Assembly: GCF_014642835.1 (NCBI RefSeq)
Contig: NZ_BMJA01000001.1
Span: forward strand, 186,001 to 250,000
Length of the DNA stretch: 64,000 nucleotides
From: Dyella nitratireducens
GTDB taxonomy: Bacteria > Pseudomonadota > Gammaproteobacteria > Xanthomonadales > Rhodanobacteraceae
Direction of reading: 5' to 3'
Positions 1-64,000 of this stretch are shown piece by piece. The notes below the pieces were generated by a model. It saw only the letters and a program-made list of their open reading frames with translations. It was not told the DNA's origin and searched no databases. Position 1 is the stretch's first letter. Each line of letters begins with the position of its first letter. A program made the translations under genes and the position numbers.

Positions 1-177
1 TGCTTTCTCTTCCAGCTCTTCACGGATGATGTCGTTGCACAGCTCTACGCACTCGTCGCAGATGAACACGGATGGACCCGCAATCAGCTTGCGCACTTCA
101 TGCTGGCTCTTGCCACAGAAGGAGCAGTAAAGAATCTTGCCGCTGTCGTTGGAACGGCCCTGCCGCTCGTCAGTCAT
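1..177 (-). CDS. clpX: ClpX, ATP-dependent Clp protease unfoldase (N-terminal part only)
   Basis: The 59 codons inside the window encode the zinc-binding domain of ClpX, which recognises substrates and adaptors and delivers unfolded protein to ClpP. The domain starts about 15 residues in and has the treble-clef ligands Cys18, Cys21, Cys40 and Cys43 in a C-x2-C...C-x2-C pattern. The AAA+ module lies beyond the left edge. The gene follows clpP on the same strand after 106 bp, giving the usual tig-clpP-clpX order, so the three are probably co-transcribed at least in part. The ATG at 177 fits the family N-terminus. Identification is secure although the gene is cut by the window. Confidence 0.96.
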
Positions 178-283
178 TCGTTTGATCCTGCTAGAAAATC
201 CCGGTGCGGGTCGAGAATAGCACAGGGTTTCGAGTCCGCACCCGGACCCGAAACCTGAGTTATGTGATGGAGATCGACCGAAA

Positions 284-913
284 TCAGGCCGACTTGACCG
301 TTTCGACCGCGCGGCGGTCCAGAACGGCATCGATCAACCCGTATTCCTTGGCCTGTTCGGCGCTCATGAAACGATCACGTTCCATATCACGTTCAATCCT
401 ATCGAGCGACTGGCCAGTATGCTGAACATAGATGTCATTCAGCCGGCGACGCAGGTACAGGATTTCCTGGGCTTGGATCTCGATGTCGGTGGCCTGGCCG
501 CGCGCCCCGCCCGAGGGTTGGTGGATCATCACGCGCGAGTTGGGCAGCGAATAGCGCTTGCCCTTGGCACCGGCCATCAACAACAGCGAGGCGGCACTGC
601 AGGCCTGACCCACGCACATGGTACTCACGTCAGGCTTGACGAATTGCATGGTGTCGTAGATCGCCAGGCCAGCGGTGACGGCTCCGCCGGGGCTATTGAT
701 GTACAGATGAATGTCCTTGTCGGGATTCTCCGATTCAAGGAACAACATCTGCGCCACCAGCAGGTTGGCTACCTGGTCGTTCACTTCGCCGACCAGGAAG
801 ATCACGCGTTCCTTCAGCAGGCGCGAGTAGATGTCATACGAACGTTCGCCGCGAGCGGTTTGCTCGACGACGATCGGCACCAGGTTGAGGTTCTGGATCG
901 GGTCCATGGCCAT
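284..913 (-). CDS. clpP: ClpP, ATP-dependent Clp protease proteolytic subunit
   Basis: Serine peptidase (family S14) that forms the 14-mer proteolytic chamber used by ClpX and ClpA in the cytosol. At 209 residues it has normal length. The catalytic triad is visible as Ser106 (in GQACSAAS), His131 (in VMIHQP) and Asp180 (in RDMERD). The nucleophile region is unusual: most proteobacterial ClpPs read GQAASMGA there, whereas this one has Cys105 and Ala-Ala-Ser after the catalytic serine. A second in-frame ATG lies two codons downstream of the chosen start; a GGAGAG-like site in front favours the first. It lies between tig and clpX. Confidence 0.97.
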
Positions 914-1007
914 GCGTGCGGCTCTCCGAAGGTGGGGACTGAATAACGATTCGTATGATCAAGCCAGACTAGCAGGTAGGTAATTCCATCCGCTAGTTAA
1001 GCCGACG

Positions 1008-1055
1008 AAAAACCAGCCGCGAATCCGGCACATCACGTATGTGCTCGATTCGCGG
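1008..1055 (-). terminator. Probable intrinsic terminator downstream of tig
   Basis: Inverted repeat with outer arms CCGCGAATC (1017-1025) and GATTCGCGG (1047-1055) and inner arms GCACAT (1028-1033) and ATGTGC (1039-1044), separated by a 2x2 internal mismatch. Read on the minus strand the stem is followed four bases later by five T residues (1008-1012). It lies between the tig stop and clpP, so it may partly uncouple the two genes. Confidence 0.55.
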
Positions 1056-1152
1056 TATCGCGTTCGAATGTGTATCGAACCGAACACGCAGAAAAGTGCA
1101 AAAAGGCACCTTTACTGCGTACTGGTGACTCGCCAGGCCTGAACGAATCGTT

Positions 1153-2445
1153 TCAGGCGCCGACCGGGCGCATTACTTCGTCGAAGCTCAGGTTCTGCAC
1201 GGTGGTGTTGGCGTGTTCGGCCACCCACTCGGCCACCTGATCTTCCATAACGCGATTCTGCAGCCCAGACATCAACTGGGGATCGCCGTTGTAGAGTTCA
1301 ATGACCTTCTCCGGCTCCTCATAAGTCGAGGCGATGGCAGCAAGCTGCTCGGCCAGGCGCATACGATCAAGCTTGAGCTCGCTCTTGCGCGCAATCTCGC
1401 CCATCAGGAGACCGGCGATGACACGCAGACGCGCAGCCGGTACGGCAGCGTCGATCAACTGCTGCGGGGGTTGCTGACCGCGCGGCACACTGGCAGCCGC
1501 CAGGTTGCGTGCTTCGCCCTGCACCATCAAGTTGGGCACATCAAGATCGCTGTGCGACTGCGCCAGTTTCTCTGCCACCTGGGACTTCAAGCGGCCCATC
1601 AGGGCGGCCTTGAGTTCACGCTCCAGATTCGCCCGTACTTCCTTGCGGAAGTGCTCCATGTCGCCGTCGTTGATGCCAAACAACGTGATGAATTCGGCGT
1701 CAACTTCAGGCAGCTTGGGTTCCTGTACCTTCACGATATTGAAGTTCACCTTGGCCGTCTTGCCGGCAAGCTGCTCGTTGCGGAAGTCGGCCGGGAACTC
1801 GATATCGCTTTCGAACGTCTCGCCCGCCTTGCGACCCGTGAGTGCACCATCCAGCGCCTTGAACAAGGTGCCCGAGCCCAGCACGCTGCCGGCGCGCTCC
1901 TGACCTTCAACTGGGAAGCGGTAGTCGCCAGCCACGGCGTCGTATTCGAACATCACGAAATCGCCTTCCGCAGACGCGCGCTCGACTTCTTCGAAGCTGC
2001 GACGCTGCTGGCGCAGGGTTTCGATCATCTTCTCGACGTCTGCGTCGGTGACTTCCGCCATGGGACGGCTGACTTCCAGCGCAGCCACATCGATTTCGGG
2101 GAATTCCGGCATGACCTCGAAGGTGGCCGTGTAGGCGATCTCGCCGTTTTCCGGCCGGCCGGTGGTATCGATGGCGGGGTTGGCGACGGGGCGCAGGTTT
2201 TCCTTCTCGAACGCCTCGCGCAACGTGCTGCTGATGAGATCGGAGAGCACCTCACCACGCACCTGCGCGCCGAAGCGCTGTTGGATTACGTTGGTGGGCA
2301 CCTTGCCCGGGCGGAAGCCTTTCAGCCGTACCGTGCGGCTCATCTCGGCGATGCGCTCGCTGACCTGCGACTCAAAGCGCTCTGCCGGAAATTTGACCGT
2401 GAGCTTACGCTCGAGCTTGCCGACGTTTTCAACTGAAAACTGCAT
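1153..2445 (-). CDS. tig: Trigger factor, ribosome-associated chaperone and prolyl isomerase
   Basis: Binds ribosomal protein L23 at the exit tunnel and shields nascent chains. The 430-residue product begins MQFSVENVGK and carries the ribosome-docking signature GFRPGKVP at residues 43-50. An FKBP-like isomerase domain follows around residues 150-240, then the helical chaperone body. The open frame continues 22 codons upstream, but the ATG at 2445 is preceded by AGGAG at good spacing and matches the family N-terminus, so I chose it. It lies upstream of clpP-clpX on the same strand, as in most proteobacteria. Confidence 0.97.
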   Translation of the reverse strand: MQFSVENVGKLERKLTVKFPAERFESQVSERIAEMSRTVRLKGFRPGKVPTNVIQQRFGAQVRGEVLSDLISSTLREAFEKENLRPVANPAIDTTGRPENGEIAYTATFEVMPEFPEIDVAALEVSRPMAEVTDADVEKMIETLRQQRRSFEEVERASAEGDFVMFEYDAVAGDYRFPVEGQERAGSVLGSGTLFKALDGALTGRKAGETFESDIEFPADFRNEQLAGKTAKVNFNIVKVQEPKLPEVDAEFITLFGINDGDMEHFRKEVRANLERELKAALMGRLKSQVAEKLAQSHSDLDVPNLMVQGEARNLAAASVPRGQQPPQQLIDAAVPAARLRVIAGLLMGEIARKSELKLDRMRLAEQLAAIASTYEEPEKVIELYNGDPQLMSGLQNRVMEDQVAEWVAEHANTTVQNLSFDEVMRPVGA

Positions 2446-2529
2446 GACGTCTCCTGGGGTGTCCTGTAATGGCCCGTACCGGCGCCGAGGCGGCCACGCC
2501 GCCCTCAACAATCGGGCTCAAGGTTCGGG

Positions 2530-2614
2530 TGGTGCGAAAGAAGGGACTCGAACCCTTACGGGGTTACCCGCTGGAACCTAAATCCAGTGCGTCTACCAAT
2601 TCCGCCACTTTCGC
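2530..2614 (-). tRNA. tRNA-Leu (anticodon UAG)
   Basis: Complete cloverleaf of 85 nt on the minus strand with a long variable arm typical of class II tRNAs. The acceptor stem GCGAAAG pairs with its complement, the anticodon loop reads TTTAGGT (anticodon TAG, reads CUA), the T-arm contains GTTCGAGTC, and the 3' CCA is encoded (2530-2532). It reads away from the lanthipeptide genes. Confidence 0.96.
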
Positions 2615-3055
2615 ATTGTTCGCCGGATTACAAGCTGCGGATTCTCAAAGACTTTCTTGGGTCAACCCGCGACCTTTGAATGCCTGCCCTGCCGCGACCT
2701 GGGCGATGGCAACCTTGCGCCAAAGAGATTCATTTTAAGGTTCTGTGACGGCCCAGCACAAGCAGCGCGCCGGCTGCAATGAACAGTTTGCGCGCCGCAA
2801 CAAAGTCCTGACTTTTTGACCGTCATTCCAAATACCCGCCACCAGCAATTGACACCCGCATTGCCCGGGGCGCAAGGTGGCCGCGGTTTGTCCAGGGTCG
2901 CCCGCTTGCAGGGGATCACCGCCCCCAGGCAAACCTGCGTCCATGTGTGTGTCAACGTTACTGAACCGGCTCGGATTCGGAGCCGTGGCGACATGTGGCT
3001 TTTCGAATCCCGCACCTTCGCTGTTCTAACTCTTGCTTCGCAAAAGGAGATAGTT
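2615..3055. other. Intergenic region upstream of the lanthipeptide precursor
   Basis: About 440 bp with no gene I can support. Open frames here have no ribosome-binding site or family resemblance; one is only an upstream extension of the precursor frame. It should contain the promoter of tRNA-Leu (minus) and that of the precursor gene (plus), but I see no convincing -35/-10 pair for either. A small hairpin (CGGCTC/GAGCCG, about 2968-2986) lies in the presumed precursor leader. The stretch ends with AAGGAGA just before the precursor ATG. Confidence 0.5.
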
Positions 3056-3259
3056 ATGCAACAGATTGATGACGTCGTTTCGGGTTGGCTGAGTGGTGAT
3101 GAAGGCCTGGACAATCCCGCAGGCCCGCTTTACATCGAAGGTGCCGCCGCTACTGAGGCAGCACTGACTGATCCAGGTATCGGCAAGGTGCTCATCTCGG
3201 GTGCTACGACGTGCTCGTTCAGCGGCAAGATTTGCGCAAGCAGCTGCGCTTGCTGTTGA
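3056..3259 (+). CDS. Class II lanthipeptide precursor, mersacidin-like leader (LanA)
   Basis: Encodes a 67-residue peptide starting MQQIDDVVSGWLSGDEG. AAGGAGA five bases before the ATG fixes this start, although the frame is open further upstream. The leader is acidic, contains Trp11 and the motif NPAG (residues 20-23), and ends in ISGA (residues 47-50). The leaders of mersacidin and haloduracin alpha have the same W...NPAG...GA layout, with cleavage after GA. The predicted core (51-67) is TTCSFSGKICASSCACC, with six Ser/Thr (51, 52, 54, 56, 62, 63) and five Cys (53, 60, 64, 66, 67), enough for several (methyl)lanthionine rings. LanM begins 115 bp downstream. The lanthipeptide call is strong from context; ring pattern, cleavage site and activity are inference. 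The core lacks the CTLTxEC segment of mersacidin. Confidence 0.85.
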   Translation: MQQIDDVVSGWLSGDEGLDNPAGPLYIEGAAATEAALTDPGIGKVLISGATTCSFSGKICASSCACC

Positions 3260-3267
3260 TGTAACCC

Positions 3268-3317
3268 TGCCAACGCGCAGCGTCATTTTTATTCGTGCCA
3301 TGCGCTGCGCGTTGGCA
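3268..3317 (+). promoter_or_regulatory. Long perfect hairpin between precursor and LanM genes (attenuator or RNA-stabilising stem)
   Basis: The arms TGCCAACGCGCAGCG (3268-3282) and CGCTGCGCGTTGGCA (3303-3317) are perfectly complementary over 15 bp with a 20-nt loop. The stem begins nine bases after the precursor stop. No strong U-run follows immediately (a short TTTT occurs about 10 bases later), so it could be a leaky terminator or a 3' stabiliser that keeps the peptide:enzyme ratio high. Such stems are common after lanA genes. Confidence 0.75.
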
Positions 3318-3373
3318 ATGTATCGGTTTTCCAGTGCGTGCGGTTTTCTACAGCCACAGCAAGGAACCTGCCT

Positions 3374-6217
3374 GTGTCGATCGCCACCGAAACGAATGCC
3401 ACTGACTCCTTCGCCGCCATCATCTCGGGTTTTACTGCGCCTGTCCGTGCCATGTTTTCGGCTCGGCTTGCCGAACTTGCTCCGGCATTGTTACCCGATG
3501 AAATCGCACTCATCCGCCACAGCGCCGAGGAAGCACTCAACGCCAACGCCAGTTTCAAACTCAGCCGCGTTTTATTGCTGGAATTGCACGCTGCCAAACG
3601 CGCAGGTGAATTGACTGCTCACGACGATGCAGGCCGCTTCGCGCAGTTCGTGGAACAGGCACAGCAACCGGCTTTTCTTGAACATCTCAATCATCGTTAT
3701 TCCAAGCTGCAAGAACGCCTCTTACGGGCTTTGAATGCGCAACGCAGCGCAATCGAAGCACTGACCACACGATTCGCAGCCGATCGCAGCACACTCGCAC
3801 AACTGCCAGGTCATCCGCATGGATCACTCATTGCGCTAAGCCTCGGCCAAGGTGATTTGCATGGCGGTGGCCAGTCCGTGGCGAAACTGTCACTGGAAGA
3901 TGGTGAGGTGATTTACAAGCCCCGTTCGCTGCGTATCGATCACGTGCTGGAAACATTTCTGGCACGCGTCTTTGGCAACGGTCCATACCGTATACGCGTG
4001 CCGGAGATTATCGATTGCGGTGATTACGGCTGGGCCGAATTCGTCAGTCATCGCTATTGCAGCGGCGACTCGGAACTATGTGTGTTCTACCGCAACCTTG
4101 GCGCTTGGCTGGCGATATTGCGCGTGCTTGGTGGCACCGATATTCATCACGAAAATCTGATTGCCTGCGGCCCCGTACCGGTAGTGATCGATGTTGAAAG
4201 CTTGTTCTCGATGATGCCAAAGGCCGCTCCATCAACCTATGGCGATGCATTCGAAGTGGCCGCCGAACTGATCCGCAATTCAGTACTACGTACTGGCATC
4301 GTGCCGTATCGTGCACCGGCACTAGGTTTCTTCGGCGTCGACATGTCTGGAGCCGGCGCCCTGTCCGGCGAGCAGCCACAAGTGCACGTGCCAGTGATTG
4401 CGCAAGAGGGAACCACGGATGCGCGTCTCGACATTGTCAATGCCGATTTGCTCCCCGCTCAGAATCACCCAAGCCGCGAACCGGACGTTTCCAAGTACTG
4501 GAACCATCTCAGCGACGGCTTCCTTGATATAACGGCTCGATTGCGACGCCTGGACGCAAAAGGTGAACTCGCGCCGCTGCTTGCTGATTTCGAGGGTTGC
4601 CAGGCACGCGATATTCGCCGCCCCACTCAGGCTTATGTGGAGATCGGGCGCATGCTATGGCATCCGGCCTCGTTGTACGACGAACCCAAGGCCATCGAAC
4701 GCGCCCGCGATCTGTTGACGCGCAACGCTGCGGTAGTACCGCAGGCACCTGCAAGCGCTGCAGAAATAAACGTTGAGATCGACGACTTGCGTTACGGCGA
4801 CATACCCATTTTCGCAGCGCCACTGACGCGCACGCGTATTGATGAAGCACTCGCCGACTGGCGAGCCATGCGATTGGAGCTGGAAGAACTCACCATTCGT
4901 AGCGCGCTTGTCGCCACTCATCTGAACCTTTCCGAAGACCAACCACAGGACGAGCGAAACGCACGCCGTTACGCCGCGCGCCATCCGCATGCGGAGCACC
5001 TCGATCAACGCCGACGCAAACTGGCTGCGGAAGCGGTAGAGCGGCTGCTACGGCTTTCCGTACACGGCAAGGATCACTCGGTCACCTGGATCACACCAGA
5101 GATAAATCGAGCCGGCTGGCAAGTGCAACCTTTGGCGACAGATCTGTATTTTGGCCTGACCGGAGTAATCGTCGCGCTGGCCGGCTATCTGCACGAAACC
5201 GCTGCAGGCTGCGCCGATGCGGTGCCCGGGGTCGAAGCAACACTGGCAGGTGCATTGCAGACCCTGCGTGCCATGGAGGAGGAAGAAAAACAGGAATTGT
5301 CCGGTGGGTTCACTGGCTACGGTGCGCAAATCTGGACATGGCTGAGTTTGCATAGCTTGCAAAAAGAACGAGCGTGCCTGGACCGCGCCGTCCATTTTGC
5401 CGAAGCACTGGAGCGCCTGGGCTTCGAGGATGACAAAGCGTTCGACATCCTTGGCGGTGCATCAGGCGCTATTGTGCCGCTACTTGGCCTGGCGGAAGCC
5501 ACCCAGCATCAGCGCTGGCTCGATCTGGCAGCACGCGCGGCAAATCATCTCGAAGCTACGGCGACCATCGAAGGCGACACCGCATACTGGCCAACCATGC
5601 GTACCCCCGATGCGATCGGTGGATTCGCGCACGGCTCAATGGGCATCGCCTGGTCGCTGGCACGGCTTGTGTTGGCAGAAGCAGGCAACCATGCAGACCG
5701 TACGCGTTGGAGCGCATTGGCCGAACGTGGCTTCCAACTCCAGCAGAAGCAATACGACGAAACTGTCGGCAACTGGTTCATCACGCAACAAGGCATACGC
5801 CGCGAAAGCTTCCATAACTGGTGCTACGGTAGTGTCGGTATCGGCATGGCCGCCGGTGATCTGTACGCTCGCAGCGGCGATTTGAATCATCTGCACACAT
5901 TGCGCCGCGCCGTCGCCGCTGCGCGGGATAAATGGGGCTCCAGCCACACGCTCTGCCACGGCGATTTCTCGCTCGGGGAATGGCTGGTACGCGCGGCGCA
6001 ATGGGATCCCGAAGGCTGTGCACTGGACGCCGCGCACCCTGTCGCATGCGTCGTGTCGGCCATCGAAGAACATGGCGGCATCGTTGGCGGCATGGCGCGC
6101 GATGCTTTTACGCCCGGCCTTATGACAGGCTTGGCGGGAGCTATTTACAGCCTCAACCGGATGCATCCGGATTGCACGCTGCCCTCCCCGCTCCTGCTTG
6201 AGACCAAGGCACCCTGA
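3374..6217 (+). CDS. lanM: LanM, class II lanthipeptide synthetase (bifunctional dehydratase/cyclase)
   Basis: A 947-residue cytosolic enzyme that phosphorylates and eliminates Ser/Thr of the precursor core, then adds Cys thiols to form thioether rings. The dehydratase half (about 85-500) shows Lys182 in KPRSLRID, and Asp256, His258, Asn261 and Asp273. The spacing of the last four (2, 3 and 12 residues) is the same as that of the catalytic Asp347/His349/Asn352/Asp364 set of CylM. The LanC-like half (about 580-945) has the zinc ligands Cys817 (NWCYG) and Cys861-His862 (TLCHGD). The GTG at 3374 has AAGGA eight bases upstream; an earlier in-frame GTG at 3338 lacks a site. The part before Lys182 is roughly 90 residues shorter than in CylM. 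No lanT, protease or immunity gene adjoins it. Confidence 0.95.
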   Translation: MSIATETNATDSFAAIISGFTAPVRAMFSARLAELAPALLPDEIALIRHSAEEALNANASFKLSRVLLLELHAAKRAGELTAHDDAGRFAQFVEQAQQPAFLEHLNHRYSKLQERLLRALNAQRSAIEALTTRFAADRSTLAQLPGHPHGSLIALSLGQGDLHGGGQSVAKLSLEDGEVIYKPRSLRIDHVLETFLARVFGNGPYRIRVPEIIDCGDYGWAEFVSHRYCSGDSELCVFYRNLGAWLAILRVLGGTDIHHENLIACGPVPVVIDVESLFSMMPKAAPSTYGDAFEVAAELIRNSVLRTGIVPYRAPALGFFGVDMSGAGALSGEQPQVHVPVIAQEGTTDARLDIVNADLLPAQNHPSREPDVSKYWNHLSDGFLDITARLRRLDAKGELAPLLADFEGCQARDIRRPTQAYVEIGRMLWHPASLYDEPKAIERARDLLTRNAAVVPQAPASAAEINVEIDDLRYGDIPIFAAPLTRTRIDEALADWRAMRLELEELTIRSALVATHLNLSEDQPQDERNARRYAARHPHAEHLDQRRRKLAAEAVERLLRLSVHGKDHSVTWITPEINRAGWQVQPLATDLYFGLTGVIVALAGYLHETAAGCADAVPGVEATLAGALQTLRAMEEEEKQELSGGFTGYGAQIWTWLSLHSLQKERACLDRAVHFAEALERLGFEDDKAFDILGGASGAIVPLLGLAEATQHQRWLDLAARAANHLEATATIEGDTAYWPTMRTPDAIGGFAHGSMGIAWSLARLVLAEAGNHADRTRWSALAERGFQLQQKQYDETVGNWFITQQGIRRESFHNWCYGSVGIGMAAGDLYARSGDLNHLHTLRRAVAAARDKWGSSHTLCHGDFSLGEWLVRAAQWDPEGCALDAAHPVACVVSAIEEHGGIVGGMARDAFTPGLMTGLAGAIYSLNRMHPDCTLPSPLLLETKAP

Positions 6218-6242
6218 AGGCCAAGCAGTGCTCTTGGCCTTC
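6216..6242. terminator. Hairpin between convergent lanM and GH31 genes
   Basis: GAAGGCCAAG (6216-6225) and CTTGGCCTTC (6233-6242) form a perfect 10-bp stem with a 7-nt loop, starting inside the lanM stop codon. The following plus-strand sequence is pyrimidine-rich (TCTCC) rather than a clean T-run, so terminator strength is uncertain. Confidence 0.55.
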
Positions 6243-6247
6243 TCTCC

Positions 6248-8590
6248 TTACTTGCCAATCACCTTGGCAAGTCCAGGAACCTTTTTGTCGAAGGATTCAT
6301 CACCACCGGTCGCACTCAAAACGCCTGACGCGTCATTCCAATGCAATTGGGCTGTGGTGCCCTTACCCGCTTGATAACCGTACGACGTACCGTCGTCGTT
6401 ATAGAGAGCAAAGTCGTCATCCCTGCCCGGGTAGACACGTATCTCGGTAATGGATTGTTCTGATGCAGTCGACTGGATTTCTGAACCCAGCGGCACGATC
6501 GAACCCGCGCGAACAAAGACAGGAATCTGATCGATGGGCGCGTCCACTTTAACCCAGCGTCCGCCCGTCAGCTTTTCGTTGGTCCAGAAGTTGTACCAGT
6601 CGCTCCCAGCAGGCAGATAGACGTCTTTTTCTGTCTGACCTTGCTCAGTGACGGGCGCCACCAAAAAGGCCGGACCGAACATGTATTGCGTGCCAATGTT
6701 GGCGACATTGGGATCGTTCGGGAAATCCATCCACAACGGGCGCATGAAAGGCGCACCCGTGTCATAGGTTTTCTTGGCCTGACTGTAGATGTAGGGAATC
6801 AATCGGTAGCGAAGCTCGTCGTACTTCGCCATGATCGCCTCGGCCTGATGACCAAAGGCCCAGATTTCCGTATGTTTCCTGTCGCCATGCAAGCGCAAGG
6901 TAGGCAGAAACGTGCCGTATTCAAACCAGCGCGTGAGTAGCTCCGGATAATCGTTGTTCTGACCCACCACATCGCGCGCATCCGACGGATCGAGTAACGG
7001 CGGCCTGGTGGCGTTGGTCGTTTGTGGCAAGTACTGCCAACCGCCGATGTCATTGCCCCAATAGGCAATGCCCGAGGCAGTCATGTTGAGACCTGTAGGA
7101 ATTTGGCGCTGCAAGGCCTCCCACGTTGGATCGATATCCGAAGACCAGAACAGTGCGCCCGTACGCTGCGATCCCAGATAGGCAGCACGCGAAAGAATCA
7201 GCACACGCTTGTTAGGCTTCCATGCACGCATGCCCTGCGCAACGCCTTCCACATGCAACAGCGGAAAGACGTTGTGATAGCGATCGCCAGAACCGATCGA
7301 ATAGAAGTATCCATCCGGCACCAAATCCGGCTCTGTTTCGTCGAGCCACGGATAATCGAAACCATGCGACAAGATGTTGTCGCGCGCATGCTCCCAGTAC
7401 CACTTGCGTGCAGCCGGATTGGTCGAGTCAATTAGCGCGCCTGCACGATCCGAACGAAATGGCAGACCATCAACCGTCTTGCCATCCTTGTCCTTCAGGA
7501 AATAACCCTTGGCATCGAGCTCTTTGAAATAACGACTGGACCGTTCAAAACGCGGCCAGATCGATATGATCGACTGCATGCCCATGTCGTGAAGCTGCTT
7601 GTTCATGCCATCAGGATCAGGAAACTCGGCAGGATTGATATCCATCTGGCCCATGTGCGTCCAGTAGAACCAATCGATGACCATGATATCGAGCGGGTAG
7701 TGCTTTTCCCGATACGTATGCGCGACACGCAATACTTCTGCCTGGCTGTCATAGCGCGCCTTCGACTGAATCAGGCCGAAGGCCGCTTTGGGCGGAATCG
7801 GCGTCTTGCCGGTCACCCGCGCATAAGCCGAATAGATCTCTTCCGGTGTGTCGCCCGTGATCACAAAGAAACTGACGCGCTCGCCCACCTTCGATTGGAA
7901 GCTAGTGCGACCGCGAATGGCTGCCACAAAACGCGTATCGGATGGGTTATCCCAGATGATGCCGTAACCTTTGGACGACACCATGAAGGGCACGCAGACC
8001 GTCTCGCCGCTTGGCGCGTCGTACCAATGCTGGCAATCCATGACGCGGCCGCGCAGATCAAGCGGCCCGAGGCTGTCCTGGTTCTGGCCCATGCCGTAAT
8101 AGTGTTCGTCGGCCGGCGCTGAGAACGTGGCACCCACTTGATAGGTGGCTTCGCCAGCCACTTCATGTGGCGACATGTTCCAATCGATCATGTTGACGAT
8201 TGTTTCGCCCTTGGCATTCTTCACTTGCAAGCGAACCGGCGCCAGATTCGGTGCAAAGTACCGCTCCATCACTCCTGGCGTATGCGGCGGCGGTGCAGGG
8301 TCGACGTGCAAGGTCAAAACCTTGGACGCAAAGGTGTCACCGTCTTGACCACTAGTTTCGTGGAAAGCCGAATTGTCAGCATGGTCGGCGAGAATGCCGT
8401 AACCCGGCGCCTTCAGCGCCTCCGATTTGTCGGCGGCAATCGTTACGTGAATGACGTTCGGGCCATAAGCCTCCACACTTACCCACGCACCGTGGCGATC
8501 AAGCGTGGTTATCGGCGTGGCATTGGCGACCGTAATCGCCCCTGCAAAGGACAAGGCCAGACTCAGCAATACCATGTTGGATCTACGCAC
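6248..8590 (-). CDS. Secreted glycoside hydrolase family 31 (alpha-glucosidase/alpha-xylosidase type)
   Basis: A 780-residue retaining alpha-glycosidase exported by a signal peptide (residues 1-24, cleavage likely after ANA). An N-terminal beta-sandwich precedes the (beta/alpha)8 barrel. The barrel carries the nucleophile Asp417 in WLDETEPD and a likely acid/base Asp485 in FWSSD. A C-terminal beta domain contains YPGRDDDFALYNDDGTSYGY. The WLDxTEPD form of the nucleophile motif is common among alpha-xylosidase and sugar-transferring GH31 enzymes, but the substrate cannot be set from sequence alone. GTG at 8590 follows AAGGGG; an ATG five codons later is the alternative. It converges with lanM and stands alone, so a link to the lanthipeptide is not indicated. 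Confidence 0.9.
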   Translation of the reverse strand: MRRSNMVLLSLALSFAGAITVANATPITTLDRHGAWVSVEAYGPNVIHVTIAADKSEALKAPGYGILADHADNSAFHETSGQDGDTFASKVLTLHVDPAPPPHTPGVMERYFAPNLAPVRLQVKNAKGETIVNMIDWNMSPHEVAGEATYQVGATFSAPADEHYYGMGQNQDSLGPLDLRGRVMDCQHWYDAPSGETVCVPFMVSSKGYGIIWDNPSDTRFVAAIRGRTSFQSKVGERVSFFVITGDTPEEIYSAYARVTGKTPIPPKAAFGLIQSKARYDSQAEVLRVAHTYREKHYPLDIMVIDWFYWTHMGQMDINPAEFPDPDGMNKQLHDMGMQSIISIWPRFERSSRYFKELDAKGYFLKDKDGKTVDGLPFRSDRAGALIDSTNPAARKWYWEHARDNILSHGFDYPWLDETEPDLVPDGYFYSIGSGDRYHNVFPLLHVEGVAQGMRAWKPNKRVLILSRAAYLGSQRTGALFWSSDIDPTWEALQRQIPTGLNMTASGIAYWGNDIGGWQYLPQTTNATRPPLLDPSDARDVVGQNNDYPELLTRWFEYGTFLPTLRLHGDRKHTEIWAFGHQAEAIMAKYDELRYRLIPYIYSQAKKTYDTGAPFMRPLWMDFPNDPNVANIGTQYMFGPAFLVAPVTEQGQTEKDVYLPAGSDWYNFWTNEKLTGGRWVKVDAPIDQIPVFVRAGSIVPLGSEIQSTASEQSITEIRVYPGRDDDFALYNDDGTSYGYQAGKGTTAQLHWNDASGVLSATGGDESFDKKVPGLAKVIGK

Positions 8591-8865
8591 AACATCCCCT
8601 TACCGCTAACACTCAGACTTTCCGCGTCGCTAGATGCGCGCGGCCGAATATCGGGGTATTTATCATATAAATCGAGCTTGCCCGTCGCCGTACCAGGTCA
8701 AGCGATTAAATTCGCTATTCGGGTTGGGTGATTAAGTAAAAGCGGCGCATGAAGGCAGAAGGCACTTGGCCGACAGATGGCCCGTGGCAACCAGCGAGTC
8801 GGTAGCGACCTTTACACCCCTGGCATTGCCCGCCATGTGGTCAGCCAGCGCTGGGATACAGGCAA
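8591..8865. other. Intergenic region upstream of the GH31 gene
   Basis: No supported gene. On the side nearest the GH31 gene there is an AT-rich palindrome, ATTTAT-CAT-ATAAAT (8658-8672), in otherwise GC-rich DNA. It could be an operator or promoter core (TATGAT on the minus strand) for the glycosidase. The remainder up to the tRNA terminator shows nothing recognisable. Confidence 0.4.
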
Positions 8866-8900
8866 AGAAAAAGGCACTCAGGGAAAACCCTGAGTGCCTT
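8866..8900 (-). terminator. Intrinsic terminator of the five-tRNA unit
   Basis: Perfect 13-bp stem (8871-8883 with 8888-8900) and a 4-nt loop. On the minus strand it is followed by TTTTTC and further T residues. It starts 8 bases past the CCA end of tRNA-Lys and closes the tRNA operon. Confidence 0.9.
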
Positions 8901-8907
8901 GTTTAGC

Positions 8908-8983
<76 letters not shown>

Positions 8984-8998
8984 AGAACTGCTTGAAAT

Positions 8999-9076
8999 TG
9001 GGGTGGACGATGGGACTCGAACCCACGACAACCGGAATCACAATCCGGTACTCTAACCAACTGAGCTACGCCCACC
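8999..9076 (-). tRNA. tRNA-His (anticodon GUG)
   Basis: Minus-strand cloverleaf with the extra 5' G (position -1) opposite a C discriminator, the hallmark of tRNA-His. The anticodon loop is TTGTGAT and CCA is encoded at 8999-9001. Confidence 0.96.
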
Positions 9077-9089
9077 GTAACCACGAAGC

Positions 9090-9166
9090 TGGCGCGCCCG
9101 ACAGGAATCGAACCTGCAACCGTCGGCTTAGAAGGCCGATGCTCTATCCGGTTGAGCTACAGGCGC
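9090..9166 (-). tRNA. tRNA-Arg (anticodon UCU)
   Basis: A 77-nt cloverleaf beginning GCGCCTGTAGCTCAAC. The anticodon loop CTTCTAA gives anticodon TCT (reads AGA), and CCA is encoded at 9090-9092. It is the third tRNA of the cluster. Confidence 0.95.
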
Positions 9167-9190
9167 TTTGACTAAAAGCAGAACACCTGC

Positions 9191-9267
9191 TGGTCGGGGC
9201 AGAGGGATTCGAACCCACGACATCCAGCTCCCAAAGCTGGCGCTCTACCAGGCTGAGCTATACCCCG
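9191..9267 (-). tRNA. tRNA-Pro (anticodon UGG)
   Basis: A 77-nt cloverleaf beginning CGGGGTATAGCTCAGC. The anticodon loop TTTGGGA gives anticodon TGG, and CCA is encoded at 9191-9193. The 176 bp between this and the next tRNA upstream hold no gene. Confidence 0.95.
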
Positions 9268-9443
9268 TTTTTCGAAACCCGGTCGGATTTCGCGACCTGA
9301 GCTCTGAAATGCTACGGGTGACACTCTGGCCCGTCAATCCGTATCGAAGCACGCCGGACTTCTTCGTCCGGTTTCATTGCAAACGGTATTCTGCCCGCAA
9401 TGCAGGCATGACTTGAACCAACATCATGCCTGTTAAATAAATA

Positions 9444-9520
9444 TGGCGCGCCCGGAGAGATTCGAACTCCCGACCACCAAGTTCGTAGCCTGGTACTCTA
9501 TCCAACTGAGCTACGGGCGC
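9444..9520 (-). tRNA. tRNA-Arg (anticodon ACG, read as ICG)
   Basis: A 77-nt cloverleaf beginning GCGCCCGTAGCTCAGT. The anticodon loop CTACGAA gives anticodon ACG, and CCA is encoded at 9444-9446. It is the first gene of the five-tRNA unit, about 60 nt downstream of a good promoter. Confidence 0.95.
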
Positions 9521-9585
9521 GTGGTTAAACCTTACTTTACCCGGCCACCACCCTAAATTCAGAAGGCACCTGAGCAAGAAGCGGA

Positions 9586-9614
9586 ATTATTCAGGTAGAC
9601 GACGCGATCGTCAA
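9586..9614 (-). promoter_or_regulatory. Sigma-70-type promoter of the tRNA cluster
   Basis: On the minus strand TTGACG (9609-9614) is followed after 17 bp by AATAAT (9586-9591). Transcription would start near 9579, about 60 nt before tRNA-Arg(ACG). No other nearby minus-strand gene would use it. Confidence 0.7.
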
Positions 9615-9687
9615 TACTTTTGTGAAGTTTTTTTGAAGCACCGCGTTCATGCGCCAGAAACCTCTCACCACTTCTCGATGATGTCAC

Positions 9688-10491
9688 TCACTCCATGCTG
9701 AGCATGAAGTCGTCGGCATCCATCCAGGCTGGAAAGCGTTCGCGGTGCTGCAGTAAGGGAGATGGATCAATCGCCACGGTAACCACCTGCTCCTGCGGGC
9801 CGAGCTCAACCAGCGGCTCGCCCACCGAATCGATTACCACGCTGTCTCCGGCATAGGGCAAATCATTGCCATCCACCCCTATGCGGTTCACCCCGATCAC
9901 GTAGGCAAGGTTTTCGATCGCCCGCGCCCTGAGCAGCGTGCGCCACGGCTGCCGGCGTGGTGCCGGCCAGTTGGCGACGAACAGTGCGAGGTCGTAGTCC
10001 ATACCGCCTGCTGCCGATTCAAGCCGGCGATTGCGCAGCCATACCGGAAAGCGCAGGTCGTAACAAACCTGCGGCAGGATGCGCCAACCTTTCAGCTCCA
10101 CGATCAAACGCTCGGAACCGCCGCCATACCGTGTGTGCTCGCCAGCCATGCGGAACAAATGGCGTTTGTCGTACTGCGCATAAGTACCGTCCGGACGTGC
10201 CCAGATCAGCCTGTTGTAGACCTTGTCGCCTTCGCGAATGGCAAGGCTGCCCGTAACCACAGCGCCTACCTCACCCGCCAGTGCACGCATCCACGCAACG
10301 CCCTCGCCATCCATGCCTTCCGCGCTGGCGCGCGTGTCGTTGCTGAAGCCAGAAAGAAAGGTTTCCGGCAGCACAACAAGATCGCTCTGTCCTGCCACGC
10401 GACGCACCAGCGCGCCGTAGTACTCACGGTTAGCGGGTGCATCGTGCCAGCGGGTAGCGCCCTGCACGAGGGATACGTTCAGAGTTTGCAT
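9688..10491 (-). CDS. Omega-amidase of the nitrilase superfamily (YafV/Nit2-like)
   Basis: A 267-residue cytosolic carbon-nitrogen hydrolase with the nitrilase triad Glu43 (LPETF), Lys109 (YDKRHLF) and Cys143 (QVCYDLRFP). Members of this branch hydrolyse alpha-ketoglutaramate or alpha-ketosuccinamate, the products of glutamine or asparagine transamination. The frame is open 16 codons further up, but the ATG at 10491 with GGAG upstream gives the family N-terminus MQTLNVSLVQ. It overlaps the 3' end of the aminotransferase gene by 13 bp, so the two are translationally coupled. That fits a transaminase/omega-amidase pathway such as the last step of methionine salvage. Confidence 0.88.
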   Translation of the reverse strand: MQTLNVSLVQGATRWHDAPANREYYGALVRRVAGQSDLVVLPETFLSGFSNDTRASAEGMDGEGVAWMRALAGEVGAVVTGSLAIREGDKVYNRLIWARPDGTYAQYDKRHLFRMAGEHTRYGGGSERLIVELKGWRILPQVCYDLRFPVWLRNRRLESAAGGMDYDLALFVANWPAPRRQPWRTLLRARAIENLAYVIGVNRIGVDGNDLPYAGDSVVIDSVGEPLVELGPQEQVVTVAIDPSPLLQHRERFPAWMDADDFMLSME

Positions 10492-11624
10492 AAACGCTCC
10501 GCGGCGGCCTCCATGGTGGCGTCGCTCTTGGCAAAGCACAAACGTACCAATCGCGTGCCAGGCGCCTTTTCGTAAAACGGCGTCAACGGAATGGCAGCCA
10601 CACCGCCCTCTTTCACCAACCGCTCGCAGAAAGCAACATCATCCTCGTCACGAATGGACGAATAGTCGACCAATTGGAAGTAACCGCCAGGCACATCCAA
10701 CAGCTTTAAGCGCGACGGTGCCAACAAGTTGCGGAAGCTATCGCGCTTGGCCTGGTAGAAGGCCGGCAGCTCCAGGTAATGCTCCGGCGTGGTGGCCAGG
10801 AATTCGGCGAACGCGACTTGCGCTGGATGGAAGGTGCAGAACGTCAGGTACTGATGCACCTTGCGAAATTCCGCGGAGAGCTTCGTTGGCGCCACCGCGT
10901 AACCAACTTTCCAGCCGGTGCAGTGATAAGTCTTGCCGAAACTGGAGACCACGATGCTGCGTGCAGCGAGTTCCGGATGGCGAAGCACGCTCTGATGCTC
11001 TGCACCGTCGTAAACGATGTGCTCGTACACCTCGTCTGACAGCACCACTATGGACGTATCGCGTACGATCGCCGCCAATTCATCGAGATCCTGCGCCGAC
11101 AGCACCGCTCCCGAAGGATTGTGCGGGCTGTTGATCAGAATCATGCGCGTACGCGGCGTGATCGCATCGCGCACACGCTGCCAGTCGATCGAAAAGGTCG
11201 GCACAGTGAGCGGAATATGCACGGCGCGAGCGCCTTGCAGTTCGATCGCCGGCTCGTAGGAGTCGTACGCTGGATCGAACACGATCACTTCCTCGCCCGC
11301 GCGCACCACAGCGGCGATGGCGGCAAACAACGCTTCCGTAGCACCGGATGTCACAGTGATATCGCTATCCGCACTGACTTTATGCCCATAAAGCCGCTCG
11401 GTCTTGATCGCGATCTGCTCGCGCAACGCAGCGGTACCGATGCCTGGCGCATATTGGTTGAGACCACCGGCCATGGCGCGACTCACTGCATCGCGCAATG
11501 CTTGCGGTGGTTCAAAATCGGGAAAGCCCTGACCCAGATTCACAGCCTTGTGCTGCACGGCCAGGTGACTCATCACGCTGAAAATGGTGGTGCCTACTTT
11601 CGGAAGCTTGGTTTCGATGGTCAT
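10479..11624 (-). CDS. Methionine/glutamine-type aminotransferase (YbdL-like, class I PLP enzyme)
   Basis: A 381-residue fold-type I aminotransferase. The PLP Lys231 lies in SSFGKTYHCTGWKVGY, with NSPHNPSG at 166-172 and SDEVYEHI near 196-203. The sequence MSHLAVQHKAVNLGQGFPDF near the N-terminus is typical of the YbdL/glutamine-transaminase-K group, which transaminate 2-oxo-4-methylthiobutyrate using glutamine or other amino acids. The overlapping downstream omega-amidase gene supports glutamine as donor: hydrolysis of its keto product would pull the reaction. mtnA, another methionine salvage gene, lies about 34 kb away in this window. Substrate is inferred. Confidence 0.88.
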   Translation of the reverse strand: MTIETKLPKVGTTIFSVMSHLAVQHKAVNLGQGFPDFEPPQALRDAVSRAMAGGLNQYAPGIGTAALREQIAIKTERLYGHKVSADSDITVTSGATEALFAAIAAVVRAGEEVIVFDPAYDSYEPAIELQGARAVHIPLTVPTFSIDWQRVRDAITPRTRMILINSPHNPSGAVLSAQDLDELAAIVRDTSIVVLSDEVYEHIVYDGAEHQSVLRHPELAARSIVVSSFGKTYHCTGWKVGYAVAPTKLSAEFRKVHQYLTFCTFHPAQVAFAEFLATTPEHYLELPAFYQAKRDSFRNLLAPSRLKLLDVPGGYFQLVDYSSIRDEDDVAFCERLVKEGGVAAIPLTPFYEKAPGTRLVRLCFAKSDATMEAAAERLCKL

Positions 11625-11665
11625 GGGCGGCAGTATGGAAGGCTAAACGCGAAGACTAACACGGC

Positions 11666-12655
11666 TCATGCGGAAGGCTGGCCGGGTGACTCCCGCTTTG
11701 GCAACTCCCGCTTCGAGCACTCCTCGTGACTGATCCTGGCGGCTTCCGGCAGGCGCTCCGCCAGAAAATCCACCAGCGCGCGCACGCCCGGCATCATGCC
11801 GCGACGGCTTGGATAGACGAAATGCATGATGCCTTGTGGCGCGCTCCAGTCGGGCAGCAAGACTTCCAGTTCACCGCTGATGATGGCCGGCGCGCAAACC
11901 GATTCCGGCAACAGTGCAACACCAATGCCACCGCGAGCCGCCTCCAACAATACGGCAAAGTCGCCGGTAATCAGGCGCGCTTGAACCTCCACACTGACGC
12001 GTTCGCCATTCGCATCGAACAGCTCCCAGATCTGCGCACCTTCATGTTCCTGCATCGATACGGTGGGCAGCCGCGCAAGATCCTCCGGATGCGAGGGACG
12101 GCCATATTGCTTGAGTAGACTCGGGCTGGCGACCGGGAACACGCGGGCCTGACCGAAGCTGCGGATGATCATGTTGGCGTCACTGTCGAGCTTCGTGCGC
12201 ACACGGATGGCAAGGTCAAAACCCTCGCCGATGAGATCCACGCGGCGGTTGCTCGACAGTACCCGCACCTGCAGCTTGGGGTACTTCGCCATGAACTCCG
12301 GCAGGATGTAGGCCAGCACTGTTTGCGCAATCGAGATGGGGCAGCTCAGCCTGACCACGCCGCGTGGTTCAGCGCGGAGTTCATCCACCGCTTCCTGGGC
12401 TGCGCGCGCCTCTTCCAGTACTGCACGACAATGGCCGTAGAAGCGTTCGCCCACCTCGGTGACGACGAAGCGCCGCGTCGTTCGCTGCAGAAGCCTTACG
12501 CCCAGACGATCCTCGAGCTGGGCGATGCGCTTGCTGAGCCTGGATTTAGGCACCCCCAGGGCGCGCCCGGCGGCCGAAAAGCCGCCTTGCTCGACCACGG
12601 CGGCGAAGAAGTACAGATCGTTCAGGTCCTGCATGGCACCTGGCAGTGCGTTCAT
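11666..12655 (-). CDS. LysR-family transcriptional regulator
   Basis: A 329-residue regulator. Its N-terminal winged helix-turn-helix (about 10-67) contains FSAAGRALGVPKSRLSKRIAQLE, and a periplasmic-binding-protein-like effector domain occupies about 95-300. AAGGA seven bases before the ATG at 12655 supports the start. It is transcribed divergently from an FMN-dependent azoreductase/quinone reductase gene across 114 bp, the usual arrangement of a LysR activator and its target, so it probably controls azoR and itself in response to an electrophile or quinone. The last 15 residues are a charged tail rich in Lys/Arg/Glu/Pro. Confidence 0.92.
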   Translation of the reverse strand: MNALPGAMQDLNDLYFFAAVVEQGGFSAAGRALGVPKSRLSKRIAQLEDRLGVRLLQRTTRRFVVTEVGERFYGHCRAVLEEARAAQEAVDELRAEPRGVVRLSCPISIAQTVLAYILPEFMAKYPKLQVRVLSSNRRVDLIGEGFDLAIRVRTKLDSDANMIIRSFGQARVFPVASPSLLKQYGRPSHPEDLARLPTVSMQEHEGAQIWELFDANGERVSVEVQARLITGDFAVLLEAARGGIGVALLPESVCAPAIISGELEVLLPDWSAPQGIMHFVYPSRRGMMPGVRALVDFLAERLPEAARISHEECSKRELPKRESPGQPSA

Positions 12656-12769
12656 CGTCGTTTCCTTTAGGGAACGATAAGTTCCGAAAGCCCTATCTTA
12701 TCGGTGGTTTGTTCTAAATCTATCTTTAGTTCCAACGTCGGCACGCCCGACTCGGACCGAGATACCACC
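12656..12769. promoter_or_regulatory. LysR/azoR divergent promoter region with inverted repeats
   Basis: CGATAAG (12675-12681) and CTTATCG (12697-12703) form a 7-bp inverted repeat with 15-bp spacing. It overlaps a second palindrome, GGAAC-GATAA-GTTCC (12671-12685). A third pair, CTAAA/TTTAG (12714-12729), lies nearer azoR. These are candidate LysR operator sites; I do not see a consensus promoter pair. Confidence 0.5.
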
Positions 12770-13351
12770 ATGAAACTTTTGCATCTTGACGCAAGCCCGC
12801 TGGGCCAGCACTCCGTCTCGCGCGAACTGACCGCCGCGATCGTCAACCAGCTCGCCGAAGAAAGCCCCTCACTACAGATCACCTACCGCGACCTGAGCTC
12901 CCATGCCCTGCCCCATTGGACACCGGTCATGGATGCCGAAAGCGATGCAGCCAAGCTCGGCCAGGCCGTGATGGATGAATTCCTGGAAGCCGACATCGTG
13001 GTGATCGGCGCCCCCATGTACAACTTCGGCATTCCGAGCCAGCTCAAGGCCTGGATCGACCGCGTCGCAGTGGCCGGCAAGACGTTCCGCTACACCGAAG
13101 CGGGTCCGGAAGGCCTTGCTGGGGGCAAGCGCGTGATCGTCGCGTCCAGCCGTGGTGGCGTGTACAGCAACGGTCCGGCCGCCGGCATGGATTTCCAGGA
13201 AAACTACCTGCGCGCGGTGTTTGGCTTCCTCGGCGTCGACGACGTGAAGTTTATTCGCGCTGAAGGCGTGAACATGAGCGCCGAGCACAAGGTGAAGGCC
13301 ATCGCTTCAGCTCACCACTCCATCAGCTCCCTGGCGACGAAAGCTGCCTGA
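12770..13351 (+). CDS. azoR: FMN-dependent NADH:azo/quinone oxidoreductase (AzoR family)
   Basis: A 193-residue flavodoxin-like enzyme that reduces quinones and azo compounds with NAD(P)H, mainly as electrophile defence. The FMN phosphate loop is DASPLGQHSVSREL near residues 7-20, and the family motif PMYNFGIPSQLKAWIDRV starts near residue 82. The later segment IVASSRGGVY is also typical. The frame extends 22 codons upstream but the ATG at 12770 gives the standard N-terminus MKLLHLDASP. It is divergent from a LysR regulator and ends before a strong terminator. Confidence 0.93.
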   Translation: MKLLHLDASPLGQHSVSRELTAAIVNQLAEESPSLQITYRDLSSHALPHWTPVMDAESDAAKLGQAVMDEFLEADIVVIGAPMYNFGIPSQLKAWIDRVAVAGKTFRYTEAGPEGLAGGKRVIVASSRGGVYSNGPAAGMDFQENYLRAVFGFLGVDDVKFIRAEGVNMSAEHKVKAIASAHHSISSLATKAA

Positions 13352-13380
13352 TAGAGCGGCTCCCCCTCCCCCGTGACATT

Positions 13381-13410
13381 GAGCGCCCTTATGCGGGCGC
13401 TCTCTTTTTT
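13381..13410 (+). terminator. Intrinsic terminator of azoR
   Basis: GAGCGCCC (13381-13388) pairs with GGGCGCTC (13395-13402) and is followed by TCTTTTTT on the plus strand. It lies between azoR and a convergent membrane-protein gene. Confidence 0.9.
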
Positions 13411-13435
13411 ACGCACTACACGCGATTTGAAATCG

Positions 13436-15214
13436 CTAGATGCCGTGTTCCTGCTTAGGCCGAATCACCACTCGACCGAATTGCGCAATCGCAGCACTAG
13501 CCATGTGTTCGTTACCAACACCGACATCCACTTGTAGTTGAGCCTCACCATACAACTCAGCCGTGCGCGCAGTCGTATGCAGATAGGGTGAGAGATAGCC
13601 GGCCGCATCCGGGTCGTGCTGGAGGTCGTAAGCGATAGGTACGGATGCCAAATAGGGTATCCACATGCCGTAGTAGAACGGTTGTGGTGATGTACCCATA
13701 GCCACGGGGCGACCATGGGCAAGCTCGACCAGCGCCTTGCCTGCATTGACCAGGTCGGGCGTCACGCGACGTGCTTCCGACCACTCCCAGGCACGGCGCA
13801 AGACATCTGCCGACTTGACCGTCAGTAAAGCAGCCACCGCAACGGCATAAAAGGCCGCTACTCGGCCAAGCCGAACCCCCGATGGTGCACTGATCACCGA
13901 CCGCAACATCACACCGACCAGCAGCGGCAGGAAATACTCAGAAATCTTGAAGCCGCCGTAGCCAAAACCACGTGCAACCATCACAAGTTGCGCCACCGCA
14001 AACGCCACGAGAATTCCGACCAAGAACGATCGATGCCCACGTTCGCCGACTGAGGCCAGCGGCCGCCACGCTATCCCCAGCGCAATCGCCGCAGCGACGA
14101 ACATCGGCAACCCGGCGTACATGTTGCCACCCAGTTCGGACGCTCCAGCCTGACTGACACCCAGGGTGGTACGAAACACCGCGATCGCACCCCATGCAGC
14201 CCACGGCAGCACCACACCTGCGACGATCAGCTCACCGGACATCCACGCAGCCTCACGCACTACTTTGCTGATCGTGCGCGAAGCGATGCCGTCGCAAACC
14301 ACGGCAAACCCCCTTGCCGCGGCAGCGAACACCAACAGCTCGGGATAACCGGAGAGCAGGCAGCCAATAAACAGTACACCGGAGACAAAGGTGCCGCGCG
14401 AGCGAGGAAGCAGTCCCAATGCGACGTAGCCGGTCGCCGCCGGCAGGTTGAAACCATTGGCGAAATTGGAATTAGTGGCCACGTGCAGCAAGGTAGGACC
14501 TGCCAGCGCGTAAACCGCAAGCAGTGCCCAATCGCTCGCATGGCGCGCCTTCCATGACACCGGCAAGAACGCCAGCGCTGCCAGACCAGCGAGCATCACG
14601 CCCGCGGCTTGCACTGCGTTATAGAGGTACATCGGATCAGTGCCGCGGAGTGCACTCAACCACGCGAGCAACCCTTCCGCGGCTGGACGCGGCTGCATCG
14701 CGCCGTCACCGAAATAACTGCGGCTGATGGTGTACACCGGATGCTCCGGCGTGAAATCGGGGGCGCCATAAAACGAGTGAGCGAGCATGTAGCGCGCACT
14801 TGACACGTATATGAAGCTGTCAGCATTGCGCGTGCCATCGAACTGAATCGCGTTACTGAACAGGATCGGCACTCCCAACAACACCCCGATCGCCGCCACA
14901 CCACATAGCAAGCCGGCAAGCCCTCGCCCGTGCTCCGACAGCAGTTCGGCTGCTGCGCTGCGCGTAGAACGCCTTGACCAGGCGATCACCACCCCCGCCG
15001 CAAACCCTGCCAGCAACGGCCAGCGGGCCGCACCGATTGGCGCGATCATCTGCACGCCTCGGCAAGCAATCAGTAATAACGATGCGCCGCTGGCACTTGC
15101 ATAACCCAAGGCGCGTACACCACGCCCAAGTCCGCACCATACGGCGACGGGGTAACCCAGCAGCCAGGCGAACAGAATGGTTACGCAAAATCCGTAGGTA
15201 TAGTTCCAGATCAT
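13436..15214 (-). CDS. Polytopic membrane protein of unknown function
   Basis: About 592 residues with many hydrophobic segments, starting with one right after the ATG (MIWNYTYGFCVTILFAWLL) and ending in a soluble C-terminal segment of roughly 100 residues. I recognise no family motif. The layout (a dozen or so membrane segments, with a loop containing DGTRNADSFIYVSSARYML) resembles membrane GT-C-type glycosyltransferases or polysaccharide proteins, but that is only a guess. An alternative TTG start is one codon upstream. It follows zipA by 33 bp and is probably the last gene of the smc-zipA transcript, a place often held by ligA in relatives. Confidence 0.75.
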   Translation of the reverse strand: MIWNYTYGFCVTILFAWLLGYPVAVWCGLGRGVRALGYASASGASLLLIACRGVQMIAPIGAARWPLLAGFAAGVVIAWSRRSTRSAAAELLSEHGRGLAGLLCGVAAIGVLLGVPILFSNAIQFDGTRNADSFIYVSSARYMLAHSFYGAPDFTPEHPVYTISRSYFGDGAMQPRPAAEGLLAWLSALRGTDPMYLYNAVQAAGVMLAGLAALAFLPVSWKARHASDWALLAVYALAGPTLLHVATNSNFANGFNLPAATGYVALGLLPRSRGTFVSGVLFIGCLLSGYPELLVFAAAARGFAVVCDGIASRTISKVVREAAWMSGELIVAGVVLPWAAWGAIAVFRTTLGVSQAGASELGGNMYAGLPMFVAAAIALGIAWRPLASVGERGHRSFLVGILVAFAVAQLVMVARGFGYGGFKISEYFLPLLVGVMLRSVISAPSGVRLGRVAAFYAVAVAALLTVKSADVLRRAWEWSEARRVTPDLVNAGKALVELAHGRPVAMGTSPQPFYYGMWIPYLASVPIAYDLQHDPDAAGYLSPYLHTTARTAELYGEAQLQVDVGVGNEHMASAAIAQFGRVVIRPKQEHGI

Positions 15215-15247
15215 CAATCCCTGATTCCGATGGCAAAGCGCGGCGCG

Positions 15248-16249
15248 TCAGCGACCAAAATGAATTTCGCCGCCGTCGTGATCACGATCCCAGCCACGAA
15301 GTTCATCGCGAATATGCGCGATACGTTGGCGTCCCAGCGCGTTGCGCTCTTCATCCAGCACCTGACCATCCAGCAATTCGGCCAGGCGTTGCGCGGTGGG
15401 CAACATCGCATCCCACGCATCAAGCGCGGTGACCGGGCCCGGCAAGGTCATGAAGAAACTCAGGCCAGGCGTGCGCAAGGTATCGAGGCGGGTCAGGTCG
15501 AAGCTGCCGGGCTTGAGCATGTTGGCTACGCTGAAGATCGGTCCTGCTTCACGCTTACCGTCCACCAAGCGGTGATAGATACCCATGTCGCCGTATTCGA
15601 GACCGGCTTTTTCTGCGGCGACGATCAAATCCGGACCGTTGAAAGCCTGACCTTCACGCGCCATCACGAACAGGCTCACGATGCGTTCCACCGGTAGCTG
15701 TGTGGGACGCTTGCCAAGATCGGAACGCGGCGGAACGCGAGGAGATGCCGCGGGTGTGGGGGCCGGCACAGACGTTTTTGCAGGCGGCTGTACAGGTGCA
15801 GGGGCCGCGATGGGCGCTTGTTCGGCAGGTGCTGTGCGCGTCACTTCCGGCTGCGAGGGTGAACGCAGCATTTCCACGATGGACGCGGACTGTCCGGTCG
15901 GCTTGGGGCCGTGCGCCGTTTCATGCCGTTGATCGGCCAAGGTGGCACCCAGCTTTTCCAGCTCGGCGCGCAGATTGACGTCCAGTTCGCCCTGGTGCGG
16001 CTCGGGCTCTTTGAACACAGGGTCCATGTGATCCAGCGGATCAGCGCCGAATGTCTCATCCTCTTCAATCGGCTCGCCTAGCGTGGGTTCGCGCCGCTCT
16101 ACGCTGGGTTCAGGCGCAAGACGCCGCTTGCCCTGCTCTTTCTTCGGCTCGCCGAACAGCCACACCAGCACCAGCACAATCAGGCCGACAGCCGCCAACG
16201 GAATGCCGACCCAGGGGTTCCATGCAACAGCCAATTCGGTTCCAAGCAT
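15248..16249 (-). CDS. zipA: ZipA, cell division protein anchoring FtsZ
   Basis: A 333-residue divisome protein with an N-terminal membrane anchor (about residues 1-33, WVGIPLAAVGLIVLVLVWLF). A long Pro/Ala/Glu-rich linker (about 34-190) leads to a C-terminal FtsZ-binding ZipA domain (about 195-320) with IVSLFVMAREGQAFNGPDL and the MGIYHRL and FSVANMLKPGSFD segments. AGAGG eight bases before the ATG at 16249 decides the start over a GTG three codons earlier. It is 32 bp downstream of smc on the same strand, so chromosome segregation and division genes are linked here. Confidence 0.92.
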   Translation of the reverse strand: MLGTELAVAWNPWVGIPLAAVGLIVLVLVWLFGEPKKEQGKRRLAPEPSVERREPTLGEPIEEDETFGADPLDHMDPVFKEPEPHQGELDVNLRAELEKLGATLADQRHETAHGPKPTGQSASIVEMLRSPSQPEVTRTAPAEQAPIAAPAPVQPPAKTSVPAPTPAASPRVPPRSDLGKRPTQLPVERIVSLFVMAREGQAFNGPDLIVAAEKAGLEYGDMGIYHRLVDGKREAGPIFSVANMLKPGSFDLTRLDTLRTPGLSFFMTLPGPVTALDAWDAMLPTAQRLAELLDGQVLDEERNALGRQRIAHIRDELRGWDRDHDGGEIHFGR

Positions 16250-16281
16250 GATGTACACCTCTACTTCAGGCCGCCTCTACC

Positions 16282-19200
16282 TCAGGCAGCTCCGACCAGT
16301 TTGCTGGCCTCGGCAAGATCGACCTGCACGAGTCGGGAAACACCCGGTTCGCGCATGGTAACGCCGCAGAGCTGGCTGGCCGCTTCCATGGTGGCCTTGT
16401 TATGGGAGACAAAAATGAACTGCACCTTTTCGCTCATCTCCTTCACCATGTTGGAGAAGCGGCCGACGTTCGCTTCATCGAGCGGCGCGTCCACCTCATC
16501 CAGCAGACAGAACGGTGCGGGATTGAGTGCAAAGATCGCGAACACCAGCGATACCGCGGTCAGCGCCTTCTCACCACCCGACAGCAGCATGATGTTGGAA
16601 ACACGCTTGCCGGGTGGCCGCGCCATGATCGACACACCGGTGCTGAGCAAATCATCACCGGTCAATTCCAGATAGGCATGGCCGCCACCGAACAGGCGCG
16701 GGAACAGCTCCTGCACGCCGGCATTCACGCGATCGAAGGTTTCCTTGAAGCGCTGGCGCGTTTCGCGGTCGATCTTCTTGATCGCGTTTTCCAGCGTTTC
16801 CATCGCGCTGGTGAGGTCGGTGAGCTGGTTGTCCAGATACGTCTTGCGCTCGCTCTGCTCGGCGTGCTCCTGGATCGCCGCGAGGTTCACCGGTTCCAGG
16901 CGCGCGATCTTCTGCGCGAGATCGGTAAGCTGTTGACGCCATTGCGCAGCATCAACATCTTCAGCCAGTTCGGCAAGCAAGGTTTCGAGATCGAGCCCCG
17001 AAGCGGCAATCGCTTCGGCAAGCTGCTCAGCGCGCATCTGCAAGGCCTGCGCTGCCAGCTTCTTCTCGGAGAGGCTCTCGCGCAAACCGGACAGATCCTG
17101 TTCCAGGTTGTGGCGCTGCTGCTCCAATTTGCGCAGGGTGATATCGCAGTCTTCCAGCGCACGGCGCGCTTCCACCAGTTGCTTGTCCACCAGCAGGCGC
17201 TGGTCGAGGTAAGTCTGGCGTTCGGCTTCGAGTTCGGCGATGGGGTCGGAACCGGCGGCGAGTTGTTCGGTAATTTCGGTGCGACGCGCTTCGATCTGAC
17301 GAATCTGGTTGTCCATACGCGCCAGCGCCTGGTCCAGCGAGGCGAGTGACGAACGCTTCGATTCCATGCTCAGCGCCAACGCGTGCGCCTGGTCGGCGGC
17401 CTCGCGCGCGTTCATACGCGCTTCTTCGCGGGCTTCCAATAACGCGCGGCGCTCGTTTTCCAGTTCGCGGCGTTGGTCTTCCAGATCGCCCATGTTGTTG
17501 ACGGACTCGTCCAGGCGCGCGCGCGCTTCACGCGTTTGTGTTTGCAGTTCGTCCATCTGCTCGAGCAGCGCCGATAGTTCACTGGCAACTTTCTCGGCAC
17601 GTGCACGCGCGGTTTCGACCTTGCCGCGGTGGCTTTGTAATTGGCCGGCTAGTTCCGACTGGCGACGATGCGCGTTGTAGAGCTCGCGCTGGGCATCGTC
17701 GCGAGCACGTTCGGCTTCGAATTTGCTCGTGCGCAAATCATCCAGGCGCGCAGTAGCCTCCTCGATCCGCGCTTCCAGTGATTCGATCTGGTCGGTAAGC
17801 GTGCGGATCTCGCGCTCGCGCGCCAGCACGCCCAGCTGGTTGCCTTGTGCACGGCGCACGCTGGCCCAACCAGGACCAAGCCATTCGCCTGCGCGAGTGA
17901 TCACTGACTGATACGGGGCCAGCGCTGAAAGGCCGGAAACGCGCTGATGCGCATCCTCGATGGTTTCAGCGGTGAGTACATGGCCCAGGATGGTCATGGC
18001 CGCAGCCGGACCACGCACGTGTGCAGCCAGCGTGCCGGCCGTGGCAGCACCACCTTCCGCCGCGTCGAGCAGGGCAACGTCAGCATGGGTCAGTGCATGG
18101 AATTCCCGCGCCAGATCATGCGCACCATCGACGAGCACACTGTCGATAAAGCCGGAAAGTACGGTTTCAACTGCCGTCTCCCAGCCAGCTTCCACTTGCA
18201 GCACTTCGCCGAGTCGACGCTTTTTGTCGAGACCGAATTGCGACAGCCACGCGCTAGCTGGACTTTCTTCCTGCCCCAACGCCGCATGCTGAAGCGCTTC
18301 AAGCGAGGCGAGACGACCGCGCGCAGTTTGCAGTTGCTGACGCGCATCGTTGAGCGTGCTCTGCACCTGACGCTCTTCGTCGAGCACCTTCTCGTACGCC
18401 AGTTTGTGCTGATCAAGCATGCCGCCGAGTGATTCGACGCGTTCGCGCTGCGTGTCGTGTTCCGTATGCAATTGTTCGGCCGCGGCGTCCAGTGCAGCGA
18501 CGTCGGTAGCCTTTTGCTCGGTCTCCAAGGCGTCCTTGCGCTTGGACAAGTCCATCGCCTGGCGATCGAGATAAGCGAGCTTGGTGCGCTCCACTTCGGC
18601 GGCACGGCTGGCTTCACCGGCCGTGCGCGTATAGGCATCCCAACGCTGTTGCCAATCCGCCAGCTTGGTTTCGGTCTGACGCAGGCTCTCGCCTGTGTCA
18701 TCTTGCATCTGCTGCAGGGATTCCAGCTTCGGCTCACCTTCTGCCAGCGCCATGCGCAAGGTTTCTACTTGATCACGATCGGTGGCGATATGCGCAGCCA
18801 ATTCGGTGTATTCGCGCTCGGCATCCTGTTGCGCACGTTGCAGACGATCGGCCGTTTCCTTGTTGAAGCGCACCTGTTGCTCGACGCGCGCGATTTCCGA
18901 ACCGACCTTGTAGACCTCGGCCTGCACCGCGTTCAAGTGTTCACTTGCTTCCGTGTGGCGTTCACGCACGCCTTCAATCTGCGATTCGATCTGACGCTGC
19001 TCGGCCAACCGCTTTTCGATTTCGATTTCAGCCGCAGAAAGCCCCTGCCCTTCGCCATCGCGTTGGCCCTTGAGGCCGCGGTATTCCAGTGCACGCAGTT
19101 CGGCTTCCTTGCGTGTCTGCTCTTCCTTATAGCCTTTCCAGCGCTCAGCGGCACGCGCCTGACGATTCAGGTGTTCGAGCTGTTTGTCCACCTCGTCGCG

Positions 19201-19791
19201 CACGTCGCGCACGCGGTCAAGGTTCTCGCGCGTAGCCTTGATGCGGCTCTCGGTTTCCTTGCGGCGCTCCTTGTATTTGGAGATGCCGGCGGCTTCTTCC
19301 AGATGCGTGCGCAGTTCTTCCGGATGCGCCTCGATGATCTGGCTGATCATGCCCTGCTCGATGATCGAGTAGCTGCGCGGCCCTAAGCCGGTGCCAAGGA
19401 ACAGGTCAGTGATGTCACGGCGGCGGCAACGCGCGCCGTTGAGGAAATACGAAGACTGTCCGTCACGCGTTACCTGGCGCTTCACCGAAATTTCGGCGTA
19501 CTGGCCGTATTCACCCTGGATGGTGCCGTCCGAGTTATCGAAGATCAGCTCCACCGACGCCTGTCCCACCGGCTTGCGCGCATTGGAGCCGGAAAAGATC
19601 ACGTCCGTCAGCGAATCACCGCGCAGACGACTGGCAGCACTTTCGCCCATCACCCAACGAATGGCATCGATGATGTTGGACTTACCGCAACCGTTAGGTC
19701 CCACCACGCCCGTCATATTGGTAGGCAAGTGCAAGGTCGTCGGGTCGACGAAGGACTTGAATCCGGCAAGTTTGATCGTGGTTAGGCGCAT
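16282..19791 (-). CDS. smc: SMC, chromosome segregation/condensin ATPase
   Basis: A 1169-residue SMC protein that, as a dimer, loops and compacts the chromosome. The Walker A motif GPNGCGKS is at residues 31-38. Two long coiled coils (about 170-500 and 670-1000) flank a hinge near 510-660. The ABC signature LLSGGEKAL and Walker B with D-loop (CLLDEVDAPLDEAN) lie near 1075-1115. Length and architecture are normal. The ATG at 19791 yields the usual MRLTTIKLAGFKSF. No scpA or scpB gene lies in the window. Confidence 0.97.
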   Translation of the reverse strand: MRLTTIKLAGFKSFVDPTTLHLPTNMTGVVGPNGCGKSNIIDAIRWVMGESAASRLRGDSLTDVIFSGSNARKPVGQASVELIFDNSDGTIQGEYGQYAEISVKRQVTRDGQSSYFLNGARCRRRDITDLFLGTGLGPRSYSIIEQGMISQIIEAHPEELRTHLEEAAGISKYKERRKETESRIKATRENLDRVRDVRDEVDKQLEHLNRQARAAERWKGYKEEQTRKEAELRALEYRGLKGQRDGEGQGLSAAEIEIEKRLAEQRQIESQIEGVRERHTEASEHLNAVQAEVYKVGSEIARVEQQVRFNKETADRLQRAQQDAEREYTELAAHIATDRDQVETLRMALAEGEPKLESLQQMQDDTGESLRQTETKLADWQQRWDAYTRTAGEASRAAEVERTKLAYLDRQAMDLSKRKDALETEQKATDVAALDAAAEQLHTEHDTQRERVESLGGMLDQHKLAYEKVLDEERQVQSTLNDARQQLQTARGRLASLEALQHAALGQEESPASAWLSQFGLDKKRRLGEVLQVEAGWETAVETVLSGFIDSVLVDGAHDLAREFHALTHADVALLDAAEGGAATAGTLAAHVRGPAAAMTILGHVLTAETIEDAHQRVSGLSALAPYQSVITRAGEWLGPGWASVRRAQGNQLGVLAREREIRTLTDQIESLEARIEEATARLDDLRTSKFEAERARDDAQRELYNAHRRQSELAGQLQSHRGKVETARARAEKVASELSALLEQMDELQTQTREARARLDESVNNMGDLEDQRRELENERRALLEAREEARMNAREAADQAHALALSMESKRSSLASLDQALARMDNQIRQIEARRTEITEQLAAGSDPIAELEAERQTYLDQRLLVDKQLVEARRALEDCDITLRKLEQQRHNLEQDLSGLRESLSEKKLAAQALQMRAEQLAEAIAASGLDLETLLAELAEDVDAAQWRQQLTDLAQKIARLEPVNLAAIQEHAEQSERKTYLDNQLTDLTSAMETLENAIKKIDRETRQRFKETFDRVNAGVQELFPRLFGGGHAYLELTGDDLLSTGVSIMARPPGKRVSNIMLLSGGEKALTAVSLVFAIFALNPAPFCLLDEVDAPLDEANVGRFSNMVKEMSEKVQFIFVSHNKATMEAASQLCGVTMREPGVSRLVQVDLAEASKLVGAA

Positions 19792-19924
19792 GCAGATTCA
19801 GATGCTCGAAAAGGGATGGCCCGCAAGCGCGGGCGACGGGTCACTGTGCCAAACGCGGGACAGCGCCGCAATGCGTGGTGGATGATCAGACAGCTCCGCC
19901 TTGGAGCAAGCCGTTGACGCTCAA

Positions 19925-20185
19925 TCAATGGGGCGACTTGGCGTCGATCGACAGCGCGTGGATGCCGTGATCCATCAGCTCGCCCAGCGCTGCGTACACA
20001 AGCCGATGCCGCTTGATCGGCAACTGCCCGGCAAAGGCGGCACTCACGATGCGCACATGGAAATGCCCTTTCCCCTCGTTCGCGTGGCCGGCGTGCTTAT
20101 AGCCTTCATCGACCACGTCGAGCTCGACCGGCTGCAGCGCTGCGGTAAGCCGCTGGCGGATTTCCTCGACCATGGCTGCCGTCAT
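19925..20185 (-). CDS. BolA-family protein
   Basis: An 86-residue BolA/YrbA-type protein with the KOW-like fold. The signature is [25 protein letters not shown], and the invariant His used for Fe-S or glutaredoxin partnering is in that segment. BolA proteins work with monothiol glutaredoxins in iron-sulfur handling and stress morphology. The ATG at 20185 shares an ATGA overlap with the stop of the upstream YciI-like gene, so they form a translationally coupled pair; another ATG four codons later is possible. Confidence 0.9.
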
Positions 20186-20484
20186 GCCGGCAACACCTTG
20201 CGGAAAGGCTTGACGCTGACGCCGGCATAGACATCTGCATCCACATACGGATCGGCCTTGGCCCACTGCTCGGCCTCGGCCAGCGAGGGGAATTCGGCCA
20301 CGATCAGACTGCCTGTGAAACCCGCCGGGCCGGGCTGTTCGGCGTCAATCGCTGGGAATGGTCCCGCGAGCAACAGGCGCCCTTCCGCCTGCAGTTGCTC
20401 CAGGCGCGCCAGGTGGGCCGGACGCGCGGCCGTACGGCGTTCCAGTGACTCGGGATAGTCCGTACCGGTGATGACATACCACAT
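20182..20484 (-). CDS. YciI-like protein
   Basis: A 100-residue ferredoxin-fold protein starting [17 protein letters not shown]. It has the family pattern [23 protein letters not shown] and ends with [21 protein letters not shown]. The conserved His23 (in ARPAHLARL) and Asp234-type position (DPY) of the family are present in kind. Biochemical role is not established for most members. It overlaps bolA by four bases (ATGA); this yciI-bolA pairing recurs in relatives next to septation genes. Confidence 0.88.
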
Positions 20485-20679
20485 GTAGCAAGCGCTCCTC
20501 GTAAGGGATCGGCGAGTTTAGCCCACCGGCCGCAAGGACCCCAGGGTGATGCCTGTCAGATGCGATCCCTGACGACGTTCGCTGCCGGGGCCGCCTACCG
20601 CCAAGCCATGCTTGGTCCGGCCTGGGACACCGCCTATCGCCGTTTTTCCCCTAGGCCATGAGTCATAGCCATCTCGTCA

Positions 20680-20720
20680 TTGACAGTCTCGAACATGGTG
20701 TTATAGTTCACTACAACACC
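20680..20720 (+). promoter_or_regulatory. YtrA-operon promoter with overlapping palindromic operator
   Basis: A near-consensus promoter, TTGACA (20680-20685), 16 bp, TATAGT (20702-20707), lies 44 bp before the first gene. Over the -10 box sits the palindrome GTGTTATAGT-TC-ACTACAACAC (20698-20719), one mismatch per arm pair. Its extended form reads GGTG-N16-CACC (20697-20720). That layout matches what I recall for YtrA-type GntR sites in Xanthomonas, so autorepression by the regulator two genes downstream is likely. Confidence 0.8.
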
Positions 20721-20750
20721 GGTTCACGACAGCACTAAAGGAGAGCAGAC

Positions 20751-21071
20751 ATGAAAGCGCCAAACCCGATCGCCATCACCGCCGCGGTTCTGTTCACCAC
20801 GGTCAGCCTGATCGCCGTAACTTCCGGCAACCCGAAACTCCCCGCCGCCCCCAGCAACGGCGAAAAAGTATTCACCCTGCCTGGCATCGAAGTGCACCCG
20901 ACCGCCGAAGACCGGCGCGCCGCATCGCTGCTGAGCGAAGCCAGCCTGACCATCGCCAACTCGCCGCTGGCCAACAAAACCGAAAGCGCCGCAAGCCTGC
21001 TCGGTGCACAACTGGCCATGCCCTACTATTCGTTTGGCTCCACCAAGTTCGCCGGCATCAGCAAGGAATAA
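20751..21071 (+). CDS. Small exported or membrane-anchored protein, first gene of the YtrA operon
   Basis: A 106-residue protein of no family I recognise. A hydrophobic stretch (about residues 8-24) is an uncleaved anchor or signal peptide; the rest is soluble and rich in Ala, Ser and Pro, with conserved-looking TLPGIEVHPTAEDRRAAS and PYYSFGSTKFAGISKE at the end. AAAGGAGAG upstream of the ATG makes translation credible. It stands between the operator and the regulator gene and is therefore part of the same regulon. It could be a sensor or substrate partner of the ABC transporter; no function can be assigned. Confidence 0.75.
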   Translation: MKAPNPIAITAAVLFTTVSLIAVTSGNPKLPAAPSNGEKVFTLPGIEVHPTAEDRRAASLLSEASLTIANSPLANKTESAASLLGAQLAMPYYSFGSTKFAGISKE

Positions 21072-21075
21072 ATTC

Positions 21076-21450
21076 ATGGCCATCACCTGGAACGACAGCG
21101 TCCCGATCTATCGCCAGCTACGCGAACGCGTCGTGGCGATGATCCTGGACGGCGCCTTGAACGAGGGCGACCCGCTGCCGTCAGTACGCCAGGTGGCAGC
21201 GGATTTTCAGATCAATCCGCTCACGGTTTCCAAGGCGTACCAGGAACTGGTCGACGACCAACTTGTAGAGAAAAGGAGGGGGCTGGGCATGTTCGTCACC
21301 GATGGAGCGCGCGAGGCGCTACTCAAATCCGAACGCGAGCGCTTTTTGCGCGAAGAATGGCCGGCGCTGTACGCACGCTTGCAGCGCCTCGGGCTGGACC
21401 TTAAAACCCTGATGCGCGAAGCGCCGAAGGATGCGGAGAACCCGTCATGA
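21076..21450 (+). CDS. GntR-family transcriptional regulator, YtrA subfamily
   Basis: A 124-residue repressor with a winged helix (about 10-75: VPIYRQLRERVVAMILDGAL, then SVRQVAADFQINPLTVSKAYQEL). A short C-terminal helical tail takes the place of a large ligand domain, which is the mark of the YtrA group. AAGGA eight bases before the ATG at 21076 sets the start. It overlaps the next gene by ATGA, so regulator and transporter are coupled. The palindrome over the operon promoter is the probable target. In Bacillus and Xanthomonas such regulators respond to cell-envelope-active compounds. Confidence 0.93.
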   Translation: MAITWNDSVPIYRQLRERVVAMILDGALNEGDPLPSVRQVAADFQINPLTVSKAYQELVDDQLVEKRRGLGMFVTDGAREALLKSERERFLREEWPALYARLQRLGLDLKTLMREAPKDAENPS

Positions 21451-22304
21451 ACGCGGTCGTTACCGCCAGTGGTTTGAGCAAGCACTACAAGAACGCGCTT
21501 GCGTTGGACAACGTGAGCTTCCAGATTCCCGCCGGCCGCATCGTGGGTCTGATCGGACCCAACGGTGCGGGCAAGACGACCGCGCTGAAAGCCATCCTGG
21601 GTCTGACCGATTTCCAGGGCCAGCTCAACGTGCTGGGATTGGACCCGCGCAGTCAGCGCGACAAGCTGATGGAAGAAGTGTGCTTTATCGCTGACGTCGC
21701 CGTACTTCCGCGCTGGATCCGCGTGCGTGAGGCAATCGACTTCGTCGCCAACATCCATCCGCGCTTCAATCGCGCGAAATGCGAAGCCTTTCTGGCGCGC
21801 ACCAAGCTCACGCCCGATCAACGCGTCAAGCAGATGTCCAAAGGCATGATCGTGCAGTTGCATCTGGCCCTGGTGATGGCGATCGACGCCAAGCTGCTGG
21901 TGCTGGATGAACCCACACTCGGCCTGGACATCCTCTATCGCAAGCAGTTCTACCAGAACCTGCTGGAAGACTACTTCGACGAAAACAAGACGATCATCGT
22001 CACCACCCACCAGGTCGAGGAGATCGAACACATCCTCACCGACCTGATGTTCATCCGCGACGGCAGGATCGTGCTCAACACCGATATGGAAGCCATGGGG
22101 GAACGTTTCGCCGAGGTCATGGTGAGCGCGGACATGGCCGCCACCGCGCGTCAGCTCAAACCGCTGGACGAGCGCCAGATATTCGGCAAGAGCATTTTCC
22201 TGTTCGACGGCGTCGATCAGACGCAGCTCCGGGCGCTGGGCGAAATCCGCCGGCCTTCGGTCAGCGACCTGTTCGTCGCCACCATGAAGGGGACCTACGC
22301 ATGA
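21447..22304 (+). CDS. ABC transporter ATP-binding protein (YtrB-like)
   Basis: A 285-residue ATPase with Walker A GPNGAGKT near residues 37-44, Walker B LLVLDEPTLGLD near 149-160 and the switch His in TTHQVEE near 191. The ABC signature is degenerate, MSKGM in place of LSGGQ, as is usual in this subfamily of small-molecule/peptide exporters. It overlaps the regulator gene upstream and the permease downstream by ATGA at both ends. It presumably powers export by the adjacent membrane protein. Confidence 0.92.
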   Translation: MNAVVTASGLSKHYKNALALDNVSFQIPAGRIVGLIGPNGAGKTTALKAILGLTDFQGQLNVLGLDPRSQRDKLMEEVCFIADVAVLPRWIRVREAIDFVANIHPRFNRAKCEAFLARTKLTPDQRVKQMSKGMIVQLHLALVMAIDAKLLVLDEPTLGLDILYRKQFYQNLLEDYFDENKTIIVTTHQVEEIEHILTDLMFIRDGRIVLNTDMEAMGERFAEVMVSADMAATARQLKPLDERQIFGKSIFLFDGVDQTQLRALGEIRRPSVSDLFVATMKGTYA

Positions 22305-23266
22305 AAACCGTCTACTGGCTGGTCAAGCGCGAATTCTGGGAGCACCGCGGTGGCTTTATCTGGGCGCCGGTGATCACGGGCATCGTGTTTCTGATATTGA
22401 ACTTGATGGGCATCGTTAGCGGCGAAGTGCTGGGCGCCCGCCATGGCTTTCATTTCGGTCCGCTGGAAGGCGAAGACATCGCGTCGAAAATTCGATCGCT
22501 CGATCCCCATCAACTGCAACAAGTAGGTTCGGCGCTGGATCTGGCCATGCTTTCATCGAGCTTCTTGATCAGCGTGGTATTCGCTTTCGTGGTGTTTTTC
22601 TACTGCCTCGGGGCGCTCTACGATGACCGGCGCGACCGCAGCATCCTGTTCTGGAAGTCACTGCCGATCTCTGATTTAGCAACCGTGCTGTCCAAAGTCA
22701 TTGCAGCGGTGCTCATTGCTCCCATCATTGTTGTGATCTGCGGCGTGCTTACTGGCCTCGCGATGCTGCTGTTGTTCACCATCACGCTATCGTTTCATGG
22801 TGTGAGCCTGTGGTCGCTGCTGGCCCTCGCACATCCGTTTCAGGTGGTTGGCTTTCTGATCGGCAGCATTCCGCTTTACCTGCTGTGGGCGTTGCCAACC
22901 GTAGGCTGGCTGATGCTGTGCTCGTCCTGGTCCAGGAGCAAACCGTTCTTGTGGGCGGTGGTAATTCCGGTCGCACTCGGCGTGATGATCAGCTGGTTCA
23001 ACCTGATGGGATCGGCCGGATTCAAGAGCAACTGGTACTGGCGCGACATCGTGGCCCGCGTACTGTTCAGTGTGTTTCCGGGAGGTTGGCTACGTGATAC
23101 CGCTGCCCAACAACTGGGTGACAATCCGGATCACATCGGCAACTTCTTCACCCTTTCCAATTCCTATGCCGTACTGGCCACACCGGATATCTGGATCGGC
23201 GCCGCGGCAGGTATCGCGATGCTGGCCGGCACTGTATGGTTCCGCCGCTGGCGCGACGACAGCTAA
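22301..23266 (+). CDS. ABC transporter permease (ABC-2 type)
   Basis: A 321-residue inner-membrane protein. It begins with the cytoplasmic helix MKTVYWLVKREFWEHRGGFIW typical of ABC-2 permeases, then has about six hydrophobic segments. A large loop between the first two contains the charged stretch around LEGEDIASKIRSLDPHQ. The segment YDDRRDRSILFWKSLPISD is the usual coupling-helix region. It overlaps the ATPase gene by ATGA. Substrate is unknown; the YtrA context suggests an envelope-stress or antimicrobial-peptide exporter. Confidence 0.9.
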   Translation: MKTVYWLVKREFWEHRGGFIWAPVITGIVFLILNLMGIVSGEVLGARHGFHFGPLEGEDIASKIRSLDPHQLQQVGSALDLAMLSSSFLISVVFAFVVFFYCLGALYDDRRDRSILFWKSLPISDLATVLSKVIAAVLIAPIIVVICGVLTGLAMLLLFTITLSFHGVSLWSLLALAHPFQVVGFLIGSIPLYLLWALPTVGWLMLCSSWSRSKPFLWAVVIPVALGVMISWFNLMGSAGFKSNWYWRDIVARVLFSVFPGGWLRDTAAQQLGDNPDHIGNFFTLSNSYAVLATPDIWIGAAAGIAMLAGTVWFRRWRDDS

Positions 23267-23311
23267 AAAGCAACGATCCGATCGACGCATCCATCATCTG
23301 AAGGGGAACAT

Positions 23312-23836
23312 ATGGTGAAGTTTCAACGGGCACTCTTGCTGCTGGCAGTCTGCGTCACGATCAGTGCATGCGATATGGCGACAACCCATCTGGCAAGCGG
23401 CGGCATCACGCTGAAGGACGACATCGTGAGCCTGCACGTGAAAGACATTCCAGACGCCATGATCGATGCGTCCGGCAGTTTGAGCATCGATGGCAAAAGC
23501 ATCGCAGTGACATCGCCACAACGCGGCCTGCTGATGCTCTACCAACGGGCCGTCATGGATGTCCATGATACCGGCCTCGCCATGGGCAAGATCGGCGCAG
23601 GCATGGGCACGCAGGCGATCAAGAATGCTGTCGACGGCAAGTCAAAGGCTGAGCAGGATAAGGATGCCGAGGCCGGCTCAGCCAAGATGGACCAGCTCTT
23701 TCAAAAGATGTGCGACGACGAAGCCAGCATCAAGAGCTTGCAAGATCAACTTGCTGTGCAACTGCCAGCGTTCAAGCCTTACGGCAGCATCCTCAGCAGT
23801 GAAGAGGTGACTGAGTGCTACAAGGATAAGCATTAA
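23312..23836 (+). CDS. Lipoprotein of the DUF2884/YggN-like type, copy 1 of 3
   Basis: A 174-residue lipoprotein. The signal MVKFQRALLLLAVCVTISAC ends in a lipobox with lipidated Cys20; no Asp follows directly, though CDM has Asp at +2, which in enterics favours inner-membrane retention. The domain has the shared pattern LHVKDIPDAMIDASG, DGKSIAV, QRGLLMLY, and near the C-terminus QLPAFKPYGSIL. Two Cys (KMCDDE and ECYK) are conserved in all three copies and could form a disulfide. It lies 45 bp after the ABC permease, so it is probably in the YtrA operon. Function unknown. Confidence 0.82.
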   Translation: MVKFQRALLLLAVCVTISACDMATTHLASGGITLKDDIVSLHVKDIPDAMIDASGSLSIDGKSIAVTSPQRGLLMLYQRAVMDVHDTGLAMGKIGAGMGTQAIKNAVDGKSKAEQDKDAEAGSAKMDQLFQKMCDDEASIKSLQDQLAVQLPAFKPYGSILSSEEVTECYKDKH

Positions 23837-23990
23837 GGACGGAAACCTACCGCCGATTGTCAAGGGGCCACCAAGACACGTTTCGAGATGACTGGATGAA
23901 GGACCATCAAGCCATCCATGAAAAAATGGCTATGCGTTATTGCCTTTGACCGGATTCCCGGCAATCCATGATCTGAAGGTGAGGCACGTC

Positions 23991-24518
23991 ATGAAGTATC
24001 AAAGGATAATCTTGCTGTTGACCCTGTGCACGTGCGTCGCCGCCTGCGACATGCCTGATTTCAGTTACAGCGGCGAAAACGGCAAGGCCACACTGAACGG
24101 CAATGTGCTGACGTTGCATGTCGACAGTTCGCCTGATGCGACGATCGGGTCCTCAGGCGACTTCACCGTAGATGGCAAAGCCCTACCGCTCGCTCCGGCG
24201 CAACGTGGCCTGTTGGTGCTCTATTACCAGGGTGTGACGGACATTCGCGAACAAGCCAGCGGTATGAAAGCGGGGATAGTCGCCGCCAAAAACGCCTTCG
24301 CTGCAAAACCCGATGCAGACGCAAAACAAAAACTCAAAGACACCGTGGTGTCGCAGGCCCATCAGCTCACGGTGAAGATGTGCCAGGACGAGGCCAACCT
24401 CAAGACGGTTCAAGATCAACTCAATGCGCAGGTTCCCGCATTCAAGCCGTACGGGGACATCTTCCGTGCCCGCAGCGCAGAAGATTGCATAAAGGACAAT
24501 GATAATGACAATGACTAG
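23991..24518 (+). CDS. DUF2884/YggN-like lipoprotein, copy 2 of 3
   Basis: A 175-residue paralogue of the preceding gene. Its signal peptide ends in the lipobox VAAC (Cys19), again followed by Asp. It shows LHVDSSPDATIGSSG, DGKALPL, QRGLLVLY, then VPAFKPYGDIF and the Cys pair KMCQDE/DCIK. The tail is a run of alternating Asn-Asp residues from a short repeated GAC-AAT type sequence. The frame is open 17 codons upstream but the ATG at 23991, with GGTGAGG before it, gives the lipoprotein signal. It is separated from copy 1 by 154 bp, so a separate promoter is possible. Confidence 0.82.
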   Translation: MKYQRIILLLTLCTCVAACDMPDFSYSGENGKATLNGNVLTLHVDSSPDATIGSSGDFTVDGKALPLAPAQRGLLVLYYQGVTDIREQASGMKAGIVAAKNAFAAKPDADAKQKLKDTVVSQAHQLTVKMCQDEANLKTVQDQLNAQVPAFKPYGDIFRARSAEDCIKDNDNDND

Positions 24519-24528
24519 GAGCACCGTC

Positions 24529-25125
24529 ATGCATCGTGTACCTCTTTTCGCTGGCGTGATGGCGCTGTGCGGCCTGCTCGCTGCGTGCAGCGACCATTCG
24601 GACAACCACGACATCACCATCGTCCACTCCGGTGGGCGCATTACCGTGATCAACAGCACTGTCACTGGTCTATCTCGTGGCCGCTTACATCTCGGCAATG
24701 GTGACGTGGCTGTGCGCACTGATGGTGCGCCTGATGCCATCATCAGCGCCAACGGCGATTTACAGATCGATCAGCATCCCGTCGCAGTCGACGATGCACA
24801 ACGGTCATTGCTCAAGTCGTACTACAGCAACGCCATGCTGATCCTCGCCGATGGCATCGCCACCGGCAAGGCGGGCGCCGCGTTAGGTGAGGAAGCGGCA
24901 AAGAGCGTGGTGACTCGGCTTGCCAGCGGCGACCCCGACAAGATCCAACAAGATATTGATGCCAAGACCAAACCACTGAAAGAAGCGGCACTGAAGATTT
25001 GCGCCGATCTTGGCAACGTCAAGAACAGTCAGGATCAGCTTGCTGCAACGCTGCCGGCATTCAAGCCTTATGGGGATATCATCAGCGGCAGTGATGTGGA
25101 TGATTGCAAGAAGAGCGACGACTGA
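24529..25125 (+). CDS. DUF2884/YggN-like lipoprotein, copy 3 of 3
   Basis: A 198-residue paralogue with lipobox LAAC (Cys20) followed by Ser, unlike the Asp of the other two. It may therefore go to the outer membrane while they stay inside, if the enterobacterial rule holds. A longer insert after the signal contains HDITIVHSGGRITVINS; then come TDGAPDAIISANG, QRSLLKSYY, LPAFKPYGDII and the Cys pair KICADL/DCKK. AGGAG seven bases before the ATG at 24529 sets the start, 10 bp after copy 2, so copies 2 and 3 are co-transcribed. Confidence 0.82.
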   Translation: MHRVPLFAGVMALCGLLAACSDHSDNHDITIVHSGGRITVINSTVTGLSRGRLHLGNGDVAVRTDGAPDAIISANGDLQIDQHPVAVDDAQRSLLKSYYSNAMLILADGIATGKAGAALGEEAAKSVVTRLASGDPDKIQQDIDAKTKPLKEAALKICADLGNVKNSQDQLAATLPAFKPYGDIISGSDVDDCKKSDD

Positions 25126-25146
25126 TACCGCCCCGCGCATTGTTAC

Positions 25147-25219
25147 GTAGGTTGGGGTGTAAACCCCAACATTCGGGTGTGATGTGCATGGCAATGTTGG
25201 GGTTTGCACCCCAACCTAC
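25147..25219. repeat. Large inverted repeat (REP-like) between copy 3 and fumC
   Basis: Two 27-nt arms, 25147-25173 and 25193-25219, are complementary except for one T-G pair, with a 19-nt loop. The outer parts read GTAGGTTGGGGTG and CACCCCAACCTAC. The unit lies between convergent genes and can act as a bidirectional terminator. Related GTAGG...CCTAC elements occur at 28913-28934 and 46327-46360. Confidence 0.85.
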
Positions 25220-25225
25220 ATGGCA

Positions 25226-28097
<2,872 letters not shown>

Positions 28098-28163
28098 TCC
28101 GCCAGACCGGACAATCACGAGTGCATTTGTCATGATGCGCTCTGCCCGGTTCCTGCGAGCGTC

Positions 28164-28916
28164 ATGGCGCCTTTTTCCGAATTTCTGCTGTTCACCGGTA
28201 TCGGTGCACTGGCTCAGCTGGTGGATGGTGCGCTGGGCATGGCATATGGCGTCACATCGGCCGGCATGCTGCTGGGCGTGGGCATGCCGCCAGCGCTGGC
28301 AAGCGCCAGCGTGCATTACGCGGAAACCTTCACCTGCGGCGCTTCCGGACTCAGCCATTGGTGGGCTGGCAATGTGCAACGACGCCTGTTTCTGGTGCTG
28401 GCCATTCCAGGTGTGATCGGCGCCGTGCTCGGCGCCACGGCACTGGCGCATATGCCGCCCATCTGGATCCGGTATTTCCTCACCCCCTACCTGCTGGGCA
28501 TGGGCCTGTTCCTGCTCTTTCGCACCACCAGGCGCAAGGATCGACGGCGGGATGTGCCACGCGGCACCGGGGTGTTGGGATTTGTCGCTGGCGTACTGGA
28601 TGCGGCGGGCGGGGGCGGATGGAGCGCGCTCACCGTCACCACGATGGTCGCGCGCGGACAGGAGCCACGTGTCGTGATCGGCAGCGTGCACTTGGCCAAG
28701 TGCGTCGTCAGCCTGGCCGCCAGCATCACCTTTCTGCTCAGCATCGGCGAAAGCAAATTGCACGTGGTGCTGGGCTTGATCCTGGGCGGCGTGATTGCGG
28801 CGCCATTCGGTGCCTGGTTGGTGCGCCGCCTGCCACCGCGCGTGTCCACGCTAATGGCCGGGCTTACCGTGTTGGCGCTGGGTATCTACAACTGCTACCA
28901 CTTACTGCGATCGTAG
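28164..28916 (+). CDS. TauE/SafE-family membrane permease
   Basis: A 250-residue integral membrane protein with about eight hydrophobic segments. The internal duplication of the family shows as two similar segments: LVDGALGMAYGVTSAGMLL near 15-33 and LDAAGGGGWSALTVTTMV near 143-160. Members transport sulfite, sulfonate-derived anions or other organic anions; the substrate is not predictable here. It lies 66 bp after purB. Its last codons run into a short REP-like repeat shared with the convergent gene. Confidence 0.88.
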   Translation: MAPFSEFLLFTGIGALAQLVDGALGMAYGVTSAGMLLGVGMPPALASASVHYAETFTCGASGLSHWWAGNVQRRLFLVLAIPGVIGAVLGATALAHMPPIWIRYFLTPYLLGMGLFLLFRTTRRKDRRRDVPRGTGVLGFVAGVLDAAGGGGWSALTVTTMVARGQEPRVVIGSVHLAKCVVSLAASITFLLSIGESKLHVVLGLILGGVIAAPFGAWLVRRLPPRVSTLMAGLTVLALGIYNCYHLLRS

Positions 28917-28934
28917 GCTTGCACCCCAGCCTAC
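28913..28934. repeat. Short REP-like inverted repeat between convergent genes
   Basis: GTAGGCT (28913-28919) and AGCCTAC (28928-28934) flank an 8-nt loop. It belongs to the same sequence style as the repeats at 25147 and 46327. It overlaps the ends of both neighbouring coding regions. Confidence 0.6.
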
Positions 28935-29539
28935 CGTGATAATTCGCAGATCCAGTTTACTTCCCAGTTTCTACCGCCATCCGGCGAAAACGATTGCTCC
29001 ATCCGCGCCGCATGTGGCGAGATGTTGAGCCACATCCAGCGCACCAGCACCACGCGATCCTTCCAGGTGATGCGGTTATAGAACTCGCCGCGATTGCCGT
29101 GGAATTCACCGACGACAGGTGCTGCGGGGTCCAACTCGCCGTTGTCCAGGTCCAACCCGTAGATGATCCACTGGTGCGTTGACGGGTTGTACATGCGCAG
29201 CGTCTGTGCCCTCAGATGCTGTGTCTTGTCGGTACTGGTGACGTCGAACTGCTCGAAGTTGGCATTGGTGTCGAGCAACTTGTGGTGATTGGAAATGCCG
29301 TCGTACTCCACCCACTTATGCGAGCCGACCAAGCGATCCGGCAGGCGGCGGACGTGTGCTTTCCAGTCGCCGATCAGGAAGTCGAAATCATGCGAGCCGT
29401 CATGCTGCGGCCCGGCCAGTACCGCGGTGGGGTCGGATGGACCTTGATCCGCCGTGGCGGGAAAGGCGATGCCTAATAACCAAATGACACCTATCAAGAA
29501 AGCGAGGAACTTCGGTGCAGCCAGCCTCAGCGCGACCAT
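28931..29539 (-). CDS. Secreted protein with a DUF1579-like FDFLIGDW domain
   Basis: A 202-residue protein with a signal peptide (residues 1-30, cleavage likely after ATA in FPATADQ). A single domain follows, with HDFDFLIGDWKAHVRR near 48-63, MYNPSTHQWIIYGLDLDNG and the ending MEQSFSPDGGRNWEVNWICEL. This lipocalin-like pattern occurs in many exported proteins of unknown role. GGAGGAAAGC in front of the ATG at 29539 fixes the start although the frame is open 26 codons further. It is convergent with the TauE gene and divergent from roxA. Confidence 0.82.
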   Translation of the reverse strand: MVALRLAAPKFLAFLIGVIWLLGIAFPATADQGPSDPTAVLAGPQHDGSHDFDFLIGDWKAHVRRLPDRLVGSHKWVEYDGISNHHKLLDTNANFEQFDVTSTDKTQHLRAQTLRMYNPSTHQWIIYGLDLDNGELDPAAPVVGEFHGNRGEFYNRITWKDRVVLVRWMWLNISPHAARMEQSFSPDGGRNWEVNWICELSR

Positions 29540-29626
29540 GCTTTCCTCCTGTTCCGGCGCCACCCGGATGGACAATTTGCCGGAGCCTACGCTTATCGAT
29601 CGGCGGATTCCATACAATGCCGCCCC

Positions 29627-30838
29627 ATGACTCTTTCACCCTCCTCCCGCAAACCGCTGCCTGTTGAAGTACATGGCTCGGCGAAGCTGCCGCTGGGCAT
29701 GACCGCGGCGCAGTTTCTTCGCGATTACTGGCAGAAACGGCCGTTGCTGATCCGCAAAGCTTTTCCTGACTTCCAGACACCCATCGCGCCGGAAGATCTG
29801 GCCGGGCTTGCCTGCGAGGAAGGCGCGCTTTCGCGCCTTATCCAGCACAACGAAGATCGCGAACGCTGGAAGGTGAAAACCGGCCCGTTGAGCGAAAGCG
29901 ATTTCGCCAAAACCGGCAATGCCAATTGGACGCTGCTGGTACAGGACGTGGACAAGTGGGACATGGACGTGGCCGCCCTGCTCGATCACTTCCTGTTTCT
30001 GCCGAACTGGCGCGTGGACGATGTGATGATCTCGTATGCCGAACCCGGTGGCGGCGTCGGTGCCCACGTCGATCAGTACGACGTGTTTTTGCTGCAAGGT
30101 CTGGGGCAACGGCACTGGGCCATCAGCACCGATCCGCATGCACCGAAGGATTTCCGCAGCGACGTCGAGCTGAAACAACTCGTGCACTTCGAACCCACGC
30201 ACGAATGGCTACTCGAACCAGGCGACATGCTGTACCTGCCTCCAGGCGTTCCGCATGACGGCGTGGCATTCGGCGGCCCTTGCATGACCTTCTCGGTAGG
30301 CATGCGCGCACCTTCGCAAGCCGAACTGGTGGGTGACTTGGCCGACTACCTTGCCGAGCACCTGCCGGAAGACCAGCGCTACGCCGATCCGGACCTGACA
30401 CCAGCCAAGCAAGCCGGCGAAATCGACAAGGCATCACTGCAACGCGTGCGTGATGCCGTACCGCTTGCCCAAGCGCTGGATGACGCCACACTGATCGACT
30501 GGTTCGGCCGCTTCATCACGCGTTATCGCACCGCACAGACGCCTTTGGCCACGGCCAAGCCACTGAGCGAAGCAGCACTGATGAAACAACTGCAAGGCGG
30601 CGCTTCGCTGCTGCGCCACCCATGGTCGCGTATGGCCTGGGCGCAAGCCGGCAAACGCTGCCAGTTGTACGCGAACGGGCATGCCTATCCGGCCTCGGCG
30701 CATTGGGCTGCGCGGCTTTGCGCGCAACGTACGATCTCGCCGCCATTTGACCTGTCCAGCGGTGACAGCGCCTTGCTGCTGGCCCTGATCAATGACGGTC
30801 ACCTCATCCTTCGTCGATTACGCGGACGCAACACATGA
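29627..30838 (+). CDS. roxA: RoxA (YcfD-like), ribosomal protein uL16 arginine hydroxylase
   Basis: A 403-residue JmjC-type 2-oxoglutarate/Fe(II) oxygenase that hydroxylates an arginine of ribosomal protein L16. Iron ligands are His147 and Asp149 in AHVDQYD and His210 in PPGVPHDG. The cupin core spans about 95-230, followed by a dimerisation and winged-helix C-terminal part. Length fits the family. The ATGA overlap with the next gene couples them. The start at 29627 agrees with the family N-terminus ending in LPLGMTAAQFLRDYWQKRPL, the conserved entry segment. Confidence 0.93.
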   Translation: MTLSPSSRKPLPVEVHGSAKLPLGMTAAQFLRDYWQKRPLLIRKAFPDFQTPIAPEDLAGLACEEGALSRLIQHNEDRERWKVKTGPLSESDFAKTGNANWTLLVQDVDKWDMDVAALLDHFLFLPNWRVDDVMISYAEPGGGVGAHVDQYDVFLLQGLGQRHWAISTDPHAPKDFRSDVELKQLVHFEPTHEWLLEPGDMLYLPPGVPHDGVAFGGPCMTFSVGMRAPSQAELVGDLADYLAEHLPEDQRYADPDLTPAKQAGEIDKASLQRVRDAVPLAQALDDATLIDWFGRFITRYRTAQTPLATAKPLSEAALMKQLQGGASLLRHPWSRMAWAQAGKRCQLYANGHAYPASAHWAARLCAQRTISPPFDLSSGDSALLLALINDGHLILRRLRGRNT

Positions 30839-31347
30839 GCACCCCCATCCCCTCGACAGATGATGGCGCCCGCGCAGTAAGCGGTTCGGAGGCCATCGCG
30901 GCAGCCCGGCTGGAATTGCTGGCTGCCGCCCGCTACAAACTGGCGATTCACCTGCCAGTATTGACGGCAGACATCCTTAGTAGCCCGGCCGAGCTGGCCG
31001 AACTTCGCCGCATTGCGATCGCCGGGCGCGGCGCCGAGATCCGCATCGTGCTCGGCGATCCGGACGCAACACTGCGGATGGGACATCGTCTGATCGATTT
31101 GGCCCAGCGGATGCCCAGCGTGCTACGCATCCGCACGCTAGCCGAGGAAGACAGAAGCACCGAGACGGAGGCAAGCAGCTGGTTGCTCAACGACACCAGC
31201 GGCTACCTGTTCCTGCCCGATGCCGATCGCTGGGAGGGGCGCGCCGCCTTGAAGGATGGCCCAGGACAGACACCCTTGCTGCTGCGGTTCGAACAGATCT
31301 GGGAACACGCCTTGCCGGCCACGCAGCTCCAGCCTCTGGGCTTGTAA
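30835..31347 (+). CDS. Conserved-type hypothetical protein coupled to roxA
   Basis: A 170-residue soluble protein with no signal peptide or membrane segment. It has alternating helix/strand segments (AARLELLAAARYKLAIHLPVL; then RRIAIAGRGAEIRIVLGDP) and a later WLLNDTSGYLFLPDADRWEGRAAL. This order resembles half of a phospholipase-D-like fold, but the HKD motif is absent. It starts inside the roxA stop (ATGA), so it is translated with the ribosomal oxygenase. Function unknown. Confidence 0.75.
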   Translation: MSTPIPSTDDGARAVSGSEAIAAARLELLAAARYKLAIHLPVLTADILSSPAELAELRRIAIAGRGAEIRIVLGDPDATLRMGHRLIDLAQRMPSVLRIRTLAEEDRSTETEASSWLLNDTSGYLFLPDADRWEGRAALKDGPGQTPLLLRFEQIWEHALPATQLQPLGL

Positions 31348-31515
31348 ACCGTTGGCTGAACACCCATGCGTACAGGGCGTTCGATTTCCGCATCCGATCC
31401 CGAAACCGGAAACGCCTAACCTCTTGTCCCGACTGACTTCGCGCCCTCCACGGCAGCATCAGGCATCTCTCCCTAGCACGGCTTATCGGCTTGCCGCGGT
31501 GCGGAAGCCGCAGGC

Positions 31516-31571
31516 TATAATTAACAGGATTTTTCGCCAGCGAACCTGGGCCTCGACAAGGTGGTTCGCTG
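31516..31571 (+). promoter_or_regulatory. Probable sucA promoter -10 box and leader hairpin
   Basis: TATAAT (31516-31521) is a perfect -10 hexamer; the best -35 candidate, TTGCCG at 31491-31496, has 19-bp spacing, which is long. In the presumed leader CAGCGAACC (31538-31546) and GGTTCGCTG (31563-31571) form a 9-bp inverted repeat ending 27 bases before the sucA GTG. It could be an operator or an RNA stem. Confidence 0.55.
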
Positions 31572-31598
31572 AGGCTTCCCTTCCCTGCCGGTGGTGAC

Positions 31599-34442
31599 GT
31601 GAGCACAAACCTGATCCGCGAGTTTTCCGAATCCTCGCAACTCGCAGGCGGCAACGCCGATTATGTCGAATCGTTGTATGACGCCTGGCTAGCCGATCCC
31701 GCATCGGTACCAGCCGAATGGAACACCTACTTCCAGACCTTCAAGGGCCGCGAATCGGGGGATGTCTCCCATACCGCGGCCATTGCGCGTATAGAGGCGG
31801 CGCAAAAGCAGCGCCCCGGTCTCGCCCCGGCAGCACCAGTCAGCGATGAGCACGCGCGCAAGCAGGCCGGCGTATTGCGCCTGCTGACGGCCTACCGCTC
31901 GCGCGGCCATCTCGCCGCCGATCTTGATCCGCTGGGCCTCACGTCCAAGATGCATGCGCCGGATCTGGACCTGCCCTTCCATGGCCTGTCCGACGCCGAC
32001 CTCGATACTGAATTCGATTGCGGCAACTTCGCCGGCGGCGGCCAGCGCATGAAGCTGCGCGAGTTGTATGCGCGCCTGAAGCGCGTGTACACCAGCACGA
32101 TCGGCGTGGAGTTCATGCACATCTCCGATCACGCGCAACGCAACTGGATCTACTCGCGCCTGGAACAAGCCAATGGCAATGCCGGCTTGGACAAAGCCGG
32201 CAAGCAGCGCCTGCTAGGCAGCCTCACCGCGGCCGAAGGCCTGGAGCGCTACCTGCACACCAAGTATGTCGGCCAGAAGCGCTTTTCGCTGGAAGGCGGC
32301 GACAGTCTGATCCCGATGGTGGATGACGTGGTGCAGGCCGCTGGCGACAACGGCATCCGCGACGTGGTCATCGGCATGGCCCACCGCGGCCGTTTGAACG
32401 TGCTGGTGAACATCCTCGGCAAGCCACCGAAGACCCTGTTCAACGAGTTCGAAGGCATCTTCGAACATCACGAGGACGATCCGGCCCACTCCGGCGACGT
32501 GAAGTACCACATGGGCTTCTCTGCCGACGTGCGTACACCCAAGGGCGGTGTGCACGTGGCGCTGGCATTCAACCCCTCGCATCTTGAAATCGTCAACCCG
32601 GTGGTGGCCGGTTCGGTGCATGCACGCCAGGTGCGCCGCAAAGATACCGAGCGCACCAAGTCGTTCGCCGTACTGATCCACGGCGACGCCGCGCTGGCCG
32701 GCCAGGGTGTGAACATGGAACTGTTCAACATGTCGCAGGCACGCGGCTTCAAGATCGGCGGCACGCTGCATATCGCGGTGAACAACCAGGTGGGCTTCAC
32801 CACCTCCAACCCGCAAGACGCGCGCTCCACACTGTACTGCACCGACGTGATCAAGATGATCAACAGCCCGGTGTTCCATGTGAACGGCGACGATCCGGAA
32901 GCGGTGATCCAAGTCACCCGCCTCGCCTACGAATTCCGCAAGACGTTCCGCAAGGACGTGATGATCGACCTGGTGTGCTACCGCCGCCACGGCCACAACG
33001 AAGCGGACGAACCGGCCGCCACCCAGCCGGTGATGTACCAGATCATCCGCAAGCGCCCCACCACGCGTGAGCTCTACGCGCAACAGCTGATGAAGGAAGG
33101 TGTGCTGGCCGACGGTGATGCGCAGAAGCTCGCCGAGGATTACCGCAACCGCCTCGAGGCGGGCGCGGCGATGACCGATCTGCACCCGTCGCTCACCAAG
33201 GACGTGGAAGTGGATTGGAGCCAGTTCATCGGCGGCAAGCTGTCCACGTCGTACACCTCCCATCTCGACAAGAAGAAACTGGTCGAGCTGGCCAATCGCA
33301 TTCTCTCCCTGCCGCAGGATCTGACGCTGCATGCACGCGTCAGCAAGATCTACGACGACCGCCGCAAGATGGCTGCCGGCGAACTACCGGGCGATTGGGG
33401 CTTTGCTGAAAACCTCGCCTACGCCACGCTGATCGACGAAGGCCACAACCTGCGCATGGTTGGCCAGGATGCGGGGCGCGGTACCTTCTTCCATCGTCAT
33501 GCGGTGCTGCATGACCAGAAGGATGGCCACACCTACCTGCCGCTGGCGTCGCTGCGTCCGGATGCGGACGTGGAAGTGATCGACTCGCTGCTCAGCGAAG
33601 AAGCGGTGATGGCCTTCGAATACGGCCACGCCACCACTGATCCGCACACGCTCAACATCTGGGAAGCACAGTTCGGCGACTTCGCCAACGGTGCGCAGGT
33701 GGTGATCGACCAGTTCATCAGCTCCGGCGAAGCGAAGTGGGATCGTCTGTGCGGCCTCGCGCTGTACCTGCCGCACGGTTATGAAGGCCAGGGTCCGGAG
33801 CACTCCTCCGCACGTCTGGAACGCTTCCTGCAGCTGTGCGCGCTGGACAACATGCAAGTGTGCGTGCCGACCACGCCGGCGCAGGATTTCCACATGATCC
33901 GCCGCCAGATGCTGCGCCCGACGCGCAAGCCGCTGATCGTGATGACGCCCAAGTCGCTGCTGCGCCACAAGCTCGCCGTATCCACGCTGGATGAACTGGC
34001 CAACGGTAGCTTCCAGCTCGTGATCGGCGAGCATCGCGACCTGCCGGCGAAGAAGGTCAAGCGCATGGTGCTGTGCGCCGGCAAGGTCTACTACGACCTG
34101 CTGGAAGACGCCGAGAAGCGTGGCGTTACCGATGTGGCGATCGTGCGTGTGGAACAGCTCTATCCGTTCCCGCGTCCGGAAGTCATGGCCGAGCTGGAGA
34201 AATATCCTTCCGTCAAGGAAGTGGTGTGGTGCCAGGAAGAGCCGATGAACCAAGGCGCCTGGTTCCAGATCCGCCATCACCTGCAAGCCTGCGTGGGAAC
34301 CAAGCAAAGCCTCTCCTACGCCGGTCGTGCGCGCTCGCCCGCGCCCGCCGCCGGCCACCTCAGCGATCACGTCGCCGAACAGGCTGCGCTGGTCGAACAG
34401 GCGCTGGTTGCCCCGGTCGGTTCCGATCACTCAGCAGAATAA
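31599..34442 (+). CDS. sucA: 2-Oxoglutarate dehydrogenase E1 component
   Basis: A 947-residue thiamine-diphosphate enzyme that decarboxylates 2-oxoglutarate and passes the succinyl group to SucB. The N-terminal docking helix is near 15-45 (ADYVESLYDAWLADPASVPAEW). The ThDP domains include AHRGRLNVLVNILGKPP and GDAALAGQGVNMELFNMSQ, and the transketolase-like region has GYEGQGPEHSSARLERFLQLC. Length is normal. The start is a GTG at 31599 with only a weak purine-rich site. It is first in the sucA-sucB-lpd operon, 21 bp before sucB. Confidence 0.97.
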   Translation: MSTNLIREFSESSQLAGGNADYVESLYDAWLADPASVPAEWNTYFQTFKGRESGDVSHTAAIARIEAAQKQRPGLAPAAPVSDEHARKQAGVLRLLTAYRSRGHLAADLDPLGLTSKMHAPDLDLPFHGLSDADLDTEFDCGNFAGGGQRMKLRELYARLKRVYTSTIGVEFMHISDHAQRNWIYSRLEQANGNAGLDKAGKQRLLGSLTAAEGLERYLHTKYVGQKRFSLEGGDSLIPMVDDVVQAAGDNGIRDVVIGMAHRGRLNVLVNILGKPPKTLFNEFEGIFEHHEDDPAHSGDVKYHMGFSADVRTPKGGVHVALAFNPSHLEIVNPVVAGSVHARQVRRKDTERTKSFAVLIHGDAALAGQGVNMELFNMSQARGFKIGGTLHIAVNNQVGFTTSNPQDARSTLYCTDVIKMINSPVFHVNGDDPEAVIQVTRLAYEFRKTFRKDVMIDLVCYRRHGHNEADEPAATQPVMYQIIRKRPTTRELYAQQLMKEGVLADGDAQKLAEDYRNRLEAGAAMTDLHPSLTKDVEVDWSQFIGGKLSTSYTSHLDKKKLVELANRILSLPQDLTLHARVSKIYDDRRKMAAGELPGDWGFAENLAYATLIDEGHNLRMVGQDAGRGTFFHRHAVLHDQKDGHTYLPLASLRPDADVEVIDSLLSEEAVMAFEYGHATTDPHTLNIWEAQFGDFANGAQVVIDQFISSGEAKWDRLCGLALYLPHGYEGQGPEHSSARLERFLQLCALDNMQVCVPTTPAQDFHMIRRQMLRPTRKPLIVMTPKSLLRHKLAVSTLDELANGSFQLVIGEHRDLPAKKVKRMVLCAGKVYYDLLEDAEKRGVTDVAIVRVEQLYPFPRPEVMAELEKYPSVKEVVWCQEEPMNQGAWFQIRHHLQACVGTKQSLSYAGRARSPAPAAGHLSDHVAEQAALVEQALVAPVGSDHSAE

Positions 34443-34463
34443 CTACCCAGGATTCCCTACATC

Positions 34464-35663
34464 ATGTCCACCGAAGTCAAAGTCCCCGTTCTGCCCGAGT
34501 CCGTTTCCGACGCCACCATCGCCACCTGGCACAAGAAGGCCGGCGATGCGGTGAAGCGCGATGAAAACCTGGTCGACCTGGAAACCGACAAGGTCGTGCT
34601 GGAAGTGCCGGCACCGGTTGATGGCGTGCTCAAGGAACTGAAGTTCCAAGAGGGCGACACGGTGACCAGTCAGCAAGTGATCGCGGTGATCGAAGAAGGC
34701 GCCGTGGCTGCTGCATCGGCTCCCGCGCCGGCCGCCGCCGCTCCTGCCCCGGCACCTGCCGCCGCAGCGCCGCAGGCTGCCGCCAAGGGTGCGGAAAACC
34801 TCTCCCCCGCCGGCCTGCGGGTCGCTACCGAAGAGAAGATCGACGTCTCCAAGGTCGCCGGCACCGGCCGCGATGGCCGCGTCACCAAGGAAGACCTGGT
34901 GAACTACGGCAAGGGTGACGCGCCTGCCGCGGCGGCTCCGGCCGTGGCGCCAACGCCTGGCTCTCGTCCGGAAGAACGCGTACCGATGACGCGCATCCGC
35001 GCTCGCATCGCCGAGCGTCTGATGCAGTCGAAGAACTCGATCGCGATGCTCACCTCGTTCAACGAAGTGAACCTCGCCGAAGTCACCAAGATGCGCAAGA
35101 CGCTGGGCGAACAGTTCGAAAAGGCCAACGGCGTGAAGCTCGGTTTCATGAGCTTCTTCGTGAAGGCCGCTGCCGAAGCGCTGAAGCGTCATCCGATCAT
35201 CAACGCATCGGTTGATGGCAACGACATCATCTATCACGGCTACCAGGACATCTCCATCGCCGTGGCCACCGACAAAGGTCTGGTGACGCCGGTGCTGCGC
35301 GACACGCAGAACATGAGCTTCGCCGATGTCGAGAAGGGCATCGCCAACTACGCCAAGAAAGCGCGCGAAGGCAAACTGGGCCTGGATGATCTGCAGGGCG
35401 GCACGTTCACCATCACCAACGGCGGTACCTTTGGCTCGCTGCTGTCGACGCCGATCGTCAACCCGCCGCAGAGCGCGATCCTGGGCATGCACACCATCAA
35501 AGAGCGTGCGATCGTCGAGAACGGCCAGGTGATTGCCGCGCCGATGATGTACCTGGCGATCTCGTATGACCACCGCATCATCGACGGCAAGGACGCAGTG
35601 CTGTTCCTGGTCGACATCAAGAACCAGCTCGAGAATCCGCAGCGCATGCTGCTGGGCATGTAA
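34464..35663 (+). CDS. sucB: Dihydrolipoyl succinyltransferase, 2-oxoglutarate dehydrogenase E2
   Basis: A 399-residue complex core. The lipoyl domain (1-76) has the lipoylated Lys43 in [11 protein letters not shown]. An Ala/Pro-rich linker follows (about 80-108), then the E3/E1-binding domain (about 110-150, [23 protein letters not shown]). The catalytic domain (about 170-399) has the active-site [13 protein letters not shown] near residue 370. A single lipoyl domain is the usual number for this subunit. It lies between sucA and lpd. Confidence 0.97.
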
Positions 35664-35761
35664 TCGCCCGCCGGCCAGGGCGCACTCGCTGCAGCCCTGG
35701 CCGGCCCCCTCTTTCGAAATCCTCCACGCGCCGCCATATACGGCACGATTCCGCTCCCTAG

Positions 35762-37198
<1,437 letters not shown>

Positions 37199-37215
37199 GG
37201 CCCCGTGCCATGATC

Positions 37216-37255
37216 AACGACCCGCTCGTGGTGACATGAGCGGGTCGTTTTGTTT
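37216..37255 (+). terminator. Intrinsic terminator of the sucA-sucB-lpd operon
   Basis: AACGACCCGCTC (37216-37227) pairs perfectly with GAGCGGGTCGTT (37238-37249), with a 10-nt loop and TTGTTT after it. Confidence 0.92.
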
Positions 37256-37278
37256 GAACTATCTGGAATTCTCACCGC

Positions 37279-37306
37279 CGTCATTCCGGCCTTCGCTGGA
37301 ATGACG
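37279..37306. repeat. CGTCATTCC-type short inverted repeat
   Basis: CGTCATTCC (37279-37287) and GGAATGACG (37298-37306) with a 10-nt loop. A second, imperfect copy of the GTCATTCC/GGAATGA type is at 52551-52576. This resembles a dispersed intergenic repeat family seen in many proteobacteria. Confidence 0.65.
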
Positions 37307-37331
37307 AGCTCAAAGCGAGCCCATCGTCCCT

Positions 37332-37928
37332 ATGCCCCAACCCACCGCCCTCTGCGTCTACTGTGGCTCTCAAAGCGGCAACAACCCCGTCTATATAGAG
37401 ACTGCCCACGCCTTCGGCCTGGAACTGGCGCGTCGAGACATCACCCTCGTATATGGCGGCGGCAAGGTCGGCCTGATGGGTACGGTGGCCAACGCGGCGC
37501 TGAGCGGGGGCGGCAAGGTGATCGGAGTAATTCCGCGTCAACTCGTTGAGCGCGAAGTAGCGCATAAGGGCCTGACCGACTTGGTGGTGGTCGACACCAT
37601 GCATCAGCGCAAGACGCGGATGTACGAACTCTCCGATGCTTTCGTCGCCCTGCCCGGCGGCTTCGGCACCATGGACGAAATGTTCGAGATGCTTACCTGG
37701 GCGCAATTGGGCTTGCATCGTTATCCATGCGCGTTTCTGGATACGCAGGGCTACTACGGGCATTTGCGCAACATGATGAATCACATGGTCGCCGAAGGTT
37801 TCGTTGCCCAGGAGCGACGCGACAGCGTGTGGTTCGGTGATTCGACCAGCGAATTGTTCGCTTGGATGGATCAGTATCACGTCGACGCTGTGCCACGCGG
37901 TGTCGATGCATCCAGCATCAAGGCATGA
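37332..37928 (+). CDS. LOG-family nucleoside 5'-monophosphate phosphoribohydrolase
   Basis: A 198-residue Rossmann-like protein of the TIGR00730/LOG family. The nucleotide-loop signature PGGFGTMDEMFE is near residues 110-121, with the conserved MHQRK before it and YGGGKVGLMG near 38-47. Family members release the base from AMP, CMP or cytokinin nucleotides; which substrate applies is not clear from sequence. It lies between the suc operon terminator and a YhdH-type reductase gene 10 bp downstream, so those two may be co-transcribed. Confidence 0.9.
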   Translation: MPQPTALCVYCGSQSGNNPVYIETAHAFGLELARRDITLVYGGGKVGLMGTVANAALSGGGKVIGVIPRQLVEREVAHKGLTDLVVVDTMHQRKTRMYELSDAFVALPGGFGTMDEMFEMLTWAQLGLHRYPCAFLDTQGYYGHLRNMMNHMVAEGFVAQERRDSVWFGDSTSELFAWMDQYHVDAVPRGVDASSIKA

Positions 37929-37938
37929 GAAACCGGCC

Positions 37939-38934
37939 ATGACGACATTCCAAGCCTTTCGCATTCACAACGACGCAAGCGGCTATCGCGGCGGCATCGA
38001 AACCATGCAGACCGATGCACTGAGCCCTGGCGAGGTGCTGGTGAAAGTGGCCTACTCGTCGGTGAATTACAAAGACGCGTTGGCCGGTACCGGCAAAGGC
38101 AAGATTCTTCGCCAGTATCCGCTCAACGGCGGCATTGATGCGGCCGGCGTGGTGGTTGCTTCCACCGACGCGCACTTCAAAGAAGGCGATAAAGTGCTAT
38201 GCACTGGCAGTAGCCTTTCCGAAACGCGCGACGGCGGTTACGGCGAATACATCCGCCTGCCTTCGCAATGGGCGATTCCGTTGCCCGATGCATTGAACCT
38301 GCGCGAAAGCATGATCCTGGGAACAGCCGGCTTTACGGCTGCGCTGTCACTGTTACGCATGCAGGACAACGGCCAGACGCCCGCGCTCGGCCCTATCGCC
38401 GTGAGCGGCGCTAGTGGTGGCGTGGGCATGCTGGCCATCGACATCTTCACCCGCGCCGGCTATGACGTGCACGCCATCAGCGGCAAGGCCGCACACTTCG
38501 ATTTTTTACGCAGCCTCGGCGCGACTGAATGCATTGATCGACATCAACTGGCCTTTAGCGGCAAACCGATGGATTCAGCACGCTTTGGCGGCGCGCTGGA
38601 CAACGTCGGCGGCGCGATGCTTGCCGGCCTGCTGCCGCTGATCGTGCCCTACGGCAACGTCGCCATCTGCGGCAATGCTGGCGGCATCGGCCTGGAAAGC
38701 ACGGTGATGCCGTTCATCATTCGCGGTGTCAGCCTGCTTGGCATCGCCTCGGCCGGCATTGCCCGCGATATTCGCGAGCAGGTATGGCACCATCTGGCCA
38801 GCGACTGGAAACCGCGCCATCTCGACCGTATCGTCACTCGGGAAATCGCGCTGGAGCAGCTTCCGGAAGTCTTTGAGCGGATGCTGGCAGGCGAATCCTT
38901 TGGCCGTACCATTGTGCGCGTGGGTCACGTTTGA
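37939..38934 (+). CDS. YhdH/AcuI-type NADPH-dependent acryloyl-CoA/quinone oxidoreductase
   Basis: A 331-residue zinc-free medium-chain dehydrogenase. The N-terminal GroES-like domain has VAYSSVNYKDALAGTGKGK near 38-56. The Rossmann segment GPIAVSGASGGVGMLAIDI is near 148-166. The family start MTTFQAFRIHND places the ATG at 37939, 45 codons inside the open frame. YhdH-type enzymes reduce acryloyl-CoA, protecting against the reactive intermediate, though some annotations call them quinone reductases. Confidence 0.9.
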   Translation: MTTFQAFRIHNDASGYRGGIETMQTDALSPGEVLVKVAYSSVNYKDALAGTGKGKILRQYPLNGGIDAAGVVVASTDAHFKEGDKVLCTGSSLSETRDGGYGEYIRLPSQWAIPLPDALNLRESMILGTAGFTAALSLLRMQDNGQTPALGPIAVSGASGGVGMLAIDIFTRAGYDVHAISGKAAHFDFLRSLGATECIDRHQLAFSGKPMDSARFGGALDNVGGAMLAGLLPLIVPYGNVAICGNAGGIGLESTVMPFIIRGVSLLGIASAGIARDIREQVWHHLASDWKPRHLDRIVTREIALEQLPEVFERMLAGESFGRTIVRVGHV

Positions 38935-39004
38935 CACAGGCTATGCTTGGAAGCGTCGCCACGGCGACTTAGAATTAACGAAACGACTAGGGGATTCCCA
39001 CCTT

Positions 39005-39370
39005 ATGGCACGCATTCTGATCGTCGACGATTCGCCGTCGCAGCTCCTCGGTATCAAGCGCATCGTCGAGAAGCTCGGCCATGAAACGCTGACTGCCGAA
39101 GACGGTGCTGCGGGTGTCGCCGTCGCGAAACAGGAAAAGCCGGCACTCATTTTGATGGACGTGGTCATGCCGAACCTCAATGGTTTCCAAGCGACGCGCA
39201 CCATCAGCAAGGATCCGGAAACCGCACATATTCCGATCGTGCTGGTCACCACCAAGGATCAGGAAACCGACAAGGTGTGGGGCATGCGCCAAGGCGCGAA
39301 AGCCTATGTCACCAAGCCGATCAAGGAAGAGGAACTGGTGAAAGTACTGAAAGAACTGCTCCCGGCCTGA
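39005..39370 (+). CDS. pilH: PilH-like single-domain response regulator
   Basis: A 121-residue CheY-type receiver with no output domain. The acidic pocket is Asp8-Asp9 and the phosphoacceptor Asp52 is in LILMDVVMPNLNG. The conserved Thr lies in VLVTTKDQETDKVWG and Lys in YVTKPIKEEE. The DKVWGMRQGAKAYVTKPI segment is characteristic of PilH, which modulates type IV pilus retraction with PilG. The upstream open frame is non-coding. No other pil gene is next to it. It ends in a shared bidirectional terminator. Confidence 0.85.
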   Translation: MARILIVDDSPSQLLGIKRIVEKLGHETLTAEDGAAGVAVAKQEKPALILMDVVMPNLNGFQATRTISKDPETAHIPIVLVTTKDQETDKVWGMRQGAKAYVTKPIKEEELVKVLKELLPA

Positions 39371-39391
39371 TGATCGAATCGAGCCGAAAGA

Positions 39392-39423
39392 AAACGGCGC
39401 CACATGGGCGCCGTTTTTGTTTC
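39392..39423. terminator. Bidirectional terminator between pilH and cbpA
   Basis: AAACGGCGCC (39392-39401) and GGCGCCGTTT (39407-39416) with a 5-nt loop. A T-run follows on the plus strand, and A residues on the other side give T residues on the minus strand. Confidence 0.9.
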
Positions 39424-39439
39424 TGTACCGCGGGCACAT

Positions 39440-40339
39440 TCATTGCCGCGGATCGTAATGCGCAAATTGCGCCTGCAGCGTTTCATAAGCCTTGCGCTGC
39501 GCGTCGCTCTCCGCCAGTGGCACCCTGATCGACACCTCCACCAGCTGATCGCCCGGCGTTTGCCCCGGCAAGCCGCGTCCTTTCAGGCGCAGCTTGCGGC
39601 CCGACTGCGTGCCGGCGGGAATACGCAGGTCCACCGTGCCAGCCAGCGTCGGCACCGGCACCGTCGCGCCCAGTGCTGCCTCCCAGGGGCTGACCGGCAG
39701 CACATACAGCACATTGCGGCCGTCCAGCTTGAAACGCGCATCGTCGCGAATGCCTACCTCCAGCATCAGATCGCCGCTCGGGCCGCCACCCGCTCCAGGG
39801 TGCCCCTGGCCGCTGAGGCGGATCACCTGCCCCGGCTGAATGCCGGTCGGGATCTTCACTTCCAATACGCGTTCTTGGCCGGTGCCGTCATCCAGGTTCA
39901 GGCGCGTGCGGCCACCGCTGAAGGCCGTCTGCAAGTCGATCTGTACCTGCGCACGGATATCGCGGCCACGACGCGAGCGCGGCGCATGGCGACCGCCTCC
40001 GGCGGCGCGGCCGAACAAGCTCTCGAAGAAATCGCTGAAGTCACCGTCGCCAGCTTCACCAAAATCGAAGCCCTGGCCCTGCCCCCAGTTCGGCGGCGGA
40101 CGGAACTGCTCACCCGGACGGTATCCGCCTGCGCGCAGCTGATCGTAGGCGCGGCGCTTTTCGGCGTCGCGGAGCACTTCGTTGGCTTCGTTGACCGCCT
40201 TGAATTTGTCCTCCGCGCCGGCTTCCTTGTTCTTGTCCGGATGATATTTGCGCGCAAGCTTGCGATAAGCCGCCTTGATGTCAGCCTCGCTGGCGTCAGG
40301 CTTGACGCCCAGAACGTCGTAATAGTCTTTGAATTCCAC
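39440..40339 (-). CDS. cbpA: CbpA-like DnaJ co-chaperone (type II Hsp40)
   Basis: A 299-residue J-domain protein. The J domain (1-70) has the DnaK-stimulating YHPDKN near 32-37. A Gly/Phe-rich linker (about 75-125, [19 protein letters not shown]) follows, then two beta-sandwich substrate-binding domains with no zinc finger. The earlier in-frame GTG (40345) overlaps the GAGGAG site, so the GTG at 40339, six bases downstream, is the likely start; this gives [12 protein letters not shown] like E. coli CbpA. It is the second gene behind hsp20, after a hairpin. Confidence 0.9.
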
Positions 40340-40419
40340 TGCCACTCCTCAAACAAGATGGATCGAGCAGCACAGGTCATAGCTGCTCGATGCTCATGTC
40401 CGCCCCAACACAAACAGCC

Positions 40420-40443
40420 CGCCGCGGATCATGGTCCGCGGCG
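40420..40443 (-). terminator. Hairpin between hsp20 and cbpA
   Basis: CGCCGCGGA (40420-40428) and TCCGCGGCG (40435-40443) form a perfect 9-bp stem with a 6-nt loop. On the minus strand it is followed by GGCTGTTTGTGTT, a loose T-rich tail. It may be a partial terminator that lowers cbpA relative to hsp20. Confidence 0.55.
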
Positions 40444-40474
40444 AGCCGTGTACGCAACATCGAGCGACGCGCGC

Positions 40475-40921
40475 TTACTGCGTATTGATAGTAATGCGGC
40501 GCGGCGCTTTTTCTGCTTTCTTCGGAATCACGATTTCCAGCACACCGTGTTTGCCAGCGGCGCTGATGTTGTCGGCATCGGCGCTATCGGGCAAGGCAAA
40601 ACGGCGGTGGAAGCGGCCGTGCGCTCGCTCAACGCGTGTGAAGCGGCCGCTCTGTTCCTGTTTCTCAACCGCGCGCTCGCCCTTGATGGTGAGAACGCCC
40701 TTTTCCATGCTCACTTCGATGTTGGCCAGATCCACGCCGGGCACATCGGCAAAGATCACGAAGCGCTGATCCTCTTCCTTGATGTCCACGCGCGGTGCCC
40801 ATTGACTGGTGACGACGCTGGAATTGTCGCTTTCTTCGTTCTGGAAAAAGCGCTCAAAAGCTTGGCGGAAATCGGCCGGAAACGTGCCAGTGCTCCAGAA
40901 GGTATGTCGGCTGGGATGCAT
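40475..40921 (-). CDS. Small heat-shock protein (Hsp20/alpha-crystallin family)
   Basis: A 148-residue ATP-independent holdase. The alpha-crystallin domain (about 40-140) contains VDIKEEDQRFVIFADVPGVD and GRFHRRFALPDSADADNISA. The A-x-x-x-G-V-L motif (AAGKHGVLEIVIPK) comes near the end. The C-terminal tail has ITINTQ, an IxI-type anchor for oligomers. GAGGA seven bases before the ATG sets the start. A sigma-32-like promoter lies about 45 bp upstream and cbpA follows, so this is a heat-shock pair. Confidence 0.93.
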   Translation of the reverse strand: MHPSRHTFWSTGTFPADFRQAFERFFQNEESDNSSVVTSQWAPRVDIKEEDQRFVIFADVPGVDLANIEVSMEKGVLTIKGERAVEKQEQSGRFTRVERAHGRFHRRFALPDSADADNISAAGKHGVLEIVIPKKAEKAPRRITINTQ

Positions 40922-40967
40922 GCTGTAATCCTCAAAATGGTTGCGGTGCGTTCACCGCTTGACAGCC

Positions 40968-40996
40968 ACATAGGTTCCTCATCGAAGCGTTTCAAG
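40968..40996 (-). promoter_or_regulatory. Sigma-32-type heat-shock promoter of hsp20
   Basis: On the minus strand a perfect CTTGAAA (40990-40996) is followed after about 15 bases by CCTATGT (40968-40974), close to the heat-shock consensus CTTGAAA/CCCCATNT. The short leader contains a GCGGTG-AACG-CACCGC stem just before the ribosome-binding site. Confidence 0.78.
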
Positions 40997-41059
40997 GCGA
41001 CAGGCAAGCAGCCCCGGCGATACCATGTTGAGCGTTGCCACGCCTTCAGCGATATCTCT

Positions 41060-41548
41060 ATGACCATCCAGATTGGACAAGCCTTACCGGACCTGCCGAT
41101 CGCCGTGATCAACGGCGAAGCCGACATCCAGCGCACCACCACCGCGCCCCTCTTTGCTGAACGCAACGTCGTGCTGTTTGCAGTACCGGGTGCCTTCACG
41201 CCCACCTGCTCGGAACGCCACATGCCCGGTTACGTCAGGCATTTCGACGCGTTCAAAGCGCGCGGTACAGAGGTGTATTGCCTGGCAGTAAACGATGCCT
41301 ACGTGATGAAAGCCTGGGCGCTATCACAGCACGTGCCCGCCGGACTCAAGCTGTTGGCTGACGGCAATGGCGCATTCACCAAGGCGCTGGGACTGGAAAT
41401 GGATGGCAGCGCCTACGGAATGGGGATGCGGTCACGCCGTTTTGCGCTGTATGCGGAAAATGGTGTCGTGAAATCCCTCCATGTCGAGAGCCCTGGCGAG
41501 CTACGCGTGAGTACGGCCGAAGCGATGCTCGACACTCTGTCTCAATAA
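41060..41548 (+). CDS. Peroxiredoxin, Prx5/hybrid type
   Basis: A 162-residue thiol peroxidase with the peroxidatic Cys50 in PGAFTPTCSERH, the Prx5-specific active-site sequence. It also has NDAYVMKAWA near 77-86 and a Prx5-type C-terminal half ending in STAEAMLDTLSQ. No fused glutaredoxin domain is present, so reduction is by a separate glutaredoxin or thioredoxin. It is divergent from hsp20, with the heat-shock promoter lying in the shared 138-bp gap. The long open frame upstream is an artefact of high GC. Confidence 0.93.
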   Translation: MTIQIGQALPDLPIAVINGEADIQRTTTAPLFAERNVVLFAVPGAFTPTCSERHMPGYVRHFDAFKARGTEVYCLAVNDAYVMKAWALSQHVPAGLKLLADGNGAFTKALGLEMDGSAYGMGMRSRRFALYAENGVVKSLHVESPGELRVSTAEAMLDTLSQ

Positions 41549-41705
41549 TTCCTACAAAACTACGAGTCTTAGATCACACAAGATAGAGGAAATCTCCTAC
41601 AGATTAGACGCCAGGGCGTCATAGTCGACCCGGTGGCTCGGCCATGCCCAGCCGGTTCGCGCATGGAGGCGTCATCGCGCCTGCCGGGCGTGCAGGAGAT
41701 TCGTC

Positions 41706-42014
41706 ATGAAATACCTCAAGGCGGGCGTGCCGCTTTTGGTGGCATGCGTTTTGTCATCGGTAGGATACGCGGCTTCTACGGCACCACATACAACAAGGTC
41801 TGGTGCCAATGGCGTGATCACCTTTGTCGGGTCCATCACGCAGCCCACTTCCGTGCCTGTTGCTGCGGCAGTACCCGCTCAGGCCGATCCATCAACGACG
41901 ACGACCGTCGAGCCTTTGGCCCAGGCCCAACCCCGATTAGCTAGCGATCTGCTGGATTATTACGCGCAGTACGCAAAACCAGGCGCCAAGCTCGTCAGTG
42001 TGGCTTATCAATGA
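41706..42014 (+). CDS. Small exported protein with a fimbrial-like N-terminal motif
   Basis: A 102-residue protein with a clear signal peptide (residues 1-22, cleavage likely after YAA). The mature part starts near STAPHTTRSGANGVITFVGSITQPTS; the piece NGVITFVGSITQPT resembles the first strand of chaperone-usher pilins (GTVTFTGSIVEPTC), but here the Cys is replaced and the rest is only about 50 residues, so it is not a full pilin. The remainder is Ala/Pro/Thr-rich and ends AKLVSVAYQ. AGGAG seven bases before the ATG supports translation. Function unknown. Confidence 0.7.
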   Translation: MKYLKAGVPLLVACVLSSVGYAASTAPHTTRSGANGVITFVGSITQPTSVPVAAAVPAQADPSTTTTVEPLAQAQPRLASDLLDYYAQYAKPGAKLVSVAYQ

Positions 42015-42049
42015 CATCTCGCACCAAACAGCACCGCTCGTGTTGAAAC

Positions 42050-42080
42050 GAAAAAGCCCCGGGACAACCGAGGCTTTTTC
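42050..42080. terminator. Bidirectional terminator between the small exported protein gene and gyrA
   Basis: GAAAAAGCC (42050-42058) pairs with GGCTTTTTC (42072-42080) around an inner CGG/CCG stem. A and T runs flank it on both strands, so it can serve both convergent genes. Confidence 0.88.
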
Positions 42081-42092
42081 GTCATACCGAAC

Positions 42093-44696
42093 TTATTCGC
42101 TCGGCGGCGTATCAGCTGGTACATCCGGTGTGGGCTCTGTGCCTTCACCGGTTTCGGTATCATCCCCGTTGCTCTCGTCCGCATCCACGCGGACCACGCT
42201 AACCAGCGACTCCTCGGCTGGCAGGCGAATCAACGTCACGCCCTGCGTGTTACGGCCAAGCTGCGACACTTCCATCGCGCGAGTGCGCACCAAGGTGCCT
42301 TGATTGGAAATCAGGATCAGCTCATGCGTGTCGGCCACCTGGGTAGCGGCAACCAAGGCGCCATTGCGTTCAGAGCACTGGATGCCGATCACGCCTTGCG
42401 TGCCACGCCCTTTCTTCGGGAACTCGCCTAGCTCGGTACGCTTGCCATAACCACGTTCAGTGGCGGTGAGAATATCGCCTTCCTGGGCCACCACCAGCGA
42501 CACGACTTTCGCCTCGTCCGTAAGCTTCATGCCGCGGACGCCGGTAGCGGTACGGCCCATCGGGCGTACTTCGCTTTCGTCGAAGCGCACGACCTTGCCG
42601 TTGGACGCGAACAGCAACACGTCACTGTTACCGTCGGTAAGCACCACGCCAACCAGCGCATCGCCTTCGTCCAAGTTGATGGCAATCTTGCCTTTCTGCA
42701 ACTGGTATTCGAATTCGGTAAGCGGCGTTTTCTTCACCGTGCCTTGCGTGGTGGCGAAAAATACGTAGCGATCTGCGCTGTATTCGTGCACCGGCAAGAC
42801 GGCCTGCACTTTCTCGCCCTCGGCCAACGGCAACAGGTTCACCATCGGCTTGCCGCGTGCGTTCGGGCCAGCGTCCGGCATCTGATACACCTTGACCCAG
42901 TAGACACGACCGGTGCTGGTGAAGGTGAGCAGGGTGTCGTGCGTGTTCACTACCCACAACTGTTCGACGAAATCTTCTTCTTTCAACGCTGATGCGGAGC
43001 GGCCCTTGCCCCCGCGGCGCTGAGCGCGATAGATGCTGATCGGCTGACGCTTCACGTAACCTGCGTGCGACAACGTGACCACGACATCTTCCGGCGCGAT
43101 CAAATCGAGGACGTTGAGGTCTTCCTGCGAAGGCTGGATCTCGGTGCGGCGTGTGTCGCCGAATTCGGCCTTGATCACTTCGAGTTCGTCACGGATGACG
43201 GCGAGCAGGCGTACGGGATCTTCGAGGATAAGGATCAAGCCGCGAATGGTTTCCAGGATTTCGCGGTATTCATCGGAAATCTTCTCCTGCTCCAGACCGG
43301 TCAGGCGGTGCAGGCGCATGGCCAGGATTTCCTGCGCCTGCGTCTCGGAGAGCTGATAGCCGTCAGGTTTGAAACCATCGCGCGGGTCCAGATCTTCCGG
43401 CCGCGAGGCTTCCGCACCTGCTGCAGCCAGCAGCGAGGAGACCAGGCCTGGCTGCCATTTGCGTGCAACCATGCGCTCCTTCGCTTCCTGCGGCGAAGCG
43501 GAGGTTTTGATCAGCTCAATCATCTCGTCGATGTTGGCGAGCGCAACGGCGAGACCTTCCAAGATATGTGCGCGGGCGCGCGCCTTACGCAGTTCGAAAA
43601 TCGTGCGCCGTGTAACGACTTCTCGACGGTGGCGAATAAACGCCTCAAGGATTTCCTTGAGATTGAGCGTGCGCGGCTGGCCATCGACCAGCGCCACCAT
43701 GTTGATGCCGAAGGTGACCTGCAGTTGCGTCTGCTGGAACAGGTTGTTGAGTACCACGTCGGCCATCGAATCGCGACGGATCTCGATGACGACGCGCATG
43801 CCGTCTTTATCGGATTCGTCGCGCAGTTCCGAGATGCCCTCGAGGCGCTTTTCTTTCACCAGCTCCGCGATCTTCTCGATCAGGCGCGCCTTGTTCACCT
43901 GGTACGGCAGCTCGTGGACGATGATCGTCTCGCGGCCGTTGGACTCGGTTTCGATTTCGGTACGCGCGCGCACCAGGATACGACCGCGCCCCGTGCGATA
44001 GGCTTCGACGATACCGGCGGCACCGTTGATGATGCCTGCAGTGGGGAAATCCGGGCCTTTTACGTGCTGCATCAGATCGTCGATCGACAGCGACGGATCA
44101 TCGATCAGCGCGATGGTCGCAGCGATCACTTCGCTGAGATTGTGGGGCGGCACGTTGGTCGCCATGCCCACGGCGATACCGGCAGAGCCGTTGATCAGCA
44201 GATTGGGAACACGTGTCGGCAGAACGGAAGGTTCGAGTTCCTTCTCGTCGTAGTTCGGTACGAAGTCGACGGTTTCCTTGTCAATGTCCGCCAACAGTTC
44301 GGAGGACAGGCGTTCCATGCGGCACTCGGTGTAACGCATCGCCGCCGCGGCGTCGCCGTCGATCGAACCGAAGTTGCCTTGGCCATCGACCAGCGGATAG
44401 CGCAAGGAGAAATCCTGCGCCATGCGGACGAGTGCATCGTAAATGGAGCTGTCGCCGTGCGGATGGAATTTACCCATCACGTCACCGACGATGCGCGCGC
44501 ACTTTACGTAAGGGCGATTCCAGACATTGTTGGCCTCATACATGCCGAACAACACGCGGCGATGCACGGGCTTCAAGCCATCACGGACGTCCGGAAGGGC
44601 GCGTCCCACGATCACGCTCATGGCGTAATCGAGGTAACTCTGGCGCATTTCGTCTTCGATATTGACGCGAATGACTTCTTTGGCGAGCTCTGCCAT
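42093..44696 (-). CDS. gyrA: DNA gyrase subunit A
   Basis: An 867-residue type IIA topoisomerase subunit that breaks and reseals DNA. The catalytic Tyr122 is in AMRYTECRM. The quinolone-resistance region reads [10 protein letters not shown], with Ser83 and Asp87 in E. coli numbering, i.e. the sensitive form at the two main positions. The C-terminal beta-pinwheel has the GyrA box region [11 protein letters not shown] near 550-560. An acidic tail ([22 protein letters not shown]) ends the protein. The ATG at 44696 is preferred over the TTG one codon before. Confidence 0.97.
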
Positions 44697-44834
44697 CAAG
44701 CAGCTTCCCTGGTAGCAAATAGGAGCCTCGTGACAGGCGCACCGGGCGCGTGTCTGCGAGGGTCAGACGGTAGGCCGTAATTATATCACAGCGGCACTTG
44801 AAAAGGTTTGATTTTCACCTTTTCAATCAATAAG

Positions 44835-45245
44835 TTACGAGCCTGTTTTGGCGCGCCGGAAAAGCAGCATGCGGGCGCTCACGAAATTGACCACGGCGGC
44901 GAAAATCGAACCCACGCCGACGGCGAAGACGGGCCATTTATGCCAGCTTGGAAAAGCCATCAGACAAGCCACGTAGGCAGCGTAATTCACTGCCGCGCCA
45001 CCGCTCATCAGCGCCATCCAATGCAGCCATTCCGTGGCCAGCGAGCGACCGCTTTGGCGCGCGGCGAAGGTATGGCTGCGATTCCACCACCACGTCACGG
45101 TGGCAGCGACGAGGAAGGAGATCACCCGGCCGGCGTAGGGATTGAAGTGTGCGAAAGTAACCAATGTTTGCACGATGCCGCCATCGACGACGAAGCCGAT
45201 GGCCCCACCGATCGCAAACAGGATGACTTCATGGCGCAACCTCAT
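44835..45245 (-). CDS. GtrA-family membrane protein
   Basis: A 136-residue protein with four hydrophobic segments (about 8-28, 40-58, 75-95, 105-125). It has the family pattern [19 protein letters not shown] at the N-terminus and [12 protein letters not shown] in the first cytoplasmic loop, and ends with a short Arg/Lys tail. GtrA proteins are thought to move lipid-linked sugars such as undecaprenyl-phosphate glucose across the membrane, but no glycosyltransferase partner is adjacent. It overlaps the mtnA stop by ATGA. Confidence 0.88.
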
Positions 45246-46261
45246 GCGGCAAACACGGCCCGCATACGTTCGACTGTAGGCTGTTCGATCACGCCGCGCT
45301 CGGTGACGATGGCATCGATCAGCGAAGCGGGCGTCACGTCAAACACCGGATTCCAGGCTTGCGCACCTTCGACCACCGTGCGGCGACCGGCCACGCTGAG
45401 CAGTTCCGCCGCATCGCGTAGCTCGATGTCGATGCCGTCGCCCGAAGCCGTTGCCATATCGACGGTGGACGAAGGCGCTACCACCATGAACTTCACGCCA
45501 TGGTGGCGCGCGGCAATAGCGAGCTGGTAGGTACCGATCTTGTTGGCAGTGTCGCCGTTGGCAGCGATGCGATCCGCACCCACGATCACCCATTTCACAC
45601 CGCCTGACTTCATCAGGTGAGAAGCGGCGGAATCGGCGATCAGCTTGGCAGGAATGCCGTCGCGCACCAGTTCCCACATCGTCAGCCGTGCCCCCTGCTG
45701 CCAGGGGCGCGTTTCGCCAGCAAATACCTGGCTGATGCGGCCTGCGGCAACGCCGGCGCGGATCACGCCCAGTGCTGTGCCATAACCAGAAGTGGCTAGC
45801 GAGCCGGTGTTGCAATGGGTCATCACATCGGAACCCGGAGCGATCAAGGCCGCTCCTAGTTCGCCCATGTGGCGGTTGGCGGCGAGATCTTCATCCTGGA
45901 TGGTCTGCGCTTCGCGTTCCAGAGCAGCGGTATCCGCACCCGCCGCCACGCGTGCCTTCATGCGGTCGAGTGCCCACATCAAATTCACCGCGGTGGGACG
46001 AGCTGCGCGAAGCTCCGCCAGCGCCTGCTCCATCGATGCGCCCTGCTGCGCAGCAAGCACAACGCCCCAAGCTGCTGCGATGCCGATAGCCGGCGCGCCG
46101 CGTACGGCCAAGTCCTTGATCGCGTGGATAACCGCCGTGTAGTCGCGGCAGTCGAGCCACTTTTCCTCGGCAGGCAGCAGGCGCTGATCCAGCAACCGGA
46201 GATGATCGCCGCGCCATTGCACGGCGCGGATGGTGTCGTGAGCGGAAGCGAGGTTGGTCAT
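45242..46261 (-). CDS. mtnA: Methylthioribose-1-phosphate isomerase
   Basis: A 339-residue methionine-salvage enzyme converting 5-methylthioribose-1-phosphate to the ribulose form. It has the eIF2B-like fold, with [13 protein letters not shown] near 53-65, the catalytic Cys in [18 protein letters not shown] near 145-165 and the catalytic Asp in [19 protein letters not shown] near 235-253. No other mtn gene is next to it, though a candidate methionine-forming transaminase lies at 10.5-11.6 kb. It is translationally coupled (ATGA) to a GtrA gene that has no known role in the pathway. Confidence 0.94.
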
Positions 46262-46326
46262 CGCGCTAGTTTAGCAGCAATGATTCGCCCGCCCCTTTCT
46301 AGGGAGTTGTCGCGAAAGGGACAAAA

Positions 46327-46360
46327 GTAGGTTGGGTTAGCGCGGCGTAACCCAACCTAC
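46327..46360. repeat. REP-like palindrome GTAGGTTGGGTTA...TAACCCAACCTAC
   Basis: Perfect 13-bp arms (46327-46339 and 46348-46360) with an 8-nt GC loop. It sits between phaC (upstream on the minus strand) and mtnA. It is of the same type as the element at 25147-25219, and this exact style is widespread in Xanthomonadales intergenic DNA. Confidence 0.8.
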
Positions 46361-46377
46361 GCCCGCCATGTCCCGTA

Positions 46378-47445
46378 TTAGCTACGGGACCGCAGCCATT
46401 GATGAATCGCTGGCGCCACTTCGCGCTGCGCGCGGCCGGAAACGTAGATGCCAATATGCCCGCCCTTGAAGGCGACCTCGGTGTAGTCGGTGGTACCAAC
46501 ATGGCGCTGCAACGCACGCGACGCATCCGGCGGCACGAGATGATCCTGCGTGGCATAGATATTGAGCACCGGCTGGGTGACCATGCCCAGATCCACCGGT
46601 TGCTTGCCGATTTGTAGATCGCCCTGGATGAGCTTGTTCTGCTGGAAGAATTCCTTGATGAATTCGCGAAAAGCTTCGCCTGCCTGGTCGGGCGAGTCGA
46701 AAATCCAGCGTTCCATGCGCAGGAAGTTCTTGAGCTCCTGCGGGTTGTCGAGGATGTCGACCAAGCTGACGTACTTCTGCTGATTCAAGCGCAAAGGCTT
46801 GAGCATCAAGTACACCCAGTTCATCAACTCCGCGGGGATGTTGCCCAGCGTGTCGACGAAAAGATCCACATCCATGCTCTGCACCCAGTGCGAGAGCATG
46901 TTGTCCGGCGTACGAAAATCCACCGGTGTCACCATGGTGACCAGGTTCTTTACCTTCTCGGGATGCATGGCGGTGTAGCACAGCGAAAACGTGCCGCCCT
47001 GGCAGATGCCTAACAAGTTGATCGCATCGAGATCGTGGTGCTGGCGAACGGCATCGACGGCACGATCGAGATAGCCGTTGAGGTAATCGTCCAACGTGAG
47101 CCAACGGTCCGCCCCATCCGGATAGCCCCAGTCGATCAGATAGACGTCCTCGCCTTGTTCGAGCAGATTACGTACCAGCGACCGGTCTTCCTGCAAATCG
47201 GTCATCCACACGGTGTTGACCAGCGCGTAGACGACAAGGACTGGCACGCGTGCGGTGGGCTTATGGTTGCCCTTCATGTGCCAGACGGTGAGCTTGTCTT
47301 CGCGATATACCGCTTCGCGCGGCGTGTTGGCGTAATCCTGCTCGCCCAGGCCACGCAAGTTCTGCAACCCGGCGGCGAGCTTGCGCTGGAAGACGGCGAT
47401 TTCGTTGAAGGCTTGCTGCGGATCGATATGGAAGGGGTTCTGCAT
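46378..47445 (-). CDS. phaC: Class III polyhydroxyalkanoate synthase, catalytic subunit
   Basis: A 355-residue synthase that polymerises 3-hydroxyacyl-CoA on storage granules together with PhaE. The lipase-like box GICQGG holds the nucleophile Cys148; Asp301 (TQDHLVPP) and His330 (GGHIG) complete the triad. The size, near 350 residues rather than about 590, and the adjacent phaE mark class III. It follows phaE by 9 bp. No phaA, phaB or phasin gene is in the window, so monomer supply is encoded elsewhere. Confidence 0.95.
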   Translation of the reverse strand: MQNPFHIDPQQAFNEIAVFQRKLAAGLQNLRGLGEQDYANTPREAVYREDKLTVWHMKGNHKPTARVPVLVVYALVNTVWMTDLQEDRSLVRNLLEQGEDVYLIDWGYPDGADRWLTLDDYLNGYLDRAVDAVRQHHDLDAINLLGICQGGTFSLCYTAMHPEKVKNLVTMVTPVDFRTPDNMLSHWVQSMDVDLFVDTLGNIPAELMNWVYLMLKPLRLNQQKYVSLVDILDNPQELKNFLRMERWIFDSPDQAGEAFREFIKEFFQQNKLIQGDLQIGKQPVDLGMVTQPVLNIYATQDHLVPPDASRALQRHVGTTDYTEVAFKGGHIGIYVSGRAQREVAPAIHQWLRSRS

Positions 47446-47454
47446 GCTGGTTCC

Positions 47455-48489
47455 TTACTTCCGTTTGCCGGCGGCAGAGCGCGTGGCTTTCGTACGTTGC
47501 GAAGGCGTTTTGCTGTTTCCGCCCTTGGCCGGCCGTTCGATTGGATGCACCTTCGCCGCCTTGCTTGCCGCAAGCTCGCGCTTCAGTGTGGCGATTTCGG
47601 CATGCAGCGTATCAACCAGGGATGTATCCGTAGTTGCTTCAACCTGCCCGCGCTCCTTCAGTTCACGCCGCAGTTGTTGCACGCGCTTGCCAAGACTGTT
47701 CACTTCGCTGCGTGTGGGAATACCCAGCTCACGACACATCTGTTCGGTGTGTTGCTGCTGTAGCTTGCGCACCTGCATTTGCGCATTCACCAATGCGCCG
47801 AACACGTCGCGGTATTCCTGCGAAAGTGCCATTTCGGCGTAGGCATCTTCCATCGCGTCCACCCACAGGTCATACATTGCCTTGAGGGACTCAACCTGCT
47901 TGCCGGGCTGCCCCAGCATCTCCTGTAGCTTGGAAATGCCTTGTGCGTTCACCTTCTGTAGCAACGCCTGGTAGCGCGCGCTGATCTGCGTGTATTCCTG
48001 CATGGCCGCCTGCAAGGCCTGCTGGTCGAGCTGGAATTCGCGCGTGATGCCGAACGTCGCCACCTGGCTGGTTGGCATGCCCGCAGCCATGCCGGCCTGC
48101 TGCATGGCTTGCAGCCAAGACTGCCATTGATGCTCCATACCGAAGGCGGAGGCACTATCGATGCCGGCAACCGTCTGCTGAAAGGGTTGCGTGAAGGCGG
48201 AAAGAAACGACTGCATGGCGGCAGGCTGCTGCCATGGATGGGTCTGCTGACCTAACGCAGCTCCCGTGGCAGCCTGTTGCAGCCAATTGCCATACGCCTT
48301 GAGGCTGGCCAAGCTGCGGGTGAGCAGATCCTCCTGTGGCATGGCTGCGGCGCCCATGCCCATCATCCCCATGCCGAACGGATTCGGCTGTCCTGGTTGC
48401 TGCTGTTGCAGATAGCGCATCCAGGCGTCCCAGGATTGTTGTGCGAAAGCCTGGTAGTCCTTCATGAAATCATTCGCCTGGTCGGGCAT
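47455..48489 (-). CDS. phaE: Class III polyhydroxyalkanoate synthase, PhaE subunit
   Basis: A 344-residue helical accessory subunit needed for PhaC activity. It has FMKDYQAFAQQSWDAWMRYL at the start and a Met/Gly/Gln-rich segment (about 27-47). The family region PTSQVATFGITREFQL lies near 145-160, with a coiled-coil stretch ahead of a basic Lys/Arg/Ala/Ser tail of about 45 residues. The basic tail is not needed for the family call and may bind DNA or the granule surface. GAGGA seven bases before the ATG at 48489 sets the start. Confidence 0.9.
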   Translation of the reverse strand: MPDQANDFMKDYQAFAQQSWDAWMRYLQQQQPGQPNPFGMGMMGMGAAAMPQEDLLTRSLASLKAYGNWLQQAATGAALGQQTHPWQQPAAMQSFLSAFTQPFQQTVAGIDSASAFGMEHQWQSWLQAMQQAGMAAGMPTSQVATFGITREFQLDQQALQAAMQEYTQISARYQALLQKVNAQGISKLQEMLGQPGKQVESLKAMYDLWVDAMEDAYAEMALSQEYRDVFGALVNAQMQVRKLQQQHTEQMCRELGIPTRSEVNSLGKRVQQLRRELKERGQVEATTDTSLVDTLHAEIATLKRELAASKAAKVHPIERPAKGGNSKTPSQRTKATRSAAGKRK

Positions 48490-48544
48490 GCCTGCATCCT
48501 CGAGGTGAAGCGCGGATCGTATCAAATACCGGCTTTCAAAAATG

Positions 48545-48574
48545 AAAACGCCCGGCTATTGAACCGGGCGTTTT
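48545..48574 (-). terminator. Intrinsic terminator of pnp
   Basis: AAAACGCCCGG (48545-48555) and CCGGGCGTTTT (48564-48574) with an 8-nt loop. On the minus strand the tail is TTTTCATTTTT. It separates the translation operon from phaE-phaC. Confidence 0.9.
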
Positions 48575-48601
48575 CGTTGGATCAGCTTGTCAGAAAAGCG
48601 C

Positions 48602-50707
48602 TCACACGCTCGCGCCTTCGTCTTCGGTGACCGCCTTCATGGACAGGCGGATACGGCCCTGCTTGTCCACTTCCAACACCTTCACCTTGACGATGTCGCC
48701 TTCCTTGAGCTTGTCAGAGACCTTCTCCACACGCTCGTTGGAAATCTGCGACACGTGCACCAGGCCATCCTTACCCGGCAGGATCGTTACGAACGCGCCG
48801 AAGTCCATCAACTTGGCAACCTTGCCCTCGTAGATGCGGCCCGGCTCGACGTCCGACACGATCTGGTCGATACGCTTGCGCGCTTCCTCCGCAGCCATGC
48901 GGTTGACGGAGGCGATCACCACGGTGCCATCGTCGCTGATGTCGATGGTGGTGCCAGTTTCTTCGGTGATGGCGCGGATGGTGGCACCGCCCTTGCCGAT
49001 CACTTCGCGAATCTTGTCCGGGTGGATCTTGATGGTGAGCAGGCGCGGAGCGTATTCGCTCATCTCCGCACGCGGCTGGCTGATCACCTTGGCCATTTCG
49101 CCCAGGATGTGCAGACGGCCACGCTTGGCCTGTTCCAGCGCCACCTTCATGATTTCTTCGGTGATACCGTCGATCTTGATGTCCATCTGCAACGCGGACA
49201 CGCCGTCGGCGCTACCGGCTACCTTGAAGTCCATGTCGCCAAGGTGGTCTTCGTCACCCAGGATGTCGGACAGTACGACGAAGTCGTTGCCTTCCTTCAC
49301 CAGGCCCATGGCGATGCCCGCCACCGGCGCCTTCAGCGGCACGCCAGCGTCCATAAGAGCGAGCGAGGAACCGCACACTGAAGCCATCGAGGACGAACCG
49401 TTCGACTCGGTGATTTCGGACACCACGCGCAGCACGTACGGGAATTCCTCCAGCGCCGGCTTCACCGCCTGCACACCACGCTTGGCGAGACGGCCGTGGC
49501 CGATTTCGCGACGCTTCGGCGCACCGAAGCGGCCAGCTTCACCGACCGAGAACGGCGGGAAGTTGTAGTGGAACAGGAAGGGATCCTTCGACTCACCTTC
49601 CGGTGCGTCGATGATCTGCGCATCACGCGCGGTACCCAGCGTGGCCACGACCAGCGCCTGGGTTTCGCCACGGGTGAACAGCGCCGAGCCATGAGTACGC
49701 GGCAGCACACCGACGCGCACGGAGATCGGGCGGATGTCGTCCAGCTTGCGGCCGTCGATACGCACCTTGCTCTTCAGCACGCCGTCGCGCATGGTACGGT
49801 ATTCGATCTCGGCGAAAGCATTGCTGATGTCGAGATCGGACCAACCATGCGAAGCCGCGGTTTCAGCGATACCGGTCTTGATGTCGGTCTTCAGCGCAAC
49901 AATGGCGTCACGACGCTCCAGCTTGTCGCGGATCGCAAATGCCTTTTCCAGGCGATCGCCGAGGATGCCCTGGATGTCGTTGAACAGCGCATCGTTGCGT
50001 GCCGGCGCCTCCCACTTGAACGGCTTGCGACCGGCTTCATTGACGAATTCGTTGATGGCGGTGATCACCGACTGCATCTGCTTGTGGCCGAACACCACCG
50101 CGCCCAGCATCACTTCTTCGCTGAGCAGCTTGGCTTCGGATTCCACCATCAGCACGGCATTGGCCGTGCCGGCGACGACGAGGTCGAGGTCGGAAGTCTT
50201 GAGTTCGGCAACGGTCGGGTTCAGCAGGTACTGGCCGTTGGCATAGCCGACGCGCGCTGCGCCGATCGGGCCATTGAACGGAATACCAGCCAGGCTCAGC
50301 GCAGCAGAGGCGCCGATCATGGAGGGGATGTCGCCGTCGATTTCCGGGTTGAGCGAGATCACCTGAGCGATGATCTGCACTTCGTTCTTGAACTCTTCCG
50401 GGAAGAGCGGGCGAACCGGACGGTCGATCAGACGCGAGGTGAGCGTCTCTTTCTCGGTCGGGCGGCCTTCGCGCTTGAAGAAGCCGCCGGGAATGCGACC
50501 GGCGGAGTAGAACTTCTCGACGTAGTCGACGGTGAGCGGGAAGAAGTCCTGCCCGTCTTTCGCCTTGGCGGCGGCGACGGCGGTGACCAGCACCACGGTA
50601 CCGCCCATGCTGACCATGACGGCACCCGAAGCCTGGCGGGCGATTTCGCCCGTCTCCAGCGTGACTTCGTGATTACCGTACTGGAATGACTTGGTTACTT
50701 TCGCCAC
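48602..50707 (-). CDS. pnp: Polynucleotide phosphorylase
   Basis: A 701-residue trimeric 3'-5' exoribonuclease of the degradosome. Two RNase PH-like domains (about 10-215 and 310-545) flank an all-helical linker. The KH domain (about 555-615) has [16 protein letters not shown]. The S1 domain (about 620-690) has [29 protein letters not shown]. Catalytic-region motifs such as [20 protein letters not shown] are intact. The start is a GTG at 50707, matching the usual [11 protein letters not shown]. It is last in the operon, 19 bp after rpsO, an arrangement in which pnp is autoregulated in E. coli. Confidence 0.97.
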
Positions 50708-50726
50708 TTTGGGTGTCCTCGTCCGA

Positions 50727-50996
50727 TCAGCGACGCAGGCCGAGGCGTTCGATCAGGCTCTGATAACGAGCCAGATCGCGATCCTTCAGATAGCCCAGCA
50801 GACGCTTACGCTGGTTGACCAGTTTCAGCAGACCACGACGGGAGTGATGATCCTGCTTATGCGTCTTGAAATGATCGGTGAGGTGTTCGATGCGGGCGGA
50901 AAGCAGGGCGACCTGCACTTCCGTGGAACCGGTATCGTTCGGCGCGCGGCCGAAGTCAGCAATGATCTTGCTGGACTGTTCTACAGAGAGGGACAT
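50727..50996 (-). CDS. rpsO: 30S ribosomal protein S15
   Basis: An 89-residue primary 16S rRNA-binding protein. It begins [17 protein letters not shown] and carries [36 protein letters not shown], the rRNA-contact region, then [31 protein letters not shown] upstream of the ATG at 50996 sets the start; the longer open frame is not coding. A strong hairpin lies in its leader. It is co-directional with pnp and truB as in enterics. Confidence 0.97.
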
Positions 50997-51026
50997 GTGT
51001 GTCTTCCTTAAAAAGCGGGAGCGGAA

Positions 51027-51062
51027 CTTGCGCAACGTCACCGCCTGATGACGTTGCGCAAG
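51027..51062 (-). promoter_or_regulatory. rpsO leader hairpin (candidate S15 autoregulatory RNA)
   Basis: CTTGCGCAACGTCA (51027-51040) and TGACGTTGCGCAAG (51049-51062) are perfectly complementary over 14 bp with an 8-nt loop, ending about 30 nt before the rpsO ATG on the minus strand. No T-run follows, so a terminator is less likely than a structured leader. S15 leaders of other bacteria form autoregulatory structures at this place. Confidence 0.6.
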
Positions 51063-51148
51063 CTCCGACAGGTTGAGAGAAAAGTCTGAATCAAGCGGGT
51101 TATTGTACCGAGGGCCGGTGGATTGCAACAAGACCATCACATAACACG

Positions 51149-52081
51149 TTAAATGGCTGCAGGCAGATTGAAACCACGGAGAATGCGAATTCGGCCCTGT
51201 TCGTCACAATCCACGAGCGCCAATAGCCGCCCGTCATGATCGAAGGCAGCCGAATACGCGCGCGGATGCCCGATTGGCCAATCGATCTGACGCCCCTGTG
51301 AGACGGCTTGGCCGGCCGCAGCACCCAGGTGCAGCGCCGGCAGATCCGCTACACCCGCCGAAAGGGGCAGGATCAGCCCGTCCGCCGCTTCACTGCCCTG
51401 CTCGGCTGCCTCGCGCAACTCATCGAGGGTCACCATCGCCGGCTCGCGGAAGGGCTCTACCCATAGCCGACGCAGGGCGCTCAGATGGGCGCCACAGCCC
51501 AGTTTCTCGCCAAGGTCCACGGCCAGGCTGCGTACGTAGGTGCCGGACCCGCATTCCACGTAAAGCGAAAGCGTGTTTTCTGTGTGGGAGACCAGCTCCA
51601 GCCGATGGATGTCCACCTGGCGAGGCGGTGCCTGCACGACTTCACCGCGGCGTGCTTTGAGGTAAAGCGGTTCACCGCCCTGCTTAAGCGCCGAGTACGC
51701 CGGTGGTACCTGAACGATGCAGCCGCGCATCGTCGCCAGCGCGGCCTCGATGGCGGTCTCATCCAAGGACGGAACCGGGCGCTGATCAAGCACCTCACCC
51801 TCGAGATCGGCCGTCGTGGTTGTGATGCCCAGGCGGCATTCGGCCAGATAAGCCTTGCGTGAGCCAAGCAAATTGCCGGCGATCTTGGTGGCTTCGCCAA
51901 AGCACAGCGGCAACAGGCCGGTGGCCAACGGGTCGAGTGCGCCGGTATGCCCCCCCTTGGCCGCATGCAAGATGGCGATCGCCATCTGCAACGCCTTGTT
52001 GGAACTCATACCCAATGGCTTATCGAGCAACAGGATGCCGTGCAGATCACGGGCATCGGGGCGATGGCGGCGGCGACTCAT
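51149..52081 (-). CDS. truB: tRNA pseudouridine-55 synthase
   Basis: A 310-residue enzyme that makes the universal pseudouridine 55 of the tRNA T-loop. [16 protein letters not shown] lies near 17-32 and the catalytic Asp in [18 protein letters not shown] near 43-58. The later [17 protein letters not shown] and a C-terminal PUA-like domain complete it. It is 40 bp downstream of rbfA and upstream of rpsO. Confidence 0.96.
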
Positions 52082-52121
52082 GGTTTGCAGTATTCAACCC
52101 TCTCCCCTGGAGAGAGGTGCC

Positions 52122-52493
52122 TCAATCTTCGCTGTGATCCGCTTCTTGCGGCGGACTCTGACGCAACAGCTGTTCAATCCGCTCGCCTTTGTCTACCGAA
52201 TCGTCGTATTTGAAGCGCAATTCCGGTACACGGCGAATGCGCATCGTGCGCGACAAAGAGCGACGAAATTCGCCGGCCAGTTCGTTGAGCGCCTTTACCG
52301 TTTCTTTTGACTGTTGCGGCAGCAGTGCGGTGACCCATACCGTTGCCCAATCCAGATCACGCGTGACTTCCACATCCGACACGCTGCACGACGGCAGGCC
52401 GTGATCACGCACGGCGGCGTGCACCAGCGTGCCGATCTCGCGGCGGAGTTCGGCGCCTACACGGTCGGTGCGTTTGAAATCGCGAGATGGCAT
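52122..52493 (-). CDS. rbfA: Ribosome-binding factor A
   Basis: A 123-residue KH-type maturation factor of the 30S subunit, needed for 16S rRNA 5'-end processing and cold growth. It begins MPSRDFKRTDRVGAELRREIGTLV and has DLDWATVWVTALLPQ near 48-62 and LRFKYDDSVDKGERIEQLL near the end. Its tail is acidic (EADHSED). It follows infB after 164 bp that contain short repeats. Confidence 0.95.
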   Translation of the reverse strand: MPSRDFKRTDRVGAELRREIGTLVHAAVRDHGLPSCSVSDVEVTRDLDWATVWVTALLPQQSKETVKALNELAGEFRRSLSRTMRIRRVPELRFKYDDSVDKGERIEQLLRQSPPQEADHSED

Positions 52494-52550
52494 CTAATGG
52501 CGTGATCGTTAAAGACGGAGAAATATTCGTTTAAAGCGTATGGCGTGTTC

Positions 52551-52576
52551 GTCATTCCGGCGGGAGCTGGAATGAT
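52551..52576. repeat. Imperfect GTCATTCC-type inverted repeat between rbfA and infB
   Basis: GTCATTCC (52551-52558) pairs with GGAATGAT (52569-52576) with one mismatch. It is the second member of the repeat seen at 37279-37306. The same gap also holds a CCCCTC...GAGAGGGG palindrome near 52624-52646, a style seen again near 52097-52117 between truB and rbfA. Confidence 0.55.
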
Positions 52577-52657
52577 GGTGAGGGGTCATCCAGTTTCAGC
52601 CTGGATTGCCCTCACCCAACCCTCCCCTCGTAGAAGAGAGGGGGGTTATTGCGTGGA

Positions 52658-55468
52658 CTACAACGTGCGGGCAACTTCGATACGTTCGAAGCACTCGATC
52701 TGATCACCCACCTTCACGTCGTTGTACTGCTTCACGGCGATACCGCATTCCATGCCGTTGCGCACTTCGTCGACCAGATCCTTGAAGCGGCGCAGCGATT
52801 CCAGTTCGCCCTGGAAGATCACAGTGTTGTTGCGCAGCACGCGGATCGGCTTGCTGCGCTTGACCATACCTTCCGTCACCATGCAGCCGGCCACGGCGCC
52901 GAACTTGGAGCTGCGGAACACATCGCGCACCTGGGCAATGCCGATGATTTCCTCGCGCACTTCCACGCCGAGCAAACCAGAAGCCGCCTGCTTCACCTGG
53001 TCGATCACGTCATAGATGATCGAGAAGTAGCGGACATCCAGACCCGCCGTATCGATCACCTTGCGCGCCGAAGCATCGGCGCGCACGTTGAAGCCGATGA
53101 TCAGAGCCTTCGAAGCCGCTGCCAGCGTTGCGTCGGATTCGGTGATGCCGCCGACGCCAGCAGCGATCACGTTCACCTTCACGTTCTCGTTGCCGATCTG
53201 GCTGAGCGAGTCGCGCAAGGCCTGCACGGAGCCTTGTACGTCGGCTTTGACCAGGATGTTGAGCGTCTGCTGCTCGGCTGCCTGGCCCATCTGCGCCATG
53301 ATGTCTTCCAGGCGGTTGGCCTTGCTGACCATGCGTGTCTCGCGACGCTTCAATTGACGCTCTGCCGCCACTTCACGTGCCAAGCGCTCGTCGGCCACGG
53401 CTACGAAATCGTCGCCGGCCTCCGGTACGCCGGACAGGCCGAGCACCTGCACCGGAATCGAAGGGCCGGCTTCCTGTACGGTCTTGCCGGTCTCGTCGAT
53501 CAGCGCGCGCATGCGGCCGTATTCGACACCGCACACCACGAAGTCGCCGCGCTTGAGCGTGCCCTGCTGCACCAGCACGGTCGCCACGGGACCTCTGCCA
53601 CGATCAAGGCTCGATTCGATCACCACGCCTGAGGCCGGGCCATCCTCGACCGCCGTCAGCTCCATGATTTCAGCTTGCACTGAAATGGCGTCAAGCAAGG
53701 CATCTACGCCCATGCCGGTCTTGGCCGACACCGGTATGAACGGCGTATCGCCACCCCACTCTTCCGGGATCACCTCGAGATTGCCGAGGCCCTGCTTGAC
53801 GTGATCCGGATTGGCGTCGGACTTATCCATTTTGTTGATCGCGACGATCAGCGGCACCTTGGCCGCACGTGCATGCTGCACAGCTTCCTGCGTCTGCGGC
53901 ATGACACCGTCGTCAGCGGCCACCACCAACACCACGATGTCCGTGGACTGGGCGCCGCGTGCGCGCATCGCGGTGAACGCGGCGTGGCCAGGCGTATCCA
54001 GGAAGGTGATTACGCCCTTCGGCGTCGTCACATGATAGGCACCGATGTGCTGAGTAATGCCGCCCGCTTCGCCAGCCGCCACCTTGGTGCGGCGGATGTA
54101 ATCGAGCAGCGAGGTCTTGCCGTGGTCGACGTGGCCCATGATGGTGACCACCGGCGGACGCGGTGTGCGTTCGCCTTCAAGCTCGGCGTTTTGCGTGTGC
54201 GCAGCCAGCGCGGCTTCTGCGCCCTGCTCACTGGCTTCCACTGCTTTGTGACCGAGTTCTTCCACCACCAGCATGGCGGTATCGCGATCGATGGTCTGGT
54301 TGATGGTGGCCATCACGCCCATCTTGAACAGCGCCTTGACCACTTCGGAGCCCTTGACCGCCATCTTCTGCGCGAGCTCGGCGACCACATTGGCGTCGCT
54401 CACGACCACCTCACGTACTACCGGCGCAGTAGGCTTGGAGAAGCCATGCGCGCCGGCAGCCGGTGCGCCGCCACGCGGCGCTTCGCGCACAGCGGACTTA
54501 TTCGCCTTACCACCGCGCTTGGAGCGGCGAGCGCGATCGGCATCGGTCAGATGCAGCTCGCCAGCAGCAAAACGCTTGCCGCCTGCCACCTCATCACGGT
54601 CACGGAAGTTGCCGTGCTTGACCTTGCCACGATCGGCACCACTGCTCGGCGCAGGTGCCGGAGCGGGCGCCGGTGCCGGCGCAGGTGCTGCCGCGACGGG
54701 TTTCTTCTCACGCTTACGCGGCTCATGGATGCGCGGCAGGATCATGCCCAGCGAGTTGGGATCGATGCGCTGCACGGCCGGGGATTCGGCCACTTTTTCT
54801 TCCTCGGGTTTGACTACCGGCTCGGGTTCACGGACCGGCTCTTCTTGTTCGACATGCTTGGCTTGTTCGACATGCGTGGATTGCTGTTGCGCGGCTTGCG
54901 CCTGCGCTTCGGCAGCAGCTTTCGCCGCAGCTTCCTGGCGCGCGCGCTCGACCGCTTCGGCCTCGTGGCGTGCTGCTTCTTCAGCACGCTGACGCACTTC
55001 TTCCTGGCGCCGACGCTCGGTCTCTGCGCGTTCTGCGCGCTCCTGTTCTTCGTGCTCGCGTTGCTGCTGCGATTCCTGCAACCGGCGCAAAGCCTCTTCG
55101 CGCTCGGTATCCGTGCTCGCTTCCTCGGCGATCACGCTCCGTTTGACGTAGGTGCGTTTGGCGCGCACTTCCACGTTCACCGTCTTGGCGCTGGAAGTAC
55201 CGCGACCGCCTGGCGTGGACACCTTCAGTTCGCTGATCTTGCGGCGCTTGAGCGTGATCTGTCGCGGCGAGGAATCCTCCGCTTCAACGGTGGCATCTGC
55301 CTTGCCGTGCGTGCGGCGCAGAAAGCCCAGCAGCTTTACCTTCTCGGTGCTGCTGATGACCTGCTCCGGGTTCGAGAACTTCATGCCGGCCTCGCCGAGC
55401 TGCGTCAGCAGCCGGTCGACGGGCATGCCCAGAACCTGAGCGAGTTGTTTGATTGTGACGTCCGACAT
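52658..55468 (-). CDS. infB: Translation initiation factor IF-2
   Basis: A 936-residue GTPase that positions fMet-tRNA on the 30S subunit. An N-terminal IF2 domain ([20 protein letters not shown]) is followed by a long charged region (about 100-270) rich in Glu/Arg/Ala and a Pro/Ala repeat. The second IF2_N region and the G domain come next, the latter with [12 protein letters not shown] near 441-452, DTPGHAAF and NKMDKSD. C-terminal domains 2 to 4 complete it. The ATG at 55468 gives the standard start; the frame is open 21 codons beyond. It lies between nusA and rbfA. Confidence 0.97.
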
Positions 55469-55612
55469 CGTGATTCTTTCTCCGCCGTTCCCGCGCTTAT
55501 CGTCCGTACAAAACCGTTCTTTATTAAACATGTTCTTGCACGGCCACCTCCGTCCTTGGTGGAGACCTCATCGGTCTCCCGGCGCGCCCATCCGGGACGC
55601 TGCCGCCCGCGG

Positions 55613-57118
55613 TTAGCCGCCCTTCTCCAGCCGCGCAATCATCGGCGCACGCGCCGCCATGATGAGTGCTGCAGCACGATCTTCGTCCATGCCTTCGATG
55701 TCGATCAGGTCGTCGACCGCGAGGTCGCCCAGATCGTCCATCGTGACGACGCCGCGCTCTGCCAGCGCGTAGGCCGTTGATTCATCCATGCCATCCATGT
55801 CCAGCAGTTCCTGCGAAGGCTGGTGATCGTCGAGGTTTTCCTCGACTGCCAGCGCTTCGGTCAGCAGCGAGTCGCGGGCGCGGGCACGCAGCTCTTCGAC
55901 GATGTCTTCGTCGAAGCCTTCGATGGCCAGCAGTTCCGCGCTCGGCACGTAGGCGATTTCTTCAACACTGGAGAAACCTTCCTGCACCAGGATGTTGGCA
56001 ATTTCCTGGTCCACTTCCAGCTTGTCCATGAACAGCTGGCGGGCGGACTCCTGCTCGGCTTCGCTCTTGGCAGCGACCTGGTCCTGGGTCATCACGTTGA
56101 GCTGCCAGCCGGTGAGCTTGCTGGCCAGGCGCACATTCTGGCCGCCACGGCCGATGGCCTGGGAGAGCTTGTCCTCGGCTACCGCGATGTCCATCGAGTG
56201 CTTGTCTTCATCCATGATGATGGACTGCACTTCCGCCGGCGCCATGGCGTTGATCACGTACTGGGCCTGATTTTCGTGCCACAGGATGATGTCCACACGC
56301 TCGCCGTTGAGCTCGTTCGACACCGCCTGCACACGCGAACCACGCATGCCGATGCAGGCGCCGATCGGATCGGTACGGGTGTCGTGCGCCACCACAGCGA
56401 TCTTGGCGCGGTCGCCCGGATCGCGGGCGCAGCCCTTGATCTCGACGAGGCCCTGGCCAACTTCCGGCACTTCAAGCTTGAACAGCTCGATCATGAATTC
56501 CGGCGCAGCGCGCGACACGAACAACTGCGGACCGCGTGCTTCGGATTTCACTTCAAACAGGTAGCCGCGCACGCGATCGCCGACGCGATGCGATTCACGC
56601 GGAATGGTCTTGTCGCGCGGAATAAAGGCTTCGGCATTACCGCCGAGGTCGAGGTAGACGTTGCCGCGCTCGACGCGCTTGACGATGCCGGTGACCAGTT
56701 CGCCCACGCGGTCCTTGAACGCATCGACCACCTGCTGGCGCTCGGCTTCGCGCACACGTTGCACGATGACCTGCTTGGCTGCCTGAGCAGCGATGCGGCC
56801 AAATTCGGCATTTTCAATCTGATGCTCGACGAAATCACCGATCTGCGAACCCGGGCTTTCGTCCTCAGCGTCCATCAGGCGCAGCTGGCGGAACGGAGAT
56901 TCCATCTCACCATCGTCAGCGATCACTTCCCAGCGGCGGAACGTCTCGTAGTCGCCCGAGTTGCGATCGATGGTGACGCGGATATCCGGATCTTCATCCG
57001 GATAACGTTTTTTCGCCGCCGACGCCAACGCCGCTTCCATCGCTTGGAAGATCACATCGCGCGACACGCCTTTTTCGTTGGCAACCGCATCAACGACCAG
57101 CAAAAGCTCTTTGCTCAT
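55613..57118 (-). CDS. nusA: Transcription termination/antitermination factor NusA
   Basis: A 501-residue RNA polymerase-binding factor. The N-terminal domain (1-130) is followed by S1 (about 135-200, [24 protein letters not shown]) and two KH domains (about 230-350, with [22 protein letters not shown]). Two acidic helix-hairpin-helix repeats end the protein ([16 protein letters not shown] and [16 protein letters not shown]). GGAG eight bases before the ATG at 57118 favours this start over the GTG three codons earlier. It lies 48 bp after rimP; the operon leader contains terminator-like stems it could act on. Confidence 0.96.
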
Positions 57119-57166
57119 TGCAACCACTCCGTGAACGCTGTCCAGCGTTCCATCACAGATTGACCT

Positions 57167-57688
57167 TTAATTCGACTCTTTCTTCTTGCTCGGCTTGCGA
57201 CCGCCGGGCTTGGGCTGCGGCACGTAACCGAGCGCTGCCCAGTCCGGCACGATGCGTGCGCTTTCCACCGCGTCGTGCTCGAACTGAAATACTTTGCCTT
57301 CAGCTTCCAGACCGATCTGCGCGCCTTCCACCGAAACAACTTTGCCGCGCAGACGGCGACGCCCTTCCAGCGGCGCCTTCAACAGAACCTTCACTTCCTG
57401 TCCGGCCACTTTTGCGAACTGCCCGGCGGTGAACAGCGGACGATCGATACCGGGCGAAGACACTTCCAGCACGTAATGACCGGGAATGGGATCTTCAACA
57501 TCGAGCAGCGCCGAGAGTTCGCGGCTGGCTGCCTCGCAATCGTCGAGGGTGACCTCGCGCCCTTCAGTATCGATGTAGACACGCAGCGTGCTCTGCCCTT
57601 GTGAAGGACTGAATTCCACACCGATGCATTCCAGCTGGAGATCTGCCAAAACCTCGGTGAAGCGTTGTGCTAGCGCCTGTGTGTCCAC
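57167..57688 (-). CDS. rimP: Ribosome maturation factor RimP
   Basis: A 173-residue 30S assembly factor. An N-terminal alpha/beta domain ([22 protein letters not shown] near 19-40) leads to the conserved [37 protein letters not shown], and an Sm-like C-terminal domain follows. A basic tail ([12 protein letters not shown]) ends it. The start is the GTG at 57688. It is the first protein gene after metY and the leader hairpins. Confidence 0.95.
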
Positions 57689-57714
57689 TCTTCCTCGATA
57701 CCGTTACGGGAAAC

Positions 57715-57739
57715 AAAAAATGGGCTCGAACGGCCCATT
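57715..57739 (-). terminator. Terminator-like hairpin 2 in the rimP leader
   Basis: AATGGGC (57719-57725) and GCCCATT (57733-57739) with a 7-nt loop, followed on the minus strand by T6 (57715-57720). It lies only about 25 bases before the rimP GTG and so must be read through or controlled. Confidence 0.78.
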
Positions 57740-57837
57740 CCCTTACCTTGCCGATGTGCCGCCCTGCCAGGCCTTTCCTTGTGCCCCGAACCGGTGATTA
57801 TCACCCGGAAGCGCACGTTCGCATCCTTACGCCCAAC

Positions 57838-57861
57838 AAAAAAGCCTCGCTAGGAGGCTTT
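57838..57861 (-). terminator. Terminator-like hairpin 1 in the rimP leader
   Basis: AAAGCCTC (57841-57848) and GAGGCTTT (57854-57861) with a 5-nt loop, then T6 on the minus strand (57838-57843). It is about 85 nt into the leader started by the promoter at 57948-57976. Confidence 0.8.
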
Positions 57862-57947
57862 CTTGTCCAAGAAAGATCTGATTGCCTGCCGATTCGCGCC
57901 CGTCCGGGGGACTTTATACGCGCTTCTGACCGCTACAGAGTCTGCAA

Positions 57948-57976
57948 AGTATACGTAACAGAACGGTGCGGTGCAA
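57948..57976 (-). promoter_or_regulatory. Promoter of the rimP-nusA-infB operon
   Basis: On the minus strand TTGCAC (57971-57976), 17 bp, TATACT (57948-57953). Transcription would begin near 57941 and run about 250 nt before rimP. It lies between the metY terminator and the two leader hairpins. Confidence 0.75.
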
Positions 57977-58084
57977 TGATTTATCGCCCTTCCATCGGTC
58001 AAATATTGCGTTGAAGACTGGACAGTAAACAGCATTCCCAGCCATGCCGTCATTTGGTGCAAATTTTCTTGAGGCATAAAAAAA

Positions 58085-58113
58085 CGGCGATCTTTTCAAG
58101 ATCGCCGTTTTTT
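58085..58113. terminator. Strong bidirectional terminator after metY
   Basis: CGGCGATCTT (58085-58094) and AAGATCGCCG (58098-58107) with a 3-nt loop, flanked by A7 on the left and T6 on the right. On the minus strand it stops transcription just past the tRNA-fMet CCA end, separating metY from rimP. Confidence 0.92.
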
Positions 58114-58122
58114 CTGATGTAG

Positions 58123-58199
<77 letters not shown>

Positions 58200-58212
58200 T
58201 CAGAGTCCGAGA

Positions 58213-58241
58213 ATGTTAGCGACTTGGCCGGATTCTTGCAA
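58213..58241 (-). promoter_or_regulatory. Promoter of metY
   Basis: On the minus strand TTGCAA (58236-58241), 17 bp, TAACAT (58213-58218), giving a start close to the mature tRNA 5' end. Confidence 0.65.
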
Positions 58242-58287
58242 GACCATGACAGCTATTTTTTCTCTTTCGCGGGAAGAAATTTTTCTC

Positions 58288-59727
58288 TCAGCCCACAAAT
58301 GCCTGCTTGCACCAGCTCAACAGCGGGCCCCAATACAAACCAAGGCCAAGCAGCACCAATGCATTCAGTGACAACACCAGACGCAGGGTGAAATCAGGCT
58401 GGACGCGTACTTCGGTGCCGGCTTCCGGCTTGTCGAAATACATCACCTTCACCACGCGCAGGTAGTAGTAGAGGCCGATGATCGCGAACACGGCGCCGAC
58501 GATCGCCAACCACAACATGCCAGCATGTATCGCAGCCTGCAGCACGAGCAGCTTGGCGAAGAACCCGAACAGCGGCGGCACGCCAGCCAGCGAGAACAAC
58601 GCGAGCATCATCAGGAATGCCATCCACGGCGCGCGCTGATTCAGGCCCTTGAAATCATCGATGTTGTCGCATTCGAAGCCGGCGCGGCTCAGCGCAAGAA
58701 TCACGCCGAAGGCTGCGGTGGACATCAGCGCATAGCTCACCGCGTAGAACATGGCGGCGGAATAGCCTTCCGGCCCCGCGTTGACCAGACCCAGCAGCAG
58801 GTAGCCCATGTGCGAGATGGTCGAATAGGCAAGCAGACGCTTGAGATTGCTTTGAACGATGGCCACCACGTTGCCGATAGCCAGCGATATGACGGCAAGT
58901 ACGGCAAGCATCATCTGCCAGTGCTGCGACAAATCACCCATACCGGTCGCCAGCAGGCGGAACGCCATGCCGAACGCGGCAAGCTTGGAAGCCGAGCCGA
59001 TGAAGGCGGTTACCGCCGTCGGCGAGCCTTCATAAACATCCGGAATCCACATGTGGAACGGCGCCACGCCGAGCTTGAACGCCACGCCAATGATCAGGAA
59101 CACCAGGCCGAATACCAGGAGATGCGGCATCGCGCTGTGTGGGATCGCCTCATGCAACTGAGCAAGACCCAGCGTGCCAGTGGCGCCGTAGATCATCGAC
59201 ATGCCGTACAACAGCATGCCCGACGACAGCGCGCCCAGCACGAAGTACTTGATGGCAGCTTCGGAGGACAAGCTGGAATCACGATTCAACGCAACCAATG
59301 CGTATGACGACAACGTCAGCAATTCCAGGCCGAGGTAGATCATCACCAGATTGCCAGCCGAGACCAGCAACATGACGCCGATCACCGCGAACAACATGAG
59401 TGTGTAGAACTCGCCCGCAAATAACTTGCGGTCGAGCATATACGGACGGCCATAGATGAAGACCAGGATGGTCGACAGGATCGCGAACAGTTTGAGGATG
59501 GTGCCCAGACCGTCGCGAATGAACATGCCGTTGAAGGCAGTGACTGCGCCTTCGGGCTGATAGCGCAGCACCAGGTAACCCGTCACCAGCAGCACGCCGA
59601 TGGAGAGCCAATGCAGGTAGACGCGCTCGGCCGGCTTCATGAAAGCGTCCGCCAGCAAGAGAACGCACGCCGCCGCAACCAGAAAAAATTCCGGCAGCAT
59701 GATGAGAATGTCGTTGATAGTCGGCAT
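58288..59727 (-). CDS. nuoN: NADH-quinone oxidoreductase subunit N
   Basis: A 479-residue antiporter-like subunit of respiratory complex I in the inner membrane, with about 14 hydrophobic helices. It has the conserved LLAYSTISHMGYLLLG near 300-315, with the key lysine in the broken helix before it (KLGVAPFHMWIPDVYEG). It is the last gene of the nuo operon, 12 bp after nuoM. No clear terminator follows before the metY promoter. Confidence 0.96.
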   Translation of the reverse strand: MPTINDILIMLPEFFLVAAACVLLLADAFMKPAERVYLHWLSIGVLLVTGYLVLRYQPEGAVTAFNGMFIRDGLGTILKLFAILSTILVFIYGRPYMLDRKLFAGEFYTLMLFAVIGVMLLVSAGNLVMIYLGLELLTLSSYALVALNRDSSLSSEAAIKYFVLGALSSGMLLYGMSMIYGATGTLGLAQLHEAIPHSAMPHLLVFGLVFLIIGVAFKLGVAPFHMWIPDVYEGSPTAVTAFIGSASKLAAFGMAFRLLATGMGDLSQHWQMMLAVLAVISLAIGNVVAIVQSNLKRLLAYSTISHMGYLLLGLVNAGPEGYSAAMFYAVSYALMSTAAFGVILALSRAGFECDNIDDFKGLNQRAPWMAFLMMLALFSLAGVPPLFGFFAKLLVLQAAIHAGMLWLAIVGAVFAIIGLYYYLRVVKVMYFDKPEAGTEVRVQPDFTLRLVLSLNALVLLGLGLYWGPLLSWCKQAFVG

Positions 59728-59739
59728 GGGCGTTCTCGA

Positions 59740-61248
59740 TCAGACCTTGTGAATAGCAAGTACTTGCACCAGCTGGTTCACCGAAATGTTCATCAGGTGG
59801 GTCAGCGGTTCCGGCCAGACGCCGATCAGTATCGTCAACGCGGCGAACGCGCCCAGCACCAGCCACTCGCGGCCGTTGATGTCTTTCATTTCTGCCACAT
59901 GCGAGTTGGTCACTTCGCCCCATAGCACGCGCTTGACCAGCCACAGTGTGTACGCCGCACCGATGATCAGCGTAAACGCGGCGAACAACGCGATCCACGG
60001 ATTAGCGCTGAAGCTGGCCAGGATCACCATGAACTCGCCCACGAATCCGCTGGTGCCCGGCAGACCGCAGTTGGCCATCGCGAACAGCACGTAGAAGAAG
60101 CCGAACCACGGCATGACGTTGATCACGCCACCGTAATCCTTGATCAGGCGGGTGTGCAGCCGGTCATACAGCACGCCGATGCACGAGAACATCGCGCCCG
60201 AGACGAAACCGTGCGAGATCATTTGCACCATCGCGCCCTGCATGCCCAGGCGCGCGGCATCGGTGTTGCCCTGATCACGCACCAGCATGAAGGCGATGAA
60301 GATACCCAGGGTGACAAAGCCCATGTGTGCCACGGACGAATAGGCCACCAACTTCTTCATGTCCTCCTGCACCAGCGCGACGTAGCCAATGTAGACCACG
60401 GCGATCAGGCTGAGCAGGATCACGACCCACGCGAATTGATGCGAGGCATCCGGCACGATCGGCAGGCTGAAACGGAGGAAGCCGTATCCGCCGATCTTCA
60501 GCATCACCGCCGCCAGCACCACCGAACCACCGGTGGGCGCTTCCACGTGCGCATCCGGCAACCATGTGTGCACCGGCACCATCGGCACCTTCACCGCAAA
60601 CGCGATCAGGAAGGCGAAGAACAGCCAGCTCTGCTCGGTCAGCGACAGCGGCAGCGCCTGCAGCGCGTGCAGATCCCACGTCCCTGCCTTCAGGTACAGG
60701 TAGATCAGGCCGATCAGCATGAAGATCGAGCCGAAGAACGTGTAGATGAAGAACTTCAAGGTAGCGTAAACGCGACGCGGACCACCCCAGATGCCGATGA
60801 GGATGAACATCGGGATCAGCATCGCTTCGAAGAACGCATAGAACAGCAAAGCGTCGGTGGCGCAGAACACGCCGATCATCAGGCCTTCGAGCACCAGCAT
60901 GGCTGCCATGTATTGGTGCGGCTTGTCCTGGATGACTTCCCAAGCACCCACGATCACCAGGATGCCCACGAAGGTGGTCAGCAGGATCAGCGCTACGGAA
61001 ATGCCGTCGATGCCTAAGCCATAGTGGACATTGAGCGATTCGATCCACACATGGCTTTCGACCAGCTGCATCCCGGAAACGTCCGGGTTGTACTGGGGGA
61101 TGAGGAACAGGCTGATGGCGAAAGTGAGGATGGCCATCAGCAGAGAGATCCAGCGCGCCGCATTGGGGCGGCCGGAACCGGCCAGCAACACGGGGACCGC
61201 GCCGACGATGGGCAGCCAGATCAGCAGGCTGAGCAGATGATTGAACAT
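59740..61248 (-). CDS. nuoM: NADH-quinone oxidoreductase subunit M
   Basis: A 502-residue antiporter-like complex I subunit. It has FAVKVPMVPVHTWLPDAHVEAPTGGSVVLA (proton-path Lys and His) in the middle and KKLVAYSSVAHMGFVTLG afterwards. The ATG at 61248 gives the usual MFNHLLSLLIWLP; the frame is open 11 codons further. It sits between nuoL and nuoN with a 14-bp gap to nuoL. Confidence 0.96.
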   Translation of the reverse strand: MFNHLLSLLIWLPIVGAVPVLLAGSGRPNAARWISLLMAILTFAISLFLIPQYNPDVSGMQLVESHVWIESLNVHYGLGIDGISVALILLTTFVGILVIVGAWEVIQDKPHQYMAAMLVLEGLMIGVFCATDALLFYAFFEAMLIPMFILIGIWGGPRRVYATLKFFIYTFFGSIFMLIGLIYLYLKAGTWDLHALQALPLSLTEQSWLFFAFLIAFAVKVPMVPVHTWLPDAHVEAPTGGSVVLAAVMLKIGGYGFLRFSLPIVPDASHQFAWVVILLSLIAVVYIGYVALVQEDMKKLVAYSSVAHMGFVTLGIFIAFMLVRDQGNTDAARLGMQGAMVQMISHGFVSGAMFSCIGVLYDRLHTRLIKDYGGVINVMPWFGFFYVLFAMANCGLPGTSGFVGEFMVILASFSANPWIALFAAFTLIIGAAYTLWLVKRVLWGEVTNSHVAEMKDINGREWLVLGAFAALTILIGVWPEPLTHLMNISVNQLVQVLAIHKV

Positions 61249-61262
61249 GGAGCTCGCTTCCC

Positions 61263-63305
61263 TTATTGCCCGATCAACCAATACCCGCCCAGAAGCAGGA
61301 TCAGTCCGAGGATCATCGCAAAGGCATAGTGGTACAGATAACCAGACTGGATACGGCGCGCGCCCGCGGCGATACGCTGCACCAGACTTGCCGAACCGTC
61401 GATCAGCACGCCGTCGATCACGGCGGCGTCACCGCCCTTCCAGAACATGCGTCCCAGCTTTACGCCGCCGCGCGCAAAGATCGCGAAGTAGATGTCATCG
61501 ACCCAGTATTTGCGGTCGAGGATTACCCAGATCGGCTTGAGCGCACTCTTGATCTTGTCGGCCACCGACGGATTGAACAGGTAGATGTACGTCGTGATGA
61601 TGAACGCCGCCAGCACCAAGAAGAACGGCAGCTGGGTAAAGCCTTGCAGCGCCATTGCCAGCGAACCATGGAATTCCTTGCCAATTTCGCCGAGCACATT
61701 ATTGGCTTCATCCACATGGATGGCACCACCGAACCAGTTGCCAAACAGCATCGGCTGGACGGTGAAGAGACCCACCAACAGCGACGGAATGGCCAGCAGG
61801 ATCAGCGGCAACGTCACCACCCACGGCGACTCTTTGGGCGGATGATGCAACACGCCTGGCTCATGATGATCATGATCGTCATGGTGATCATCGTGAGCAT
61901 GCGCATCGTGATGGCCGTGATGCTCGACCACTTTGAAGCGCTCCTTGCCGTGGAAGGTCATGTACATCTGACGGAACGTATAGGTTGCCGTCACGAAGGC
62001 ACCGATCACCACACAGAAATACGCGTAACCCGAACCCCAGCGATGCGACTCATGTACGGCATCGATGATCGAGTCCTTCGAATAGAAACCCGAGAAAAAC
62101 GGCACACCGCACAGCGCCAGCGCACCGATCCACATCGTGATCCAGGTGATCGGCATGTACTTGCGCAAGCCGCCCATGTAGCGCATGTCCTGCTCATGGT
62201 GCATGGCGATGATCACCGAACCTGCACCGAGGAACAGCAGCGCCTTGAAGAAGGCGTGCGTCATCAAGTGGTACACCGCGCCAGCGTAGGCGGACACGCC
62301 CAGCGCAACCGTCATGTAGCCCAGCTGCGACAGCGTGGAGTACGCCACCACGCGTTTGATGTCGTTCTGCACGATGCCGATCAGACCGGTGAACAACGCA
62401 CCGGTAGCGCCGATGACAAGCACCACGCTCAGCGCAGTTTCCGACAGCTCGTACAGCGGCGACATGCGGGCCACCATGAAGATACCGGCGGTCACCATCG
62501 TCGCGGCGTGGATCAGTGCGGAGATCGGGGTTGGGCCTTCCATCGAGTCGGGCAGCCACACGTGCAACGGCACCTGTGCGGACTTACCCATGGCACCGAT
62601 GAACAGCAGGATGCAGATCACCGTGGCCGCATCCCAGTGGATGCTCTGGGTAAGCGTCAGCGTCTTGCCCACGAGCGTCGGCGCAGCACCAAACGCCGTG
62701 GCGTAGTCCAGCGTACCCAGGAAGTACAGGATCGCCGCGATACCCAGCAGGAAACCGAAATCGCCCACGCGGTTGACGATAAATGCCTTGAGGTTGGCGA
62801 AGATCGCCGTCGGGCGTTTGTACCAGAAGCCGATCAGCAGATACGACACCAGGCCCACCGCTTCCCAGCCGAAGAACAGCTGGAGGAAGTTGTTGCTCAT
62901 CACGAGCATCAACATCGAGAAGGTGAACAACGAGATATAGCTGAAGAAGCGTTGATAGCCGTCGTCATCCGCCATGTAGCCGATGGTGTACACATGCACC
63001 AGCAGCGACACGAAGGTGACGACTACCATCATCATCGCGGTGAGGCGATCAATGAGGAAACCGACGCTGGCGGTGTATTTACCGATCTCGAACCAGGTGT
63101 AGATGTTGTGGTTGTAAACCGGAGCCCCACCAGCGGTGATCTGGTACAGCACGTAGAACGACAGGCCGCAAGAGATCAGCAGACCGAGGATGGTAACGCT
63201 ATGCGCACCGGCGCGGCCGATCTGCTTGCCAAAGAATCCGGCCAGCAGGCAACCGACGAGCGGCGCCAGCGCAATGGTCAACAGGATGGAGGAGGAAAGT
63301 TCCAT
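61263..63305 (-). CDS. nuoL: NADH-quinone oxidoreductase subunit L
   Basis: A 680-residue distal antiporter-like subunit of complex I. The core includes MGKSAQVPLHVWLPDSMEGPTPISALIHAATMVTAG and KRVVAYSTLSQLGYMTVALG. A loop with a His/Asp-rich cluster (near 460-485, HHGHHDAHAHDDHHDDHDHHEP) precedes the long lateral helix that runs along the complex. The His/Asp cluster is longer than usual and could bind metal, but may be only a flexible loop. The ATG at 63305 is chosen; an upstream TTG overlaps the nuoK stop. Confidence 0.96.
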   Translation of the reverse strand: MELSSSILLTIALAPLVGCLLAGFFGKQIGRAGAHSVTILGLLISCGLSFYVLYQITAGGAPVYNHNIYTWFEIGKYTASVGFLIDRLTAMMMVVVTFVSLLVHVYTIGYMADDDGYQRFFSYISLFTFSMLMLVMSNNFLQLFFGWEAVGLVSYLLIGFWYKRPTAIFANLKAFIVNRVGDFGFLLGIAAILYFLGTLDYATAFGAAPTLVGKTLTLTQSIHWDAATVICILLFIGAMGKSAQVPLHVWLPDSMEGPTPISALIHAATMVTAGIFMVARMSPLYELSETALSVVLVIGATGALFTGLIGIVQNDIKRVVAYSTLSQLGYMTVALGVSAYAGAVYHLMTHAFFKALLFLGAGSVIIAMHHEQDMRYMGGLRKYMPITWITMWIGALALCGVPFFSGFYSKDSIIDAVHESHRWGSGYAYFCVVIGAFVTATYTFRQMYMTFHGKERFKVVEHHGHHDAHAHDDHHDDHDHHEPGVLHHPPKESPWVVTLPLILLAIPSLLVGLFTVQPMLFGNWFGGAIHVDEANNVLGEIGKEFHGSLAMALQGFTQLPFFLVLAAFIITTYIYLFNPSVADKIKSALKPIWVILDRKYWVDDIYFAIFARGGVKLGRMFWKGGDAAVIDGVLIDGSASLVQRIAAGARRIQSGYLYHYAFAMILGLILLLGGYWLIGQ

Positions 63306-63310
63306 GATGC

Positions 63311-63616
63311 TCAACCCTTCATGCTGTCGATTTCGGCGACGTTGACCGTGCTGCGGTTACGGAACAGCAGGACCAGGATCGCCAGGCCGATGGCGGATTC
63401 CGCCGCAGCCACTGTGAGGATGAAGAACACGAAGACCTGCCCCGCCACGTCATGACTGAAGCGCGAGAAGGCCACGAAGTTGATGTTGACGGCGAGCAGC
63501 ATCAACTCGATCGCCATCAGCAGCACGATCACGTTCTTGCGGTTGATGAACAACCCTGCCACCGAGATGCAGAACAGGATCGCGCCCAACACGATGTAAT
63601 GCGAAAGCGTAATCAT
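63311..63616 (-). CDS. nuoK: NADH-quinone oxidoreductase subunit K
   Basis: A 101-residue, three-helix complex I subunit. It begins [23 protein letters not shown] and has the conserved Glu in [18 protein letters not shown] and the second acidic site in [13 protein letters not shown]. It overlaps nuoJ by ATGA at its start and ends 6 bp before the nuoL ATG. Confidence 0.97.
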
Positions 63617-64000
63617 GGCTTGGACTCCTGGACCGGTGCTGCAGGCGGGGTTTCAACCGGACGCTCCGCCGCCATCTTGATGATGCGCACGCGATCCTTC
63701 GCCCTGACCGCCACCTGTTCGCTGGCGTGCTGCTTGCGCGCGCCAGTGCGCTGGCGCAGCGTCAAAGCGACGGCGGCGATCACGCCCACGGTGAGGATAA
63801 GCGCGGCGATTTCGAACGGCAGCAGGTATTGCGAGTACAGCGCCATGCCCAGCCACGCGGTGTTGGACATGCCTGCGGCAGTAGCCGGATTCTCGCCCAT
63901 CGTCTGCGCATGCATCACACGCACGCCGATCAAGCCGAGCATTTCCACCAGCATCACCACTGCCACGACCAAGCCGACAGGCAGATATTTCACGAAGCCC
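63613..64000 (-). CDS. nuoJ: NADH-quinone oxidoreductase subunit J (C-terminal part only)
   Basis: The frame runs off the right edge; about 129 C-terminal codons are visible, with hydrophobic helices ([19 protein letters not shown] and [20 protein letters not shown]). A hydrophilic tail of about 50 residues contains Lys/Arg/Glu and a Pro/Ala end ([14 protein letters not shown]). The tail is longer than in E. coli. The GTG at 63993 is internal, not a start. It is coupled to nuoK by an ATGA overlap. Confidence 0.93.

Follow-up and report, generated by a model that had tools for sequence, protein, structure and literature searches.

A probable self-contained DUF6229 lanthipeptide cassette inserted between tRNA units in Dyella nitratireducens

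A lanthipeptide locus of Dyella nitratireducens raises a general question about a widespread family: with neither a transporter gene nor a protease gene carried along, how do its lanthipeptides get out of the cell and shed their leader? Within the window (the whole 64,000-nucleotide stretch that was analysed), the locus comprises a Shine-Dalgarno-like AAGGAG (3044..3049, plus strand), the gene lanA for a 67-residue precursor (3056..3259, plus), a hairpin (3268..3317, plus) and lanM, which has a GTG start and encodes a 947-residue class II lanthipeptide synthetase (3374..6217, plus). It lies between a tRNA-Leu (TAG) gene located by ARAGORN (2530..2614, minus) and a convergent glycosidase gene with Pfam GH31 domains (6248..8590, minus). 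No transporter, protease or immunity gene was found between these two genes, and the preliminary description of a minimal class II lanthipeptide locus, with a precursor, a hairpin and lanM, is borne out. Eight transporter and C39 queries against the open reading frames of at least 100 aa in the 64 kb window (E 1e-5) gave a single, weak ABC-type match at 21405-22304 (best E 6e-13). A scan of 2400-6400 for sigma-70-like promoters found none, against 1.5 expected from shuffles. The reading that we favour, at a probability of roughly 80%, is a self-contained two-gene DUF6229 cassette, which would belong to a subclade without linked LanT or LanP and would have been inserted together with the GH31 gene.

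The precursor matches DUF6229 (PF19740; 60.5 bits, E 1.5e-16, cut-off 25) and no other Pfam family, and an NCBIfam scan gave no match at E 1. The rhodanocins, of which the first was solved in 2022 (PMC9576775), have leaders of this family. The probable core, TTCSFSGKICASSCACC (residues 51-67; 3206..3256, plus), whose boundary was drawn from a block conserved in relatives, has 17 residues, including six Ser/Thr and five Cys. Elsewhere among the precursors compared here, this core was seen in just two places, a Rudaea-like genome and a congener whose copy has decayed. The window leader ends in GA, with Ile at position -4 (ISGA/TTC). Cleavage after GA had been expected, but the feature does not appear to be conserved: G-[GAS] precedes the core in 10 of 18 TT-core precursors (15 counted by program and three, those of the window, L126 and L156, by eye), K, R or Q does so in 5 of the 18, and the congeners' precursors L129 and L150 do not have G-[GAS].

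LanM matches NCBIfam TIGR03897 (518 bits, cut-off 304) and has the Pfam domains DUF4135 (dehydratase) and LANC_like (cyclase). Its PDB matches are CylM and LicM2, the latter aligned over 64-943. The residues K182, D256, H258, N261, D273, E275, T307, C817, C861 and H862 were invariant among 11 relatives, and we take their roles to be catalytic and in the Zn site. The dN/dS of lanM against the Rudaea-like copy was 0.11, with dS near saturation. By its sequence, lanM is intact and encodes a class II synthetase, adjacent to a precursor with a Ser/Thr/Cys core. From these families, LanM would bind the leader, dehydrate Ser/Thr of the C-terminal core and draw as many as five Cys of the 17 residues into thioether rings. 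The 114-nt intergenic region between lanA and lanM folds with a dG of -47.4 (z -3.97), and a stem run of at least 10 was present 3' of lanA in 64 of 76 loci. The hairpin is attenuator- or stabiliser-like, and a terminator scan, which requires a T run, did not list it; it probably holds the precursor mRNA level above that of lanM mRNA.

The absence of linked genes extends well beyond the window. Among 80 named LanM loci, a DUF6229 gene lay upstream of lanM in 76 and the other four were cut by contig ends; LanM adjoined the precursor in all 40 loci of the order set with an intact DUF6229 open reading frame. A C39-ABC transporter scoring above 300 bits was found in none of the 80 loci, 59 of which had flanks of more than 9 kb on both sides. 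A cyclic-peptide-type ABC exporter was found in eight, all of them with RPG cores; the DUF6229 family can evidently use one. Any one neighbour family recurred in at most 4 of the 31 related loci of Lysobacterales, and then at 5.6-10 kb (centre to centre); within 6 kb of the 33 loci from actinobacteria and Corallococcus the maximum was likewise 4. Because Pfam naming covered 15 neighbour proteins around related loci, non-ABC exporters are ruled out only as a recurrent feature. Codon-scored gene calling overlooked the exporter gene in L057, but it is visible in L146, which is that stretch on a contig of equal length.

As judged across these genomes, the bare pair of precursor and LanM is the rule in the family and not a local deletion. 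Flanking transport genes in relatives, named beforehand as the sign of such a deletion, were found in the RPG-core subclade and in the rhodanocin-clade loci L049 and L061; in the window's own subclade none recurred. Single cases near that subclade were an M13 peptidase gene 56 nt 3' of lanM (L123) and an MsbA-like ABC gene 4.8 kb upstream of the precursor (L171). The closest relative (L052/L156) has an ABC pair 2.4 kb 3' of lanM, which is YbbA/YbbP-like and below curated cut-offs. The exporter gap thus looks like a real open question rather than a broken cluster, since relatives are usually bare. The locus had also been called unusual for Xanthomonadales. This did not hold, as 28 of the 299 genomes surveyed in the order, counting that of the window, carry DUF6229, a Dyella product has already been characterised (PMC9576775) and the unique class II precursors of Lysobacter are mostly DUF6229 (PMC11451712).

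Comparison with empty sites showed that lanA, lanM and the GH31 gene lie in an insertion of ~6.1 kb (2779..8861) relative to most congeners. The tRNA Leu-Lys gap is 6293 nt here and 219-340 nt in 10 genomes, and the site is empty in 10 of the 14 genomes of the genus, where tRNA-Leu adjoins the tRNA-Lys, His, Arg, Pro and Arg cluster (8908..9520, minus). Homology to the empty sites ends on the left at 2763-2778 (longest matches) and resumes on the right at ~8862. An inverted repeat at 8868..8903 (minus) forms the right border as a terminator-like hairpin closing the Lys-His-Arg-Pro-Arg unit, and a similar hairpin is present in empty sites. The pair and the GH31 gene would thus have entered the chromosome as one insertion between two tRNA transcription units, probably in an ancestor shared with the congener G248, whose insert also carries GH31 and keeps the order lanA-lanM-GH31, though decayed. 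Synteny establishes both the insertion and the decay in G248; that the insert was acquired from outside is our inference. A repeat scan found no convincing repeats marking integration ends. The repeat pair D4, which spans both borders, was rejected as an integration mark, being tRNA-to-tRNA similarity. Another insert at this spot holds an open reading frame (L231) that looked integrase-like by eye; its Pfam search was empty and no integrase remnant is claimed.

Transfer, proposed earlier from base composition, is likely, on the evidence of synteny and the LanM tree. The tree supports it because the nearest relative of LanM is in another genus: the window LanM and the Rudaea-like row were joined at 100/100, and those of the congeners G299 and G301 (59-60%) were placed elsewhere. 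Composition is the poorer evidence. The GC3 of lanM (0.61) and lanA (0.57) is below that of the other protein genes compared (0.66-0.78, leaving out the 'nitrilase' gene); the total GC of lanM is 58.9%, that of the window 60.2%, and the GH31 neighbour is lower still (55.9%), which leaves the GC hint weak and correct only in part.

The suggestion that export and leader removal are done in trans or by genes elsewhere is supported, in the form of in trans or absent, the locus having no transporter or protease gene. In the favoured reading, linked LanT and LanP were most likely never present in the window's subclade, and non-dedicated cell proteases and exporters, or an unlinked factor, would remove the leader and release the product; this is its weakest step. 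More tentatively, DUF6229-lanM pairs in general may be autonomous cassettes that move among Gammaproteobacteria, actinomycetes and myxobacteria with no exporter, leader protease or immunity gene linked to them, the reason being that their products either rely on housekeeping machinery for maturation or function with no dedicated export.

It is unlikely, though the best of the alternatives, that a C39 exporter acts in trans, with G000:C4:359418 cleaving after the leader GA and exporting the product. A whole-genome C39 search gave five matches, of which this alone had E <1e-25; all were on other contigs and none in the window. The protein has C39, ABC_membrane and ABC_tran domains with the Cys motif by eye, and the window leader, with its GA end and Ile at -4, would fit. 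Within the genus, a strong C39-ABC match was present in 7/7 genomes with a DUF6229-LanM pair and 0/7 in which no pair was found (G060, G174, G240 and G297 by DUF6229 search; G302, G304 and G305 only by an absent LanM match). Across the order C39-ABC exporters are likewise commoner in DUF6229 genomes (16/28) than in others (67/271; Fisher p 0.0006, ignoring kinship and genome size), which would be compatible with C39 acting in trans. However, such a match was absent in 12 of the 28, among them four genomes of the window's subclade (G130, G293, G023 and G040). The seven exporters of six congeners are 32-43% identical to G000:C4:359418, and that of the Rudaea-like row 36%, so that there is no single conserved partner. 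An HlyD-family gene adjoins the exporter, and ~4 kb upstream lies a peptide gene (L071:14054-14389), without a family match, that by eye has a canonical-looking double-glycine leader. Furthermore, G-x at the leader/core junction does not appear to be conserved, and LahT150 left the rhodanocin precursor uncleaved (PMC9576775).

We consider it doubtful that the modified peptide has no dedicated export at all, acting inside the producer or being set free when cells lyse, whether or not the leader is still attached. In its favour, outside the RPG-core loci no family of exporter, protease or immunity genes was recurrent next to the pair across three bacterial phyla; the linked exporter of the RPG-core subclade argues against this reading, as does the weak inhibition of Klebsiella by AspN-trimmed rhodanocin (126 uM; PMC9576775), which points to a target outside the producer. 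Still less probable is a remnant of a larger cluster from which LanT and LanP were deleted. An ABC exporter is linked in all eight named loci with RPG cores, and G248 shows that the locus can decay, but its decayed insertion keeps the lanA-lanM-GH31 order, and a C39 or cyclic-peptide-type exporter was found in 0/15 tree rows of the window's group in the flanks fetched (14 rows joined at 99/97, the remaining one at no more than 87/55). A mersacidin-type lantibiotic, the family first named for this precursor, would have the class II LanM and the leader ending in GA on its side, but is most improbable, as DUF6229 is the sole family match, the core lacks the mersacidin motif CTxTxEC and there is no LanT.

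Mersacidin and lichenicidin have leaders ending in GA, and their clusters include immunity genes as well as a C39 LanT. The class II LanM chemistry is common to them and the window, but leader and core differ, and no C39 LanT is linked at the window, the closest C39 genes of the genome being on separate contigs. In Lysobacter, which shares the leader family, DUF6229 accounts for 21 of the 27 unique class II precursors, in six families of a lanthipeptide-precursor network (PMC11451712). Rhodanocin (LanII, Dyella sp. 333MFSha) resembles the window in its DUF6229 leader, class II LanM and origin in Rhodanobacteraceae; its leader removal is unsolved too, AspN having been used where LahT150 failed, and its rings are Thr6-Cys11, Cys8-Ser14 and Thr12-Cys23, plus Dhb18 (PMC9576775). 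In a pattern scan of the precursors compared here, the rhodanocin spacing T-x-C-x2-C-T-x-S-x3-T-x4-C occurred only in L051 and one of two L050 precursors. In the window core the five Cys are spaced differently, and the LanM of the window belongs to the other main part of the tree. The locus thereby brings a five-Cys core to a young family whose anti-Klebsiella precedent is weak. The RPG-core loci of Luteibacter and Dyella (L140, L144, L146, L147, L149, L151, L153 and L170) have a homologous leader and a LanM 51-53% identical, but differ in the core CSxCTASRPGxCC and in a linked ABC exporter without a C39 domain. In the one member scanned (L043), this exporter was nearest to TIGR01194 (cyclic peptide exporter; 283 bits, cut-off 286); the window's own genome has none of this type in trans at E 1e-40. 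The contrast with this subclade makes the question of export testable by gene deletion in Dyella or Luteibacter.

The precursor open reading frame (ORF; lanA) spans 3056-3259 of the window on the forward strand, is preceded by AAGGAG and encodes MQQIDDVVSGWLSGDEGLDNPAGPLYIEGAAATEAALTDPGIGKVLISGATTCSFSGKICASSCACC. The product matched Pfam DUF6229 (PF19740) with 60.5 bits (cut-off of 25), with no NCBIfam matches at E 1. A predicted hairpin (3268-3317) separates the precursor gene from lanM, which starts at 3374 with GTG. LanM scored 518 bits against TIGR03897, contained both the DUF4135 and LANC_like domains, and had LicM2 and CylM as its PDB relatives at E 1e-10. The cassette is flanked by a tRNA-Leu (2530-2614) and, on the other side, by a GH31 enzyme (6248-8590). 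Consistent with the preliminary description, no transport, protease or immunity genes were identified between these borders.

The hairpin was not listed by the terminator scan. Stem runs of 10 or more followed the precursor stop codon in 64 of 76 loci, compared with 36/75 after lanM, 146/386 after other genes and 64/228 random stretches. The post-precursor hairpin recurs with the cassette and is most likely an attenuator or stabiliser.

DUF6229 was present in 28 of the 299 genomes of the order, including the window's own. When the surroundings of the DUF6229 genes in these genomes and of the LanM matches in congeners were surveyed, LanM adjoined the precursor wherever the DUF6229 ORF was intact (40/40 loci); the remaining stretches were a decayed copy (L096), a distant LanM lacking DUF6229 (L097) and one with neither (L098). 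The LanM tree comprised 41 rows, in which the 25 with the window's leader type were separated from the 15 with the rhodanocin leader type and L097 (paired branch supports of 100/100). The 25 rows were divided into a 10-row subclade with the core CSxCTASRPGxCC (RPG core) and the window's group of 15, of which 14 were joined at 99/97 and the last at 87/55. Two tandem precursors with near-identical cores and a single downstream lanM were observed in L091/L150:6939-7402 (the L150 record being Dyella acidiphila). A DUF6229-lanM pair (LanM 55% identical to that of the window) was also present in L192, a record titled Bacillus subtilis SK7B5 contig00066; its precursor resembles those of Stenotrophomonas records, and it is probably a contaminant contig.

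The neighbours of the pair were analysed in 80 named loci (the best 80 of 156 relatives), 59 of which included over 9 kb of sequence to either side of lanM. The precursor was upstream in 76, and the other four (L159-L162) start where lanM starts. None of the 80 had a match above 300 bits to a C39-ABC (peptidase-domain) exporter; the strongest (L144:272-2206; 644 aa, 223 bits) lay ~7.5 kb before the precursor, followed by ABC ATPases below 90 bits in L176, L188 and L189. A cyclic-peptide-type ABC exporter was found in eight of the 80, all eight with RPG cores, and in the RPG-core subclade of the tree an ABC exporter adjoined the pair in 10/10 rows (nine initially; the tenth, L057, is L146). The L043 exporter, the one scanned with NCBIfam, scored 283 bits against the TIGR01194 cyclic peptide exporter (cut-off of 286). 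The RPG-core loci with this linkage, several being the same stretch twice, were L042-L044, L047, L048, L067-L070, L140, L144, L146, L147, L149, L151, L153 and L170.

Neither exporter type was present in the fetched flanks of the window's 15-row group. No neighbouring family recurred beyond 4/31 related Lysobacterales loci or 4/33 loci of Corallococcus and actinomycetes. Among the neighbours of related loci, 15 proteins were named with Pfam. Eight are encoded downstream (the L123 protein is an M13 peptidase; the others were metabolic, glycosyltransferase, NUDIX, DUF2076 or unmatched), five come from further genes (alpha/beta hydrolases, a sulfotransferase, an acyl-CoA dehydrogenase or no match) and two are the L052 pair. 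The M13 metallopeptidase gene (L123:12894-14999, one Lysobacter locus) lies on the same strand, 56 nt past lanM, and is a possible local leader protease. MsbA-like ABC genes directly followed lanM in two rhodanocin-type loci (L049:5161-6975 and L061:12863-14878). The counter-cases to an exporter-less two-gene rule were L171, in which an MsbA-like ABC gene precedes the precursor by 4.8 kb, and the window's closest relative (L052/L156), in which a YbbA/YbbP-like ABC pair lies 2.4 kb after lanM.

In the window's genome, one of five C39 matches was strong (C4:359418). This protein has C39, ABC_membrane and ABC_tran domains, its gene is preceded by an S41 peptidase gene and followed by an HlyD-family gene, and seven exporters from six congeners were 32-43% identical to it. 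Another gene, ~4 kb upstream, encodes a peptide whose leader is, by eye, of the double-glycine type and which had no family match. At 52.7% GC, this stretch (L071:5092-14389) resembles a separate island of the bacteriocin type. At E 1e-25, C39-ABC genes were present in 16/28 DUF6229 genomes versus 67/271 others, and absent from 12/28. Within the window's group, G130 lacked C39-ABC but had a 48% identical cyclic-peptide-type copy elsewhere in its genome, and G293, G023 and G040 had neither C39-ABC at E 1e-25 nor a cyclic-peptide-type gene at E 1e-40. Neither exporter can therefore be the general answer to export and leader removal, although a C39 protein may serve the window's genome in trans.

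The insertion spot was compared using trigger factor, which was recovered from 14 of the genus's 16 genomes. The distance from tRNA-Leu to the tRNA-Lys-His-Arg-Pro-Arg cluster was 219-340 nt in 10/14 genomes versus 6293 nt in the window. One congener (G248) carries the same insertion, in which the precursor frame is broken and only the 3' end of lanM remains; this decayed syntenic copy (G248:C61; L096:6222-7169) retains flanking proteins 91-99% identical to those of the window (ClpP 99%, Tig 93%, GH31 91%). G300 and G060 carry other inserts at this spot, which were alike only over ~150 nt adjoining tRNA-Leu, with no similarity to the window's insert at E 1e-5. The spacer contained three different inserts in 4/14 genomes (window 2615-8907; L230:10551-12246; L231:3730-6429). 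The window LanM grouped with a Rudaea-like copy (74% identity, 100/100) and not with congener copies in G299/G301 (59-60%). A second DUF6229-lanM pair in the window's own genome (C7:30952) has a different core, and the nearest ABC-query match in its examined flanks was a fragment 9.7 kb away. The spacer lengths, the G248 relic and the LanM grouping support acquisition of the pair into the tRNA spot and its subsequent loss in G248. The transfer suggested in the preliminary description is thus supported by synteny and the LanM tree, while base composition adds little.

The five-Cys, 17-residue core was restricted to the window, the Rudaea-like record (L052 and L156, counted once) and the G248 relic when its pattern was searched over 79 + 44 DUF6229 ORFs. 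The TT..C..CxCC precursors numbered 18 (15 distinct by pattern, and the window, L156 and L126 by eye), with G at -2 in 12/18, G-[GAS] in 10/18 and K/R/Q at -1 in 5/18. Among titles and abstract beginnings, with most subscription journals and supplements outside reach, no description of the exporter-less two-gene rule or of the window's core was found. Missing proteases as such are already known, since PMC7268733 notes protease-free class III clusters. The kind of system is likewise known: in PMC9576775 (2022), a DUF6229 lanthipeptide was produced from Dyella sp. 333MFSha, its rings were solved and the group was named rhodanocins, and PMC11451712 (a 2024 Lysobacter preprint) assigns DUF6229 to 21/27 unique class II precursors and sorts the precursors into six families. 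Strain 333MFSha is placed among proposed Luteibacter mycovicinus strains in PMC11165876. The authors of PMC9576775 consider that DUF6229 comprises two or more groups differing in their rings; the rhodanocin ring spacing is missing from the window's core and, among all precursors analysed, fits that of L051 and one of the two in L050.
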